Below, in pieces: positions 1-64,000 of a stretch of 64,000 nt of DNA (position 1 is its first letter; each line of letters begins with the position of its first letter). The notes below the pieces were generated by a model. That model was not told the DNA's origin, ran no database searches, and was given only the letters and a program-made list of their open reading frames with translations. The position numbers and the translations under genes were made by a program. This DNA comes from Branchiostoma floridae. Lineage: Eukaryota > Chordata > Leptocardii > Amphioxiformes > Branchiostomatidae. Where the stretch lies: assembly GCF_000003815.2 (NCBI RefSeq), contig NC_049988.1, positions 6,414,004-6,478,003 of the forward strand, in the 5' to 3' direction.

Positions 1-458
1 GTATTTCGCAGATCTTCAAAGAATAATTTAGCCACACAAAAACACCAGCCTGAAACAGCGCTGTAAAAATTTGATAATGTCAAATTCTCGGTAAAATAAA
101 ACACGTTTCATAGGCTTCTAACGCCCGCAGTACCGATTCCTCATATTCGCATCGATTCGATCTAAGGGTGCTTCATTCTCCATTCCTTTTCGCTCCTTTT
201 CGCACTTTCGGGGTACTTCCTTTTCGTTCCTTTTCGCACTTTCGCTACCGAAAGTGCGAAAAGGAGCGAAAAGGAATGGAGTATGAAGCAAACTTAAATA
301 AAATCAATGAGAATATAAGGAATCGGTACTGCGGGCGTTAGAAGCCTATGAAACGTGTTTTATTTTACCGAGAATTTGACATTATCAAATTTTTACAGCG
401 CTGTTTCAGGCTGTTGTTTTTGTGTGGCTAAATTATTCTTTGAAGATCTGCGAAATAC
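1..458. repeat. Large inverted repeat (148-bp arms) with nested inner palindrome
   Basis: Bases 1-148 and 311-458 are reverse complements with about two mismatches. The left arm starts at the window edge, so the repeat may be longer. In the 162-bp spacer a second inverted pair (about 171-210 and 247-288) is built from the CGAAAAGG-type decamer and CGAAAGTGCG. It lies 3' of SSPO exon 22, probably in the next intron. No coding capacity is seen. Confidence 0.9.
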
Positions 459-1074
459 AAAGAAACGGAACTGAGATAAGTAAGTAAGGACTAAAATTCA
501 TTGGGTGGTAGATGAATATCGATTATTATACATTTTCAGGATGAGGCAAGACTGTAACGTTGTTGTTGTATTTGGGTGGCTTTTATTCTCCCTAGAGGGG
601 AGCGCCGCATGCAAATGACCCGCGAAATCCGGTCAGGAAAGATATGCTAATAAACTGCTGCCCCACGAGCATGACAGCTCCTTTTAACAGGGCCAACAAC
701 ATGGTTTTCTGGAGACTGGAGACATATCTTCTCGCTCGTTCACAACGAAAGAAAAGCTGTAAAAGGAGAGACATATATACATTGTACCAAAGAGATTTCA
801 TCAAGTTGTACCATGAGTATTCATCATTTTGGCGGGAAGAAAGGTGCCAACGTGAGGAATTTGTGCAAAGGATATTGGTAAATACAATTTCTGTCAACAA
901 TTTTCCGTCATATTCAATACAAATAAATTTCTGCCTCTTGCGACCGACATCAGGCCCTCGCTGATGATAAAAAATCCCAATGCCGGGTTTAGATGTCCTG
1001 GTTGCAAAACAAATTTAAGGCGTTGTATTAATATTAATGAAAGTGTGAAAAAAAGGGAGGAAAAATAATTCCCA

Positions 1075-1160
1075 ACATGCTGGGCTCGAACTTCCGATCG
1101 TCGACTTCCCTGGGTTCGAACATGCGACCTATATTTCTCTAAGGTCAAGTTCTTACAAAT
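1075..1160. repeat. tRNA-like SINE fragment (weak)
   Basis: Contains two antisense B-box-like motifs (GGCTCGAAC and GGTTCGAAC). It does not fold into a recognisable tRNA. Probably a decayed tRNA-derived SINE. The rest of 459-1390 shows nothing I can assign. Confidence 0.3.
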
Positions 1161-1377
1161 TGTGCAATACATATACTTGTAACTTTGCTATCATTGCATT
1201 TTTTTAACAACTATATCCACATAGCATGGCTTTTTATGATAAAATATGCGCAATCGTTCTCGACATAATCCATTTCTTCTTGCGAAATTTTATAGTATAA
1301 ATGTAATATGGATATTCTAAGGAATGTTATAACCACATTAACACGTACATGAACATAGATATGCATAGATAGGTCTC

Positions 1378-1532
1378 ATCCTTTTCGCACTTTCGGTACT
1401 TTCATTTTTGTTCCTTTTCGTTCCTTTTCGTTCCTTTTCGTTCCTTTTCGTTCCTTTTCGTTCCTTTTCGTTCCTTTTCGTTCCTTTTCGTTCCTTTTCG
1501 TTCCTTTTCGTTCCTTTTCGCACTTTCGGTAG
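1378..1532. repeat. Decamer minisatellite TTCCTTTTCG x ~11
   Basis: About eleven head-to-tail copies of TTCCTTTTCG, flanked on both sides by CGCACTTTCGGTA. The same decamer and flank recur at 180-288 and 12712-12900. The open frames across it (KRNEKERKG-type) are translation artefacts of the repeat. Confidence 0.92.
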
Positions 1533-1549
1533 ACCCTCAAGAAGGTGCA

Positions 1550-1885
1550 ACTACGGTGACAGGGGGTTTGAACCCTGGATCTCTGGGTTCTGGTCCCAAC
1601 ACCCCAACCGTTACGTCAACACGACACTACACTTCAAGTCATTAATATGTATCCAAATTTATAAGAAGGCTATTTTTACTCGTCAACTTACGTCTAACAC
1701 CATGCCATTAGGACAACCCGGTTGTTTGTCAAGGGATTTGAACAAAGGACCTCTGGGTTGTGGCTTGTGGGCCATACACCATAACCGTAACTTTAAAACG
1801 ACACGTGTCAGAAGCCATTAATATGTTTCCCAATTTAAAAACATTCTATTTTTTCTTGTCTACTTACGTCCAGCACCATGCCATC
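1550..1885. repeat. Tandem duplication (~175 bp) carrying a copy of the SSPO exon 22 end and donor
   Basis: Two adjacent units (about 1550-1722 and 1725-1895) share the order: tRNA-like GGTTTGAACC/GATTTGAAC head, CCGTTACGT/CCGTAACTT, CATTAATATGT, then ACTTACGTC-AACACCATGCCAT. The last part is the reverse strand of the exon 22 3' end and its GTAAGT donor. The left copy (around 1685-1725) is a decayed pseudo-exon. Confidence 0.75.
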
Positions 1886-2057
1886 GGGACAGCCGCAACC
1901 CGGTTGTCTGAACAGGTTGCAGTATTCATCTTCGATCATGTTGGCACAGGTCAAAGGGCACGGGGACACGTCATCGCGATAGACGAGGTTCCTCGGACAT
2001 GCGTACACATCCGGGCACTCGTGATCTGAACAATTGAAAATGCCGCTCTCGCAATAG
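1868..2057 (-). CDS. SSPO: SSPO exon 22: further TIL-type module
   Basis: The exon completes a Cys codon split across the intron, then reads [19 protein letters not shown] and [16 protein letters not shown], another TIL-like cysteine module, ending phase 0 before GTAAGT. It is the last SSPO exon recognisable in the window. A third vWD domain, expected from the vertebrate protein as I remember it, is not seen between it and the second module. Confidence 0.75.
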
Positions 2058-5000
2058 CTGTTGTAGTGGACGAGAGATACATGTTAGATACAGTATATAG
2101 CTTCATACGTGAAAGTTTTATTAGGTTGGTAAGTCATTGAAAAATTATTTGTACAAAACCAAGTTTTTTTTTTAAGATCGGTGTTTTAGTGACAGCTTCT
2201 GTTATCCACTGCAAGAAGATGTCGCTGCCAACAGATGGGACGGTTACAGGTTGTTTCGCAACAATGTCAGTTCGCAACTGTCAGTTCGCAACAAGGCAAG
2301 TCTTTTCGCAACAAGGTACAAGTCGTTTTGCAACATTTGAATGTTATAAGTCTTGATAGCCTAATAGTATTAGAAATCGTATTCCTAGCATAATTATACT
2401 CCTACCTGTGCACGCCGCGTATGAAACTGCACCGCCCGGCGTATGAAATCATCGGGCGCGGGCTGTCAGGTCCACGCGACCCAATGTTCCTATGCCGTCG
2501 GTGTTGTCTTTTGCACCCCGTAACATTTTTACACGGAAGGAGTATAATTATGTTAGGAATACGATTTCTAATACTATCAGGCTATCAAGACTTATAACAT
2601 TCAAATGATGCGAAACGGCTTGTACCTTGTTGCGAAAAGACTTGCCTTGTTGCGAACTGACGGTTGCGAACTGACATTGTTGCGAAACAACCTGTTACCG
2701 ATGGGACCTTGCGTTTGGGACCGCATCTGTAAGCAGCGACACCTAACGTTACTTGCAGTGTGCATCAGAAGCAGTCATAATAGCCTCGATGAAGGTGACA
2801 GACGTCTTGAATATGACGTCGGTCTTGTATATAACTCTTGGTTGTGTACAAAGAACTTTGGCATCCTATATAGCTTCATCCTGTACTGTATAGAGTCTTT
2901 TGTGGTATAAATGAGTTTTCAGAAGTGGTGAAATAGTATGCTACACATGATGTGTCTTATTCAATTGTTGAGCAATTTTTCTTGTAGTACAGAATTCGTT
3001 ATAGTAGAGTAAAGGACAATGTAGGTTAAAACTAAATCAAATGTTTATCTTATCATATCTTCTGTGAAATCATTGTATATATCAACAAACGGACAAGCAA
3101 CTAATGCGTCAAGTCCGTTAGATTCTTCTTAGAATTCTACATTAGGGTATGAGGAATTTTCGACGTATCATAGTAACGCTCGTTCACCTTTATCAGGTGT
3201 GGTAACTAATTTATTCCTTGGGTTTAAAATGGATATTGAGGGATATGTATATATCTATATGCAACATTAGAAATGCAGTCAGAATTGCAAAATCAAGAGC
3301 CTATATTATTGAGAACACTGTCTAAACAGCTTCGACAACCACGCATTCCAAGACAAAGAGGTAAACTTAACTTTCCTTCATTGCACACCACAAGTAAACT
3401 GTCTTTTATGTTTCTACTGGCTACATAGTCACCGAACATTCCACTCCCAACGTACCAAGTGTTGCAGCCCTTCTTGATGGTGCTCCCCGGTGCGTACACC
3501 CTGTCGCCGTCCCTACAGTTGCACATGGACTTCCTCACACACACGCCGTCATCATTCAGCGCCATTCCGTCTGCAAAACAAGATCAATACTTTACATCTC
3601 ATCAGATAGGAAGCGCTCTAGTTGTGTGTCTATTCAAACACAGTACTCCCATCTAACGTCCTTTCCAAGGAACGTCCCTAACTTAAGCTAGGTAATCATT
3701 TTCACCTGAATGAAGTGAGAAAACTAATGTTAAGTGTGTTTTCCAAGAGCAAAAGATCGGTGACATAGCAGCGGGCAAACGTTTGTACAAGTTATCCTTC
3801 TCAGCGAACATGGTAGAAAAATAACCTAAAATGGTCTTAGAAGGTTTTAGCTAAGTGTTTGCTATTCCATTCTCTTACAACAGTGAAGATTAATGCTGAC
3901 CTAATCCTAATTCATTTTTATCCGAGGTGTACTTATATCTGACGGCGTTTTTTTTTTAACTATTTGGAGATTTGTTCTAAATGCAGCACCATTAAAAATG
4001 ACAAAATGTCTTAATTGAGGGACTCTGGCATTTAGAACATTTTTTAAAAGAAAGCTAAGTAAGCAAAGTTAGTGCATACTGGTTGTGTAAAAGAATTCTC
4101 TTATATTCTAACAGTTACTTTCTAAAAGGCTTCTATATCAGCATGCATTTAAAGAAGACAGAAACTTTCCGTCCTATATTGGAACGTTTGGCCGCATCAT
4201 CGAAGAGTTGTACTAAAATTAATGTCTTACCAGGACAGTTACATCCCGGGACGCACGGAACCTCCTCTGCTGTGTGGAAACACTCTTCCTCGTGGACCAG
4301 GTCCGTACATGTGCGGCCGCACGTGTCCATGCACTCTTTGTAGAGTTGTCCTCCCGTGCACTGTACAACTGTACCCAAATACAAAACATTCAGATATTTA
4401 GACACATTATTTTTCAGTTAGGTAACATTTCCCTTAAAAAGAGCAATGAATGCCACTTGTAGAATGGATTATTCATACATACATACATACAAACATACAT
4501 GGATATACTAAAACTACAATGCAGCCTGTTATACCTTGCGGTGTAGACTAAAACTACACTTGAAAACGCTACCAAATTGTGGCTGATTTAGGCTGTTACA
4601 AAGAATTTGTCGGTAATTATGGTTTGTACCAAAAGGATGAACTTGCACAGGATTGCTATAGATAAGAAAGGATGCTATAGAGTTTAAGCACTCGTGGATT
4701 GTATTTCTCTATTTATGAAAATCAATTGTGACTATTTTTTCCGCTTACCGCAAACCTCTTTTACTAGTTCGTGTTGCCGCCAGTCGACGACAACTCCCGA
4801 ACGTGCGCACTCGGACGCGTAGGTGGCCACGGCAGAACAGAGGCACTGATCAGTATCTTCACATCCGCAGACATCGTAAAGGCAACTGGAAACATAAAAA
4901 CACAACTGTTATACATCTTTTGGCATAAACTTTTAAGCGCGTGTGTACTTAACCTTTACATTTCATTTTATTTCCGGCAATGATCTCTTTATATAGTACA

Positions 5001-8000
5001 GATGTTAGACTTTGTTACTATGCAATCTGTCTTGCTGCAGTCTTCTTCAAAATTTGAATGAGTTCACGTGACACGTGACGTCAGTGATTGGTCAAAAGTG
5101 CCAGGAAGTTTATACCGCCCATTGTTTCTGTTGGCTGATGGTTGGCGCGTCCTTATATGGACATAGAAAGTCATATTGGGCAAAATTTATCTCACTGTAT
5201 GTATAGAGCTAAAATATATTAAATATTCCACTGGTCGTGACAGACAAGACAGACGGTATGTACAGTATTTGAAGGGTTTATAGTACTGGGGAAGTTCCCC
5301 TAGCTCTTTTCAACATTTAACAGTGAAGTGCGGATTGACGGTCCGTTCTAAGGACTGTAACCCTTTCCAGTAAAATGTTTGTCGGGTGAGTGACGCAGCT
5401 GGGATTCGAACCAACGGCTTCTTGGTTCAGAGGCAAGGCCACTCAACACTGGACTACGCACGCTACTAAAACATGACTTAAACATTTCCTCCACCCCCCC
5501 CCCCCAAGTTCCAGTCAGACTTTTTTACCTGTCATAGTACGGGTTCATGTCCACCTCGATGTGGCAGCTTTGGAAGATGAAATCGAAGATGATGGCACAG
5601 CGTTCCACGGCGAAGTCCCGCATCTGTGTGTAAGTGTCGCACGGGTGGAAGGATAACTGCGCCGCGTCCTGACAGTCAAGGTGCAGCTGTAGGTTTTAAA
5701 AAAAGATGCATGTTAAACTTTATATATCATACAATTTTTCCTTGACAAAGACTGGAGCTGATCATTCAAAAACTTCGATGAGTCCAGTTTTTGTGTTGGA
5801 AATTACAGTTTAGTTTTATTCAGAATGACTACTATGAACACGGATGAATTTTCAAGCTAATGCCATAGTGTCAGTTTCATTTCGAAAACGGAGGTCAAAA
5901 TTCCCTTGAGAGACATATTGACATTACAGGCTGACATATGACAACTAAAAAGTGTACTTGTACAGTATGCTTAATGTTACTATTGTTTTCGTATATTTGA
6001 TAATAGTAAGCTAGCTAAAGTTTTAAATAGGGAAATTCAAGACACCAAAATGGTTAGGTTCTTTGTTCACAACTGGGATATATAAACAATGAACAGCCGA
6101 CCGTCTGTCGCCTTCTTGGTGGCAATATTGAATGGTTCTATTCCGCACTGCAGCTAGGTGTCGCTGCTATCAATGCGGTCCCAAACGTATTGTTATATAT
6201 ATGCGGTTCCAAACGTAAAGTATTGTCAAACATGCGGTCCCAAACGTAACACATTGTCATATTTGCGGTCCCGAACGTATTGTCAATATACGATTTGGGA
6301 TACCTTAAACTTGTTTGCAAATGCCACAGCGTTGGTCTCCAGATCTCCTTCCGGCGTGGTGAAGTCATCATGTTGGTTCCAGTTGAACGTTCCGCACAAG
6401 CCACGAACCTGTAAGTCATTTTAAAATCTCATCATAAACTCTCTTTCCAGTTTTTTTTTTAATTTTCAGCTCTTTTTTGTAGAAATCTACTGACCCCCAA
6501 ACGAAATAATGACCTTCGAGCCAACTGAATCATGACTCACGACTTCATCTCAAAGGAAGCTGGAAAGAAAAGGCTTCCATACACTCAAAGGCCTAATTAT
6601 TACCGTACTTGAGCAAACTGGAGGTTCCGTGCCGAGAATAGAACATTTTGGAGAGACAAGTCTATAGCCGCTATGCGTCATTCAATGATGCCTGCGAATT
6701 ATTGACTGATTATGCATAGATTGCTCGAATAAACACTTTCGCAGATTTCACTACGCATGTGCGGGCTACAAGAATTGTAGCTAATCTATCAAAGGAGAAG
6801 GCCCTTGAGAAGTTCACAGTCTCGTCTCGACTTTTGTTTCCATTTTAATAACAACAATGTTTGGCACGTAATGGCGCCTGCAAAAAGGTGGAATGTTTAC
6901 AAGTCAGGGGCCTTCACCTTTGACATAATATAATTTGCCCAGAATTCCTGTCGCCCGCACATGCGTAGTGAAATCTACGAAAGACCTTATTCCATGCAAA
7001 TCATGCAAATCTTTAATGCTATGCTACGTAATATTTGGACAATACAAAAAGTAGATTTTCCTGCCATTTCTTTACATAGTAAGCTAACTCTACCCTTTTG
7101 CATTGAATATCAAGGCTCAGTGAGAGAAGTTACAACATCACTAGTGCATCAAACAAACATGTCAGATGATGTCTACAAACTGTGATCTTCCTACATAGAC
7201 CTCCATGCTTCCTAGGGAAACACGCCCACATCTGGCTTATCAGTGTCTTGTGTGCCTGACTGCACAGTGGGGTGTCTGATGACAGTTGCACCAGAGTTTT
7301 TGAAAAACGTAATCTTTGCAAGATTTCTTGCAGTTTTGAAGTGAATATAACATCAGCTTATTAATACCCTACAAAATAGACCAAGTGCATGATTATATCC
7401 TATTCTGAAGTGAAAAAAATTGAGTGTTTGAAAAGAAGAAGATCCTCCCTGTAGCCAACTGGAGTGTGATAAACTCATTAGCCCACCCCCTAGGGTGCCT
7501 ACTGGAGGCCTGAAGTTGTTACTTACAGCCAGGAGGGTCTAACTTGGGGGGACACAAAGATAATTACGTAGCATACCTTTAAGATGAGTTACAATGAAGG
7601 TCTTGTCTCCTACCTTGTTAGAGTAGACCGTGTCTAGTGTGATGTAGACACGGTTGATGTTGTCCCACATGATTCTGAAGCCGAATCCTTCCAGAACCGT
7701 GACAATGGAAGAACCTCTCTTCACGTAAATGTCTTGATTTCTAGTTGGAAAGAATAGCGTCACTTTAGAAGTGAAAACAATGTAATACAAGAGGGTGTTC
7801 CTAGCACGCAAAATCTTCGGTACTTATTTTCAATTGAGTTGAGTGATGATGATATTCGTGTTTAGTGCATTTTTCAAGCGTACAATTTAGGGTCTTGCTG
7901 GGGATTCGATCGCAGACACTGTAGATTCTGAAGTTAGATGCATTAACCACATCGCCACACGGGAACAGGAAAGATAAAAGTAGTCTCAAAGGCTTTTGAG

Positions 8001-10511
8001 GTACATGGCGGCAGGTATTTATTTATTTATTTATTTATTGGTTTGGCTGCACCGAACACACAGCCAGGGCTGCCCAACTAGCCTATGGCTATTACAAAGG
8101 GCTAGCCCTGCTGACAAACACATAAACAATACAAATTAAAAAAAAGAACATTTGTATGTACATGGTGTAGGATAACTTACATATTATCTAAAATGGAGTA
8201 TATAACATCATATCATCGACAACAACATTTGCAATGAGAGGTCAGGGTCTGTATATACACGTGTATGACTAATTTACCATGCGTAGATACCCATTTCTGC
8301 ACCTGGGTGGAGTAAGGAAAGTCGTGTAAAGTATTTTTCCCAAAAACGCAAGATCGATGGCGGCAGGTATCTCAGATACCCATTTCTGCACCTGGGTGGA
8401 GTAAGGAAAGTCGTGTAAAGTATTTTTCCCAAAAACGCAAGATCGATGGCGTGTCAAGGGATTCGAGCCCATCATCTTTGGGTTCCGGGCTTAACAGCCT
8501 AACAGTTACGTCAAGTCGATGCAACCAACATATCATTGTATACTATTGGAGGAAATATACCTGAAGGGAATGGTAGTGTCCCTCCCGGCCACGGTAACAT
8601 CCCCGTCCCGTTTCAGGGTGACAGTTGTCATGTGATGGGTGACCGTGACAGACTTGGTACAGGACACCCCTCCGCTACTGCAGCATGGCTCGTTCTGGGC
8701 TAGTGTAGTATATATACCGTTCGTACACTAGTATAGGATACATACCTGAAGGTAACCACGGTAACCTCGCCGTCCCGTTTTAGGGTGACAGTCGTCATGT
8801 GGTGGTGTAGTTTATATACCGTTCGTACACTGGTAAAGGATACATACCTGAAGGGAATGGTAGTGTCCCTCCCGCCCACGGTAACCTCGCCGTCCCGTTT
8901 CAGGGTGACAGTCGTCATGTGGTGGTGTAGTTTATATACCGTTCGTACACTAGTATAGGATACATACCTGAAGGGAATGGTAGTGTCCCTCCCGGCCACG
9001 GTAACCTCGCCGTCCCGTTTCAGGGTGACGGTGGTCATGTGATGTGTGACCGTGACAGACTTGGTACAGGACACCCCTCCACTGCTGCCACATGGCTCGT
9101 TCTGGGCCGTGATCAGCAGCTTACCATCCACGAAGTCCTACAAAGATGAAGATTTCAACAGGTTGGTGAATCAATGAGAATAAGATCTTCAAAAGTCTTT
9201 TCTTAACGAAGAAGACTACTGCAGCATTTCCTCAAACATATTACATACCTCTACGAGTGTATACTCGCACTTTCCCTGGAACGTGTAGAACTTCTGATCG
9301 AACGTTATGTAGTGCGGGTCTCCGAAGACTATGCATGTTCCCGGGCACTTGTCTTCTGAGCAGATCCACTGACCCTCCATACAGATACTGAAGAAAAGGT
9401 TTCATAAAGTTAAAAGTCGTTTCTACACCGGACTGTGTATACATATAGGATGGCGCCCATCTCTGTTTCCTTGGCCATTTGGCCACACAACTCTTCAAGC
9501 ACAGATGGGACGATTGTATTGGTAGTGTCGTTAGTTTAGCTTTAAATCTTGAAATTTGTGATGATAGTTCACCTTTATTCGCGGGGTAACCTATATCCAT
9601 TGTTTTTGAAAACAGGGTGTCCTGGGATATCAAGTTGACGCGTCGACGGACGATGATTTCAAACTACAATATTTTTAAAATTTTGCAGTGTGATATAACA
9701 ACGGATAAAAGGTAGCCTAATGTTTGAAAAAATGCAATTTCATGTGACAACGGATATAGGTTACCCCGCGGATAAAGGTGAAAAAGCGTTAGAAAGTGAC
9801 GTAATCCAAAGAGTTTAAAATTGTCCGTGGTACATGTATTTTTTTTTCGTCCAAGCTGTTATATTTTTGTGTTCACATCTTACCATTCGTTGCATCTTTG
9901 CTTGATGACGTCACCTGTACTGAACCGCTCCCTATGATGGTAGCAGGGACACTCTTCGGCCGGCACGCACTGACCATCGTCCAGATACGTCCCCTCTGGA
10001 CACTGAGAGGGATGCACAAAGCAGTGTTAGCATGAAGGTTCATCTGATCTAGTAAACTACAAAGTGAGAAATGAAACATACTGTATCACAAAAAAATTAC
10101 TTCCCTGAAATTTTAAACCAGATCACTTGGTCTTCCTCAGTGCACAAGAAAGAGTAGATAACAGGAAAAATCGCTGTAGCAAACGCAGAGGCAACCCCTC
10201 TTAAAACTAAGTGTCATATATGACATTGACTATAACTCTTTCATAGTATAAAAATCCTGATCCTTCGGTTCTTAAACAAACGGCTAAGGAGCACAAACCT
10301 ACAACACTTACTCTGTACTCCAAGAGCTACCTACCATTCAAAAATCACTACCATAGCATGTCCGGAACTTGAGATATCAAAACTTAAAGTGCCGTTACAG
10401 TACCGTTACAAATCGCTAGATGTTCTTCCCACATATCAAATAATAATAAATCCACCCAGGAAAGTTTACGTTATTCTGTCCAACATCAAGCAAGTACACA
10501 CACACACACAC

Positions 10512-10553
<42 letters not shown>

Positions 10554-13500
10554 CTGAAAGTAGAACCTTCTTGTCAAAGGTAATAACAAATTCAATGGAT
10601 GAAGGGCTAACCTCACAACCGCTGACACAGTCCTTCCTGCAGGGAGCGAGGTTAGCGAAGGCCGCGGTCTGACAGGACACGGGGCACATGCTGGCACACT
10701 CTGTGTACACTTTCCCGTTTGGACAGCTCTTCTCTGAAAGGTAAAGCCGAAAGCTTAACGCTAGTTTACCTATATCCCCTGTTTATTATACCCATTGTTT
10801 ATTTTGAGAGATCAAGTCCACGGACGGTGGTTTCAAAGTGCAAATATAAAAATATTTCAGTTTGATATTGAAAATTTTGAAATTTAAGATCACAGTCCAT
10901 GGACTTGATATCTCCGAATACCATTTGAGTTACCTTGAGTACCATGTTTCTAAAAACAGCGGATATAGGTTACCCCACGGATAAAGGTGGAATAGCGCTA
11001 TATTAGGAGCTCACTCGAATGCCCAACAAAAAATAGGCGGAATTAGTCAAAGGAGATGCCTCGAGCAAGTTTCTAGCAACATCTCCCTGTAAAAAAATAT
11101 ACCTTGCTACAGAAAAGGCAAGGAAACGTATTGCCCTCTGTGTACCACTAGACACTACAAGGGTAAGTATGAACGAACATGTCCCAGCTTACCACAGAAT
11201 CCCTCTCCCCTCCAGAAGAAGATGACGTTTTTCTGTGCACACTCCCGTGAGTAGGCGGTGAGACTGGTACACAGGGACTGCTCCCTACTGTCTGGGTCCT
11301 GCCACAAACAGTACCCGTACAGACACGACTCGTAAAACTCAGCAGGCTCAACCTGGAAACAGATTAGGAAGAGAGAAAAAAATCAAAATCACAATAGTCG
11401 TTTATGTTTAGAGATCGTCGTGTAGTTTTTTTATAACTGGGACACTACTTCAAATATCGATCAGATAAACCTAAGCCAACCATCACGTAGCCAGTGACGA
11501 AATGGTTAGGGTTGGCGACGACAGTTGTCGTTGTGAGCCTTCATACCTCTTTTCTTTTATACCAGATGAGCGACCTGGTAGACTATGATGTGAAAGATTG
11601 TTACAATGGAAGAACATTGCTTGAAAGGATGCTGGTAAATTTGGTGAAAACATTTCCAAGCCGGTGACGAAATGGTTTACGTTGCCGGCAAATTTTACGT
11701 TGTGGGCATTCGTAATATTTCTGCGCCAGAAGACTGACGTTGCAGATAATCATGTGGAAGACTATTACCGTGGAATGACACTGGTCGATCAGATGCCGGT
11801 GAAATATGTGAAAATATTTCGAATCCATATGACGGAATGGTTTACGTAGGTAACGATCATTGTTTTTGTGGGCCTTCGTAGTTTTTTTTAACAACAGAAG
11901 AGTGTCATTGCAGACTATCAAATACGTCCTTACCGCGGAATGGCATTGGTCGAACGTATACCGATGAACTCAAAACATTTCGAATCCGGTAACGGAATGG
12001 TTTACGTAGGCGATGTTGTTGTGGGCCTTCGTAGTTGTTTTTTTTTACGCCAGGAGAACTGACGTTGTGGACAATCATTTTAAATTTGCTTACCGCTGAA
12101 TGACATTGGTCGAACGGATACTGGTGGATTTTCCCGCATCTGTTCTCCGCCTCTGCTCTGATGTCCGCCGAGGCGTCGCAGGGGTGCGGCAGCTGCGCCA
12201 CGTCCGGACAGGACTCCCCGATCTCCGCCATCTTCCACGAGTTCCCGAAGATGGCTTCGTAAGGAGCCTGGGTCCCGGATGGCGTCATGAAGTCGTCTAG
12301 AAAGTAATGTAAATGTAAATGTGAATGTAAATGTAAATGTAAATGTAAATGTAAATGTAAATGTAAATGTAAATGTAAATGTAAATGTAAATGTAAATGT
12401 TAAGGTAGTCCCATAGCCTACTGTTGCCGTGAGGGCAGTGGGTCGTTGTCCAATGTGTTTAGGATACGCCAGGCAATTGGACTATTTTTGTTTACTTTCG
12501 GGCAAGATCCCTACGTGACCGCGTAGGACTCCCTAGTAGCCATTTTTTAAGGCAAGACCAGTCCCGCATTTTTTTTTAAATTCGCCGTTAAAATCTAACC
12601 GGGACCCGGCAGCGCTGTAACATGATGGTGAAAGTAACGAGAGTAACAAGGCATCGGGCAGTCCATCGGTACAAATCTATGGTTTCAGAGCCCGGTCCGG
12701 GTCGGTGTACCGAAAGTGCGAAAAGGAACGAAAAGGAGCGAAAAGGAACGAAAAGGAACGGAAAGGAACGAAAAGAAAAATACCGAAAGTGCGAAAAGGA
12801 ACGAAAAGATCGGATACGAACGAAAAGGAACGAAAAAGAAAGTACCGAAAGTGCGAGTTTCTTTTTCGTTCCTTTTTGTTCCTTTTCGCACTTTCGGTAG
12901 ACCCGTCCGGGTTACATCCCCTACGGGTACCATTGAAAATGTGGCAATAGCATAGCCATATCTAAATAGAAGTCATATTTGTAAATATAAAAAACAGCTA
13001 TCTTTTCTAGGAAGAAGAAACGCAATCTTTACATGTGCTCTTAATTATAAGGAATGCTTCAAGATTTTATTTGATGGACAGTTGATGATCTTGCTGAAAA
13101 AAATTGATACAACAACGATGGACTAAAACAGAGGCTCTTACTGTCGGGATTGTAGTCGTATACCCCGCAGAGTCCGCGTGTCTTGTGCATGTAGTCCGAC
13201 ACCACGGTGATATACACTGCTGTCTCTGTGTCCCACTTCAGCCGCATGCCCAGAGTCGTCTCCAAGAACACGAAGTCACCCAGATGCTTCATTGTGATTC
13301 CTAGAAAACAATCAACGCATTAAAGGTAGTAAAAGCAAATCCCAATGGCTGTTGGCGACTGTATTCACATGTTTAGAATGTCTTGATATCATGCATTTAA
13401 GATGCACTGACCTAGTCTGTGTAACGCAAACTCCGCTATCCGAAGCTTGTAGACTCCTCCCCGCGCTGCAATGTAGGACGGGCCTAAGAAGCGCGATTAC

Positions 13501-16500
13501 ATCAGGCTAGCATTGACCGATTTCATCAATAAGTTCAGTTTTACAATTGTACTGATCCCATGACCCTTGACATAATGATGTCATGACGTGACGTCAGATC
13601 CAACATGGCGGTGCCCATTGACGACGAAGAAAACAAAACAGGTTTTGCAAAGCCTACTACAAACCACTTATAAACGTTAATGCTGTACTTCAAGTATTAG
13701 CCCCCTACTGTAACTTACATAGATGTGTGGCCCGAGGGCTACAGAAATTGAATTCGGCACCGCCCCTAAGCATTTGTTACAGATGTACGGGCATCTTTTA
13801 CTGTACTTCACAATACAAAGTATCTTACCGTTCCTGGAGACAGTGCTGTCAGGACTGATAGTGATAGCTTCGCCGTTCAATGTGATAGTGTTCCCCACGG
13901 CGTGCAGATGATCGTTACCAACCCGGATGTGGAGGGCCTGGACAACAATAGCAACAACAACGGTGCACTCATGAACAAATCTACACCATTTCTTTCTTGA
14001 ATCAAAACATGCCAAAAAATCAGAAGACCATAGCATGATCAGGACAAGAGCTACCCAAACTGGACGCTGTTCTGCAGTACCAAAATCATACACCAGGAGG
14101 CCCAAAATTGATATTGACCTTCCGTCTGTGTGTGTGTTATCTGTCTGTCTGTCAGTCTCTGCTCCAATTTGTATCAACACGACAACTGAATAATGCCGAG
14201 ATACGAAATATTTTAATATTTGGCATGCTAATAAGGTTTCCATAAATCCTCGAACTTTTTTAATTTGGCCCTTTAGCGGTTTACCATGGCACTGCATGGG
14301 AAAATTTTTAATATCTCTGGATGTGAACAAGCTATGGTCACGATTTTTGGCTTTTACTACGTTTTAGATTCTGTAAGAGATGAGACATCCTTTTGTTCCA
14401 TCACATTAATACTATAGACTACAGATCGCCATGTTTACTTTCTTTATCAATGTTTACAAATCGTCTGTACTACCTTAGTACAAGTATGATGCGTGTCACA
14501 GTTGATGTTCTGTACGATAACGTGCCAGAGCCCGTCCGTGTCCTGCGCCAGGCTGTACGGACACGGCCCGCGGAACGAGAAGCTCCTCCCGTCAAACGAC
14601 CGGAAGTGGTACCCGGCCCACGTCACACACGTCTTGTACGCAAGAACCGCTGAGGGAAGAACAAAAAAATCAAAACGAAGAACAGTGTATTTCTGTTACA
14701 AGTACGTGTGTATGATCTATAACGCTCATCTACATTTATCCTTAGGTCTGGAGCGGAAGAGTAGAAGAAGTGATGACACAGGAAGAACAAGAAGACCTTT
14801 GTCCGCGGGGTAACCTATATTCGTTGTTTTTAAATGCCCCCGTTGTGTAGTGTATTGATATTTATCCATTTACCTATTTTATTATCCATTATTCAATTTC
14901 AAAGCAACTGGGTAGCCGTTCAAATTCAAATTTTAAAAGTTGATTTCCAAAAGGTCCCATTATATACAGAAGCGAGACATGTAACATTTAGTAAGGAGGC
15001 AAAAGTAGGCAAAATGCAGTGCAACAAATAGAATTCTGTACGTCAAATCAAAATCCATGTCAATATTTTGAAATCATACCTGTTCCAAGGTCAAAAATAA
15101 CAAAGGTCAAAATTTGAATTATCAATAGCAGACCTACCTGACATTGACGTTGGGAGAACATTGTTGTTGAACTGATCTGTAAAAGACATAATGAGAGCAG
15201 GTCAACACTTTCAAAATCTGCAAACAAGCTACTATAAGTTCATCGCCCTTTCCTCAAGATGAAAAGTTTATCACCTCCAAACTAGTACTGGGCCATATTG
15301 AGTTGATTATATGCATGGCATCCTCTTTGAAACCACAAAACTCATGATATAAACGTGGGAAGAAAAATAGTTGTCCTCCTTGAAAGGTTTATTTTAGAAA
15401 ACAGACCCTGCAGTTCCAGAGTAAACCGCTTAAGAGCCAGTCATCACCACTACTTCCTTACATCAAAAGCTATCTGCCCCCAAACAATCAAGACCACATT
15501 ATTTCCAGTGAAAAAAGATACGAAGCCGTAAGTTCTGTTGCAATGCCAAAGTAACACACCAGAGGGCCATTATCGACCTTGACACCTACCCACATACCAA
15601 ATATCATCACATTCCATCCGGGCAGAGGTTCTAAAATTATGCTCACAAATATCTACAAACACGCGCAAAAGACAGTACTTCTAATTATCATTGAGGTAAA
15701 AATGGAACTCACCTTTGTAGAAGCTTGTCAGTCCCGAAGTCTGACATGGAAAACATTGCCCGACCGGGCCCCACGCCAACGCATCCGTTTGGTGACAACA
15801 GTTGTTGTAGTCCACTTGTGCGGTTTGGTAGGTCTGTGTGAAGGTGTTCATGGTACAGCCGACGGTCGTGTAGCAGTAACCCAACAACGGGATACCTGAG
15901 GAAGAGAATCAAGTCAACTCGTAAAAACATTGTCCTACAGCGCAACTGTAAGCAGCGACACCTATGCTGCAGTGCAACAAAAAAAGCAGAACAGAATAGT
16001 CCTCGTGACATTCAATTTGGAATATAACGAATCTGTAAACAGCGACAACTATGCTGCAGTACAACAGTAACGCAACAGAACAGAACTAGCTCGTAAAGAC
16101 AATGTCATACAACGCATCTCTAAACAGCGACACCTATGCTGCAGTGCAATATTAACCTGACAGAACAGAATAGAACTACTAGTAACTGAAAATATTGGAA
16201 AACAACGCATATGTAAGCAGCGACACCTGTACTGCAGTACAGCAGTAACCTGACAGAACAGAACTAACTCGTGAAAGTATTGTCGTATAGCGCATCTGTA
16301 AGTAGCGACACCTATTCCGCAGTACAATCTAAATCTTATATTAAAGGAAAGTCGTAACGATTACATTGACTTTAAAACTGGCGTTTTTAAGAAACGCTTG
16401 ATGTCAGCGGTCCTAAAAGTTTAGTAAAATAGATCGATACTGTGAAGTTTTAAAAAAGATAGGCGGTATGGTGTTACTTACTGCAGTCGTTCCCATGGTA

Positions 16501-18710
16501 CCCAGGTAGACATTCGCACGTATTGGGGGCCGTGCACGTTCCCAGGTTCAGACACTGTTGTTCACACACCGCTGCGACAGAAAATACGTTCATGAAATAA
16601 TGATTTATCTAAAGTATCGAACGTGTCAAAAAATGATAAAGTTAGAGTTTTTAGGCCGTGGGCAATCTTTTGGGATCCGGAAGTGGTAAGTGCTGCCTCC
16701 GTACGAACTCGTAGGGAATCCGACGGATTTGGGAGAATGAAGACACGCCGTAGAACTTTACGTGCAAGCAAAACTTTGTGTGCCATCGGGCTGCGGATTC
16801 GCCCCCCGTACGTGCCAGTACTGGCGACGCGCCTGCCCTGTACAGCCTGAACGTTTTCAGAAATACATGGCGGACGTGGCCTCACAAAAAAAACGTACGG
16901 ACAAATTTTAGACAAAGAGTACGGGTTGTACTATTAGCTTGAGGTACCCATATTTACACCTGGCTGAAGCAAGAAAAGTCGTGTAAAATGGATACCCGAC
17001 TTTGGTATCAAGTCCCTTTCCCAAGGGCACAACATCGGCCGGTGCCATGTCTGGGGATTCGAACACAGGATGAATAGGTTCTGGGCCAAACAAGCAAACT
17101 ACTGTAAATGTTTTTAAGTTCGCGGGGATTTAATTTCGCGGTAGCGGGAAAAAAAGACTTTTCGCGGTGGATTTAAGTTCGCGGTAACACCATAGACTGC
17201 AATCTAATATCGTTATAGAAAAATGTTCGCGGTGGTTTTAAATTCGCGGTGAAGTGGTCACCGCGAAAACCGCGAACATTAATCCACCGCGAACATTTCT
17301 GCATTTACAGTATTACGTAAACCCGACAGACCAAATGTACACGTGCAAGAAAGAACGCTTATATAAAAATTATCGAGCGTGCCTATATAGTGACACCATT
17401 TCTCTATGAACAAAATGTATACATCAATACCAGCTGTCACTAAACGGTTTGACTCTTACCACGGCAACTCTATTGAAAACAATGCAGTTACCGCAATCTT
17501 TGCAAAGTTATTGAACTTTAATCTTACGGGCAACGTGTGAGGACACTTTTTTGTTGATGTTTCTGATAGTTTTGACATAGTGGTTATTGCCACCTTTGAT
17601 TTTTTTCATCTCGTCGAATTCTTAGTGATGTTTTATGGTGTTATAGATGCCGCCTATGGAAAATGCCTTGTGATATCCAACCTATGTATGTATTACATAC
17701 TGTATCTGTATCTAACAAGTCGCAATTTAATTCCGAAAAAAACAATTTAATTCCGGACTGCGGGTCAATAACTCCAAAATGCTTTACCCAATCAGGTTTA
17801 TCAATTAGCCCTCGGGCAAGAATTTGCAATAAACTTTCTAAACTTTCTTTATTGGGTACATAGTAGGGGGTGCTGAATATGCGGAATTGGTCCCTAGGGA
17901 GAAGTCCAATTATACATATTTATACCAATAATGACAATGCAGTCTTCTATATACTATTGTATTATAGCTCCCGAGTCTCCTCTGTCTTCTTTGCAAATGT
18001 CCTCTTTACAAATATTTCCGAAGAGGGCAGAAGAGACTCGGGAGCTATAATACGGCTGGATACCAGGCTAATATAAAGATATATACAAATCGGCCTATAG
18101 GATCGAGTACCTTTAAATCTGCTGTACTTGATTCGAGAAATGTGAATAACTCATTGCATGAAACAGCGTATCTTGAACATTCTATTACAAAGTGAAATTC
18201 ATCTCCAATATGCTTTGGATAGAATGGGGAAAAGTTCTGTGTTGTCCACGTGTGTCTTATTTCTTGTCAATCATTCAAATGATAGGTGTTCTATCTATCT
18301 ACTCGCATATATATAGTCCTTTCAAACATTTGCCTAAATAGTATGAATCCACAACGGATGTGCCTAAACTATAGTTTATGAAAGCGCAATTTGCTGCGCA
18401 AACAAAGTTATTTTTACTCACGTATGTCGCAGTTTGTCCCGCTCCACCCATCACAACATTGCGCCACGGTCCGCAACATGTCTACTGGCTGGGTTACCGC
18501 TGGCCTGGACGGATGTAAAAAAAAACATTTCTGAACACCATTTTTTGTTTCGTCAAGAGATGGATTGTTTATTCCTTGACAAAAAATGGTGCTGTTCAGT
18601 CGAAAATTTGGGTGGGTCCAATTTTGTGTTGGATATAACAATCAAACTAGTTGAAGAGTCATTTCAAGAGTCAACTTGAGATGTTGATTTGTCGAGCACG
18701 TTAAAGAAGA

Positions 18711-18747
<37 letters not shown>

Positions 18748-20453
18748 GAGAGAAAGGGCGAGCGAGAGACAGCGAGAGAGAGAGAGAGAGAGGGAGGGAG
18801 GGAGAAAAACAGACGGACAGAGAGAGAAGGAAAGGGAGAGCGGGCGAGTAAGTGAGCGAGAGAGAGAGAAAGAAAGAGAGACAGACAAAGAGAGAAAGAG
18901 ACAGAAAGATAGAGCTCGAGACAGAGAGAAAGCGAGACAGAGACCCAAAACATTATCTCCATTTTTCATGGAGATAACTAGACGTTTTGCACTTACTTGT
19001 AGATATAGCAGACGGCGTTTTTTGAGATGACGGCTTGAGAAGCGCCGGTCGGACCGCCATAGACCTCCACCATCTTGCCATACAGGAGCTTCCAGCCGTC
19101 TTTCTCTCTAAGGTACAGCTCCCCACACTGACATGTGTCTTCCTGTTCCTTCATGATCACTACTTCCTTTGTGATCGTCACTGTCTCGTTGCAGAAGTGG
19201 TTGCTTGTGCTAATAAAAGAAGCAAGATCATGATAAAGGGTATAGGTAATGTATAAGTCAGGTATAGCGCATGCTATTGAAAGACGAAGCCTTCCACCAA
19301 CTTTTTCATACTCGCCTGTACATTATCAACAGACTTTGATAAATTACGGAAAAGTCCGCAAAATGAGGCAACTATTTAACATATGGTGAAAGTTGAGATT
19401 GTAGTAAGACCTATCATCTTTGTTCATAACGACCTCAAAGTACGCTCCTCTAACAACAGGTAGTTTTGATTTATCAAAATTCATGTATTCAAAGAAGAAA
19501 GTACATGTATTCGTCTAAAACAGGCACCACTGAGTCGACAAAATATTTTTTTGTTGTTCTCCTGTCGATTGGACAGATGAGGAGGCAGACAGGCTTTTTG
19601 CCTGTTTGCCTGACCTGCACATGACTTTTTATGGTGAAGGAGGTGTGCAATTCCTTCTCCACCCTCTCGTCTACTGGAGCTCTAAAGTCTCACAGGGGCA
19701 GAACTGCCTGCAACGTGTGAGGTGGCTCCAGCAGATGCAGCTTTGTTGTTCGGAGTATCCGTCTCCTATTAGGACTTCCAACCAAGGATGTAAGGGGTTC
19801 CTCGTACCCCCGACTCGTGTGCCATGGCGGGAGCCGCTCATGCCCGAACATGCCCCAAAAGCCTGTTTCAGCCACAAAGCCCCACCAAGGCCACACAAGG
19901 TCACTAGCCGCAGCTAGATACTCATTTACACCTGACAAAATAATATGTAACAAGTAAAGGAAGCTTAAGGGAAAATACAATTCAGAAAAATCTAGAAAAC
20001 AATATGTTTGCTGCTGTTGTCATGCACAGGGTAATTTGTAGAATGTTCGACTGTGGAGTTTGTTGTGTATCAAACATATACAGCTTTGAAACTGTGAAAG
20101 GGTGTTAGTTTTACATATTCCGAAACTTAGAGTCATTAGTTAAAAGTAAAAAAATCAACCACTGAAAGCTCGTTTGACTGTTAAATTTAAAAAGCAACCG
20201 TCACGAGCTAGTTTAACTGTTACATTTAAAATACAACCGTCACGAGCTAGTTTAACTGTTACATTTAAAATACAACCGTCACGAGCTAGTTTAACTGTCA
20301 GAACATAACACTTTACTAAACGTAACAAAATACATAAAACATTACCCACCTTGTATCCTGTGCAATCACTCCAGTGTTTCCAACGGTGACGTGTAAAATC
20401 GCACAAACCAAAACGAACGGTAGGAATCTTCTCTCTCGTTTCGACCACATCAT
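1868..20453 (-). CDS. SSPO: SCO-spondin-like secreted glycoprotein, 5' part (22 exons, 1013 codons in window)
   Basis: Exons, in transcript order: 20453-20350, 19209-18997, 18504-18422, 16571-16482, 15895-15713, 15176-15138, 14649-14474, 13937-13829, 13300-13142, 12296-12094, 11352-11193, 10733-10612, 10002-9884, 9387-9249, 9137-8968, 7740-7614, 6408-6304, 5686-5529, 4885-4749, 4368-4231, 3570-3456, 2057-1868. Every junction is AG/GT and every phase matches, giving 3039 nt (1013 codons) without a stop. Domains: signal peptide (1-25), EMI (about 38-132), EGF (134-163), TB-like (164-224), vWD1 (about 238-400), C8 and TIL (about 407-586), vWD2 (about 600-767), C8 and TIL (768-911), further cysteine-rich TIL-type modules (912-1013). 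EMI followed by vWD-C8-TIL repeats is the N-terminal plan of SCO-spondin, the secreted protein that forms Reissner's fibre. No stop codon is in the window; the gene continues left. Otogelin or mucin-type vWD proteins are alternatives, but the EMI start argues against them. Confidence 0.82.
2242..2699. repeat. Large inverted repeat (162-bp arms)
   Basis: Bases 2242-2403 and 2538-2699 are reverse complements with few mismatches, separated by a 134-bp GC-richer spacer. Each arm has short internal repeats of TTCGCAAC / GTTGCGAA. Located in the SSPO intron between exons 21 and 22. The right flank continues into a GTTTGGGACCGCAT motif shared with the minisatellite at 6170. Confidence 0.9.
3456..5686 (-). 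CDS. SSPO: SSPO exons 18-21: second C8 and TIL modules
   Basis: Exons 5686-5529 and 4885-4749 encode C8 ([31 protein letters not shown]; then [17 protein letters not shown]). Exon 4368-4231 encodes a TIL module ([19 protein letters not shown] ending CVPGCNCPG). Exon 3570-3456 gives the CVRKSMCNC connector. Each was placed by phase-compatible splice sites. Confidence 0.82.
5395..5465 (-). repeat. tRNA-derived SINE head, antisense
   Basis: Contains GGGATTCGAACC, the reverse complement of a pol III B box, followed by a tRNA-like arm. The tRNA is not intact enough to be called a gene. Intronic, between SSPO exons 19 and 18. Confidence 0.45.
6165..6300. repeat. ~37-bp minisatellite (GCGGTCCCAAACGTA) x 4
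   Basis: Four copies of TGCGGTYCCAAACGTA, each followed by an AT-rich spacer ending ATTGTCA. The reverse complement of the core also occurs at 2706-2728. Lies in the SSPO intron just downstream (transcript sense) of exon 17. Confidence 0.85.
6304..9387 (-). CDS. SSPO: SSPO exons 14-17: second von Willebrand D domain
   Basis: Exons 9387-9249, 9137-8968, 7740-7614 and 6408-6304. The domain opens with [20 protein letters not shown] and closes with [15 protein letters not shown], both textbook vWD landmarks. Exon 15 (9137-8968) has three degenerate copies of its 3' part directly downstream in the intron (8848-8922, 8746-8803, 8561-8699). Confidence 0.85.
7880..8545. repeat. SINE-rich stretch with a tandemly duplicated tail
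   Basis: 7885-7990 holds an antisense tRNA-like head (GGGGATTCGATC). 8020-8110 is TTTA-repeat plus a GGCTGCACCGAACACAC repeat. 8284-8359 and 8373-8449 are two near-identical copies of a segment with CACCTGGGTGGAGTAAGG and AAGTCGTGTAAAG, followed by a tRNA-like GGGATTCGAGCCC head. The same tail occurs at 16940, 36620 and (sense) 61445, so this is a tRNA-derived SINE family. Confidence 0.65.
8561..8922 (-). pseudogene. Three degenerate tandem copies of the 3' part of SSPO exon 15
   Basis: Copies end in donor-like TTCAG|GTATGT or GTATAT at 8848, 8746 and 8561. All carry ATGACNACTGTCACCCT and ACGGGACGG. They repeat the 3' half of exon 15 with 102-185 bp spacing. The longest copy (8561-8699) has a CTAG acceptor, but entering from exon 14 or from exon 15 reads to a stop, so it is not a usable alternative exon. 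Either recent local duplications or an assembly artefact. Confidence 0.75.
9567..9782. mobile_element. MITE family 2 copy (ends TTCACCTTTAT...ATAAAGGTGAA)
   Basis: Terminal inverted repeats start TTCACCTTTATTCGCGGGG and continue with GTAACCTATATCC. No coding capacity. Other copies or pieces: 10766-10990, 14798-14840, 25655-25690, 27535-27650, 31866-32035, 50771-51750. Intronic in SSPO, between exons 14 and 13. Confidence 0.8.
9884..11352 (-). CDS. SSPO: SSPO exons 11-13: C8, TIL and connector
   Basis: Exon 11352-11193 completes the C8 domain ([15 protein letters not shown]). Exon 10733-10612 encodes a TIL (trypsin inhibitor-like) cysteine module starting [19 protein letters not shown]. Exon 10002-9884 continues with [20 protein letters not shown] and the usual vWC-like connector. 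C8 plus TIL following vWD is the standard repeat unit of gel-forming and fibre-forming vWD proteins. Confidence 0.83.
10496..10551. repeat. (CA)n microsatellite
   Basis: About 27 CA dinucleotides with a single CG interruption, in the SSPO intron after exon 12. The VCVCVC or HTHTHT frames over it are not genes. Confidence 0.95.
10766..10990. mobile_element. MITE family 2 copy, diverged
   Basis: Begins TACCTATATCCCC and ends GGATATAGGTTACCCCACGG followed by ATAAAGGTG. The interior has the AAGTCCACGGACGGTGGTTT core seen in the other copies. Lies in the SSPO intron between exons 12 and 11. Confidence 0.7.
11460..12094 (-). repeat. ~163-bp tandem repeat derived from the SSPO exon 10 3' end and donor
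   Basis: Donor-equivalent points fall at 12094 (the real exon), about 11934, about 11768 and about 11604, so the unit is 160-166 bp. Each unit contains the reverse strand of the exon tail encoding DQCHS followed by the GTAA donor, then GGAATGGTTTACGT and a GTGGGCCTTCGTAG motif. The intronic copies are progressively decayed. They lie downstream of exon 10 in transcript sense. Confidence 0.8.
12094..14649 (-). CDS. SSPO: SSPO exons 7-10: first von Willebrand D domain and start of C8
   Basis: Exons 14649-14474, 13937-13829, 13300-13142 and 12296-12094. The vWD domain opens with [14 protein letters not shown] and CPYSLA, and carries the RGLCGVYD motif near its end (the GLCG signature). After NDFMTPSG the sequence moves into the C8 region with spaced cysteines (CPDV, HPCDA, RCGKI, DQCHS). 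Exon 10 is followed by an intron of repeated copies of its own 3' end, and is preceded by a hexamer microsatellite that touches its acceptor. Confidence 0.85.
12303..12402. repeat. (ATGTAA)n microsatellite abutting an SSPO splice acceptor
   Basis: About 16 copies of ATGTAA (TTACAT on the transcript strand) end within about 10 bases of the acceptor CTAG of exon 10 at 12297. The repeat therefore forms the pyrimidine tract and probable branch-point region of that intron. Confidence 0.92.
12710..12902. repeat. Decamer repeat AAAAGGAACG with CCGAAAGTGCG flanks
   Basis: Imperfect array of CGAAAAGGAA decamers, punctuated four times by CCGAAAGTGCG, the last in inverse orientation near 12890. Same family as 180-288 and 1378-1532. 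Intronic in SSPO, between exons 10 and 9. Confidence 0.9.
14798..14840. repeat. MITE family 2 terminal fragment
   Basis: Only one terminus (CTTTGTCCGCGGGGTAACC, then TATATTCGTTGTTTTT) is present. Solo end of the element defined at 9567. Confidence 0.55.
15138..15895 (-). CDS. SSPO: SSPO exons 5-6: TB-like cysteine module and short linker
   Basis: Exon 15895-15713 (183 nt, phase 1-1) encodes a cysteine-rich segment with a double cysteine (NNCCHQ) and a following W-G-x-C-x-x-C pattern that resembles a TGF-beta-binding (TB) module. Exon 15176-15138 is a 39-nt micro-exon (13 codons, phase 1-1) rich in Asn and Ser, probably a flexible linker. Both are symmetric and could be skipped without changing frame. 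The TB assignment is by cysteine pattern only. Confidence 0.7.
15900..16330. repeat. ~88-bp tandem repeat (CAGCGACACCTATGCTGCAG) x 5
   Basis: The core TGTAAGCAGCGACACC recurs near 15948, 16034, 16121, 16213 and 16300, with CAGAACAGAA between copies. It sits just upstream (transcript sense) of SSPO exon 5. A related single copy lies at 2725-2775. Confidence 0.85.
16482..16571 (-). CDS. SSPO: SSPO exon 4: EGF-like domain
   Basis: A single symmetric 90-nt exon (phase 1 to 1) encodes one complete EGF-like repeat with six cysteines in the order C-C-C-C-C-C, ending [12 protein letters not shown]. It was not in any long open frame and was placed by splice sites (CTGTCGCAG acceptor, A|GTAAGT donor). 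Confidence 0.8.
16935..17095 (-). repeat. tRNA-derived SINE, antisense, 3'-truncated
   Basis: Tail motif ACACCTGGCTGAAGCAAG and AAAGTCGTGTAAAA, then CCCTTTCCCAAGGGCAC, then antisense tRNA head GGGGATTCGAACAC. Same family as 8284-8545 and 61445-61590. Confidence 0.65.
17100..17311. mobile_element. Tc1/mariner-type MITE (CTGTAAATG termini, TA duplication)
   Basis: Ends CTGTAAATG...GCATTTACAG, each flanked by TA, as expected for Tc1/mariner target duplication. The interior is palindromic with many TTCGCGGT / ACCGCGAA blocks. No ORF. Other copies: 26730-27318 (interrupted), 33122-33287, 63770-63977. Intronic in SSPO. Confidence 0.85.
17959..18053. repeat. Short inverted repeat (~30-bp arms)
   Basis: GTATTATAGCTCCCGAGTC at 17959 and its reverse complement ending at 18053, with a ~33-bp loop. 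Probably a small hairpin element in the SSPO intron between exons 4 and 3. The surrounding 17320-18420 shows nothing else assignable. Confidence 0.8.
18422..19209 (-). CDS. SSPO: SSPO exons 2-3: EMI domain
   Basis: Exons 19209-18997 and 18504-18422 encode a cysteine-rich EMI-type domain. Visible landmarks are the [10 protein letters not shown] start, a CQCG pair, the CYIYK motif just before the intron, and the closing [17 protein letters not shown] plus a CC-G-W-G-C ending is characteristic of the SCO-spondin EMI domain. The intron between them holds a long GA-rich microsatellite. Confidence 0.8.
18713..18935. repeat. GA-rich microsatellite
   Basis: (GA)n with GAGC, GGAG and ACAG interruptions. 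The long SLSLSLS and RERERE frames on both strands come from the repeat alone. Lies in the intron within the SSPO EMI domain. Confidence 0.95.
20160..20312. repeat. ~45-bp minisatellite in SSPO intron 1
   Basis: Three to four copies of a unit containing CAACCGTCACGAGCTAGTTT and AACTGTTACATTTAAAA, ending about 40 bp inside the intron from the exon 1 donor. The rest of intron 1 (19210-20160) includes a SINE-like ACTCATTTACACCTGAC near 19920, otherwise nothing clear. Confidence 0.85.
20350..20453 (-). CDS. SSPO: SSPO exon 1: start codon and signal peptide
   Basis: Two adjacent ATGs (first at 20453) are followed by a basic stretch (KRERR) and a hydrophobic core ([16 protein letters not shown]), a typical signal peptide. 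The reading frame is open further upstream with another Met, but that extension lacks any secretion signal, so the start at 20453 is preferred. The exon ends AAG|GTGGGT in phase 2. Confidence 0.8.
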
Positions 20454-21118
20454 GTATACAGTGTCCAAAATTCTTTCAAACAATCGCAAATACCTCAACT
20501 CTCTTGTACTAAAACAAGCCTTAGCGCTTTTGATGTGAAATCTAAATCTACAGTTGAATTCTTTACAATTTGTTCTCGTTGCCTTGTCTTCAAATATCAA
20601 CTACACGCCCCTGTGTGAATTCTGGTATTCTCTATAAGAATGTATTCTTGATGTAATGGAGGAATCGGGATCTTCGCCACGTTTTGTGCTGTCATATTTA
20701 ATCCGCCAAGTTGGTACTGTTTGTCAACGTACTTCAGTAGATCATCTTTTGTGGGATTTACGTACTAATCCGACATGTGTGAGGGTTCTGATTTGCTGAC
20801 CTCAGAGTGAATCTATATAAGCCGTTACGTAAAGAATAATTTACTGCATTGATCTCATGGTGAATGGGACATCTGTTGCTTTGTTTTATCCGCCGAGTTT
20901 GATGATCGTTTATTTGGGAGACGCCCATGGCATGCACATGCTCGTGCAAACTGGGAAAAGTGTTAGATAACTTTATCTCGTAGTGGTGTGGAATTGCCGA
21001 GTGGCTATGCTAGCGGACACGAAATTGTGACGTTAAATAGGTTCCTTTCTTGGCTTTCCTTGCCTGATGTTTATGGCCTTGAGAAACTTCATACATGTAC
21101 GACTTTCCTCGCCCCACC

Positions 21119-21292
21119 AAGGTGGTATCTCACTGCAATTTTCTTACGTTTTGTGTATTTTGTTGTCTTTTAAGTCATACTTTTGCGTATCAAGCAATAT
21201 CTAAGTTTTTAAAAAATCGGCGAAAATAATTACATAACAGTGCCGCACAGTTAACGAACCCCGCGGTGCTCAAAGTGCAGTGAGATACCACA
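21119..21292. mobile_element. MITE family 3 copy 1 (GGTGGTATCTCACTGCA termini)
   Basis: Inverted ends GGTGGTATCTCACTGCA and TGCAGTGAGATACCAC. The interior has TTTTGTGTATTTTGTTGTC and GAACCCCGCGGTG. No ORF of note. Inserted in, or beside, a SINE-like sequence. Confidence 0.8.
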
Positions 21293-22187
21293 TTTAATGG
21301 GTGGATGACTTCGTTTGGTGAGGTTTCATACCAGTGGTGGAAGGAGAGGGATAGGCTCCGCATTCCAATACTGTGCCTTTCAGCGCATGGATCACTAGAA
21401 GTCAACATGTCCAGATTACGTTTAACCATAATAGTATAATTCAGTTTGTACAATCATGATGATAATTGTATGAAATGTACAATTTTAATTTGTAGCGATC
21501 GCGCCTATGTAACGTTAGATGGGGGTCCAGAATTTTGGTAGATCTGCGCTTTAAGCACATATAAAACCCTCATATCATACGTCACATTTCCAAACTGGGG
21601 TCTGGCCGGGTGTGAGTGAATCAAATAAATCTGTCCGGATGTGCAGCTTGTGCAATACAAACCTGGTGTATTACGTCATAAGACGCGGTTTACCAAGAAC
21701 ACAATACAAACAACCAATCGATTTTGGTAGCTCTCTTTTGTTTATCTCTTTTGTCTCATCGGATTAATCTATTTGACCTTCCTATTAGCTAGGATGACCC
21801 TTTGTGAAAATAACTTGGTTTTTGTTCTTCCAAACATCTGTAACAAGTTTTGTTTACTCTTAAGAATAAGCTTGGGCGACACATGTTTTCAAGCCATCTC
21901 ATTTTTCTATCCGTTGATTTCTGTAGCTTTATTAACGGTTAATCTTTTTTGACTCATTGAACCTAATCTGTTTGACCTGATAGTTACGTAGGGATGATCT
22001 TATTTGGAGGATTATTTGGCCTTTGTTCTATTGAACATCTGTTAACGAATCTTGTTTATTCTTGTGAATACGCTTGGGTGACACATGTTCCAGATTTTGT
22101 GACACATGTTACGTTGTGAGGTTTATATTCACATAAAACTCGTGGGTAAGAAAATTGTTTTTCGTTCTATCAGATTTCTTCCCTATA

Positions 22188-22432
22188 AGCGGTATCTCAC
22201 TGCACTTGGGGCACCGGTGCGGCACTGCGGGGTTTGTTCACTGCGGCACTGTTGTGTCAATTTCGTCATTTTTTTTATGATTTAGATATTGCGTTATACG
22301 TAAAAGTAGGACTCAGAAGACAACAACATACACAATACGTAAGAAAATTCGTTCTTTATCTCTGAAATTCGTTGAGTAATATTTCGAACCCCACAGTGCC
22401 ACACCAGTGCCCAAGTGCAGTGAGATACCGCC
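22188..22432. mobile_element. MITE family 3 copy 2
   Basis: Ends GCGGTATCTCACTGCACTT and AAGTGCAGTGAGATACCGC. Contains the GCACCGGTGCGGCACTG subterminal block, absent from copy 1. Confidence 0.8.
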
Positions 22433-22952
22433 TTATTCCAAATACTGAACGAGAGTGGGTATATTTTCTAATAACCTTTGAAACAAAATTTCCTTGTATT
22501 GAGCAACAACGTTAAAAAATTGGATCAAAGAAATCAGAAGGACATCACACAATTGTGCTCATATATAACTTTATTCTTGTGACGTACATATTTATATACA
22601 TTTTGTACTTTCAACTTTGCAATTGGTGTACGTGGTGATATGAATTATGCATAGTACGCTATCATAAACATATTGCTGAGGCAATTGTTGATTTCATAAT
22701 TAGTGGAATTATAGGGTCGCGGAACTTTATTTTCATGTAACGGAATTTTTACATATCAGCCATTAAAACTCCACCGTGCAAATATTTTTCTTCTACGTTT
22801 TTCTTTCCTTGAAATAACGTCATATCACAAACAAATATTCGACGTGACAAACTAACGTTTCTTAAGTACTAGCGTCACGTTACGTCGCTTAAAGCCGAGT
22901 GGTCCTTTGTTCGATTCCCCTGATATGCTCCAACGTTGCAATTGTGCCATTG

Positions 22953-23190
22953 AGGTTTTATCTCACTGCACTCGAGGCACCGGTGTGGCACTGCGGGGTT
23001 CCATCACTCAACAAATTTCAGAGATGAACGAATTTTCTTACTTTTTGTGTATTTTGTTGTGTTCTAACCCATACTTTTACGTATTACGCAATATCTGAAT
23101 CATATAAAATCTGCGAAAATAAAACAATGTTGTAGTGAACAAACCCCGCAGTGCCGCACCGGTGCCCAAAGTGCAGTGAAATCCCATCTT
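22953..23190. mobile_element. MITE family 3 copy 3
   Basis: Starts GAGGTTTTATCTCACTGCAC, ends AAGTGCAGTGAAATCCCATC. Interior TTTTGTGTATTTTGTTGTG as in copy 1. TIRs carry a few substitutions. Confidence 0.78.
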
Positions 23191-23285
23191 TAATAATGGA
23201 ATATTCAGTTGAAAATGGGCACCAATGCTAGATACTCTATACTACTAAAGCTGTGCTGTATTAATTGAAGTTGTTCAGTATACCC

Positions 23286-23471
23286 AACCAATTTCAGAGA
23301 TGAACGAATTTTCTAACGTTTTGTGTATTTTGTTGTCTTCTAACCCATATTTTTATCCAATACGCAATATCTAAATTATATAAAATCTGTAGAAAATAAA
23401 ACAACAATGTTGTAATGAACGAACCCCGCGGTGCCGCACCGGTGACCCAAGTGCAGTGAAATGCCACCTTT
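23286..23471. mobile_element. MITE family 3 copy 4, 5'-truncated
   Basis: Shares the ATTTCAGAGATGAACGAATT segment with copy 3 and ends AAGTGCAGTGAAATGCCACC, but the left terminal repeat is missing. Confidence 0.72.
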
Positions 23472-23949
23472 ATTGATGAAAATGGGCATCAATGCTAGAT
23501 ATACTACTAGAGCTGTGCTGTATCAATTGAAGCTGCTAAGTATACCTCATAACTGTAATGTGTTAATAAAAATATGTAAATGTACTTTGGCACTACTGTT
23601 ACTGCATAGGGTGGAAGGGGTTACAATGTTAACTTGAATTGAAAGTTCATCTGTGTTGGTAGAAGTCATTATTGAACTAGTTAAACGTAATTTCCAACAC
23701 AATAATTCAACTCACTCAAATTTTCGACTGAACAGCACCAGTTTTTGTCAAGGAATGAACAATCCATGGCTGTTGTGACGTCACGTTAAGCAGATAGAGC
23801 ACGTGACTCAGTAGGCAGTGGATCATAAGTTGCAGGAAGTCTTTGGCGCCCACCGTCAAGATAGCAGTGGATTGTTCATTCCTTGACATAAACTGAATGG
23901 TGCTGTTCATTCGAAAATTTGGGTTACAATGTTGTCTTTGTCTAAACAA

Positions 23950-24267
23950 TCAGTGATTGTCCCCAAACAGTAACACAAATACCACAAAAGCAATTACACA
24001 TACACCACTTGATAACGTACTAGTAGCGCCGCTGGTAAAACCAGGATCCAATAGTGCCCTGACTTCCTGGATGGTACCGTTGTTCGGTGCCGGGCTGACC
24101 CCGAGGATCTCGCACATCAGAGCGTACAGGTGAACGGAGTCGAACGGGCGAGGGTGCGTGTATCCCCGCCGGAAGGCAGGCCCCTGCGCCCTGAACACGG
24201 CCTTCATCTTCAGGAGAGCGTTGTCGTAACCATGCTGACCGGGAACGTCAATTTGTCCTGGATAAGT
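23950..24267 (-). CDS. ENPP7: ENPP7-like last exon: C-terminus with hydrophobic tail
   Basis: Encodes GQHGYDN (last metal ligand, H346), FRAQGPAF and [15 protein letters not shown], then a Ser/Thr-rich spacer and [17 protein letters not shown] before TGA at 23952-23950. The short polar end after the hydrophobic run suggests a GPI attachment signal or a single membrane anchor. Confidence 0.87.
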   Translation of the reverse strand, partial: TYPGQIDVPGQHGYDNALLKMKAVFRAQGPAFRRGYTHPRPFDSVHLYALMCEILGVSPAPNNGTIQEVRALLDPGFTSGATSTLSSGVCVIAFVVFVLLFGDNH

Positions 24268-25410
24268 CTGTGGATAGAATATGGTTGAGATTGTGAGAAT
24301 TACAGCATTGCCGAGAAAAGTTTACACAAAACATTGTATGAGCGTATGGGGGTTGCCATCTAGATCTATGCATACTGCACGAGAAAAAGAAAGATGTTGC
24401 GTCAACTTTTGAGCACATGTCGAAAGTCATGAAAGTACATAATATATGCTTGGGCAAAGATGAAGAGATTGTGATTATTTTCGTTAGCTTTTGTCACTTT
24501 GGATACTAAGATTAAGCTGAGTTTAATAGAAAGAGATATTTGAATTGTATCCGTAGAAGAAATTCTCAACAATCTATGCTAACCTTTCAATTGAACAACC
24601 AACCGCTTGGGTTGCGGGGATTATCGTAGCCGAGATTTTTCGGGATTGTACTTGCATAGTCTGTTGTGAGGGAAGCGAGCCGGTAAAAAAATCCGGCCAC
24701 TGCGAGGGGTGATCAATAAGTTTTCGGCCGCACCCAGAAATAATAAGCACATCTCAATTTTCGAGGTACAACTTCGTAGTATGGAGCCTTTTGTTATTGG
24801 GTGGGCCGACTACTCACTCTTTGCAGCCAGGGGCTGAATTGCAAGGAGCTTACAATAGGCGGGGCTAAATCGCAAGGGTCTGGAGCGAGCTGCCATTCGG
24901 CGCCACTCAGGTGACCTCAATACGACTGTCGCAAGTGTCTGGAGCGAGCTGCCATTCGGCCCCACTCAGGTGACCTCAATACGACAGTAATTGCCCCAGG
25001 TGCGGCCAAGGTACTGTAGGTTTTGAACCGCTCACACCGCACCATCGCACATGTGGCGGGTTCTTTAACGTGCCCGGGGTATGGCTCTCCCCAGACACGG
25101 GACCTCCATTTAACGTCCTATCCGAGGGACGATACGTCCTGTCCAAGGGATACTTTTATCAATACCCGTGTGACGCAAAGTCTGCCTGCTTGAAGAATAC
25201 AAGACTACTCACCGAATGGATGATGAAACTGGAGTCGGCCAGCGCTATGATGTCAGGTATCCGGGGGTTGTTGGCGAAGTGGAACCGCTCCGGGAAGTCT
25301 TCCTTCAGGTAAACAGTCATGTTGGGGTGACTCGTACGGAGTACGTCGTACACTTCCTAGAGTAAAACATCATAAATACCTTCGTTAGAAAGTGATGTTT
25401 TGAGTAGCGT

Positions 25411-25463
<53 letters not shown>

Positions 25464-28400
25464 TGTGCGTGTGTGCGTGTGTGTGTGTGCGTTTGTGTGT
25501 GTGGCTATGCGTGTGTGCGTGTGTGTGTTCGTTTGTGCGTGTGTGCACGCGCGCGTGTGTGTGTGTGTGTGCGCGCGCGCGCGTGTGTGTGTTCGTTTGT
25601 ATGCGTGCGTGCTGTGTGTTTCAAAATTTTAAACCACCGATTCAATATCTTTCAACGGATATAGGTTACCATTCGGAAAAAGGTGAACTCAAGTTACAAT
25701 GAAGGGTCATATTTCACCTGGAGTTTTCCGTCTTCAGGCTGTATAAGCGCCAGCGGCCCATAGTCCGCTAGTAACAGTCTCAGATCCAACGGGGACACGT
25801 AGCTGTAGATCTCGATGGGATTCGGCACGGGATCCGCCGTGATCATGCCGTGATCTGCCGTCAGGATCACGTTCAGATCACTCAGCTGATCCCGAACTTT
25901 GATCTGATCCACCAGGTAGCCGATGAGCCGATCTGCCTTGCGGATTTCCTCCCGACGGGCGTCGCTGTCTAGTTGAAGACAACGTAGGGTAGGTCAAGAT
26001 GAAGTTTGATACCGTTCGAATGAGTTCGATGTAAATCTAGCGTCTTATCATGGCATTATCTGAGGTGAGATCAGTCATTAGCGCCACCTAGCAGATCGCT
26101 TTATGTTGACAGGCACATATATTACACGTAGATGGTGAATTCAGCACCAAGGACGACGCCCATCTTCACATTTCATTTTTTTCCAAGAGCTCAATGGCAG
26201 ACATATGAATACAATTTGTACTAGATATTCGACTAGACTAAAGGAAAAGGAAATGAAGTAAACAACACAAGACAAAACAAAGAGTTCTAACACAAACATA
26301 CCAGGTCCTTGAGCATGGCATATTTTATCCGGCTGGTTCCAATGGACAGCTACAAAGTCCAAATCATCAACCAAGAACCAGTCAATGATTGTGTCGACTC
26401 TCTTCTGCCACTCAGCTTCGTCAGTTGGAGCACTGCTGTTGGACGTCACATATCTACAAAACAATGAAAAGTGATCGATTGTGAAACTGCAGCAGCTTGC
26501 ACTTGTCATATTTGTCGCTACGGGGCGCTATTGCATTAGCGTTTCTCTCTCTTCTACCATTCAATTTCATTCACTCACTGCTGTTAGGCGTTACACATCT
26601 ATGAAACAGTAAGACCCTCTAGTAAAACATTTAGAGCAACGTAACGTTAATATATTGGTTGCACTTTTTACACACCTCGCTACGTGTCGCTATTGTATCA
26701 GTGTCGCCAGTGACACCTACTACTAGTATACTGTAAATGCATTTAATTTCGCGGGGATTTAATTTCGCGGTAGCGGCAAAATGGACATTTCGCGGTGGAT
26801 TTAATTTCGCGGTAGCGCCATCCCGCGAAATTCAATGCATTTTCAGCACTGCACTGTAGTCACGAACTGCCGTGTAAAACCCGGCGCCTCTACAAACCGC
26901 CAGTCGGAAAACACTTGCTGGTTACCCGGTAAGGGTCCTATACAGACGGATAGAACAGTTTCCATGCTTTTGACTTGTTCTTGCGTGAGCCACTGTTACT
27001 GATCTAATCGTATCTACCCTCTCAATACGTAATAGTATACAGTAGTACGACCTTTGTATCATGGTGAACATACTGTACAGAACTGTAATACAGATGGTCG
27101 TATGAAAAAATTACATGTGTGTCTTCACCGTAGTAAGTATGTCAAACATTTCATTATACAGTGACAAAGACAGTAGTAGTATGTACATGGAGCGGAAAAG
27201 GGGCACCTTAGGCGGCGCCAGCAGACGAAATATTCGCGGTGGATTTAATTTCGCGGTGAAGCGGCCGCCGCGAAAACCGCGAATATTAATCCACCGCGAA
27301 TATTTCTGCATTTACAGTATACCGTGCTTGAACTGCCTACCTGTCCGGTAGCATCCCCTGCATGGGTAGGAAGCCTCCGTAGAACATGTACACTCCTGCC
27401 TTCTTGCCCTGCTTCTTAACCGTGTTCCAAATAGGCTCAGCTCCGTTATCATACCTGTATTACAGTACAGCAAGCACAGAGCGACATTACAAACATAAGC
27501 ATTGTAAACACATCAGGGTTAAATGGATGGATATTCACTTTTATCGGCGGGCTAACGTGACGTTATATCCATTGTTTTAAAAACAGGACATTCCGGCATA
27601 TTAATTTGACGGACCATAGTTTAAAACTTTTGCAATTTTTTGAAAGTTTCATGCACTTAGATAAATAAATATGAAAAGACAATATAGATACCATTCTCTC
27701 ATGTGTTCCGTCTGCTGTGCTGAAAAAGTCACCCCCGTTTCCTTGTCGAAATATTTGTTATGCACAACGCCATGGCTCTCAGGATATAACCCTGTGATTT
27801 ATGGTACAGAAATGAAACTTTTTACAGATCATATTGTGCAACAACAACAACATTTTTAAACAGATGAAAAAATGGGAATGTGTTATTTTACCACTGTTGG
27901 AAGCTCATTTGACCTATTGAATGCAAATCAAGCTTTGTGAGTACTTAATGTTCGATGTTTGGTGTTGTAGTAAATTTAATGCAAAAGATTACACAAAATC
28001 TAATTTACTCTCCCTGAATCAGCATAAACATACATTTAATCACAATACAACCAAAATACAACACGTATATATAGATGTGACTGCAACACTAGTTTTTCTT
28101 CAAAGTGGCGGATTCACACATCCAAACCTGAGCCCGGTTGGACAATTTGCAGAAACGGAAAGTATGATACAAAAGACAATAAAACACACAAGACGAGAAA
28201 AAAAATAGCCTTTGGCATAATTTGTGCATATTTCCTGACAGAAAGTTATATTTAATCCCTACAAACACCCCTGTTGAGCCCCGTTTTGGCAATACAATAA
28301 CCATGAGTTTAAAATAACCCCGCAGTGAATTTTATGACAGTTGACGTCATGAGCTACGTACAGGAAGAACAATCCTTATCACGAAACTCACCCGTTGCTA

Positions 28401-28632
28401 TGGTGATATGATCCGGCCCCGTTAACGTAGGAAACGCAGGTGTGACGTAAGGTGCCTTGGCCCCCTCTTGGGTGAACCTATCCAAATTTGGGGTGTCCAC
28501 ATCTTGGTCAAAATCCCACCTAAAACCGTCGAACGACACCAACAACAACCTCTGTCGTTTGGCATTGACATCATTTCCGGTTGTTAGCACAGCTAGAGAA
28601 ATAGCGACGTACACTAGAGCCTTATTAGCCAT
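23950..28632 (-). CDS. ENPP7: ENPP7-like ectonucleotide pyrophosphatase/phosphodiesterase (complete, 7 exons, 439 aa)
   Basis: Exons in transcript order: 28632-28392, 27791-27692, 27454-27341, 26453-26302, 25968-25718, 25356-25213, 24267-23950. They join in phase into 1320 nt. The protein has a signal peptide, then a single phosphodiesterase domain. Alkaline-phosphatase-type metal ligands are all present: D35 (SFDG), nucleophile T71 (PTLTG), D194 and H198 (PDKICH), D241-H242 (ADHGM), H346 (GQHGYDN). [18 protein letters not shown] and a C-terminal [15 protein letters not shown] resemble ENPP7 (alkaline sphingomyelinase) more than ENPP4/5; family length about 450 aa fits. The enzyme probably cleaves phosphocholine or phosphodiester bonds outside the cell. 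The C-terminus ends in a hydrophobic stretch with only four residues after it, which fits a GPI signal or a tail-anchored membrane form. Assignment to ENPP7 rather than ENPP6 is by recall, not alignment. Confidence 0.88.
24590..25150. repeat. Composite repeat inside ENPP intron 6, with a 54-bp tandem duplication
   Basis: Two consecutive copies of GTCTGGAGCGAGCTGCCATT (starting 24878 and 24937) followed by CACTCAGGTGACCTCAAT. Right part has GTGGCGGGTTCTTTAACGTG. The left part has TGATCAATAAGTTTTCGGCC, which resembles a mariner-like end. Looks like mobile-element remains; class not certain. Confidence 0.5.
25411..25618. repeat. (TG)n microsatellite
   Basis: About 200 bp of TG with GCG and TGCG interruptions, in the ENPP intron between exons 5 and 6. 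The three long VCVCVC frames are artefacts. Confidence 0.95.
25718..25968 (-). CDS. ENPP7: ENPP7-like exon 5: DHGM metal site
   Basis: Encodes residues 203-286, including ILTADHGM (ligands D241 and H242) and [20 protein letters not shown]. Acceptor CTAG at 25969, donor CAG|GTGAAA. The following intron holds a long TG tract. Confidence 0.87.
26730..27318. mobile_element. Tc1/mariner-type MITE copy split by an insertion
   Basis: The left half (26730 to about 26885) begins TA-CTGTAAATGC; the right half (about 27226 to 27318) ends GCATTTACAG-TA. By comparison with the copies at 17100 and 63770, about 340 bp in the middle is foreign and of unknown type. In the ENPP intron between exons 4 and 3. 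Confidence 0.75.
27692..27791 (-). CDS. ENPP7: ENPP7-like exon 2 (100 nt, too short for ORF calling)
   Basis: Found by looking for the missing family segment between T71 and the IW motif. It encodes [15 protein letters not shown] and HMREW. Acceptor is TCACAG, donor TG|GTATCT. Phase 1 in, phase 2 out, as both neighbours require. SHGVVHN matches ENPP members. Confidence 0.85.
28392..28632 (-). CDS. ENPP7: ENPP7-like exon 1: signal peptide and catalytic threonine
   Basis: ATG at 28632 starts a hydrophobic leader ([15 protein letters not shown]), then [11 protein letters not shown] with metal ligand D35 and [10 protein letters not shown] with nucleophile T71. The exon ends ACG G|GTGAGT in phase 1; reading on into the intron soon meets a stop. 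Confidence 0.88.
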
Positions 28633-28849
28633 CTTTCTATGACGTCTTTTTCTGCATATGGCGGTCGTAAGATTTCAGTGCTTGTTTCCAGGGTCCTTAC
28701 CGTTATTAGCTAAATATTTGAAATAGGCAAATATAGATTTTCCAACGGATTTCTAGAGCCGTGTGTTTGTATTTGAGTGAAAAATTAACTAGTTTGTTCT
28801 AATGAATTACTGTTAAGTTTCTTCAAGCTATCAATGATTTACCTTTGAC

Positions 28850-28950
28850 GTATTGGCACCTGTCACATAGACACCTGTTATGTATACACCTGTCGTTTGG
28901 ACACCTGACGTGTAGGCACCTGTCATGTAGACACCTGTCGCAAAACACCT
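28850..28950. repeat. ~17-bp minisatellite (ACACCTGTCATGTAG)
   Basis: Six or so variants of CACCTGTCRTGTAGACA in direct repeat. Confidence 0.85.
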
Positions 28951-30141
28951 GTCGAAAATCAGAAACACAAGGAACACTAGCCAAAGTCTTTTGACATTTC
29001 GTGTTACGTTTGTTATTTTCTAATAACAAACAATCTTAATCATCACTGTAAATAATGTAAAAAAATACCATCCCCGCAGAGAAAATAGAATGACCCAAAG
29101 GTCACTTTGAGTTCGTCCGGACGTTGACCTTTGACCAATACCGGCTTCGAACACCACGACTTGCATGGCTGGTTTTGTTATAAAAGAAGACGACACAGAC
29201 ACGCCTGTCCTGTGATTCCCAGGTAGACATTGAGAAACAAGTCGGTTGGGCACCAAGACTCTTGATCTAAGGTAAGAATCGTTAAAAACGAGGAGTGTTT
29301 TTGAGAATGTAGTGTTTGTGTAACTGACACATGGCGGGAAGATTCGGCTGTGGGTTGGGTTGGGGTATTTGTAATGCTGTGTTCCTGATATATAGGAGGG
29401 GCTGTCATCACCAAAATATGTTTTGCGTCTTTTTCAGCACGATATCTTTGTTTTACAAATGTTCACCGGTTACCAGTAGTGTTGGTACTGATGGTATTTG
29501 ATAATTATCATGATAAGTACTGTAATTCTTTAAATTTTCGTAATGTTTTCTTATCTGCTTTCTTCTCACAGTAACCTCTGCTCGTGTGAGATTTAAAAAC
29601 AACAACAACAGTACCTCATGATTATACACAAAACATACCATAAATTGATATTGAATTCCTACAAACTAAAAACAAATGCCTCCCCCCTAAATTAATTCCC
29701 TAACTACGATGATGTATGAATTTACAGATATGATATGACGTAAACATGTCAACATTGAATGCCATTATTGAAGTACTGATTTATTGGAGTCAATTACTAT
29801 ATATAGGATATTGCAACATACTTGTATTCCTTGGTTTGGTTGGGACCCAGAAAATGATGTGGAAATTACATGCTGTTGTATTTTCTTATTCCCACCTCAA
29901 TGCGAAATGAGCCAGAATAATATATTAGGAAATTTGCTGTCTTCAAACAAAAAAAATTGTAGCAACAGCAATTCCAATATTGTGAGTCTGTTATCGAAAT
30001 CATTGACAAAATATTGGCACACTTAAATTGCATTCAAATTAGTCAATGGAAATAGTCTGTGTGATAACAGTTGAACATGTTTATTGAATTATTGAACGTT
30101 ATTGCATGCAGGCCAGGTATGACAAAATGACATTATACTTT

Positions 30142-30478
30142 TATAGTAGCTGCTTTCAGTTCATTTGTAATTGTATGACTCATTCTCAATTTAGGCCAGG
30201 ACTCTAATGCTGCAAAAATTGAATTATCTAACGTGACAGCAACCTCCCCTCTTGGCCATATGGATCGATCCTCGGACCAGGGTTCAATCCTTTAATACTG
30301 GTGCTGGCCCCAGATGAGACATAATAATAAAGGGTTAATGCCCCGCCCCGAGGGTATATGGTGAGATAATCCCTGGTCAGGGACGATAACCGATAATTCA
30401 ATTTTTGCAGCATTAGAGTCCTGGCCTAAATTGAGAATGAGTCATACAATTACAAATGAACTGAAAGCAGCTACTATA
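30142..30478. repeat. Perfect inverted repeat, 87-bp arms
   Basis: 30142-30228 and 30392-30478 appear to be exact reverse complements. The 163-bp spacer contains GGACCAGGGTTCAATCC, and CCCTGGTCAGG near the right arm, so it is partly self-complementary too. No ORF of interest. Lack of mismatches suggests recent origin or gene conversion. Confidence 0.92.
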
Positions 30479-31042
30479 TACACCGAGGATAAGGCGGGGC
30501 ATTAACGTTATTATCAAATAGCCTATCCAACTGACAGTTATTTCACACAAATTCCTTTATAACAAATAAACACTTTAATACATTACATAAAAATACATTT
30601 GCAATATATATATTGTACAATAGTGTCTATATATAATACAAACATTAAACTATTTCATCATCATCATTCAACTAATAATTTTAACTAATCATCTGTTTGT
30701 GAGATAGCATATCAGCATCAACATGTGGCTTATTTGCAATACAAACTACATGTATTAAGTGGAGTCCTGGTACCCCCCATGCAGAGCCTTTTCACTTGGG
30801 CACGACAAAGTACGTATATATGAAGTGATTTAGGAAGGTACCGGCTTAATCACGTTAGAAAGCCACAATGAAAATGTGTAAAATCAGCATAATTCCTTTT
30901 CAAGTATCCCTATATTCCCCATGTGGAGCCCTAATTAACATAACCAATCAATCATAATATTTTTGACAGTTATGCATGGTTAACACACAAACAACAGTAC
31001 AAAAAAAAATCATGACTGTCCCCTGTATAATGGTGTGGTCCA

Positions 31043-31078
31043 AAAAGTGGTCGGTTATTAGAATAACCGACCACTTTT
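31043..31078. repeat. 36-bp palindrome (17-bp arms, 2-bp loop)
   Basis: AAAAGTGGTCGGTTATT, then AG, then the exact reverse complement. Downstream CTCTGATTGGCC and TCTGGCTATATGATAATAT recur near 34690-34730, so the palindrome may be one end of a repeat. Confidence 0.88.
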
Positions 31079-31865
31079 GAGGTTACAGCCTGATAACCCA
31101 TGGGAAATGGGGGCCTCTGATTGGCCAACTCCATCTGGCTATATGATAATATATATTATATAAGGGATGATAATTTCGTCATTTCGGATGGTGACATAAA
31201 GTCGGTGGCCCAGTGTATGAGGGAGCTTCAGGTGTAAGTCAAACCTAGAAATGCGTATCTAGAAGAACCAAACACACTTATTGAAAAGAGTAGGGGTGAC
31301 CCAATTTGCTAAATGCAACTGTAAATACGTACTTGGCATAGCAAAACTGCATCAACTCTTGCTTAGCAAAGTATATAGTTTGTTTAGGGAATGAACCAGA
31401 CTACTAGTAGCTACTTATTTAAAACAATAAATATGCTTCACTTCAATCGCAGATGACTGACAAGAAACTACTTTGATTCGGAATGTCTCGCTACTAGGAC
31501 ACTTTATGCAATTATTTATAATCATACATTATTCATATAATGACCTAGGAAGGGTGGTAGAAATTGATTAGTTTGCCAGGGATACATCCATTCTCATCTA
31601 ATAATATATGCTCCTAATGGTCACTCTGGTGCAATAACACAAGGATTGACCATCACTGCATTAGGAGTTAGATAATGCTATATAAATTTTATGTGCACAT
31701 TTGCGCTCCTAATTAGAATTGCAGCTGTGCATGTAATTTTTGACTTGGGCACACCATTGCACCTAGATACTTTTTATTGGGTACTAGTATTAAAAGGTAA
31801 AGAATACTCGAGAAATTTAAGAATGAGAAAAAGCAATAAGACTTTATCCTGGGGGTAAAGCTGGG

Positions 31866-32035
31866 TCACCTTAATTTGCCGGTAACCTATATTTGGTTTG
31901 TTTAAAAACAGGATATTTTGGGATATCAATTCGACGGATGGTAGTTGTAACGTGACTGATATTCCTAAATATCCCGCCTTTTTCATACAAGTTGTATTAC
32001 AACGGATTTAGGTTACCTAGCGAATAAAGGTGAAC
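31866..32035. mobile_element. MITE family 2 copy
   Basis: Starts GGTAACCTATATTTGG, contains CAGGATATTTTGGGATATC, ends GGTTACCTAGCGAATAAAGGTGAA minus a few bases. Consistent with the copy at 9567. Confidence 0.72.
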
Positions 32036-33121
32036 TAGCTTTACCATGGATGCAAAACTTTTCCAGCAATGTCCTGAGAACCATGCATGAACTTGGGCCA
32101 CTGGCTCCATGGAATTTGAACCATTTGGCAAGTGGCCGAGTGCGCACATACCAGGGGTCTAGCCAGCGTCCGTTTTTCCGTCAATTGACGGAAATTTGCT
32201 GCGTCTGACGGAAAAATTTTAAAACCAATCCGTCAACCTTGACGGACAAAAATCCTTGGTGGAAGCTACAGGCGGCTTGGGGATGCCGTCCACGGCTGTA
32301 AAAGCCAGTGGCACTGTTTGTTTTGCTATTGTTATGATTGTTGACAATGTGTGTCGGCGCCCTTTCGCATACGATAATCTCATTAAAACCCGTTTTTCAA
32401 GGTCTCAGTTCAGTCCTTCTAATTAATTTTCGCGGTTTTCGCGACGATTGTAATTGGCTGACAGAAAAAAATTTCGTTCTGGCTAAAGCCCTGGCATATA
32501 CAGACATACCAGTAGGTATTATAACGTAATTGAACCTGGACCAACAACAAACAAAACAAAAACAAAACACACCGACCAGAGCGAGTAAAGAAACCAACAA
32601 CAAATACTCTTAAAATTTATCAGAGTACAATATATAGGTGTGTGATGAAATGTTTTTGAGAAAAAAAAATCATCGCTAACCAAAATATGTACAAGAAGCC
32701 AGTTTATTGGTTCAATGGCTAGAAACTGGAGTAAGTAAAATGCAAAATGTTCACAGCTGTTTTGTTCACGTTTTCTGTTATCTCATGACAATATCAAAAC
32801 ACCATGAACAATTGTCTTGCAAATGAGTTCTTTCAGTAGTTGTCTAAAATGAAGCACAAAGACCCCATGGAAAGCTCTTGATTTTCAACTTACATTTGTT
32901 TACATTTGTAAATAATGTCATTTAAAGAAAACAACTTTTATTATATTTCCAGAAATTAAATGTATAGATTCTTCGAAAATGGAAATACCCGATTCTTAGC
33001 TGTAGACTGTAGTTCCTCAAGATAAACAGATTTATGTCAAGGACTGCCATTTTTGTCTCCTAATTGAGCAAAACTTAGTCATGTAATAATGAGATAATCC
33101 CCAACCAGTGTAGCCTACTGG

Positions 33122-33287
33122 TACTGTAAATGCAGACATTTTTGCAGTAATTTTATGTTTGAATTTTTTGCGACCACAAACTCAAAACCACTACAAAACT
33201 TTGTGATCGTCTCAAAACTGCAAGAAGACACAGAATTTCTCCCTACTGCAAAATCAAACCATCGCAAACTTCAATGCATTTACAGTA
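33122..33287. mobile_element. Tc1/mariner-type MITE, diverged
   Basis: TA-CTGTAAATGCAGACATT at left and TTCAATGCATTTACAG-TA at right. Interior has lost most CG dinucleotides compared with the copy at 17100, as expected from CpG decay in an old copy. Confidence 0.75.
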
Positions 33288-34427
33288 ACCTTCTTACAAC
33301 TAGTCAATTAGTTAACTTACATTGTAGTATCCGAATCTTGCCTTAGGAGACATTTTCACCTGAATGCCACAGATGTATGCGAGCTACCTGGTTTTTCGAC
33401 TTTCCATTATTGCTTTGTCACGCCACCCAGACACCTGCGACCAGTAGGTCGTTCACACAATGTAACCCGAGAAGTCACGCGTGACATCACCCGGGAGATT
33501 TACATAAAAGTAACATTATAGTAGGTGAAAGGTGAACGACCTGCTGGGCGTTTGATTCCCCTTCAAATAAAAGCACAGGTGTGTACAAAATACTGTTGGC
33601 TCAGGCAGGGTTGGACACGTTTTCTAAAAATTACACTCGTCCTATCGGGCGAGCACATAAAATATTTGCTAGCCCCAACCAACTTTTCACTGCCCGAAAT
33701 TTAGATAACATTTTTAACGTTTTTATTTCACTTGCGGTAAATGTTGGCTTTGTTTTTCCGTGTTGTCCAATGCTTGATGCCATGACTGTGAAAGCTATCA
33801 AAATCTCACTCATGGAAAATCTTACTTGCCTGATGGGGCAAGTAGGTTAGGACATGCGCTTGCCCGATTGGCATTTTTACTTACCCTGGACTAATGGACC
33901 AATGTCCCGGACCCTGTCAGGGCTAAATTCAAACGGCAAAAGAACCCTTATATTAGACCATCAGTTATTTGGTATGATGATCTATATATGTGTTAATGTT
34001 GTTTACAAGCTAAATACACTTCAAACATGAGAAACTTAAAACCAGGAAATTTATTGTCTACCGTACGGTGTATAGTTTTTGATTAGCTAAGAAATTGATA
34101 AGCTAACATTATTATAGCAAAATGAATGCAAAATTAGAAAGTTTTCCTTGAATTTGTTTGCAATTTATTCCTTAATTGATATGAAACTGTGATGCAAACT
34201 AGTTTAGTTTAAAGTGCAAAAAATGATTTTTTTTGTCCAAATTGTTACTTCTGTCACATAAATTGACAACTTTTATAAACATTTATGATAGGGCTGTGTG
34301 CCCAAATACCCATACCTGTACCGTACCTGTAAAACTGTTTAGGACACCATTTTTAAGACCTGGTGACAGATAGGTAAACCCAAAATCAACGATGACGATT
34401 GGGATAATATTGCAGTCGAAAATTAGG

Positions 34428-34527
34428 NNNNNNNNNNNNNNNNNNNNNNNNNNNNNNNNNNNNNNNNNNNNNNNNNNNNNNNNNNNNNNNNNNNNNNNNN
34501 NNNNNNNNNNNNNNNNNNNNNNNNNNN
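34428..34527. other. Assembly gap (100 N)
   Basis: Exactly 100 N, the usual placeholder for a gap of unknown size. Confidence 0.99.
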
Positions 34528-37069
34528 CATATAATCCCGGCGTAGCCTACACAAACTGACCCATTTAAGCAACAAATTCGCTTTATAACACATAATACCG
34601 GTGTCGATTCATTCTGACCAATCAGGGGAGCGATACCCACCTTCCTGGCCTGAATCTACGTGTTACGGCGTCATAACCAACGTGGAACGGGGCCTTCTGA
34701 TTGGTCCGCGGCGCCTGGCTATATGATAATATGAGTTACTATGAGTTTGATAAGCGTAATGCGTATATATGTTGAAACTGGTTTAAATGAACAAGATACT
34801 AGTATATTATTACTTTGCTGAAAAGTATTATTCTCAATGATATGCACTGTGTAGTTTGATGAGAAGATGGTGCTTTTGAATGATTTATGAACACAATGAC
34901 CTGGAATGAATTACCATCTGATATACTGATATACTTTGATAAAATGGATACTATTATAATATTAAGTCCTGTTTATTAAATGATTACACCTATGCATCTG
35001 GTTTTTGGTTTTGTAAGAAAATTTAAAAAAATCAAAACTTAAAATTGTGAGGTAAAGCTTAAACCTTAAGTGAGGTGATATGTTATACAGAAAAGCATAA
35101 ATGAAAGAAAGTTACCCTTTTAAAATTAGTAAAAGTTAAGCAAATCTCGGTGCTGTTACGTTACATAGTATTCTGCTACAATTTACAAACATGGACCTTT
35201 TAGGACACGCATTTTTTTTATATTGGTGGATGTGCTTGAATTGCCAGCTGAAATAGATATCATGGTTCACAATTGCATTTTAATGTATTGCAAATAGGAG
35301 CAAACTGCCAGTGTGATCATTTTACCTGAAGTTAACTTTGGGTTGACTTTTCACAGGCCATTTCTTGCCTTTATGCACTATTTGCAAATGCGGATTTTAT
35401 TTTCAAAATTTCAGATTGGAATATGAGCCTGTGTTAGCTTTGAAATGGCATCCTCTGTCCGCGAGTCATATTTGTTGAAGGTTCTACATCATTTGGGCTC
35501 ACACACCAAAAAAGGAGATTTGTAAAGACCACCCCGAATCATTGTCAAACATTGCATGTTATCAAACTAGGTCGGTGACGTCATTACTTCTAACGGTTTT
35601 GGGATTAGATTTGAAAGGAGGATTGAGTAGTATTGACAAACTTTAAGGCTGTCTACATTAGACTTCAGTAGGTTTTAATTCATTATTATAAGTAGTTGCA
35701 TGTGTTAATAGCATAATATGAATAATATGAATTGAAACAGTAACATTAGACTAGTAGTGTAGTAAGAAGATTTATATCATCTTATAGGATTACATTACAT
35801 CAATATACTGTACAAATCAAAACGTGAATGTATAAATGATTGTATAGTAGCAGATTGTTACATATCAAAATCAGTTTGTCATCAATTCCACTGCAGTACC
35901 TTAGAAAACCACAAGGGGCCAATTATTTGTACGTATTGATTCTGAATCATTGCATTACTGTATGGAATCGGTAATATATAGGTCTGAACTTTTGATGACC
36001 CCTCAGTGTGAATGACTCAGATGCTTGGTCCAGTCAGGTTTCATGAACCCCAGCTGTAGAATGTCACTGGACATTTGGGCAAATCATTTCCTAGCCCAAG
36101 ATTACTCCACAGTAACTGATTAGTAAAACCTACCAGGCCTTCTGAAATAGATTCCATGTTTAACAGATAATACTATCATATACATGTAGCTGAGCTATAT
36201 AATGTACTAGGTACATAAAGGTGTTATGTCAATCTACACTGTATTTATGTCCGTTATAAGACGAGCTATTAGCTAAGGTTTTTATTTGGTTTGTGTGTGG
36301 CGGGTTCTTTAGATTTTTTTGGACTTAGCCAATACCAAAGTTGCATGCTCTCTAGTTAGGAGGGGCTTGGAAAATTATAAAAATCCAACCCTGTAATTGG
36401 TATTTCCTACGTTTTGGAGATAATTTCAAAGTGAAAAGGAGAAAGAAGACTGTCGATAGCAGCGCTGTCAAGAGAGGATTCATTGATTATTTTTTTTTTA
36501 TACATTCAAGTGTGTGTGTGTGTGTCTGTGGTTGTCCAAACTCCCCCTCCTATGGGCACAATATAGGAAGGCAGAGCCCATATGCATCCCTCTCCTTTTA
36601 ACTCAGCCTTTCAGTATCACCATTTTTGGTACCTGGGTGATGTGAGGAAAATCGTGTTAGAGTGCCTTTCCCAAAGATACTTCATTTTTGTATGAGTCAA
36701 ACCTTGGATAAAGAATTTGGTAATGACACACATTGGAGTCTTAACTTACTAATTAATAGGAACAACCTACAGGTTGTTGACCTTTCTTGACCCTGGAAAG
36801 GAAATGATGTCATCATAGCTGTCAGTACTTCAGAGGGATAAAACGGCATTCTTTTGTGAGGACAGGAAGTAATGTTTGTACCAACAAAGTTTCAACCTAC
36901 AGGGCGTTTGAAACCTTAATGCACTTGTCAAATTGAATGTAAATTATTGCAATGGGTCATTGTCCTCTATATTGCTATTCAGGTTAACATTCAACATTTT
37001 CATTGACATAATACCGCCACATGAAGAAACAATGTTTGTTATAGGGACTTTTAAGATTTTGGTCAGTCC
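34528..37069. other. Spacer with no recognisable gene
   Basis: AT-rich. Contains a repeat piece at 34620-34735 shared with 31090-31160, a short (TG)n at 36512-36525 and a SINE tail at 36610-36690 (ACCTGGGTGATGTGAGGAAA, CGTGTTAGAGTG). The last few hundred bases may be 5' sequence of the retroelement that follows, but no boundary is visible. Confidence 0.55.
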
Positions 37070-40009
37070 ATGTGCACAGTGATTATGTCCATGGGGGCAG
37101 AACGATTTGGCACGATTGGGAAGAGGAAACCGACAGACACAATGAAGCCAAATCGCCGGGAAGTAAAGATCCGTCAACTGAGGCAGGAGCTAAAGTCGTT
37201 GAGGCGGAGCTTTAAGGCGAGTACGTCGGGAGAGGAGAGAGCTGCTCTTGCAGAGCTCACACACCACCTTAGGGAGAAGCTTAGGACCCTCAGAAGGGCA
37301 GAGTGGCACAAGAAGAAGGGTAAAGAAAGAGCCCGGAAGCGCAGTGCTTTCATCACCAACCCTTTCGGCTTCACCAAGCGACTCCTAGGGCAGAAGAGGA
37401 GTGGGAACCTGACCTGCCCAGTCGAGGAGATCAACCTCCACCTCAGCAATACCTTCAGTGATGCCTCGAGAGATGTGGATCTTGGTCCTTGCCCTTTGCT
37501 GGTGACTTCACCTGAGCCGGAAGTGCACTTTGACATCTCTGAACCAACTCTGAAGGAGGTCAGAGAGACAGTCAAGGCGGCGAGGTCCAGTTCGGCACCA
37601 GGTCCCAGTGGCGTGGTATACAAGGTCTACAAACATTGCCCACGGCTTGTGGTGCGCCTCTGGAGGATCCTAAAGGTGGTCTGGCGCAGAGGTAAAGTGG
37701 CGGCTGATTGGAGGCAAGCCGAGGGGGTTTGGATCCCAAAGGAAGAGGAGTCAAGTAAGGTAGACCAGTTCCGCTTAATTTCTCTGCTCAGTGTTGAGGG
37801 AAAGATCTTCTTCAAGATTGTGGCCCAGCGTCTAATAAAGTACCTTCTGGACAACCAGTACATTGACACATCTGTGCAGAAGGGGGGAGTTCCTGGTGTC
37901 CCAGGATGTCTTGAACACACGGGCGTAGTGACCCAGCTCATCCGGGAGGCTAAGGAGAACAGAGGGGACTTGGCAGTCTTGTGGCTGGATCTCGCGAATG
38001 CGTATGGTTCGATCCCCCACAAGCTTGTGGAAACAGCACTGACCAGACACCATGTTCCAGAGTCAATTCAGAACCTCATCTTAGATTACTACAGCAACTT
38101 CTGGCTAAGAGCTGGCTCCAGTACAGCAACTTCAGCATGGCAACGGTTAGAGAAGGGCATCATTACTGGATGTACGATTTCAGTGCCCCTCTTTGCACTA
38201 GCGATGAACATGATTGTTAAAGGAGCGGAAGCAGGATGTAGGGGTCCCGTGTCTAGGTCTGGAACCAGGCAGCCGCCGATTCGAGCCTTCATGGACGATC
38301 TGACAGTGATGACTGCAACAGTCCCGGTGTGTAGATGGCTCCTACAGGGATTAGAGCGTCTCATTACATGGGCACGGATGAGTTTCAAGCCGGCCAAGTC
38401 AAGATCTCTTGTCCTGAAGAAGGGGAAGGTGGCTGAAAGGTTCCGTTTCACCCTGGGAGGCACTCAGATTCCCACAGTGTCAGAGAAACCAGTCAAGAGT
38501 CTGGGCAAGGTGTTCAGCAGCTCTCTGAAGGACACCGCTTCAGTTCAGCAGACTAGGAGTGACCTGACAACGTGGCTCGAGGGAATTGACAAGACAGGGC
38601 TACCTGGTAGCTTCAAGGCCTGGATGTTCCAGCATGGAGTCTTGCCAAGGGTACTCTGGCCTCTTCTTGTGTACGAGGTGCCGATGACCATGGTGGAGCA
38701 ACTGGAGAGAACCATCAGCAGGTTCCTTCGCAAATGGTTGGGGCTCCCGAGGTCCTTAAGCAACATTGCCCTGTACGGTAGATCCACCAAGCTGCAGCTT
38801 CCCTTGAGTGGCCTGACTGAAGAGTTCAAGGTTACCCGTGCAAGAGAAGTGTTGATGTACCGGGACTCCTCAGACTCCAAGGTCTCTTCAGCCGGCATCC
38901 ATGTCAGGACTGGAAGAAAATGGAAGGCACAGGAAGCAGTGGATCAGGCAGAGGCAAGGTTGAGACACAGTGTCCTCGTGGGGTCCGTGGCAGTAGGACG
39001 GGCAGGACTGGGCAGCTGCCCAAAGCCTCGGTACGACAAAGTCAGCGGGAAGGAGAAGCGTCTACTGATCCAGGATGAGATAAGGGCTGGGGAAGAAGAG
39101 GATCGGCGATGCAGGATGGTAGGCATGCGCAAGCAAGGTGCGTGGACTAGGTGGGAACATGCTGACTCCCGCAAGGTCACATGGCCAGAGTTGTGCAGAG
39201 CTGAGCCTTCTCGGATCAAANNNNNNNNNNNNNNNNNNNNNNNNNNNNNNNNNNNNNNNNNNNNNNNNNNNNNNNNNNNNNNNNNNNNNNNNNNNNNNNN
39301 NNNNNNNNNNNNNNNNNNNNNNNNNNNNNNNNNNNNNNNNNNNNNNNNNNNNNNNNNNNNNNNNNNNNNNNNNNNNNNNNNNNNNNNNNNNNNNNNNNNN
39401 NNNNNNNNNNNNNNNNNNNNNNNNNNNNNNNNNNNNNNNNNNNNNNNNNNNNNNNNNNNNNNNNNNNNNNNNNNNNNNNNNNNNNNNNNNNNNNNNNNNN
39501 NNNNNNNNNNNNNNNNNNNNNNNNNNNNNNNNNNNNNNNNNNNNNNNNNNNNNNNNNNNNNNNNNNNNNNNNNNNNNNNNNNNNNNNNNNNNNNNNNNNN
39601 NNNNNNNNNNNNNNNNNNNNNNNNNNNNNNNNNNNNNNNNNNNNNNNNNNNNNNNNNNCTGCTGGAGCTAACTGTTCCCTGGGAGGAGCGGATAAGCGAA
39701 GCCAACGAGCGGAAGAGGGCGAAGTATGCCGAACTGGTAGTACAAAGCCAGAGTAATGGGTGGAGAGCCCGGTGTGTACCAGTGGAGGTTGGTTGCCGGG
39801 GTTTCGCAGGGCAGTCTTTGGCTTATGTGTTAAAACTCCTTGGAGTAAGAGGCTTCCGTCTTCGGAAATCCATCAGGGATATTCTAGAGGCTGCGGAGAA
39901 AGCCTCACGTTGGTTGTGGTTCCGTAGGGGGGAACCGTGGAAGCCACACGGACACAGGTCGGGGAATGATCAACCTCGGCTGGGTCGCCCGGGCGAGGGT
40001 GTATGGTGA
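37070..40009 (+). mobile_element. Retroelement ORF with reverse transcriptase domain (gap inside)
   Basis: A 979-codon frame, counting 146 codons of N. The N-terminus is basic (KKKGKERARKR) with NPFGFTKRLLGQKRSG. RT motifs run in order: APGPSGVVYKVYK, WIPKEEESSKVDQFRLISLL, motif A WLDLANAYGSIPH (D307), motif B TGCTISVPLF, motif C FMDDLTV (D409, D410), then SLGKVF. All three catalytic aspartates are kept. The order and spacing suggest a non-LTR-type (LINE) RT. The C-terminal piece (LTVPWEERISEANERKRAKY) resembles the part of restriction-like endonucleases found downstream of RT in R2-type elements, but the gap removes the key region. An in-frame TAA lies 18 bases upstream of the first ATG and no N-terminal nuclease or zinc finger is seen, so the copy is probably 5'-truncated. 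Codon use is GC-richer than surroundings. Confidence 0.8.
39221..39658. other. Assembly gap (438 N) inside the retroelement ORF
   Basis: 438 is divisible by three, so the frame reads through, but continuity of the real sequence is unverified. Confidence 0.99.
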
Positions 40010-43000
40010 TTAAAGACCCGAAACACCCAATGACCCCGGGTTCATCACTGATGATGTGTCCCTGTTCGCACTACCAGAGTGTATTCTAGAGTTAAAACCT
40101 AAATATCTGAAGTGTAATACTATATTAGTTGTGTTTTACTATACTAATAGTATATACACGCCATATGTTGTGCTTGTTTTTTTACTATACTTTATATTAG
40201 CTGCATTGTTACATCATTGTTACATCTCTTTAATTCAAATCACTTTGAATTCAATGTACTAATATGGCAGTATTATGGCTAAACCAAATGTATGGTCTTG
40301 ATATTTGTAAATAACACATTAAAAGCAATGATGGTAAAATAGAAGTTATATGACTTGTTCTAAGCTCAACAAATCTTATTTCTCTCCTTATTTCTATATT
40401 CTAAATTTCAGTCAATCAATCGATATTCATTCAATCACTTTTATTCATTTAAAGTAGAAGCAGCTTGTTAGTACTTAGAGGACAACCGAGGGCTTAGCAA
40501 AAGGAGGAAAACTTAAACTGAAGTTATGATTATAATTTATATAGTTCCTTAAAACTGCTTCTGTACTGTATGAAACACCTGACCATCCCCAAATTTAAAC
40601 TGTTACTTTTGTGTGCCATTATCTAAATTAAGTGCAGATTTCTAGTTCTGACAATCAACAAATTATCAATGTTCACAATCACATGAGAGAACTGGTTTGG
40701 CCTTAGATATTGATTTGTGATCATAGATGATTTGAATTGCTCAGAATCAAACATTGACCGTTGCTACATGTACCATGTATTGAGCTTTTCTATGAAATTT
40801 AAGGACATTGAAATTAATATGCAAATTGCAACATCTTCCAGCTGGGTTCATTTACATTGCATCTATGAACGGCTCAACTAAATCACGCACACATCCTGTT
40901 TATCATACTTTGACATCTCTGCAAACTGTTGCAGCATGTTAGCCAGTACAGTAGTAAGACCTATCTTGGGCCATTGCCTCATTGTCTCTCACATGTCCAT
41001 ATATGGCCAGATACAAGGCAAAGATTGTGTAACCGGGGGTCTTTTGATGTGATTGGTTGATACATGAGTGCCTTGACCAATCAGAGGCCATCCTTTTGTC
41101 ATGTGACCTAGATCCCACAGGTAGGCAACCCCCTGTGACCCCTGCAAACAATGAAAGACAAGAAGGTAAGGGGAGCTACATAAATGTCCCGTGGTGACCA
41201 ACTTAAACCAAGATTCGAGAAAAAGAACGTTAGCGGACGGGTCTGTGACTATTAACCACGATAGGAAGACACCTTTTGCACCTGTGAGTATCTTTCTTAC
41301 CACCTGTTAAGCTGTAACAGGTGTATTTTTGGAGAAAACAATTTGTCATTCCTCATATGTACGTGCGTAGTTCTACCGGTTTAGTGATTACACAACTGCA
41401 ACCGGTCTATTTCTGGCAAGGTCGTTGGCTTTGATACCATCTTGAAACTGTGAAGGGCTCTTTCTACATTGTTGTTGCCATCGTTGTTTACCTGTAAGAT
41501 TAGTTGTTTGTTTGTAAATGGGTGCAGGTGCCATTTCTTTCTTAAGTAAAGTACGTGTGGGCTACTGTTGGCATATACACATACAGTTGGGCACATTGCT
41601 ACTGAGACTGAATTTCATCATGGCAACACAGTACTATCATATCTAATGACCTACATAAAGTACAGGTACATACCTATAGCGGTCTAAGCACATGTATGTA
41701 TGGTGTGTTAACCTTCCCCTTGCCGAGTTAGCCATTTGGCACCAAATTTATAATTGGCAATGGGGTAAGGCAGAAGGAAGGGGGTTAATTAGGTTTTCTA
41801 AGACTTGTGTTTGAAGTCAGTTATGCATATTTATGCATTTTAAAGCAGAATGTCAGACTTTTCAGCACCTGGACAGTACTAGTTCAGGTCCTAGCCGATC
41901 AGGACAATTTGACTCCATGCCTAGATGACCTGTATGGGTCAGTATGACTGTGTCTATATGTTTTGCAGTCAAGGGGGCACCTAACTCAGACCCTAACCCT
42001 AATTCCTTCCCAACCCTTACGGCAATTCTAATCTTAATGTCAACCATAACGATGACTACTTGTCCTGAACTTGGTACCAAATCTTACCTAATATATACTG
42101 ATGAGCTATGGGCTGCACTGTCCTAAAATTGACCAATATATGGTTCCCTTGAGGATTGGTGGTGGTGGTGGGGGGGGGGCATAGTCAGGTTCCCCGCTAT
42201 GACCCCTAACCGGGGGCCAACTATCAGAAAACTGCGAGAGGTTTGTCAAAACAAATTGCTGGGGGATTTTGTAACGGGGAGCACTGGACTTAAACTTTTA
42301 TTTTTTGAAATTCTATCCCAAAGTAGCCGGCTGGAAAAATGGAAGTAGGCGGCTAAAATCGCCGCCTGCCGCCTTGTTTTCACAAGGCTGGGCATAGTCC
42401 TGTTGTCAAACATAGACTATGGCTTCATCACAGAGTATTCTGCTGATAGTTCCTTCTTTTTCTTCTCTTGACATTAAAAGAGTGACTCTAACATCAATGT
42501 ATTCCAACTCCTTTGTTCTAAATGACGGCAAATGTAGTACTTGCACTTGCACTTGTTCATGTAGTTAAATGTATAGTGACAGTTAGAAAAGATTGTACAC
42601 TAGAAGATGAGAAAATTGGTTTATGTATTATCCAGTCCAATGAATGATCCACTGTCAGGTTGCAAAATATCTTTGTCACTGACAGACTACAGTGATCTTA
42701 TAATTTGTTGCTTTCAGGATAAGTTGTCTCCCTCTTAAACAAGAAGTTACATGCAGTCATCACTTGATATGGCATTTGAAAAAGTATAAGTGTCAGTTAC
42801 AAAAATGTATGTCTTTTATGTACCTGTACTTAATATTGCTATATTATAGCTTTATCAAAATGATCTGCAATTTAGAGCAAATGCTTAATCTGAGAACAGC
42901 TTAGCCTTCATACCAGCCAATTAAATCTCAAATATTATGCCAAATATGATATGCTAAAATACTCGTGTGACTTATTTTATACTGAGCTGTCTAATAAGGA

Positions 43001-46000
43001 TTGGAGGAAACAAACAGCTTGCTTTACATGCAAATTAAACTTACAACATTGTTGTTGGCTTAGTCTAAAACATTCCCAGGGTGATTGTGTCTCTACAAGT
43101 AATGATGTATCTGAGACTCTGCTAAGAGAGTTCCATTGATATCTAACTTATTCTAAGCTGTTGGGTCCAAAGGATTTCAGCATAATCCTTGGTGGTTACC
43201 ACAAAGAATGCAATGCTGGAGTTCCCGGTCTTTAAAAGCCACGTTTTGCCTGTCTGTGTAGCATTTCGACATTTCCGGTAATTACACAAAATGTATTTTG
43301 ATCCAGTAGTTGCTTTAAGTGCTCAGTTGTTGTCGCCACAAATTTAACTCGGACATCAAGCAATATGGGGTAGAGGCCACTTTACTCGGATAAAGACAGT
43401 TAACGTACGGTAACATTTGTTGATACGATTTCTGCATTAAAATACAAAATTTTGAATTCAATCCATCCAGGATCATTCAAGTTATTGTGGTCAAAGACAG
43501 ACAGACACACACACACAAACACTGCCAAAAAATGACATTTCATTTGTTGTAGGTAAAAATTAAATTCTACTAGAAAGGTAATATTTGCAAGCAAATACAG
43601 AATGTTACCTTCACATGGTTTAGTCTAGCATTTCTACCTGGAAGGGTAAACTGATTAAGTTGCAGATGTTGACACAGGATAAGTCAAGACATGCAAGAAG
43701 GTACAAATAAATTTTGATGATTTTTATCTGTAACGTTATACATCTTGAATAATGAACACAACGTCCAATATTGTTTCAAACAGGGTTTCTCATCATCATC
43801 TCATCACATCCCCATAGCTACAAGCCACAGGGGCAGTCTGTCTGTCCAAAAAGGTTATCCATTTCTGACGGTCGTCAACAGGGTTTACTCGACGACATTT
43901 AGCGTGTCGTCTGCGGGAGCGTCAAGGCCTATGAATTTTTTCGGCTTGGGGAGGTCCAGGGAGAAATTTCTTGGCTTGCGGAGAGAGAGCCATGGAAAAA
44001 AAACTGGCTTCCTTCAACAATATGTATTCAAATGTTAAAAAAAAATAAAGCTTTGAATCACTTGGGAAATTCATATTCTCTGTCTCTGACTTGGTGCAGA
44101 ACGCGAGCCGCGAAGTTCAGTTGATAACATGAGAATAAGTTCAATTTTGCGCTTTCCGTCATTGTTGACGAACAAACTCGGCGCGTAAGTATAGACAAAT
44201 TTTGCAAAAATCTCTAAAAAATCAGCGGATGTTTGCGGACGGTGCTGACTTTGATGATAACTCCCAACGCGCGCCGGCGGCGAGAGAGAAGCGAGAAGCG
44301 ACTGGTCGAACCCAGTCGGTGCCGCGCCCCTCCCCCTAATGTTCTGGTTAGTCGCATCGTGCTAGCGCCGATGTTTTTGTTGTCATTTTCCCGGCCCCGA
44401 TTAACTGTCAGTTGTTGCTACCATAGAAGTAAAAAAAATCGAACAATATGTGAAATTAAATAAGGTACTTTCAAAATAGTCTCCGGTAAGCCGATCGGAC
44501 CTCATATGCTTGCGCTCTATACGGGGGCGGGACCCTACATGAAACGTGACAAATAGGTGTGCTTTTGATTCTTTAATTGACTGCTTATAAAATATGGACC
44601 GAATCTACCGGTGTCATCATGTTGCACCAAATTTGGGCTGACCGTCTATGAAAATTAAGATGTCGAAGATATTTCCCAAAAGGTAGGCAGAGATTTGTTG
44701 ATGTTGGCGGTGTTGTTTTTTTCGTAATGATTTTCTTAGTCGGACCATCGCAAACAGTGCATTCAGTCCCTTTCCCCGTGAAAACATCAGCTAGATTGTG
44801 CTAGATACAGCCTCACATGAGGCAAGAAGTACATACAGTCACAATTTTATTGTCAAATATTATAGAATTGAATTCTCGTTTCTATCTACTTGAATTAGAC
44901 TAACTTCTGAAGAGAGCAAAATTAAAACAAGCGTACCAAGTTACGGCACACTGCGTAGCACAAAATCGGAAGGTACATTCACAGCTTGAAACGTCTCACA
45001 GAGTTTGCCGCTTGTACAACGCAGCGCGAAGGGTTCTCCTCAGCATGCTCAGTCACACTTTTACGTTTTCTATGAACCATATACCCAGTGTGAAATCGAA
45101 TGTTACACATATCCTGTTTATGTCGCAGTAAGAGCGCAGCGCGATCGCCGTCTAGTGGACGCCAACCAACTACTTACCAACTACTGTAAATCGCACAAAT
45201 TCACAGAAACAGCTGATTAGCGTAATCACTAAAATTGCCACAAATCTATCATATTCGTTCACGTCCCGCAGTTGCCGGACACTCTCAGAGCAGAAATTGA
45301 TATGGCTACCCCTGCACACTGCAAGTGATCTTCACAGTACGCAGCACATCTCCGCTATGCTTCCTGTCACAGTCAATCTGTGTAAATTCATTCATATGTT
45401 GAACGACCCAATCATTTTTTCAGAGCCCGCAATTCATATTTCATAAATTTCTTTTATTTTTAGCAAACAATGATGTACGTAGTTTGTTTATGCCCTCATT
45501 ATCAATACGTGCCGCAGTCGGTACACTTCAATCCCGTCCGCCTGTCAATCATGCAAACTTCAAGGGGTTAGGTTTCTGCTACACTTAACTTTCGCGTTGG
45601 CTTATGCTGATTTGTGCCTGGGGATTTGTGCTGTGCCGGCCACTCCCACCGTGTATAAAGCTGTAAGTAGATTTATTGTAATTCACCCAGACTTCGTTTC
45701 CGTGCTCCACTTGCTTGCTGGGGACCAACGCAGCGCTGTGGTAACTTACATGATAAACAACAAGGTGAACGGAATGACCGTGACCTAACATGGGGAGGGC
45801 GTTCCACGCTGCAGTTAATCGTGTTTGTTCAGGTCAGTTTAATAGCGAAATAAACTCATCAAGTCCATCGTTTGTGTTTCACATACCTTTATGTCTCAGG
45901 CGTAAAACTTTTTGCATGACGATCGTTATGCATGTTTTTTTTTTATGTAACAGCCGGCAACACGCAGTGACCTTGCGTCTAACGTAGTCATGTGTTGTTG

Positions 46001-47113
46001 TTTTTTTGCTCAAATGTTCTTGTTGACTCAAACATCGGTTAACTACAACCGTGACACCAATCCGTGTTTCATTTAGACGACAGCTCTATGTATGAACTTG
46101 AAAAACGAACAGGTCTCGCTACATTTTTATGATTAACGTTATATGCCAGTTACTTATCATGTCAGGAGACATCCAAAGAAATCACCACATACACGTAACG
46201 TTACCACAGTTGTCGGCCTGTCTGAGAAAATTGCAGTAGTGCTCTGAATGCGTTTGTTCACCAAATTATCGCGTGTGTACGCACGAGTGCTGGCGTACTA
46301 CACATCGTGTGTGTTCTCGATTCTACGTAACTCAAACACAACATAGAATCCGAACAATGTTTGGATGGCTCAGAGTTAAACTGACTTGTGCAGGTAGCAA
46401 AACCTTTAGCTTAAACAAAATCAAGAAAAGTATCGAAACAAATGCTTAGATTTGACTCGATATAGACCTTAACCGAGACACATTATACTTTGGGGGCATT
46501 AAATTTCATTCTGCCTGCCCTCAATTTCATTCTACCTTCCTTGAAGTTGATACACTAGTATGCAAAAGGTGCCGATATTCGGCAAAATAAAGTCAAAGCT
46601 CTGTGAATTTCTTGATCCGATTTATTACTTCTTGGTAAAATGAATTCCACAAATCATTCAGAGGACGGCTTCTGCCTCAATTCAGGCCGTCCAAAGCAAG
46701 ATGAAGTCATCATTTGACGGGCGGACACTTCCGTGTTGCGTAGTGGCAGTCGTTGACCTCGTTCGAACACCATGTTCCATAACTCCCGGGCGGGTTCCAT
46801 AGCTACCGGTCGTTGACCTCGGGTCCTTGGAACGTGGTTCTGATGTTCTATGGGGGCTCGAAAGTTCGATTTTGTGTTAAAATTGCTAGTTTTTTCACCC
46901 TTTTTTGCCCCATAAAATCATTTTTTGGGGTCTTTGGGGGACCAAATGACCAAGGTGCAGTGTCTTATGTGCAGACCTACCAGCTTGCTGAATTACGAGA
47001 TATTCCAAGGTCTAGTTTTGGAGATATTCATGTTTTTTATTTGTGCGGAAAAGAAGAAGAAGAAGAAACGATGCAAAAACAGTATGTACCTTCTGTGAAG
47101 GTAACATAATTAC
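40010..47113. other. Spacer with no recognisable gene; CpG-rich patch 44090-45400
   Basis: 40010-40080 is probably retroelement 3' UTR. 40080-43700 is AT-rich, with a G-rich run at 42155-42180, and no exon I can support. 44090-45400 is clearly richer in CG dinucleotides (e.g. CGCGCGCCGGCGGCGAG near 44270) than both sides, which could mark an unassigned promoter or first exon. 45590-45800 and 46690-46870 are GC-richer but have no recognisable product. Confidence 0.45.
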
Positions 47114-48262
47114 CTGGCTCATACTATAGAAACATACATGTACATTTTGTCACATTCATACTCGTAGTCCTTATAAATAATAGTCCTTGTAACTGTTCCC
47201 CTAGCAACACATACAGGTGCAAAACCAAAAAATTACATTGTTGTAGGTAAAAATTAATTCTATAGGCTCATACAAAAATACATTTTCAGCGTGCAAAATA
47301 CTTACTTGCACATTGCAACCACTTTTTGCTTGGTGCAACTTACTTCTAAACTCCGAGGTTGCACAGTGTGCAACTTAGATTTTGAACCAAACTGACTCAG
47401 GCAGCTCCATTTCATATCAGTCAAACATGTCTATTATCTATGTATGTACAGTGTATGTATTGTACCTTTTTTTTCAATTAGTGAACTGTAGGTGGTGCAA
47501 CTTGAAATTCAGTTGTGCAACCTATTTTTGCCCCAGGTTGCACACTGTGAAACCTTGCTCAGAAAAGTATTTTGTACACTGCATTTTGTAAGTCATGTCA
47601 CATTCATACTCACAGCCCTTATAAATGCTAGTCGTTGTAACTGGTTCCTGATAGCAAAACAGGTGCAAAACCAAAATGTGACATTGTTGTATATAGGTAA
47701 AAATTAATTCTAGGCTCAGTCATACTATAAAAACATACATTTTGTAAGTCTGTCACATTCATACTCATAGTCCTTATAAATGTTAGTCCTTGTAACTAGT
47801 TCTTTAGCAACACATACAGTGGCAAAACCAAAAATATGACATTGTTGTAGGTAAAAATGAATTCTAGGCTCATACTATAGAAACATACATTTTGTAAGTC
47901 TGTCACATTCATACTCATAGTCTTTATAAATGTTAGTCATTGTAACTGGTTGCTTAGCAACACATACAGTGGCAAAACCAAAAATATGACATTGTTGTAG
48001 GTAAAAATTAATTCTAGGCTCATAGTCATACTATATAGAAACATTACATTTTGTAAGTCTGTCACATTCATACTCATAGTCCTTATAAATGCTAGTCTGG
48101 TTCCTTAGCAACACATACAGTGGCAAAACCAAAAATATGACATTGTTGTAGGTAAAAATTAAGTAGGCTCATACTATAGAAACATACATTTTGTAAGTCT
48201 GTCACTCATAGTCTTTATAAATGTTGGTCCTTGTAACTGGTTGCTTAGCAACACTACAGGTG
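47114..48262. repeat. ~150-bp tandem array, about six copies
   Basis: Repeated order: ACATTTTGTAAGTCTGTCAC, TCATACTCATAGTC, TTATAAATG, TAGCAACACATACAG, ATGACATTGTTGTAGG, TAAAAATTAATTCTAGGCTC. Copy starts fall near 47131, 47583, 47752, 47889, 48049 and 48188. Copy 1 is separated from the rest by a small element at about 47288-47582, whose ends (GTGCAAAATACTTA and AGTATTTTGTACAC) are inverted. Confidence 0.85.
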
Positions 48263-48575
48263 CACTTAGTAATGAATGATCTTTATTTGCATGTTCCTGC
48301 CCATGTGGGCTAAATGCAGTAATAAAGATACCAGGTGGGGTCCCTTTCCTTCGGTAAGTAAACTTTCCCTCCCAAAAGTTGACTTATTAAGTGTGTCAAA
48401 GAACTGAACAAACAGCCCTGTCTGGGGAGTGAAAAGGGTTCTAGATCGTATTGCTTTCACCCTGAACATTTGATAGTGGCTTGTCAAACGCTGGACGGAT
48501 CTTGTTGAATTCCTGTTTAGTTTGCTCAAACAAACACAAAAGTGGGATCCATGAAGTAAGGAAAAAATCTAGCCT

Positions 48576-49548
48576 TTAACCCTCAAACCACCGTATGGGG
48601 TCAAAACTGACCCCAGGCCTATATCGATGTGTGCCATCATGGCATTTCTGGTCGAAAACAAATTTCCTCCCATGAGTTTGTTTGTATATATGTCCTTTAA
48701 CTTCTTATACATTTTTAACGAGATTGGCTGATTATTGATTAAGTCATCTTAGAAAGTTTATGTATGGTCCAGTGGGGTCAAAACTGACCCCAGCATTTTT
48801 TTTAAACAAACTTTTGCGACCCACACCTGAACTACTTATTGTAGCATCACGAAATTTTCAGAGAATGATGTACGTGTAAGCCAAAATTATTGTAACAGCT
48901 TTTGTGCCAATATCATGTTATATGACGACATTATGACGTCATTTAGGTAATCTCGACCGCCATCTTGGATTTTGCCTGATGACGTCACTAAATTAGCATG
49001 AATTATGAATATTGAGTTATGAAATTTACGTTGAATTTCATAAGATGTGATAAACAACTGATATCTGCTAAGAAAACCTTAAAAATTAAATGTTTAATAC
49101 AAAATTAGAATACTTAATAATAATAATAATTAGCAATAAATATGTCTGTCAGAATTTCGTTGCCATGGCAACATAAAAAAATTATTTTTCACTGAAAATT
49201 TTTGCTTTCAACATTTTCTAAAATGTTACCAAGTTTGGTGGCCCTAGCATGAGCCAATCAGGCGCTATACGGCATTGTAGTTGGCATCAAAAACCTCCTT
49301 CCCGGTCTGAATAGCATTGGTGCAAAATGTGGTCCTCATGATCTTTTGCATAAGTTATGACAATGAGCTAGAAATATTCTCACCTAATCATGTCAGACTG
49401 TTCCACATAGATTAATGAAACTAAACATATATACAAATCACAAAAAGAGTCACACAAAAAACTGTATTTGTACAAAATGTTTTGGGGTCAGTTTTGACCC
49501 CATACGGTAATCTACGTCACAAAAAAGCTACGGTGGTTTGAGGGTTAA
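48576..49548. mobile_element. piggyBac-like non-autonomous element (TTAA flanks)
   Basis: Left end TTAA-CCCTCAAACCACCG and right end CGGTGGTTTGAGGG-TTAA are matching inverted repeats, continuing with GTATGGGGTCAAAACTGACC. TTAA at both borders and CCC/GGG ends are the hallmark of piggyBac target sites. A further internal copy of GGGGTCAAAACTGACCCC is at about 48775. There is no transposase frame in the 965-bp interior. Confidence 0.88.
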
Positions 49549-50111
49549 GATGAAAAAGTAAACTAAATTTTCCTATTATTTATGGTCATGTCTATAAACT
49601 TGAAGATAAAATCAAGTCAGTGTAGCCTCTTAAGTTGAAGAAAGAGAGTTGTTAGAGAGTTGTACTGTCTAGATTTAGTGAAGTTACAGACTTTCTGAAT
49701 GCAAAACTACATGTACCTGTACTGTAAGTTGTATAATATTTCTCGTTTTATGGTTGTTTGAGTTTTGTGGTGGCTGAGAAGGTAACACTTCCAAACATTA
49801 TTGTTAGTTTTTACTGCAAATTATGGTCATTTCAACCACAAACTTTAAAACATGGTTAACAATGGTAATTTCCCCGCCTGTTACATGTGAAATTAGGTCC
49901 CTGCAAACTTAAACCAAACTGTAGTATCAACGATGGTTAAAGAGTGATATTTACCAATGAAAGCACTTTAATTGATGTCAAACTTTCATTTTCTATCTAC
50001 TAGGTAGCTGCTGTGACGCTGTGTCTTTTTACTCAAGAAACAACATTGTGAAGACAAAGATCGGTAACTTTGTGACTACAGTTGTGTCAGAAACACTGAC
50101 CTAGGCGAGCT
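49549..50111 (+). promoter_or_regulatory. Upstream region of the ABCB gene (5' UTR likely near 50000-50111)
   Basis: A CTATCTACTAG|GTAGCTGCTG acceptor-like site at about 50003 precedes the coding start, so a 5' UTR exon may begin there, with the true promoter further upstream. No TATA box or other definite motif is seen. Confidence 0.3.
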
Positions 50112-50166
50112 ATGCCTGACGAGACCGACACCACCCCAGGGGGGTCCAACGCCGGAAGTGAAGGGG
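50112..50166 (+). CDS. ABCB1: ABCB exon 1: coding start
   Basis: ATG at 50112 starts [18 protein letters not shown] and stops at G|GTGAGT in phase 1. It is the only upstream ATG whose frame and phase join the acidic N-terminal exons. Too short for ORF calling. Confidence 0.78.
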
Positions 50167-53100
50167 GTGAGTCAAGTTCATTCTCAAATCTATGTCTGTT
50201 TCTGAATCCGGAAATATAAAATCTGAATGATATACATTTTTAATTGTATCATTGACATGCTGACATGAGCTTTTGATTTTTGTTTTCCTTATTTTAATCA
50301 TAAAACATGACATTATGATTATACATGCATGTCATAGATTTATTCTGCTGTTATTTTCTTACATGCTAGTACATGTAGTATTTTTCTTATGCCACAGTAC
50401 ATACCCTTTATTGTACATTGTACATTACAAGTATTATTATGATATACCATTCTTACTACGATACATGTACATTATTATAACTGATTATACATCCAAATTG
50501 CATTGTATTCAAAATTCAAATCAATATTCAATAGAATCTTGAGAGGAATCAGTATAATGTATTTAACTTTTAATCTCAGCTAAGCCTTAGAATAGTTGGA
50601 TTAACTATTGACACGCTTGATGATTGATCTAATGGCTCACGCTAATCCATAAGTGTCAGATTAGGAGACGTTATTTTAAGATATCTTACAATGTAGCTCA
50701 GTGTCTTGAGAAAGGGTCAGCTACTTCAAATTGCCTCTGACAGGATAGAGGAAGAAATCTAAGACTAGTATCACCTTTATCAATGGCAGGGCTCGAAATT
50801 CATTTTTGAGATAAGGTGCACTGGTGCACCCAGCTTAAAGAATTGGGTGCACCAAAAAAATTTTGGGTGCACCACTTAAGTTTAAGTAATAACCTAATAG
50901 CAAAACTTAGGAACTATTACAAGCTATCAAATTCTTAAACAAGTACCATGACAGACATTTTTATTATCTCTCTAACACTTAGATGTCAAAAATATGATGT
51001 ATACTAGGGCTGGGTATCGGTACAGCGTACCGGTTTTCCTCATTGGACCGGTCCAGAAAAACCGGACCTGAAAAAATTAGGTGGACCGGATGTTGGACCG
51101 ATAAGAAAATTAACAGATTATTTTATCAGGCATTCACACGTTTTGGCGCTTGCAGGTGGAAGAAAATAACAAGAGTGAAGTAGAGTAGAGTTTATAGTAA
51201 TTTCTACCAAGTTTTACAGCCAATCGTACAGGTGCAGTTAGCGTTGTAGGATTTTAAAACCCCAGTGTAAGTCTAATACTCCACCAAACAGATTTCTTTG
51301 TAGTGAAATGGACCATTGGTATCAGTCATACTGAATCAGGTCCAGGTTCAGGTCCGGACCTGGACCTAATCCTCTGGACCTGAACCGGACCTGGACCTGA
51401 ATTTTCTGTACCGGTACCCAGCCCTAATGTATACTTACTTGTCTAGTTTACTTTATATCTTTGCATACATAAACATAAGAAAATATTTGGGTGCTTGGGT
51501 GCACATCTCCGATTTTGGGTGCACCTGGGTGCACATGCACCCAGTATTTCGAGCCCTGTGTGGCGTAACCTATATCCATTCTTATCAAAAACGGTATTTG
51601 GGGATATGAAAAGGGGTTTCAAATTGCAATATTTTGCAAAATATTGCAGTTTGAAACCACCATCTGTTGAATGATAGTTACAATGTATATCAAAATACCC
51701 TGGCTGTTTTTATAAGCAACGGATATTGGTTACCCCACAGATAAAGGTGAACTGCCAAATGAGAAGTAGCCTGATGTTTCATCTAAGGCACTCTTTCAAC
51801 ATTACAGCATTAATAATTATGAACCATTATGCAGTCAAACAGCTATTTATCAATGCTCAAACGATTAGAAAATCTTTCTTCTTCTCTATGGCAATTTTTG
51901 GAGAATAAAATAGGCTTGGCAGCTATAAATTGTTACAAATTAGGCTATAAAAATCAGCTTTGTCGTAATTCATTGTTTGTAATCAACTATCATGATCATT
52001 CCATGACATATTTACATGCATGTAGTACGACAATGTGATACTTGTACATCAAACAAATTGCTGTGAAATGACAATTGCTAAATCTTTGATTCCAATGTCT
52101 CAAATTGTCCTTGAGTGCGTCAGTGAAATATTCTCCATTTGTATGTACTACCCGGTAGGTAAAAGTTGTTTGTAAAAATTACCCCTCCTTTTTTTCCTTT
52201 CCACCTCTGTGACTGGCAGGAAGAGAAGGTTCCCCGTCGTTTGAGCGACCTTCAAGTAGTGGCCTTAAACAAGCTAACGGCATGCCATCTGTCGAAGTGC
52301 CCGGTGTGTTCTATAAGTTCATGTCTTGTGTGTTCCCCTACACATAGATGTGTGACTGCATGTGTTATTAATTATAACCCATTTCATTCTCCTTAGTTTG
52401 AACCCCCAACCTGCAAAGGTTGTAACCATGTGTTGTGTGGTTGTAACTGTACATCTGAAGATAGCAGGGTGAATGTTAACTGTCTTGTGGTGTCTAAACT
52501 AAACCAGGGCTTTTTTTAACATAATGATAATCACTGTTACAGATTTTGAATTTTGGAAAATTTGATATGGCCAAATCCGGTCTTTTCCTTATGTCTTGAA
52601 TTTGGCTTTTTTCCTTAAAAAGGCTTTTGCATCACTAGTGTCACCTTGTTTTTCTCTATCATACTCTGTATATATGCGAGGGAAAAATTAATTGTAGAAA
52701 GTTACTTTTTATTGTCCCGCTTCACAGACAATTGGGAAACTTTTCAATTGGTCTTCCTACTTTTTTAAAGAGCGTTCTTTAGGGATCCTAATTTTTTTTT
52801 TTTCATTGTCAGTTTGACCTTTTTTGCTCAAAAAAGCTGTTGCATCAACCATCTTATTTTTTTCAAATATATCCTGAATGTGAGGGAATATTACTTGGAG
52901 AAAGCTCATTTTTATATTTGGTAATGTATGATACTCGTAGTATCACACTTCTGTCACCATCTCTGCACCTGTTTCACTAACTGCACCACTGTACTAGTGG
53001 GTCATTTTCATGTACATATCACTACACTACTCATATAATATTAGCACTAACAACAAATGGAACACAATGTGTATTATGTACTGCTTGGTTTTGCATTTGG

Positions 53101-56100
53101 TGTGTTTTTGGTGTGTGTTAATTGAGTGCGGTGGTACATGTAGCTTGATAATATATTTATGATGCTTGTTAGTGATTATGGTTTCTACAAAACTGTCTAC
53201 TCAGTAGTATGATTCACAATATTAGATAGTCTTGCTTTGTGGATCAACTTAGCCAACATAGAATAATGGCATTGATACATATGGGTATTGTTTTGTTATG
53301 AATCATAGAAATTTCTTTTGAGAGGATGTTGCACACACAATCACATGTACACATCTGCTTATAATAACTAATATTAGAATTTATAATTGACAGTAGGATT
53401 GCAAATGATTGTCAAAAGCCCTGGCATTCACTAAGACTGATACATCGAATAGTTTGATAGAAGGTTGTTGATTGACAGATGAAAACACATTTGATTGACA
53501 CCACAACTGTTGGATCAGTACATTTTCCCAAAGACATGTGATATTTCTTTTGAATTAATATAAAAAATACAAGAAAAACAGATACTATAGTAGGGCAACA
53601 ACTCATATACAGTTTTTGTACAGCATTGAAATTTGTCAATGAAGTTTACTATTTCATATAAAGGGAAAAAATTATACATGAATGATGTAATTTTGGAAAT
53701 GACACCCCTTTTCAGTTATGGTACCTCCGAGTGATCTCAAATGATGTCATGACAATGTCACTGAGGTTGAAGGCTTGCAGACCACAGCTATTAATGGTAA
53801 ACTTAATAACGATAATTTATGATTACTAAATATTCAAATATTTGCTGAATTTACATCTGGCAATAGAAATGAGAATGCAGACCATGCCACTCACTCACAA
53901 ATTATTTTTTGTGGCAATTGAACCAAAATAATTTTTGTACTTTGAATACTAGTATTGCTATGCTTTGTGTCACAGTACAGTGACGTATATAATTATGTAA
54001 AACAGTATATTGCTGTCAAAAATATCTTAAGCAATCATTTATAATCCTGAGACTGGGGTTTGTGAAGTTTAAGTGTCGGGTTAGATAAACAAACCTTAGG
54101 TTTGGAATCACAAGAATGGCGATAGAAACAGGTCAAGCACTTTATCTTTTGTAGTGGTGACGTGTATTGGAGGGCTGACTGTAGCAACATGTGCATGTTT
54201 GTTGTAACTGAAAAAGCAAACTCACACACTGGTAGAGTAAGTAGACATCTAACGGTTGCCTTAAGTTTGCAGAAGTCGATCATATCCTGGTTAACATTAT
54301 TGTATACAGCAACAAAATGCTGTACAGTTGTTTGCTTATACAGTCAAACCTGCCCAAAATGACCACCCGGGGGACCGGAAAAAAACGGTCGATTTGGACA
54401 GGTGGTCGCTGAGAAGAGTATCGACTCAAAACATGCCCGATGCAAAGTATAAATGGTTGCCGTTGTGTTTAATGGCAAATAGCAAGCACACTGCACGCAC
54501 GCAAAGAAGCAAGGTCTTTAATGTCAAATACAACACGCACACTGTAAACTGTAAATTTAACCCCAAAATCCGACGCAAACTGGCCGATTTCGGCACAAAA
54601 TCGCGCTAATTATCATAAAAAATCGATGAAAACCTCAATCTTGAAAATGATGCGGTCGTCATAGGTCCCAACTTGAGCCGGTCGCGGTCGCGTTGGCCAG
54701 GTGGTTGTTGAGAAAAGGTCGCTTAATGCTTACGTCAATGGGAAAATAAATCGGGACCGAGAAAAAGCGGTCGAAATGGCCAGGTGGTCGCTCGGGCAGG
54801 TTTGACTGTATGTTTTCTTTCACACTCTAAAGTTGTTGTTTGACACTAAACAGACACATATCTCCCACTTACTTAGTCTTTGAATGAAATGTAGTGTATT
54901 CTGTAAGGAAAGTTTGTGATCGAATCTTAGGTCATTTTGGTCTTGAGAATTTTTATTTGAAAAGGAAGTTATGCAATTTGTAGACTCATTTTGCATATTT
55001 ATCTTTATAGCATGTCGCAAAATCGTCACTGCATGGGATGCCTATGGGATGCCTTAAGACATCTGTTGTATCTCAAGAAGCTTTCCATTACTCTTAAGAT
55101 TTACATCAAGCTGACACACTGTGTATATTCTGTCACTGTGCCTTCCCTCAGAAAGACTCAAAGTCCAGCAAGTTTGGATCTTCAGGACTGTGTTCTGCAT
55201 TTGACCGGAATTCTCGTTAAATCGGCTTTGCTTTCTGTAGATTGCAGAGGTACTCTTGCAGCAGTTTCAAAGTCTTTGTCAAGCTGTTTCACAGACTTCT
55301 CCACTTCTGATAACTTAAAGGCTTCTGGTTCTTCTTTTGAAGCCCCTGGACGTCAAACTTGTTTGGGTTAGGGTCTCCAGACATCTTGCTTCTTTCTTGA
55401 AGATCCCTCCTGTTGTGCGACTGTGCGGACTTCTTCCTTGAACTCAAGATCTGTCAAAGATACTTTTATTTTTCTAAGGAGGCATTTTTCTCGCAGTCCC
55501 GCCACCACAAGTGAGTGAGAGTTCAACGTTGACAGTTCTGTTGGCATTCTTGAGAAACAGACTTTCTTATCGAAGACAGCAAGAAGACAGTTTCTTTCTT
55601 GAAGCAACCGAAGTCACAGTTCAACAACCGATTCACCGTTCTGACTGCTTGTGAGAAATACTCTCTTACCAAAGAAGACAACGAAGACAACTTTCTTGGA
55701 GCAATTCAAACACTGCACCATGTTTTCGGACTACCAACTAGCCGGTCGCGAACTCTTGGGACCGTGGAGTTACTACCGCTACGATCCTTTCCCCGTGCGG
55801 CCCCGGGCGGATGATGATGATGACCACGACAATTTCCTTCTAGGTTGACACTGCTTGAGGACTCTATTTGCATCAACTGAAGATAACTAATTACTAATTC
55901 AGTATACAGTTTTAACATTACCTTGACTAGAAGGTTGATGAAATACGGAGTCATGCATGGGTTAATTCTTTTACCTAAATTGTAAATGGTAAATGCTTTG
56001 AAGGAATGCTTTGTGAAGTGTAGTTCTGTTTTTGATATCTTAAACTGTTACAGCTCAGTTAGAAGAAGTTTAGCAACATAGTGTTAACGTTGCCATCAAG

Positions 56101-59100
56101 ACATGCTTGTTAGCTATAGAGGGAAAATTGCCAATGTTATGATGCTGTTGCCTATTGACTTGCAAATTGTTTCAAAAGTTATAATAATTATTGCAAGCTG
56201 AACAAACTTTACAGTGCAGAATTAGATTTATTGTAGTACTGTAATGGAATTGCATATTTAGTTAAAATGAATGGAATGCTAATTGAGCTAATAAAACTAA
56301 ATAGAATGCTAAACTGCTTCTTTAAGCAGTCCAAAATTTGCTTGAAGACTAAAAAACAAATTGAATGAAGTAGCTCTTGTGAGCTTCAGTGTCTGTTTCA
56401 TTAAAAGCTTGTTGACATTGGCAGCACGTAGTTGCAAGTATAACAGTTACTGCAAAATTAATGTGATCCATGGTATTCTGAATGCAGTCAGGTTTTCCTT
56501 ATTTTTATTGGCATTTTCATTCTTCCATTCATCCATCTCTCCTTCTTTCCATCTTTTATCATTCCATCATTGCCACTCATATGTCTTATAATTCTAATTC
56601 TTCAATTGCCACTTATGAATTTTCTTTTTCTTGTCTAATGTAGAGGGAATCACCGAAGCACCACCTGATTACTACGATGTCGCTGTTGTGAACGGGAAAA
56701 ACAAAAATGGAGCGGCTGCCCCTGTATCTGCTGACACCATCATTCCTGTGGAAAAAGACAAGGAGGGAGAGTGAGCATACTGTGCTTCATTTCCATAGAC
56801 TGTCAATCACAATTAGCAGTTCAACCAATGATAGCATGGCAATTAACTGCAGCGACCAATGAGAGAGTGACTGCATGTCTGTTGAAATATTTACCTTTCT
56901 TATGTTTTCATTTTGCATTCAAATGTTTTGACAGAATTTGGCTGAGCTTTGGAATTGGATATCAGTCATGTAAATTCAAGCTATACATTTCAATTTCAGT
57001 AACGTGTTTTCAAACTAAGTTTTTTTACTTTAATTGGCTGTTCTAAATTCAACCTTAATGTACAATCATATAGGTTTGAAATTCTTTTTAGTTACTTAAT
57101 GGCTTTTTATTATAATTCTGCATTTTCAGTGATAATTCATTTTTTTTTCAGGAAAAAGGAAGGAGAGGATGAGGAAAAGAAGAAAGAAGATGATGTGAAA
57201 CCAATTGGTGTCTTCGAAGTTGTAAGTTCAAGTCTGCATTTTGAAGTTTTTCTAGCCATTTTTATTGACGAATATCTATTTTCTGTATTTGGTGATCTTC
57301 AAGTGATCAATTACAATCATGTACAGGTAATATCAAAAGTTTGAAAGTAATCTAAAGAACTTCAGAAGGTTTGTGATACTCTTACATTAATTGCTGGCAT
57401 TCTAAACTTTATTTTATGTTATTCACCCCAAATTCTGTCTGTGCACCTATATTATTGTGTTAGGTACATGTACACCTGTGCACGAAAAAGTTTGAGCCCT
57501 GGTTGCGAGTTTCTGATTAGGCGTTATTTGATTGTCTTTACTGTGATAAATTCAAAACTGAAGTGTGATTCTAGTTTTCAAGAATCATTTGAATCACCTA
57601 GTAACCACTCCCTCTCCCCAGTGGAAGTTTGCGGACAAACTAGACATCTTCTTTATCATCCTGGGCACCATCTCAGCCATAGGGCTGGGCGTTACCCTCC
57701 CCCTCATGATCATTGTGTTTGGCGACACGCTGGACGGATTCGTCAAGGGTTCGCTCGCCGGCATCAATGTGACCGACGGCCAGTTCGCGAATGTGTCGGA
57801 AATCAGCGGCATTGATGTTAACATGCTGTGAGTTGTTGATAGGTGCTTGTATTGTTGTGGTGACTGCACTAGTTAATGGTAATGCTTTGGAGGGAATGTT
57901 ATTTCAGTGGGAAATTTGACACCAATTTTGCACAATGGTAATTGAAAAGCCTAACAGCTTTCAAAATTATCTCTTATCCCAATTGTTTAAAATCTTTTCA
58001 AGTCAAAATTCATATTTGTCTGGTTGAAGATCTATAATTTGATTCTTCGTATTTGCAATTTTCAAAATACATCATGAAAAGTCTTAATTTAAAGACTTAC
58101 ATTTCATGTAAAAGAAATTTGTAACTGTATTCAAAAACAGTACATATTCAAAAATTAGACTGATTTTTAATAATGATGACATTTTCTTCATTAGATATCC
58201 ACAAACCCTCCAAAGCATCATCACGACACACTATTTTGCAGCAGGTGGTTTGGTGACCTCTGACCTCACAAGTGCTACTGGTGTCTCACTAACACTTGAT
58301 ATCTAACCTTTTAACCTTTCCTCTGACCTTGTCTTTTGTGTTTTCTGCTTCTCTCCTCTCTGCACAGTTCCGTTTTGCCGACGGGTGGGACATTTGTCTC
58401 ATACTCCTCGGCTCTCTCCTATCCATTGGTCTGGGGATCACTTTTCCGCTAATGATAATCGTTTTCGGGGACACAACGACGTCCTTCGTGTCCAGCGAAC
58501 TGGCCAGCGAACTAGAAGAAATGCTGAGATGTTTCGGAAACCTTATTCCGAACATAACCTCGGGCGCGCTACCGCCCAATATCGAACAGTACCTGCCACC
58601 AAATTGTACCCACCTGTTGCCGATGTTGAACGCATCGTCCGAGAACCTTGCTACGGGTTCAATCAGTGGAATTAGCATTGCTGACCTGCAGTAAGTTTGA
58701 AATCATTTTTGTTTTCAAAAACAAAAATTAGGACAATTACAGGATCATGAAATTTCCCAATTCTGATCAATGCTGACTAGACTCATCTTTTATTTTGTCA
58801 CAAATTATGATTTTTCATCTATTAAGTCCATTAAACATGATCTCAAACAATTGTTATTAATATTTTTTTAATGAAATAGTATCATTCTATCTTGACAAAG
58901 TTTCTAGATTTTTCTTCAATTTACCCCAAAAAAAGGATTTACAGCAAGTCAATCTTGCCTTAATCTTTTTCATTCAATGTATAATTTAAAAAAAATACAA
59001 ATTGTATGTATAATATCTGTCAGTCAAGTTGCATTTAAATCATAATCATCAAAATTATAATTTTTTCAATCTTTCAGTTCACTCAATCCTTTTAAAGTCA

Positions 59101-62100
59101 GATACTTCAACTTCCTGAATACAAGTTAGATATAGCACTCTTCATATAGTGATCTACTCAATTTCTCTCTATATAGTAAATTCATCATTGTCATTATCAT
59201 ACTAAACTCACTCTACTCTCTTGATTACACTAATAAGTGATTAATGTTGGTGGCACACTAATTTGCCACAGTTGTTTTTTCTTTTGCCAATTGATTGAAA
59301 GTTATATGATTGTTAGGTGTTTGTTTCATGTTGTTGTTGACAAAGCTTAATAATACTAATTCAATGTACAGTGTCTTTATCACAAATAAATAACATAGTG
59401 TTAGATATGATGATATGTAATGGTGGCTCATACTACAATTTGATAAATATGCAATAATGTCAGAATGTACATTTTAAAGCTTGACGTTGGTTTAAATGTT
59501 AAGAGCATGTACAATGCAAATTTTGCAAAAATTGTCCAACAATAGCTTAACCTTTAAGGGACCCGGTGTATAATTTTTTCCTCTCTATGACAGACAAGGC
59601 ATTGACATTGAGGGCCAAATGACGACGTATGCCTACTACTACGTGGCGATCGCCTGTGGGGCGTTCGTCTGCGCGTACGGACAGGTGGCCTTCTGGACGC
59701 TGTCTGCCACTCGTCAGGTCAACCGCATCAGGACCAAGTTCTTCCGCGCCATCATGCGGCAGGACGTCGGATGGCACGATACCCACGCGACCGGGGAATT
59801 CAGCACCAGGCTGGCTGAGTATGTCTAATACACCAATGTATAATATCTTGTACAATAGGGTCACAGTGCCACCTAGTGGTGAGGAGTCATTACTGCAGCA
59901 AGATTCAGAGGGACACTACAGATTCTGAAACAGATACTTTTAGTGTTTATCTAAGGATAAAGTGGCTGCTGCCTTTCTTATGGTAATACCGACTTCTCTC
60001 CAGTAGATGGCGCTGCAGCACAGGTACTAATCAATTGGTCTTGGTTGCCCCAAATAATAACTGAGTGTAGCATATGATCCATTGAGTAAAAAATTATAAA
60101 CCTCATTGAAAGTATTCACCAGTCATTTTTATGTTTTACATAACTTACTGGTAAAAATGGCCATATTACATCTAATTCACAAAGATACAGATTGAAGAAG
60201 AAACTGATTTTCTTAAGAACAATTCTGCCTATCTAATAGTATGACAAAAACTTTTATAAAACATGTTTATAATTGAGTAAATCAATGAATGAATCCCGTT
60301 GCATAATTACATTTTGAAATCATTTTCATGCAATGCCTAGCCGAATGGTATAATAATAATAAGCACTGTGCGAGTTGCTTGGCAAAAGGCAAATTACTGC
60401 ATGGGAGGGAAACATCCTGCATTTCCCCGAAAATGTTGCCTTTTTAGCTTTACAACTGCTATTTTATTTTCAGTGATGTGAACAAGATAAACGAGGGGAT
60501 CTCGGACAAGTGCGGGATCTTCCTGCAGTGGTTCACGGCGTTCATCGCGGGGTTTGTGATCGGGTTCATCTACGGTTGGAAGATGGCCCTGGTCATCATG
60601 GCCGTCAGTCCGCTGCTGGGTATCGTGGCTTTCCTCATGACAAAGGTACGAGTGATTCATTTACATTTTGTAATTATCACAGTGTATGATTTTAAAATTT
60701 GATTGGAACATTTGACCAATCGCTTATGTCACATACATAGTATGTATAATTATGCAAGATCACTTGTCAATAAGGCCAAGACTTACATTTTGTAGTTAGT
60801 GTAATTCTTGTTCTCTGTTCATTTTGTTTGTTGAGAAGAGCTCTAGATTGGGAAATTACTTTGATGTAATAAACATCATTAACTAGCCAATTGATTCTAT
60901 TCCTGGGGCAAAAACTTTGACGTGAAAAAAACAATACTTGTTTTAATTAGTAATGGATAATGAATGGCAGGTAGGCAGGCATAATGAATGAGGAATGGAT
61001 GACTTGTTTTAGTAATAAATTTGGCAACAAGCAGTAATTTGCTGTCAGACTGGTTTAATAGGTCTCAATAGTAAAAATACTAAAATTGTTTAACTGTAAC
61101 AGTAATACTAACTAGCTGTATAATTCCTGCAACACTAGATGGCCTCTGCTTTCACCGAGGATGAACAGGCTGCGTACGCCAAAGCCGGAGGTGTCGCAGA
61201 AGAGGTTCTCTCGTCCATGCGAACAGTTGCTGCCTTTGGAGGAGAAAAGAAGGAAGAAAAGAGGTACAAAATTATGTGTGAAATCTCAGTCTGTTTAGCC
61301 AGAGTACCATCCTACATAGTGACCGCTGGCTCAATCCTTTCCATGCATGGTTAGCGATCAAAAGTGTTGAGCCAGCGGTCACTATACAGAACGATACTCA
61401 TTTTATCTTGAGTCTGTTGTCCTATATGTTGTGTCTTTGGGTAAGCACTTTGCATGACTTTCCTCACTCCACCCAGATGTAGAAATGGGTACCTGACTTC
61501 GGTTAGGGAGGTAAAAGGTGGTGGATGGAGAGGGTTGGGCTTCTGCCTTGCAATGTCATGCGTGCCCTAAACACAGTGGATAACAACGGTTACCTACTAC
61601 CTCACAGTGTCGGAAAGGCTAATTGGGAATTTTACAATCTAGATTGTACATTTTGAATAGATATGTATGATGTTTTAAAAGTGTGATTGATATCATTTCT
61701 AGGTACAACGTGCATCTGGTGGAAGCCATGCGTATGGGAGTGAAGAAAGCGATCTCCGCTGGCGCGGGAATGGGCGTAACGTTCCTCGTGATGTTTGGCG
61801 TGTACGCGCTGGCCTTCTGGTATGGCTCGGACCGCGTACGAGCAGGAGAGTACACTCCTGGAGGTTTTCTGATCGTAAGTCTGACTCTTATGCCCGTTAT
61901 GGTTAAATTAACTTTTATTAAATGGTTAAATTAATTTATTAAGTTAAAAGAAAATAAAAGAAAAAAACTATTTATCCCTTTTCTTCTAAGGATGTCTTTT
62001 TGTGCAAAATTTGTATTAGTTCCAAATTTAGTTAGAAGAGAGAATATCATGATCATGTTGTGCCCATTTACAATATTAGGACAAGTTTTCTTGATTGTGA

Positions 62101-63541
62101 TTGTGATTGTTATGTGATTTTATCAAAGTTTTATACATAAACTCGAATTTTGCTGAAACATTTTCTAGAGTTGATCACCTGTTCTTTCCTACGATTGCTA
62201 CAGACGTTCTTCTGCGTGGTGATTGGTGCCATGTCCCTGGGCCAGGCTGCACCAAACATCGAGTCCTTTGCGAAAGCGAAAGGTGCCGCTGCGTTCGTGT
62301 ACAGTGTCATAGACAATGTAAGTTCAAAGTTTTTCCTTTTAAGAATTCTGCTCTGAAAGAAGCTGTTTGAAAATGGTCCATATTCGACTCTACATGCCTG
62401 TAGCAGGTCTGTAGCTAGAAAATGCATTAATCAACTTGTCAAGAGAAGAATAGTAGTCTAGCTGCAGTTTTCAACATTGTTGATAGGGGGCACTGCTGAT
62501 TAGCACATGATACAGTTACTGTATTACTTCAGTCCTATGAAGGATTCTTGGATCCCACAATGTACATATTAGTCTGGGTTTGTTAATTTTTCCTTAATTT
62601 GATTATCTGAGTGTATGATGTTATGTTTCTAGCTACTGTTAATGGTAAAATTTCTTTTCCAAGAGGTTTGTTGACTTGAACTAAATCTCGTTTGCATTTT
62701 GATTGGTTGTTCAGGAACCAGTGATTGACAGCCTGTCGGAGGAGGGTCACAGACCCGACAGCTTGAAGGGCAACATAGAGTTTAAAGACGTCAACTTCAC
62801 GTACCCAGCTCGTCCAGACGTTCCAGTAGGTCACAATACGTCATATTTTGCTTTCTTTCGCTTTGTGACATATCATGATTTTGAAATTCTATCAATTATA
62901 CTATAGGGGCAATGTCAGAGTCTTTAGATATGTCAAAAATTTCTCCAAATATCAAAACTAAAAGTTGCAGTTGTTTACAGTGCAAACATATATCATATTC
63001 AGAAATCTTTCCTGTCACAACAAAAAGTACAGCAACTTTCATTAGGTTTATTACATTACTACGTACAGTACATATAAACAGACAAGTGTATACAAATGCA
63101 TTATGTAATCTAATGTTTGATAAGTTGAATTTTAAGGAATGGATTTTTTGCTGTGCAAGACTTACATGATTGTATCGTCTTTAAGTTTGTGGTTACAAAG
63201 TTTTAGTTACCTAAGTTTGAAAAAAAATGTGTACAAACTCTGGCTGGATAGATTGGTTTCATATTTGGTGTGGTGGTTTGGGCCCCTTAGCAGCTTCTCA
63301 TGGTACTGCAGCTTAACGTTTAATATATTGTGTTCTGAACAAGCTATGGTCATGATGTTTGGGTGTTTAATAGCTCTTGTTGGTACTGATTTTGTTGTTG
63401 CGATCTCATTACCAGGTGCTGCAGGGCTTGAGTCTGAAGGCTGATGTTGGCCAGACTGTGGCGCTGGTCGGGTCCAGTGGCTGTGGGAAAAGTACCACGG
63501 TTCAGCTCATTCAGCGCTTCTACGACCCACAGGAGGGAGTG
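50112..63541 (+). CDS. ABCB1: ABCB1/P-glycoprotein-like ABC transporter, 5' part (13 exons including alternatives)
   Basis: Exons: 50112-50166, 52220-52303 (cassette), 56644-56770, 57152-57221, 57622-57827 or 58368-58690 (alternatives), 59594-59818, 60474-60645, 61139-61263, 61703-61874, 62204-62317, 62715-62825, 63416-63541. All junctions are AG/GT and in phase. Encodes about 501 or 540 codons without the cassette: acidic cytosolic N-terminus, TM1 to TM6 of the first membrane domain, then the start of the first nucleotide-binding domain with A-loop Tyr ([10 protein letters not shown]) and Walker [10 protein letters not shown]. Landmarks such as [29 protein letters not shown] and [13 protein letters not shown] are typical of full-size ABCB exporters (family length about 1280 aa). 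The protein should sit in the plasma membrane and export lipophilic compounds using ATP. The signature motif, Walker B and the second half lie beyond the window. ABCB4 or ABCB11 cannot be excluded. Confidence 0.9.
50787..51558. mobile_element. MITE with CAGGGCTCGAAAT termini, interrupted
   Basis: Ends CAGGGCTCGAAAT and ATTTCGAGCCCTG are exact inverted repeats. Subterminal GGGTGCACC blocks occur on both sides. hAT-like by its CAGGG end, but no clear 8-bp duplication is visible. Interrupted by the element at 51005-51426. Confidence 0.8.
51005..51426. mobile_element. hAT-type MITE with 8-bp target duplication
   Basis: Ends TAGGGCTGGGTATCGGTAC and GTACCGGTACCCAGCCCTA. Flanked on both sides by ATGTATAC (50997-51004 and 51427-51434), the 8-bp duplication typical of hAT transposons. 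Interior has repeated GGACCTG blocks and no ORF of note. Confidence 0.88.
52220..52303 (+). CDS. ABCB1: ABCB cassette exon, 84 nt (28 codons), probably alternatively spliced
   Basis: A long pyrimidine tract (CCTCCTTTTTTTCC region) ends in GGCAG at 52219. The exon reads [19 protein letters not shown] and MPSVEVP, and ends CCC G|GTGTGT. Phase 1 in and 1 out matches both neighbours, so it can be included or skipped without changing frame. It is GC-richer than its surroundings. Ser/Pro-rich, it would lengthen the cytosolic N-terminus. The flanking long introns 50167-52219 and 52304-56643 carry mobile elements. Confidence 0.65.
52304..54340 (+). other. ABCB intron sequence without recognisable features
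   Basis: AT-rich intron DNA. 52550-52900 has two loosely repeated TTTGACCTTTTTTGCTCA / TTTGGCTTTTTTCCTT-like stretches. No exon could be supported. Confidence 0.5.
54341..54808. mobile_element. Tc1/mariner-type MITE (CAGTCAAACCTG termini, TA duplication)
   Basis: CAGTCAAACCTGCCC at the left and GGGCAGGTTTGACTG at the right, each flanked by TA. Subterminal GGTGGTCGC blocks are inverted too. No transposase frame. In an ABCB intron. Confidence 0.85.
55720..55848 (+). CDS. Possible alternative first exon of ABCB, or short upstream ORF (42 codons)
   Basis: ATG at 55720 opens [20 protein letters not shown] and an acidic [14 protein letters not shown] end before TGA at 55846. The stretch is GC-richer than its neighbourhood. 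A weak donor CTAG|GTTGAC at 55843 would leave in phase 1, which fits the exon at 56644. No proof of expression. Confidence 0.3.
   Translation: MFSDYQLAGRELLGPWSYYRYDPFPVRPRADDDDDHDNFLLG
56644..57221 (+). CDS. ABCB1: ABCB exons: acidic/basic cytosolic N-terminus
   Basis: 56644-56770 encodes [18 protein letters not shown] and on to VEKDKEGE. 57152-57221 encodes [20 protein letters not shown] then FEV, ending GTT|GTAAGT in phase 0. Highly charged, as in other ABCB N-termini before TM1. Confidence 0.85.
57622..57827 (+). CDS. ABCB1: ABCB alternative exon A: TM1 and short extracellular loop 1
   Basis: 206 nt, phase 0 to phase 2. Encodes [17 protein letters not shown]1 through PLMIIVFGD, then a short loop with two N-glycosylation sequons (NVT, NVS). 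Acceptor CCCCAG, donor CT|GTGAGT. Aligns with exon B over the FADxxDI...GLG(V/I)T(L/F)[10 protein letters not shown] stretch. Confidence 0.85.
58368..58690 (+). CDS. ABCB1: ABCB alternative exon B: TM1 and long extracellular loop 1
   Basis: 323 nt, phase 0 to phase 2. Encodes [17 protein letters not shown]1 through [10 protein letters not shown], then a loop about 39 residues longer than in exon A, with two cysteines and three sequons (NIT, NCT, NAS). Acceptor TCTGCACAG, donor CA|GTAAGT. Because phases equal those of exon A, using both or neither would break the frame. Confidence 0.85.
59594..60645 (+). CDS. ABCB1: ABCB exons: TM2 to TM4 region
   Basis: 59594-59818 encodes [16 protein letters not shown] then TM2 and the intracellular helix [14 protein letters not shown]. 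60474-60645 encodes [21 protein letters not shown]3-TM4 and FLMTK. Junctions: CT or CA + A CAA; GA + T GTG. Confidence 0.9.
61139..62317 (+). CDS. ABCB1: ABCB exons: intracellular loop 2, TM5 and TM6
   Basis: 61139-61263 encodes [20 protein letters not shown] and [13 protein letters not shown]. 61703-61874 encodes [20 protein letters not shown]5 and AFWYGSD. 62204-62317 encodes [20 protein letters not shown] and VYSVIDN (TM6). The intron 61264-61702 holds an inverted repeat and a SINE. Confidence 0.9.
61315..61387. repeat. Short inverted repeat (~19-bp arms)
   Basis: ATAGTGACCGCTGGCTCA at 61316 and TGAGCCAGCGGTCACTAT ending at 61386. Hairpin within the ABCB intron directly after the exon ending at 61263. 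Confidence 0.82.
61440..61595 (+). repeat. SINE copy, sense orientation
   Basis: GACTTTCCTCACTCCACCCA then GATGTAGAAATGGGTACCTG and GGTTAGGGAGGTAAAAGGTG. Same tail as the antisense copies at 8284-8449 and 16940. Intronic in ABCB. Confidence 0.65.
62715..63541 (+). CDS. ABCB1: ABCB exons: first nucleotide-binding domain, start
   Basis: 62715-62825 encodes [18 protein letters not shown] with the A-loop tyrosine. 63416-63541 encodes [19 protein letters not shown], Walker A SSGCGKST and [10 protein letters not shown], then GTGCGT. The rest of the domain is outside the window. Confidence 0.92.
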
Positions 63542-63769
63542 GTGCGTTTTCATTTCATTCATCATTTATCAAAACATAATTATGAACTTATGTTTGGGTC
63601 GATAGTGTACTGTTAATATGTGGTTTTAATGGCGGAGTGGCTGGTTGATACCTTGGCAAAAATGGTGTGAAATGCAGCCCTTAAATGCTTGAAATTTTAC
63701 TGCTGCTGTACTGTAGCATTAGTGACAACTGCCATGTTAATTTCACAGTTAAAATAGCTGTCCAAGATA

Positions 63770-63977
63770 CTGTAAATGCATTTAAGTTTGTGGGGAGTTA
63801 ATGTCACGGAAGCGTGAGAAATGACTTTTCGCGGTGGTTTTAAGTTCGCGGTAGCACCATGCACTGTAGTCTCTTACTGCCATGGAAAAATGTTTGTGGT
63901 AGTTTTAAATTCGCAGTGAAGCGACCAGCGCAAAAACTGCAAACATTAAACCAACGCGAAAGTTTCTGCATTTACAG
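63770..63977. mobile_element. Tc1/mariner-type MITE (CTGTAAATGCA)
   Basis: TA-CTGTAAATGCATTTAAG at left and TTCTGCATTTACAG-TA at right. Interior TTCGCGGTGGTTTTAAG and ATTCGCAGTGAAGCG. Copy of the element at 17100. In the ABCB intron after the Walker A exon. Confidence 0.82.
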
Positions 63978-64000
63978 TACCTCTACCATGCTGTCAAAAT

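Follow-up and report, generated by a model that had tools for sequence, protein, structure and literature searches.

Two Tandem Pairs of Putative Mutually Exclusive Exons in an ABCB1/ABCB4-like Transporter Gene of Branchiostoma floridae

Introduction

P-glycoprotein-type pumps are usually treated as single proteins of broad specificity. Drosophila MRP, a transporter gene of the ABCC family, carries two variable exon clusters in its membrane domains. Tandem mutually exclusive exons, as described in the consulted sections of PMC3228551 and PMC5740500, lie next to each other, are homologous, share their phases, and break the reading frame when both or neither are included. Tandem exon substitutions of this kind occur in ABCC9 in human and in its fly and worm orthologues (consulted part of PMC9741552); the term ABCB is absent from the main text of that paper in the part consulted. 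An MDR-type pump with isoforms, Drosophila MDR49, is described in the consulted part of PMC4802207. Exchange of exons is already known, including in ABC genes, and an ABCB case is without precedent as far as our searches reach: no report of tandem exchangeable exons in ABCB genes was found in the literature searched, which was covered mostly by titles and abstract openings and with most subscription journals outside its scope.

Here we analyze a 64,000-nucleotide stretch of the Branchiostoma floridae genome (the window; contig NC_049988.1, here C10, C10:6414004-6478003), for which an initial annotation had proposed that two adjacent exons, A and B, exchange the first transmembrane segment (TM1) and the first extracellular loop of an ABCB exporter. 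The same gene contains a second tandem pair, C and D, beyond the end of the window. We infer, with a probability of roughly 0.85, that this one gene carries two pairs of mutually exclusive exons and can give rise to up to four isoforms.

Results and Discussion

One Full Transporter Gene

The locus is most likely a single ABCB1/ABCB4-like full transporter gene, with modelled coding sequence running from 55720 to 80964 (Table 1). Positions above 64000 continue past the window end, with segment L003 starting at 64001 and L004 at 74001. The spliced model has GT-AG sites at every modelled intron, and none of the four isoforms, A or B with C or D, contains an internal stop; they are 1347 or 1386 residues long. 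Because the last exon is drawn to 80963 while the stop codon ends at 80964, the joined length is not a multiple of three. A Pfam scan of the A/D protein, the one form scanned, returned two ABC_membrane and two ABC_tran stretches, giving the order TMD-NBD-TMD-NBD. In a similarity ranking, as opposed to a tree, ABCB1 and ABCB4 come nearest to the stretches searched among solved relatives, followed by the bile salt export pump. That A and B might be parts of two genes, a condition under which the first proposal would have fallen, does not agree with this model, in which a single locus continues to the second nucleotide-binding domain. The least secure part is the 5′ end: the donor of the putative first coding exon (GTTGAC) is the weakest of 29 in the gene, and the true protein start may lie outside that exon. 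The 3501 bases around the exons, when fetched again from the genome, were identical to the window.

Table 1. Features of the Locus and Their Positions in the Window or Its Continuation
Feature	Position	Strand	Remarks
Putative first coding exon	55720-55843	+	ATG; tentative
Coding exon 2	56644-56770	+	cytoplasmic N-terminus
Coding exon 3	57152-57221	+	shared upstream partner of A/B; ends in phase 0
Exon A	57622-57827	+	206 nt; TM1 and short Cys-less first extracellular loop, two sequons; phase 0 to 2
5′ arm of strong stem inside A-B intron	57877-57899	+	0/200 shuffles reach stem
3′ arm of the same stem	58201-58223	+	0/200 shuffles reach stem
Exon B	58368-58690	+	323 nt; TM1 and long two-Cys first extracellular loop, three sequons; phase 0 to 2
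Shared downstream exon (TM2)	59594-59818	+	accepts phase 2
TMD1 exon	60474-60645	+	
TMD1 exon	61139-61263	+	
TMD1 exon	61703-61874	+	
TM6 exon	62204-62317	+	first-half counterpart of C/D; no second copy seen
TMD1-NBD1 linker exon	62715-62825	+	
NBD1 exon with Walker A	63416-63541	+	gene continues past window
Exon C	76260-76416 (L004:2260-2416)		157 nt; TM12 and linker to second nucleotide-binding domain
Exon D	76486-76642 (L004:2486-2642)		157 nt; TM12 and linker to second nucleotide-binding domain

Several other features were seen along the way. Between the two halves of the protein, in the cytoplasmic linker, L003:4475-4489 was read by eye as a possible 15-nt microexon, preceded by AG and followed by GT, which would add five residues in frame. 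Elsewhere in the window, a 722-residue open frame at 37055-39220, retrotransposon-like by eye, runs into a run of N (39221-39658). Two minus-strand open frames, at 23953-24321 and 26144-26527, resemble, by eye, pieces of an ectonucleotide pyrophosphatase-like gene. Rfam and tRNA scans of the window found nothing.

Exons A and B

Both exons are present where the initial annotation had placed them, each preceded by AG and followed by GT, and the phases claimed for their edges, 0 at the start and 2 at the end, are borne out and fit those of the shared neighbors. The frame does enforce a one-of-two choice, as had been argued. Inclusion of both exons (529 nt) brings a stop after residue 203 and inclusion of neither brings one after residue 110, while the N-terminal half stays open with A alone (524 codons) or B alone (563 codons) in the model taken to 63541. 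The intron between them, given earlier as 541 bases, measures 540.

The proposed homology of the two TM1 segments is clear: 23 of 36 residues are identical in an ungapped alignment, an identity reached by none of 100,000 residue shuffles. The loops differ in the way described. Exon A has two sequons (NVT and NVS) and lacks Cys; exon B has three sequons (NIT, NCT, and NAS) and two loop Cys residues, with one further Cys sitting in TM1. The loop lengths of about 25 and 64 residues in the earlier description do not hold when counted after FGDT, where we find 32 in A and 71 in B, although the 39-residue difference between them stands.

At 206 versus 323 nt the two exons are of unequal length, with the excess in the outer loop, a kind of excess that the similar-length criterion partly tolerates, according to the consulted part of PMC3228551. 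The human exon scan reported in PMC5740500 allows, in the sections consulted, a length window of 20 residues, and B is longer by 39 codons, which places the pair past that window. A scan of the human type would probably miss it.

Exons C and D

The second pair was found by scanning the gene's own protein against 94 kb, made up of the window and 30 kb beyond it. C and D are of equal length with matching phases and GT-AG sites, and they are identical at 41 of 52 residues in the protein and at 116 of 157 bases in the DNA. As with A and B, the wrong combinations fail: C and D together lead to a stop after residue 1112, and omission of both leads to one after residue 1066 (each computed with exon A).

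The two exons are only 69 nt apart. None of the other intervals among the 29 of the gene model is as short, the next measuring 191. The consulted sections of PMC5740500 and PMC7969005 put the steric threshold for the distance from branch point to 5′ splice site at about 50 nt, and those of PMC5740500 count 57 human clusters (9%) with such steric geometry. In the C-D intron, 16 of the 19 adenosines are at most 41 nt away from the 5′ splice site, and the remaining three are no more than 10 nt from the 3′ splice site. Normal branch-point spacing is hard to accommodate in so short an intron, and joining of C to D is probably sterically blocked. By this geometry, the working branch point of the C-D intron would very probably be too close to C's donor, with the adenosines near the 3′ splice site as alternative candidates.

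We note that one copy of a dispersed repeat of about 220 bases (L004:1931-2146) lies just upstream of exon C. The repeat also occurs at 63750-63990, 17100-17312, and other places, and blastn over the 94 kb gave 7 further matches of at least 90 bases as well as shorter ones.

Age and Constraint of the Duplicate Exons

In TM1, where 36 codons of the two exons align, A and B differ at a proportion of 0.90 of synonymous sites (pS) and 0.216 of nonsynonymous sites (pN); over 52 codons, C and D give pS 0.72 and pN 0.117. The bootstrapped pN/pS ratios are 0.24 for A/B (95% interval 0.12-0.39) and 0.16 for C/D (0.08-0.27), values that compare the paired exons with each other and are silent on which lineage was constrained most recently. 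Because synonymous sites are saturated in A/B, or nearly so in C/D, while pN/pS is low, both duplications appear to be old and protein change appears to have been held back. By these divergence estimates, saturated silent sites together with a constrained protein speak strongly against a collapsed recent duplicate, and they speak against a decaying exon as well.

The open frames themselves carry less weight. If neutral sequence is given the base composition of the A-B intron, the chance that a stretch as long as the exon is free of stops is 0.010 for A and 0.0007 for B, and it is 0.03 for both C and D; if it is given the composition of the exons themselves, the chances are 0.063, 0.012, 0.100, and 0.082 for A, B, C, and D. 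Judged by the latter values, an open frame on its own says little, except in the case of B.

A Paralog and the Search for Further Copies

A close ABCB paralog, the only one among the best-scoring candidates of the genome search, lies on the same contig at C10 ~15.997-16.021 Mb (L015-L018, C10:15983001-16023000) and has one TM1 exon and one TM12 exon; for some of its exons tblastn gave a weak match or none. The TM1 exon of the paralog begins at the corresponding residue, in phase 0, and its end is in phase 2. Because the paralog shares these edges, the phase 0 to 2 frame of the TM1 exon probably predates the duplication. The first loop of the paralog contains three sequons and two Cys residues, and, like B, it has NCT at the second of these. 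On the basis of this one paralog, B may keep the older type of loop, a suggestion that we put forward weakly. Judged from the two genes, the exon duplications would either have arisen in this gene alone or have been lost in the paralog.

When the four spliced isoforms were compared with the 94 kb by tblastn, nothing convincing appeared outside the modelled exons (best E 3.6). The search was extended to the whole genome (513,431,437 bases in 431 contigs). Query A matched 2 places at E ≤ 0.001, both in this locus, and query B matched 2 places at E ≤ 10, namely A and B. Query D matched 4 places at E ≤ 10: D, C, the paralog, and the gene's own TM6 exon (E 1.85). A query with the TM2 exon matched 6 places at E ≤ 10, of which this gene and the paralog scored below 1e-10 and the other four between E 0.2 and 2.6; as the genome search scores the best candidates only, these counts may miss more distant ABCB genes.

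What the Choices Would Change in the Protein

In ungapped alignments with human ABCB1, A has Leu and B has Phe at the position of L65, while C has Glu and D has Gln at that of Q990, with D read in the same frame as C. A table in PMC11017244, which we consulted in part, lists L65 and M68 in TM1 and F983, M986, A987, and Q990 in TM12 as lining the central cavity, and a simulated ligand touches Q990 according to the consulted part of PMC8745603. The positions of M68, F983, M986, and A987 are identical within their exon pair, and most of the differences between A and B and between C and D fall outside the listed cavity residues. In human ABCB4 the Q990 position is His; known pumps thus differ at this residue, and an exchange here may be without effect.

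On the outside of the membrane, the first loop of human ABCB1 is short, and the part of it that aligns contains three sequons. The Cys-less loop of A resembles this loop, whereas the two-Cys loop of B resembles that of the paralog. The initial annotation had expected the choice between A and B to alter the glycosylated outer face of the exporter. The loops and sequons do differ, and to that extent the expectation was right; the outer face is not the only part affected, since the cavity-aligned position in TM1 changes as well.

Each mRNA would carry A or B together with C or D, so that up to four pumps could be made. Choosing B over A would bring in the long loop and a Phe at the L65 position, and choosing D over C would place Gln rather than Glu at the Q990 position. 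By alignment with the human relative, we infer that these choices would tune the substrate range and the surface of the pump. A bolder idea is that splicing takes the place of gene duplication in programming multidrug substrate specificity, through one switch in each half of the transporter, the two being independent and each changing one cavity residue. We offer it tentatively, as possible and somewhat short of an even chance.

Means of Exclusion

Exclusion seems to be achieved differently in the two pairs. In C/D, the shortness of the 69-nt intron would hinder the spliceosome from joining C to D, and the frame and decay of the wrong products would back this up. For A/B, with 540 nt between the exons, no steric block is expected, although an unusually distant branch point is conceivable, and exclusivity would come from the frame, decay of the wrong products, and regulated choice.

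Competing RNA pairing of the docking and selector type, which the initial annotation had named as something to look for, does not rise above chance between the introns 3-A, A-B, and B-5: the best ungapped pairings of the three intron pairs were reached by 55, 79, and 28 of 200 dinucleotide shuffles, in a comparison that draws on one genome and no covariation. The segment 58200-58223 was considered as a single element with two partners and rejected, as its best match in intron 3-A was equaled by 85 of 500 shuffles and that in B-5 by 420 of 500. A full second copy of the stem-arm regions listed in Table 1 was not found in the 94 kb examined.

The complete A-B intron has a better predicted fold than 98 of its 100 shuffles (z −2.70). 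This fold contains 51 long-range pairs, which include sequence by the donor of A and the motif TTTTAAC, a possible branch point for B, with the donor side of A brought against the latter. We treat the stem and the predicted fold as a lead and do not take them as the mechanism; they come from a single sequence, with no covariation.

Alternative Explanations

It could be that just one exon of each pair is in use, its partner being a relic that looks constrained or a form made very rarely. Scored with a profile built from the gene's own sites, the acceptors of A and C rank 28th and 27th of 29 and the donor of D ranks 25th of 29, as such a reading would have it, on a profile that is small and T-rich and may undervalue C-rich tracts. 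With sites as weak as these, it may be that one exon of a pair is seldom used. We nevertheless find sole use unlikely, given silent sites at or near saturation with pN/pS of 0.24 and 0.16 and, in each of the four exons, intact GT-AG sites and an open frame, the latter with the reservation made above for all frames except that of B. A quite different role for the same architecture would be that of a deliberate off-switch, in which inclusion of both exons or neither yields frame-breaking mRNAs that decay and lower pump levels, the choice of copy being secondary. Both wrong combinations do stop early in both pairs, and of 377 human clusters whose exon lengths are not multiples of three, 83 (22%) showed joining reads (PMC5740500, sections consulted). 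The apparent steric hindrance of C-D joining runs counter to this, and an off-switch has no need of the distinct constrained proteins that both copies have kept; we consider it very improbable.

Amphioxus genomes are highly polymorphic, and a second close ABCB gene sits on the same contig, which together leave some room for an assembly artefact or a collapsed tandem gene duplicate, with the second exon copies coming from another gene or haplotype. Recent copies of that kind would not be expected to differ at synonymous sites to saturation (A/B) or nearly so (C/D). The paralog is about 9.5 Mb away and has different, single TM1 and TM12 exons, and the 94 kb hold no convincing extra exon copies (best E again 3.6). 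Of the explanations weighed here we give this one the least credence, and two pairs of mutually exclusive exons in one gene remain the reading that we prefer.

Comparison with Known Systems

By comparison with its human relative, a non-vertebrate chordate seems to have alternative versions of two cavity-lining helices in one gene, each pair retained long enough for silent sites to become saturated or nearly so. Provided that the isoforms are produced, they would offer four natural matched variants with which to ask which cavity residues and which outer loop determine the choice of substrate. Drosophila MRP likewise has two alternative clusters, and it differs in belonging to the ABCC family and to an insect.

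The exons described here resemble tandem mutually exclusive exons in general (PMC3228551; PMC5740500, sections consulted) in being adjacent, homologous, and equal in phase, with the frame broken by both or neither, and one of the two pairs, C/D, shares the very short intervening intron of known tandem clusters. The likeness to ABCC9 (PMC9741552, part consulted) is that of an ABC transporter gene diversified by tandem-duplicated exons, in the ABCC family there and in the ABCB family here. The rule given in the same part of that paper is that most predicted ligand-binding residues (80.6%) are retained; each pair of the amphioxus gene, by contrast, alters one aligned cavity residue. The geometry of the C-D intron is similar to that of OGDH exons 4a/4b (PMC7969005, part consulted); OGDH is an enzyme rather than a pump, and its branch points were mapped, whereas those of C-D are deduced from the positions of adenosines. 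A further parallel is Drosophila MDR49 (PMC4802207, part consulted), an MDR-type pump whose isoforms differ in their membrane domains and in their effect on resistance. Its two reported forms differ by omission of the first four exons, whereas the amphioxus gene would obtain its forms by exchanging one exon for another.
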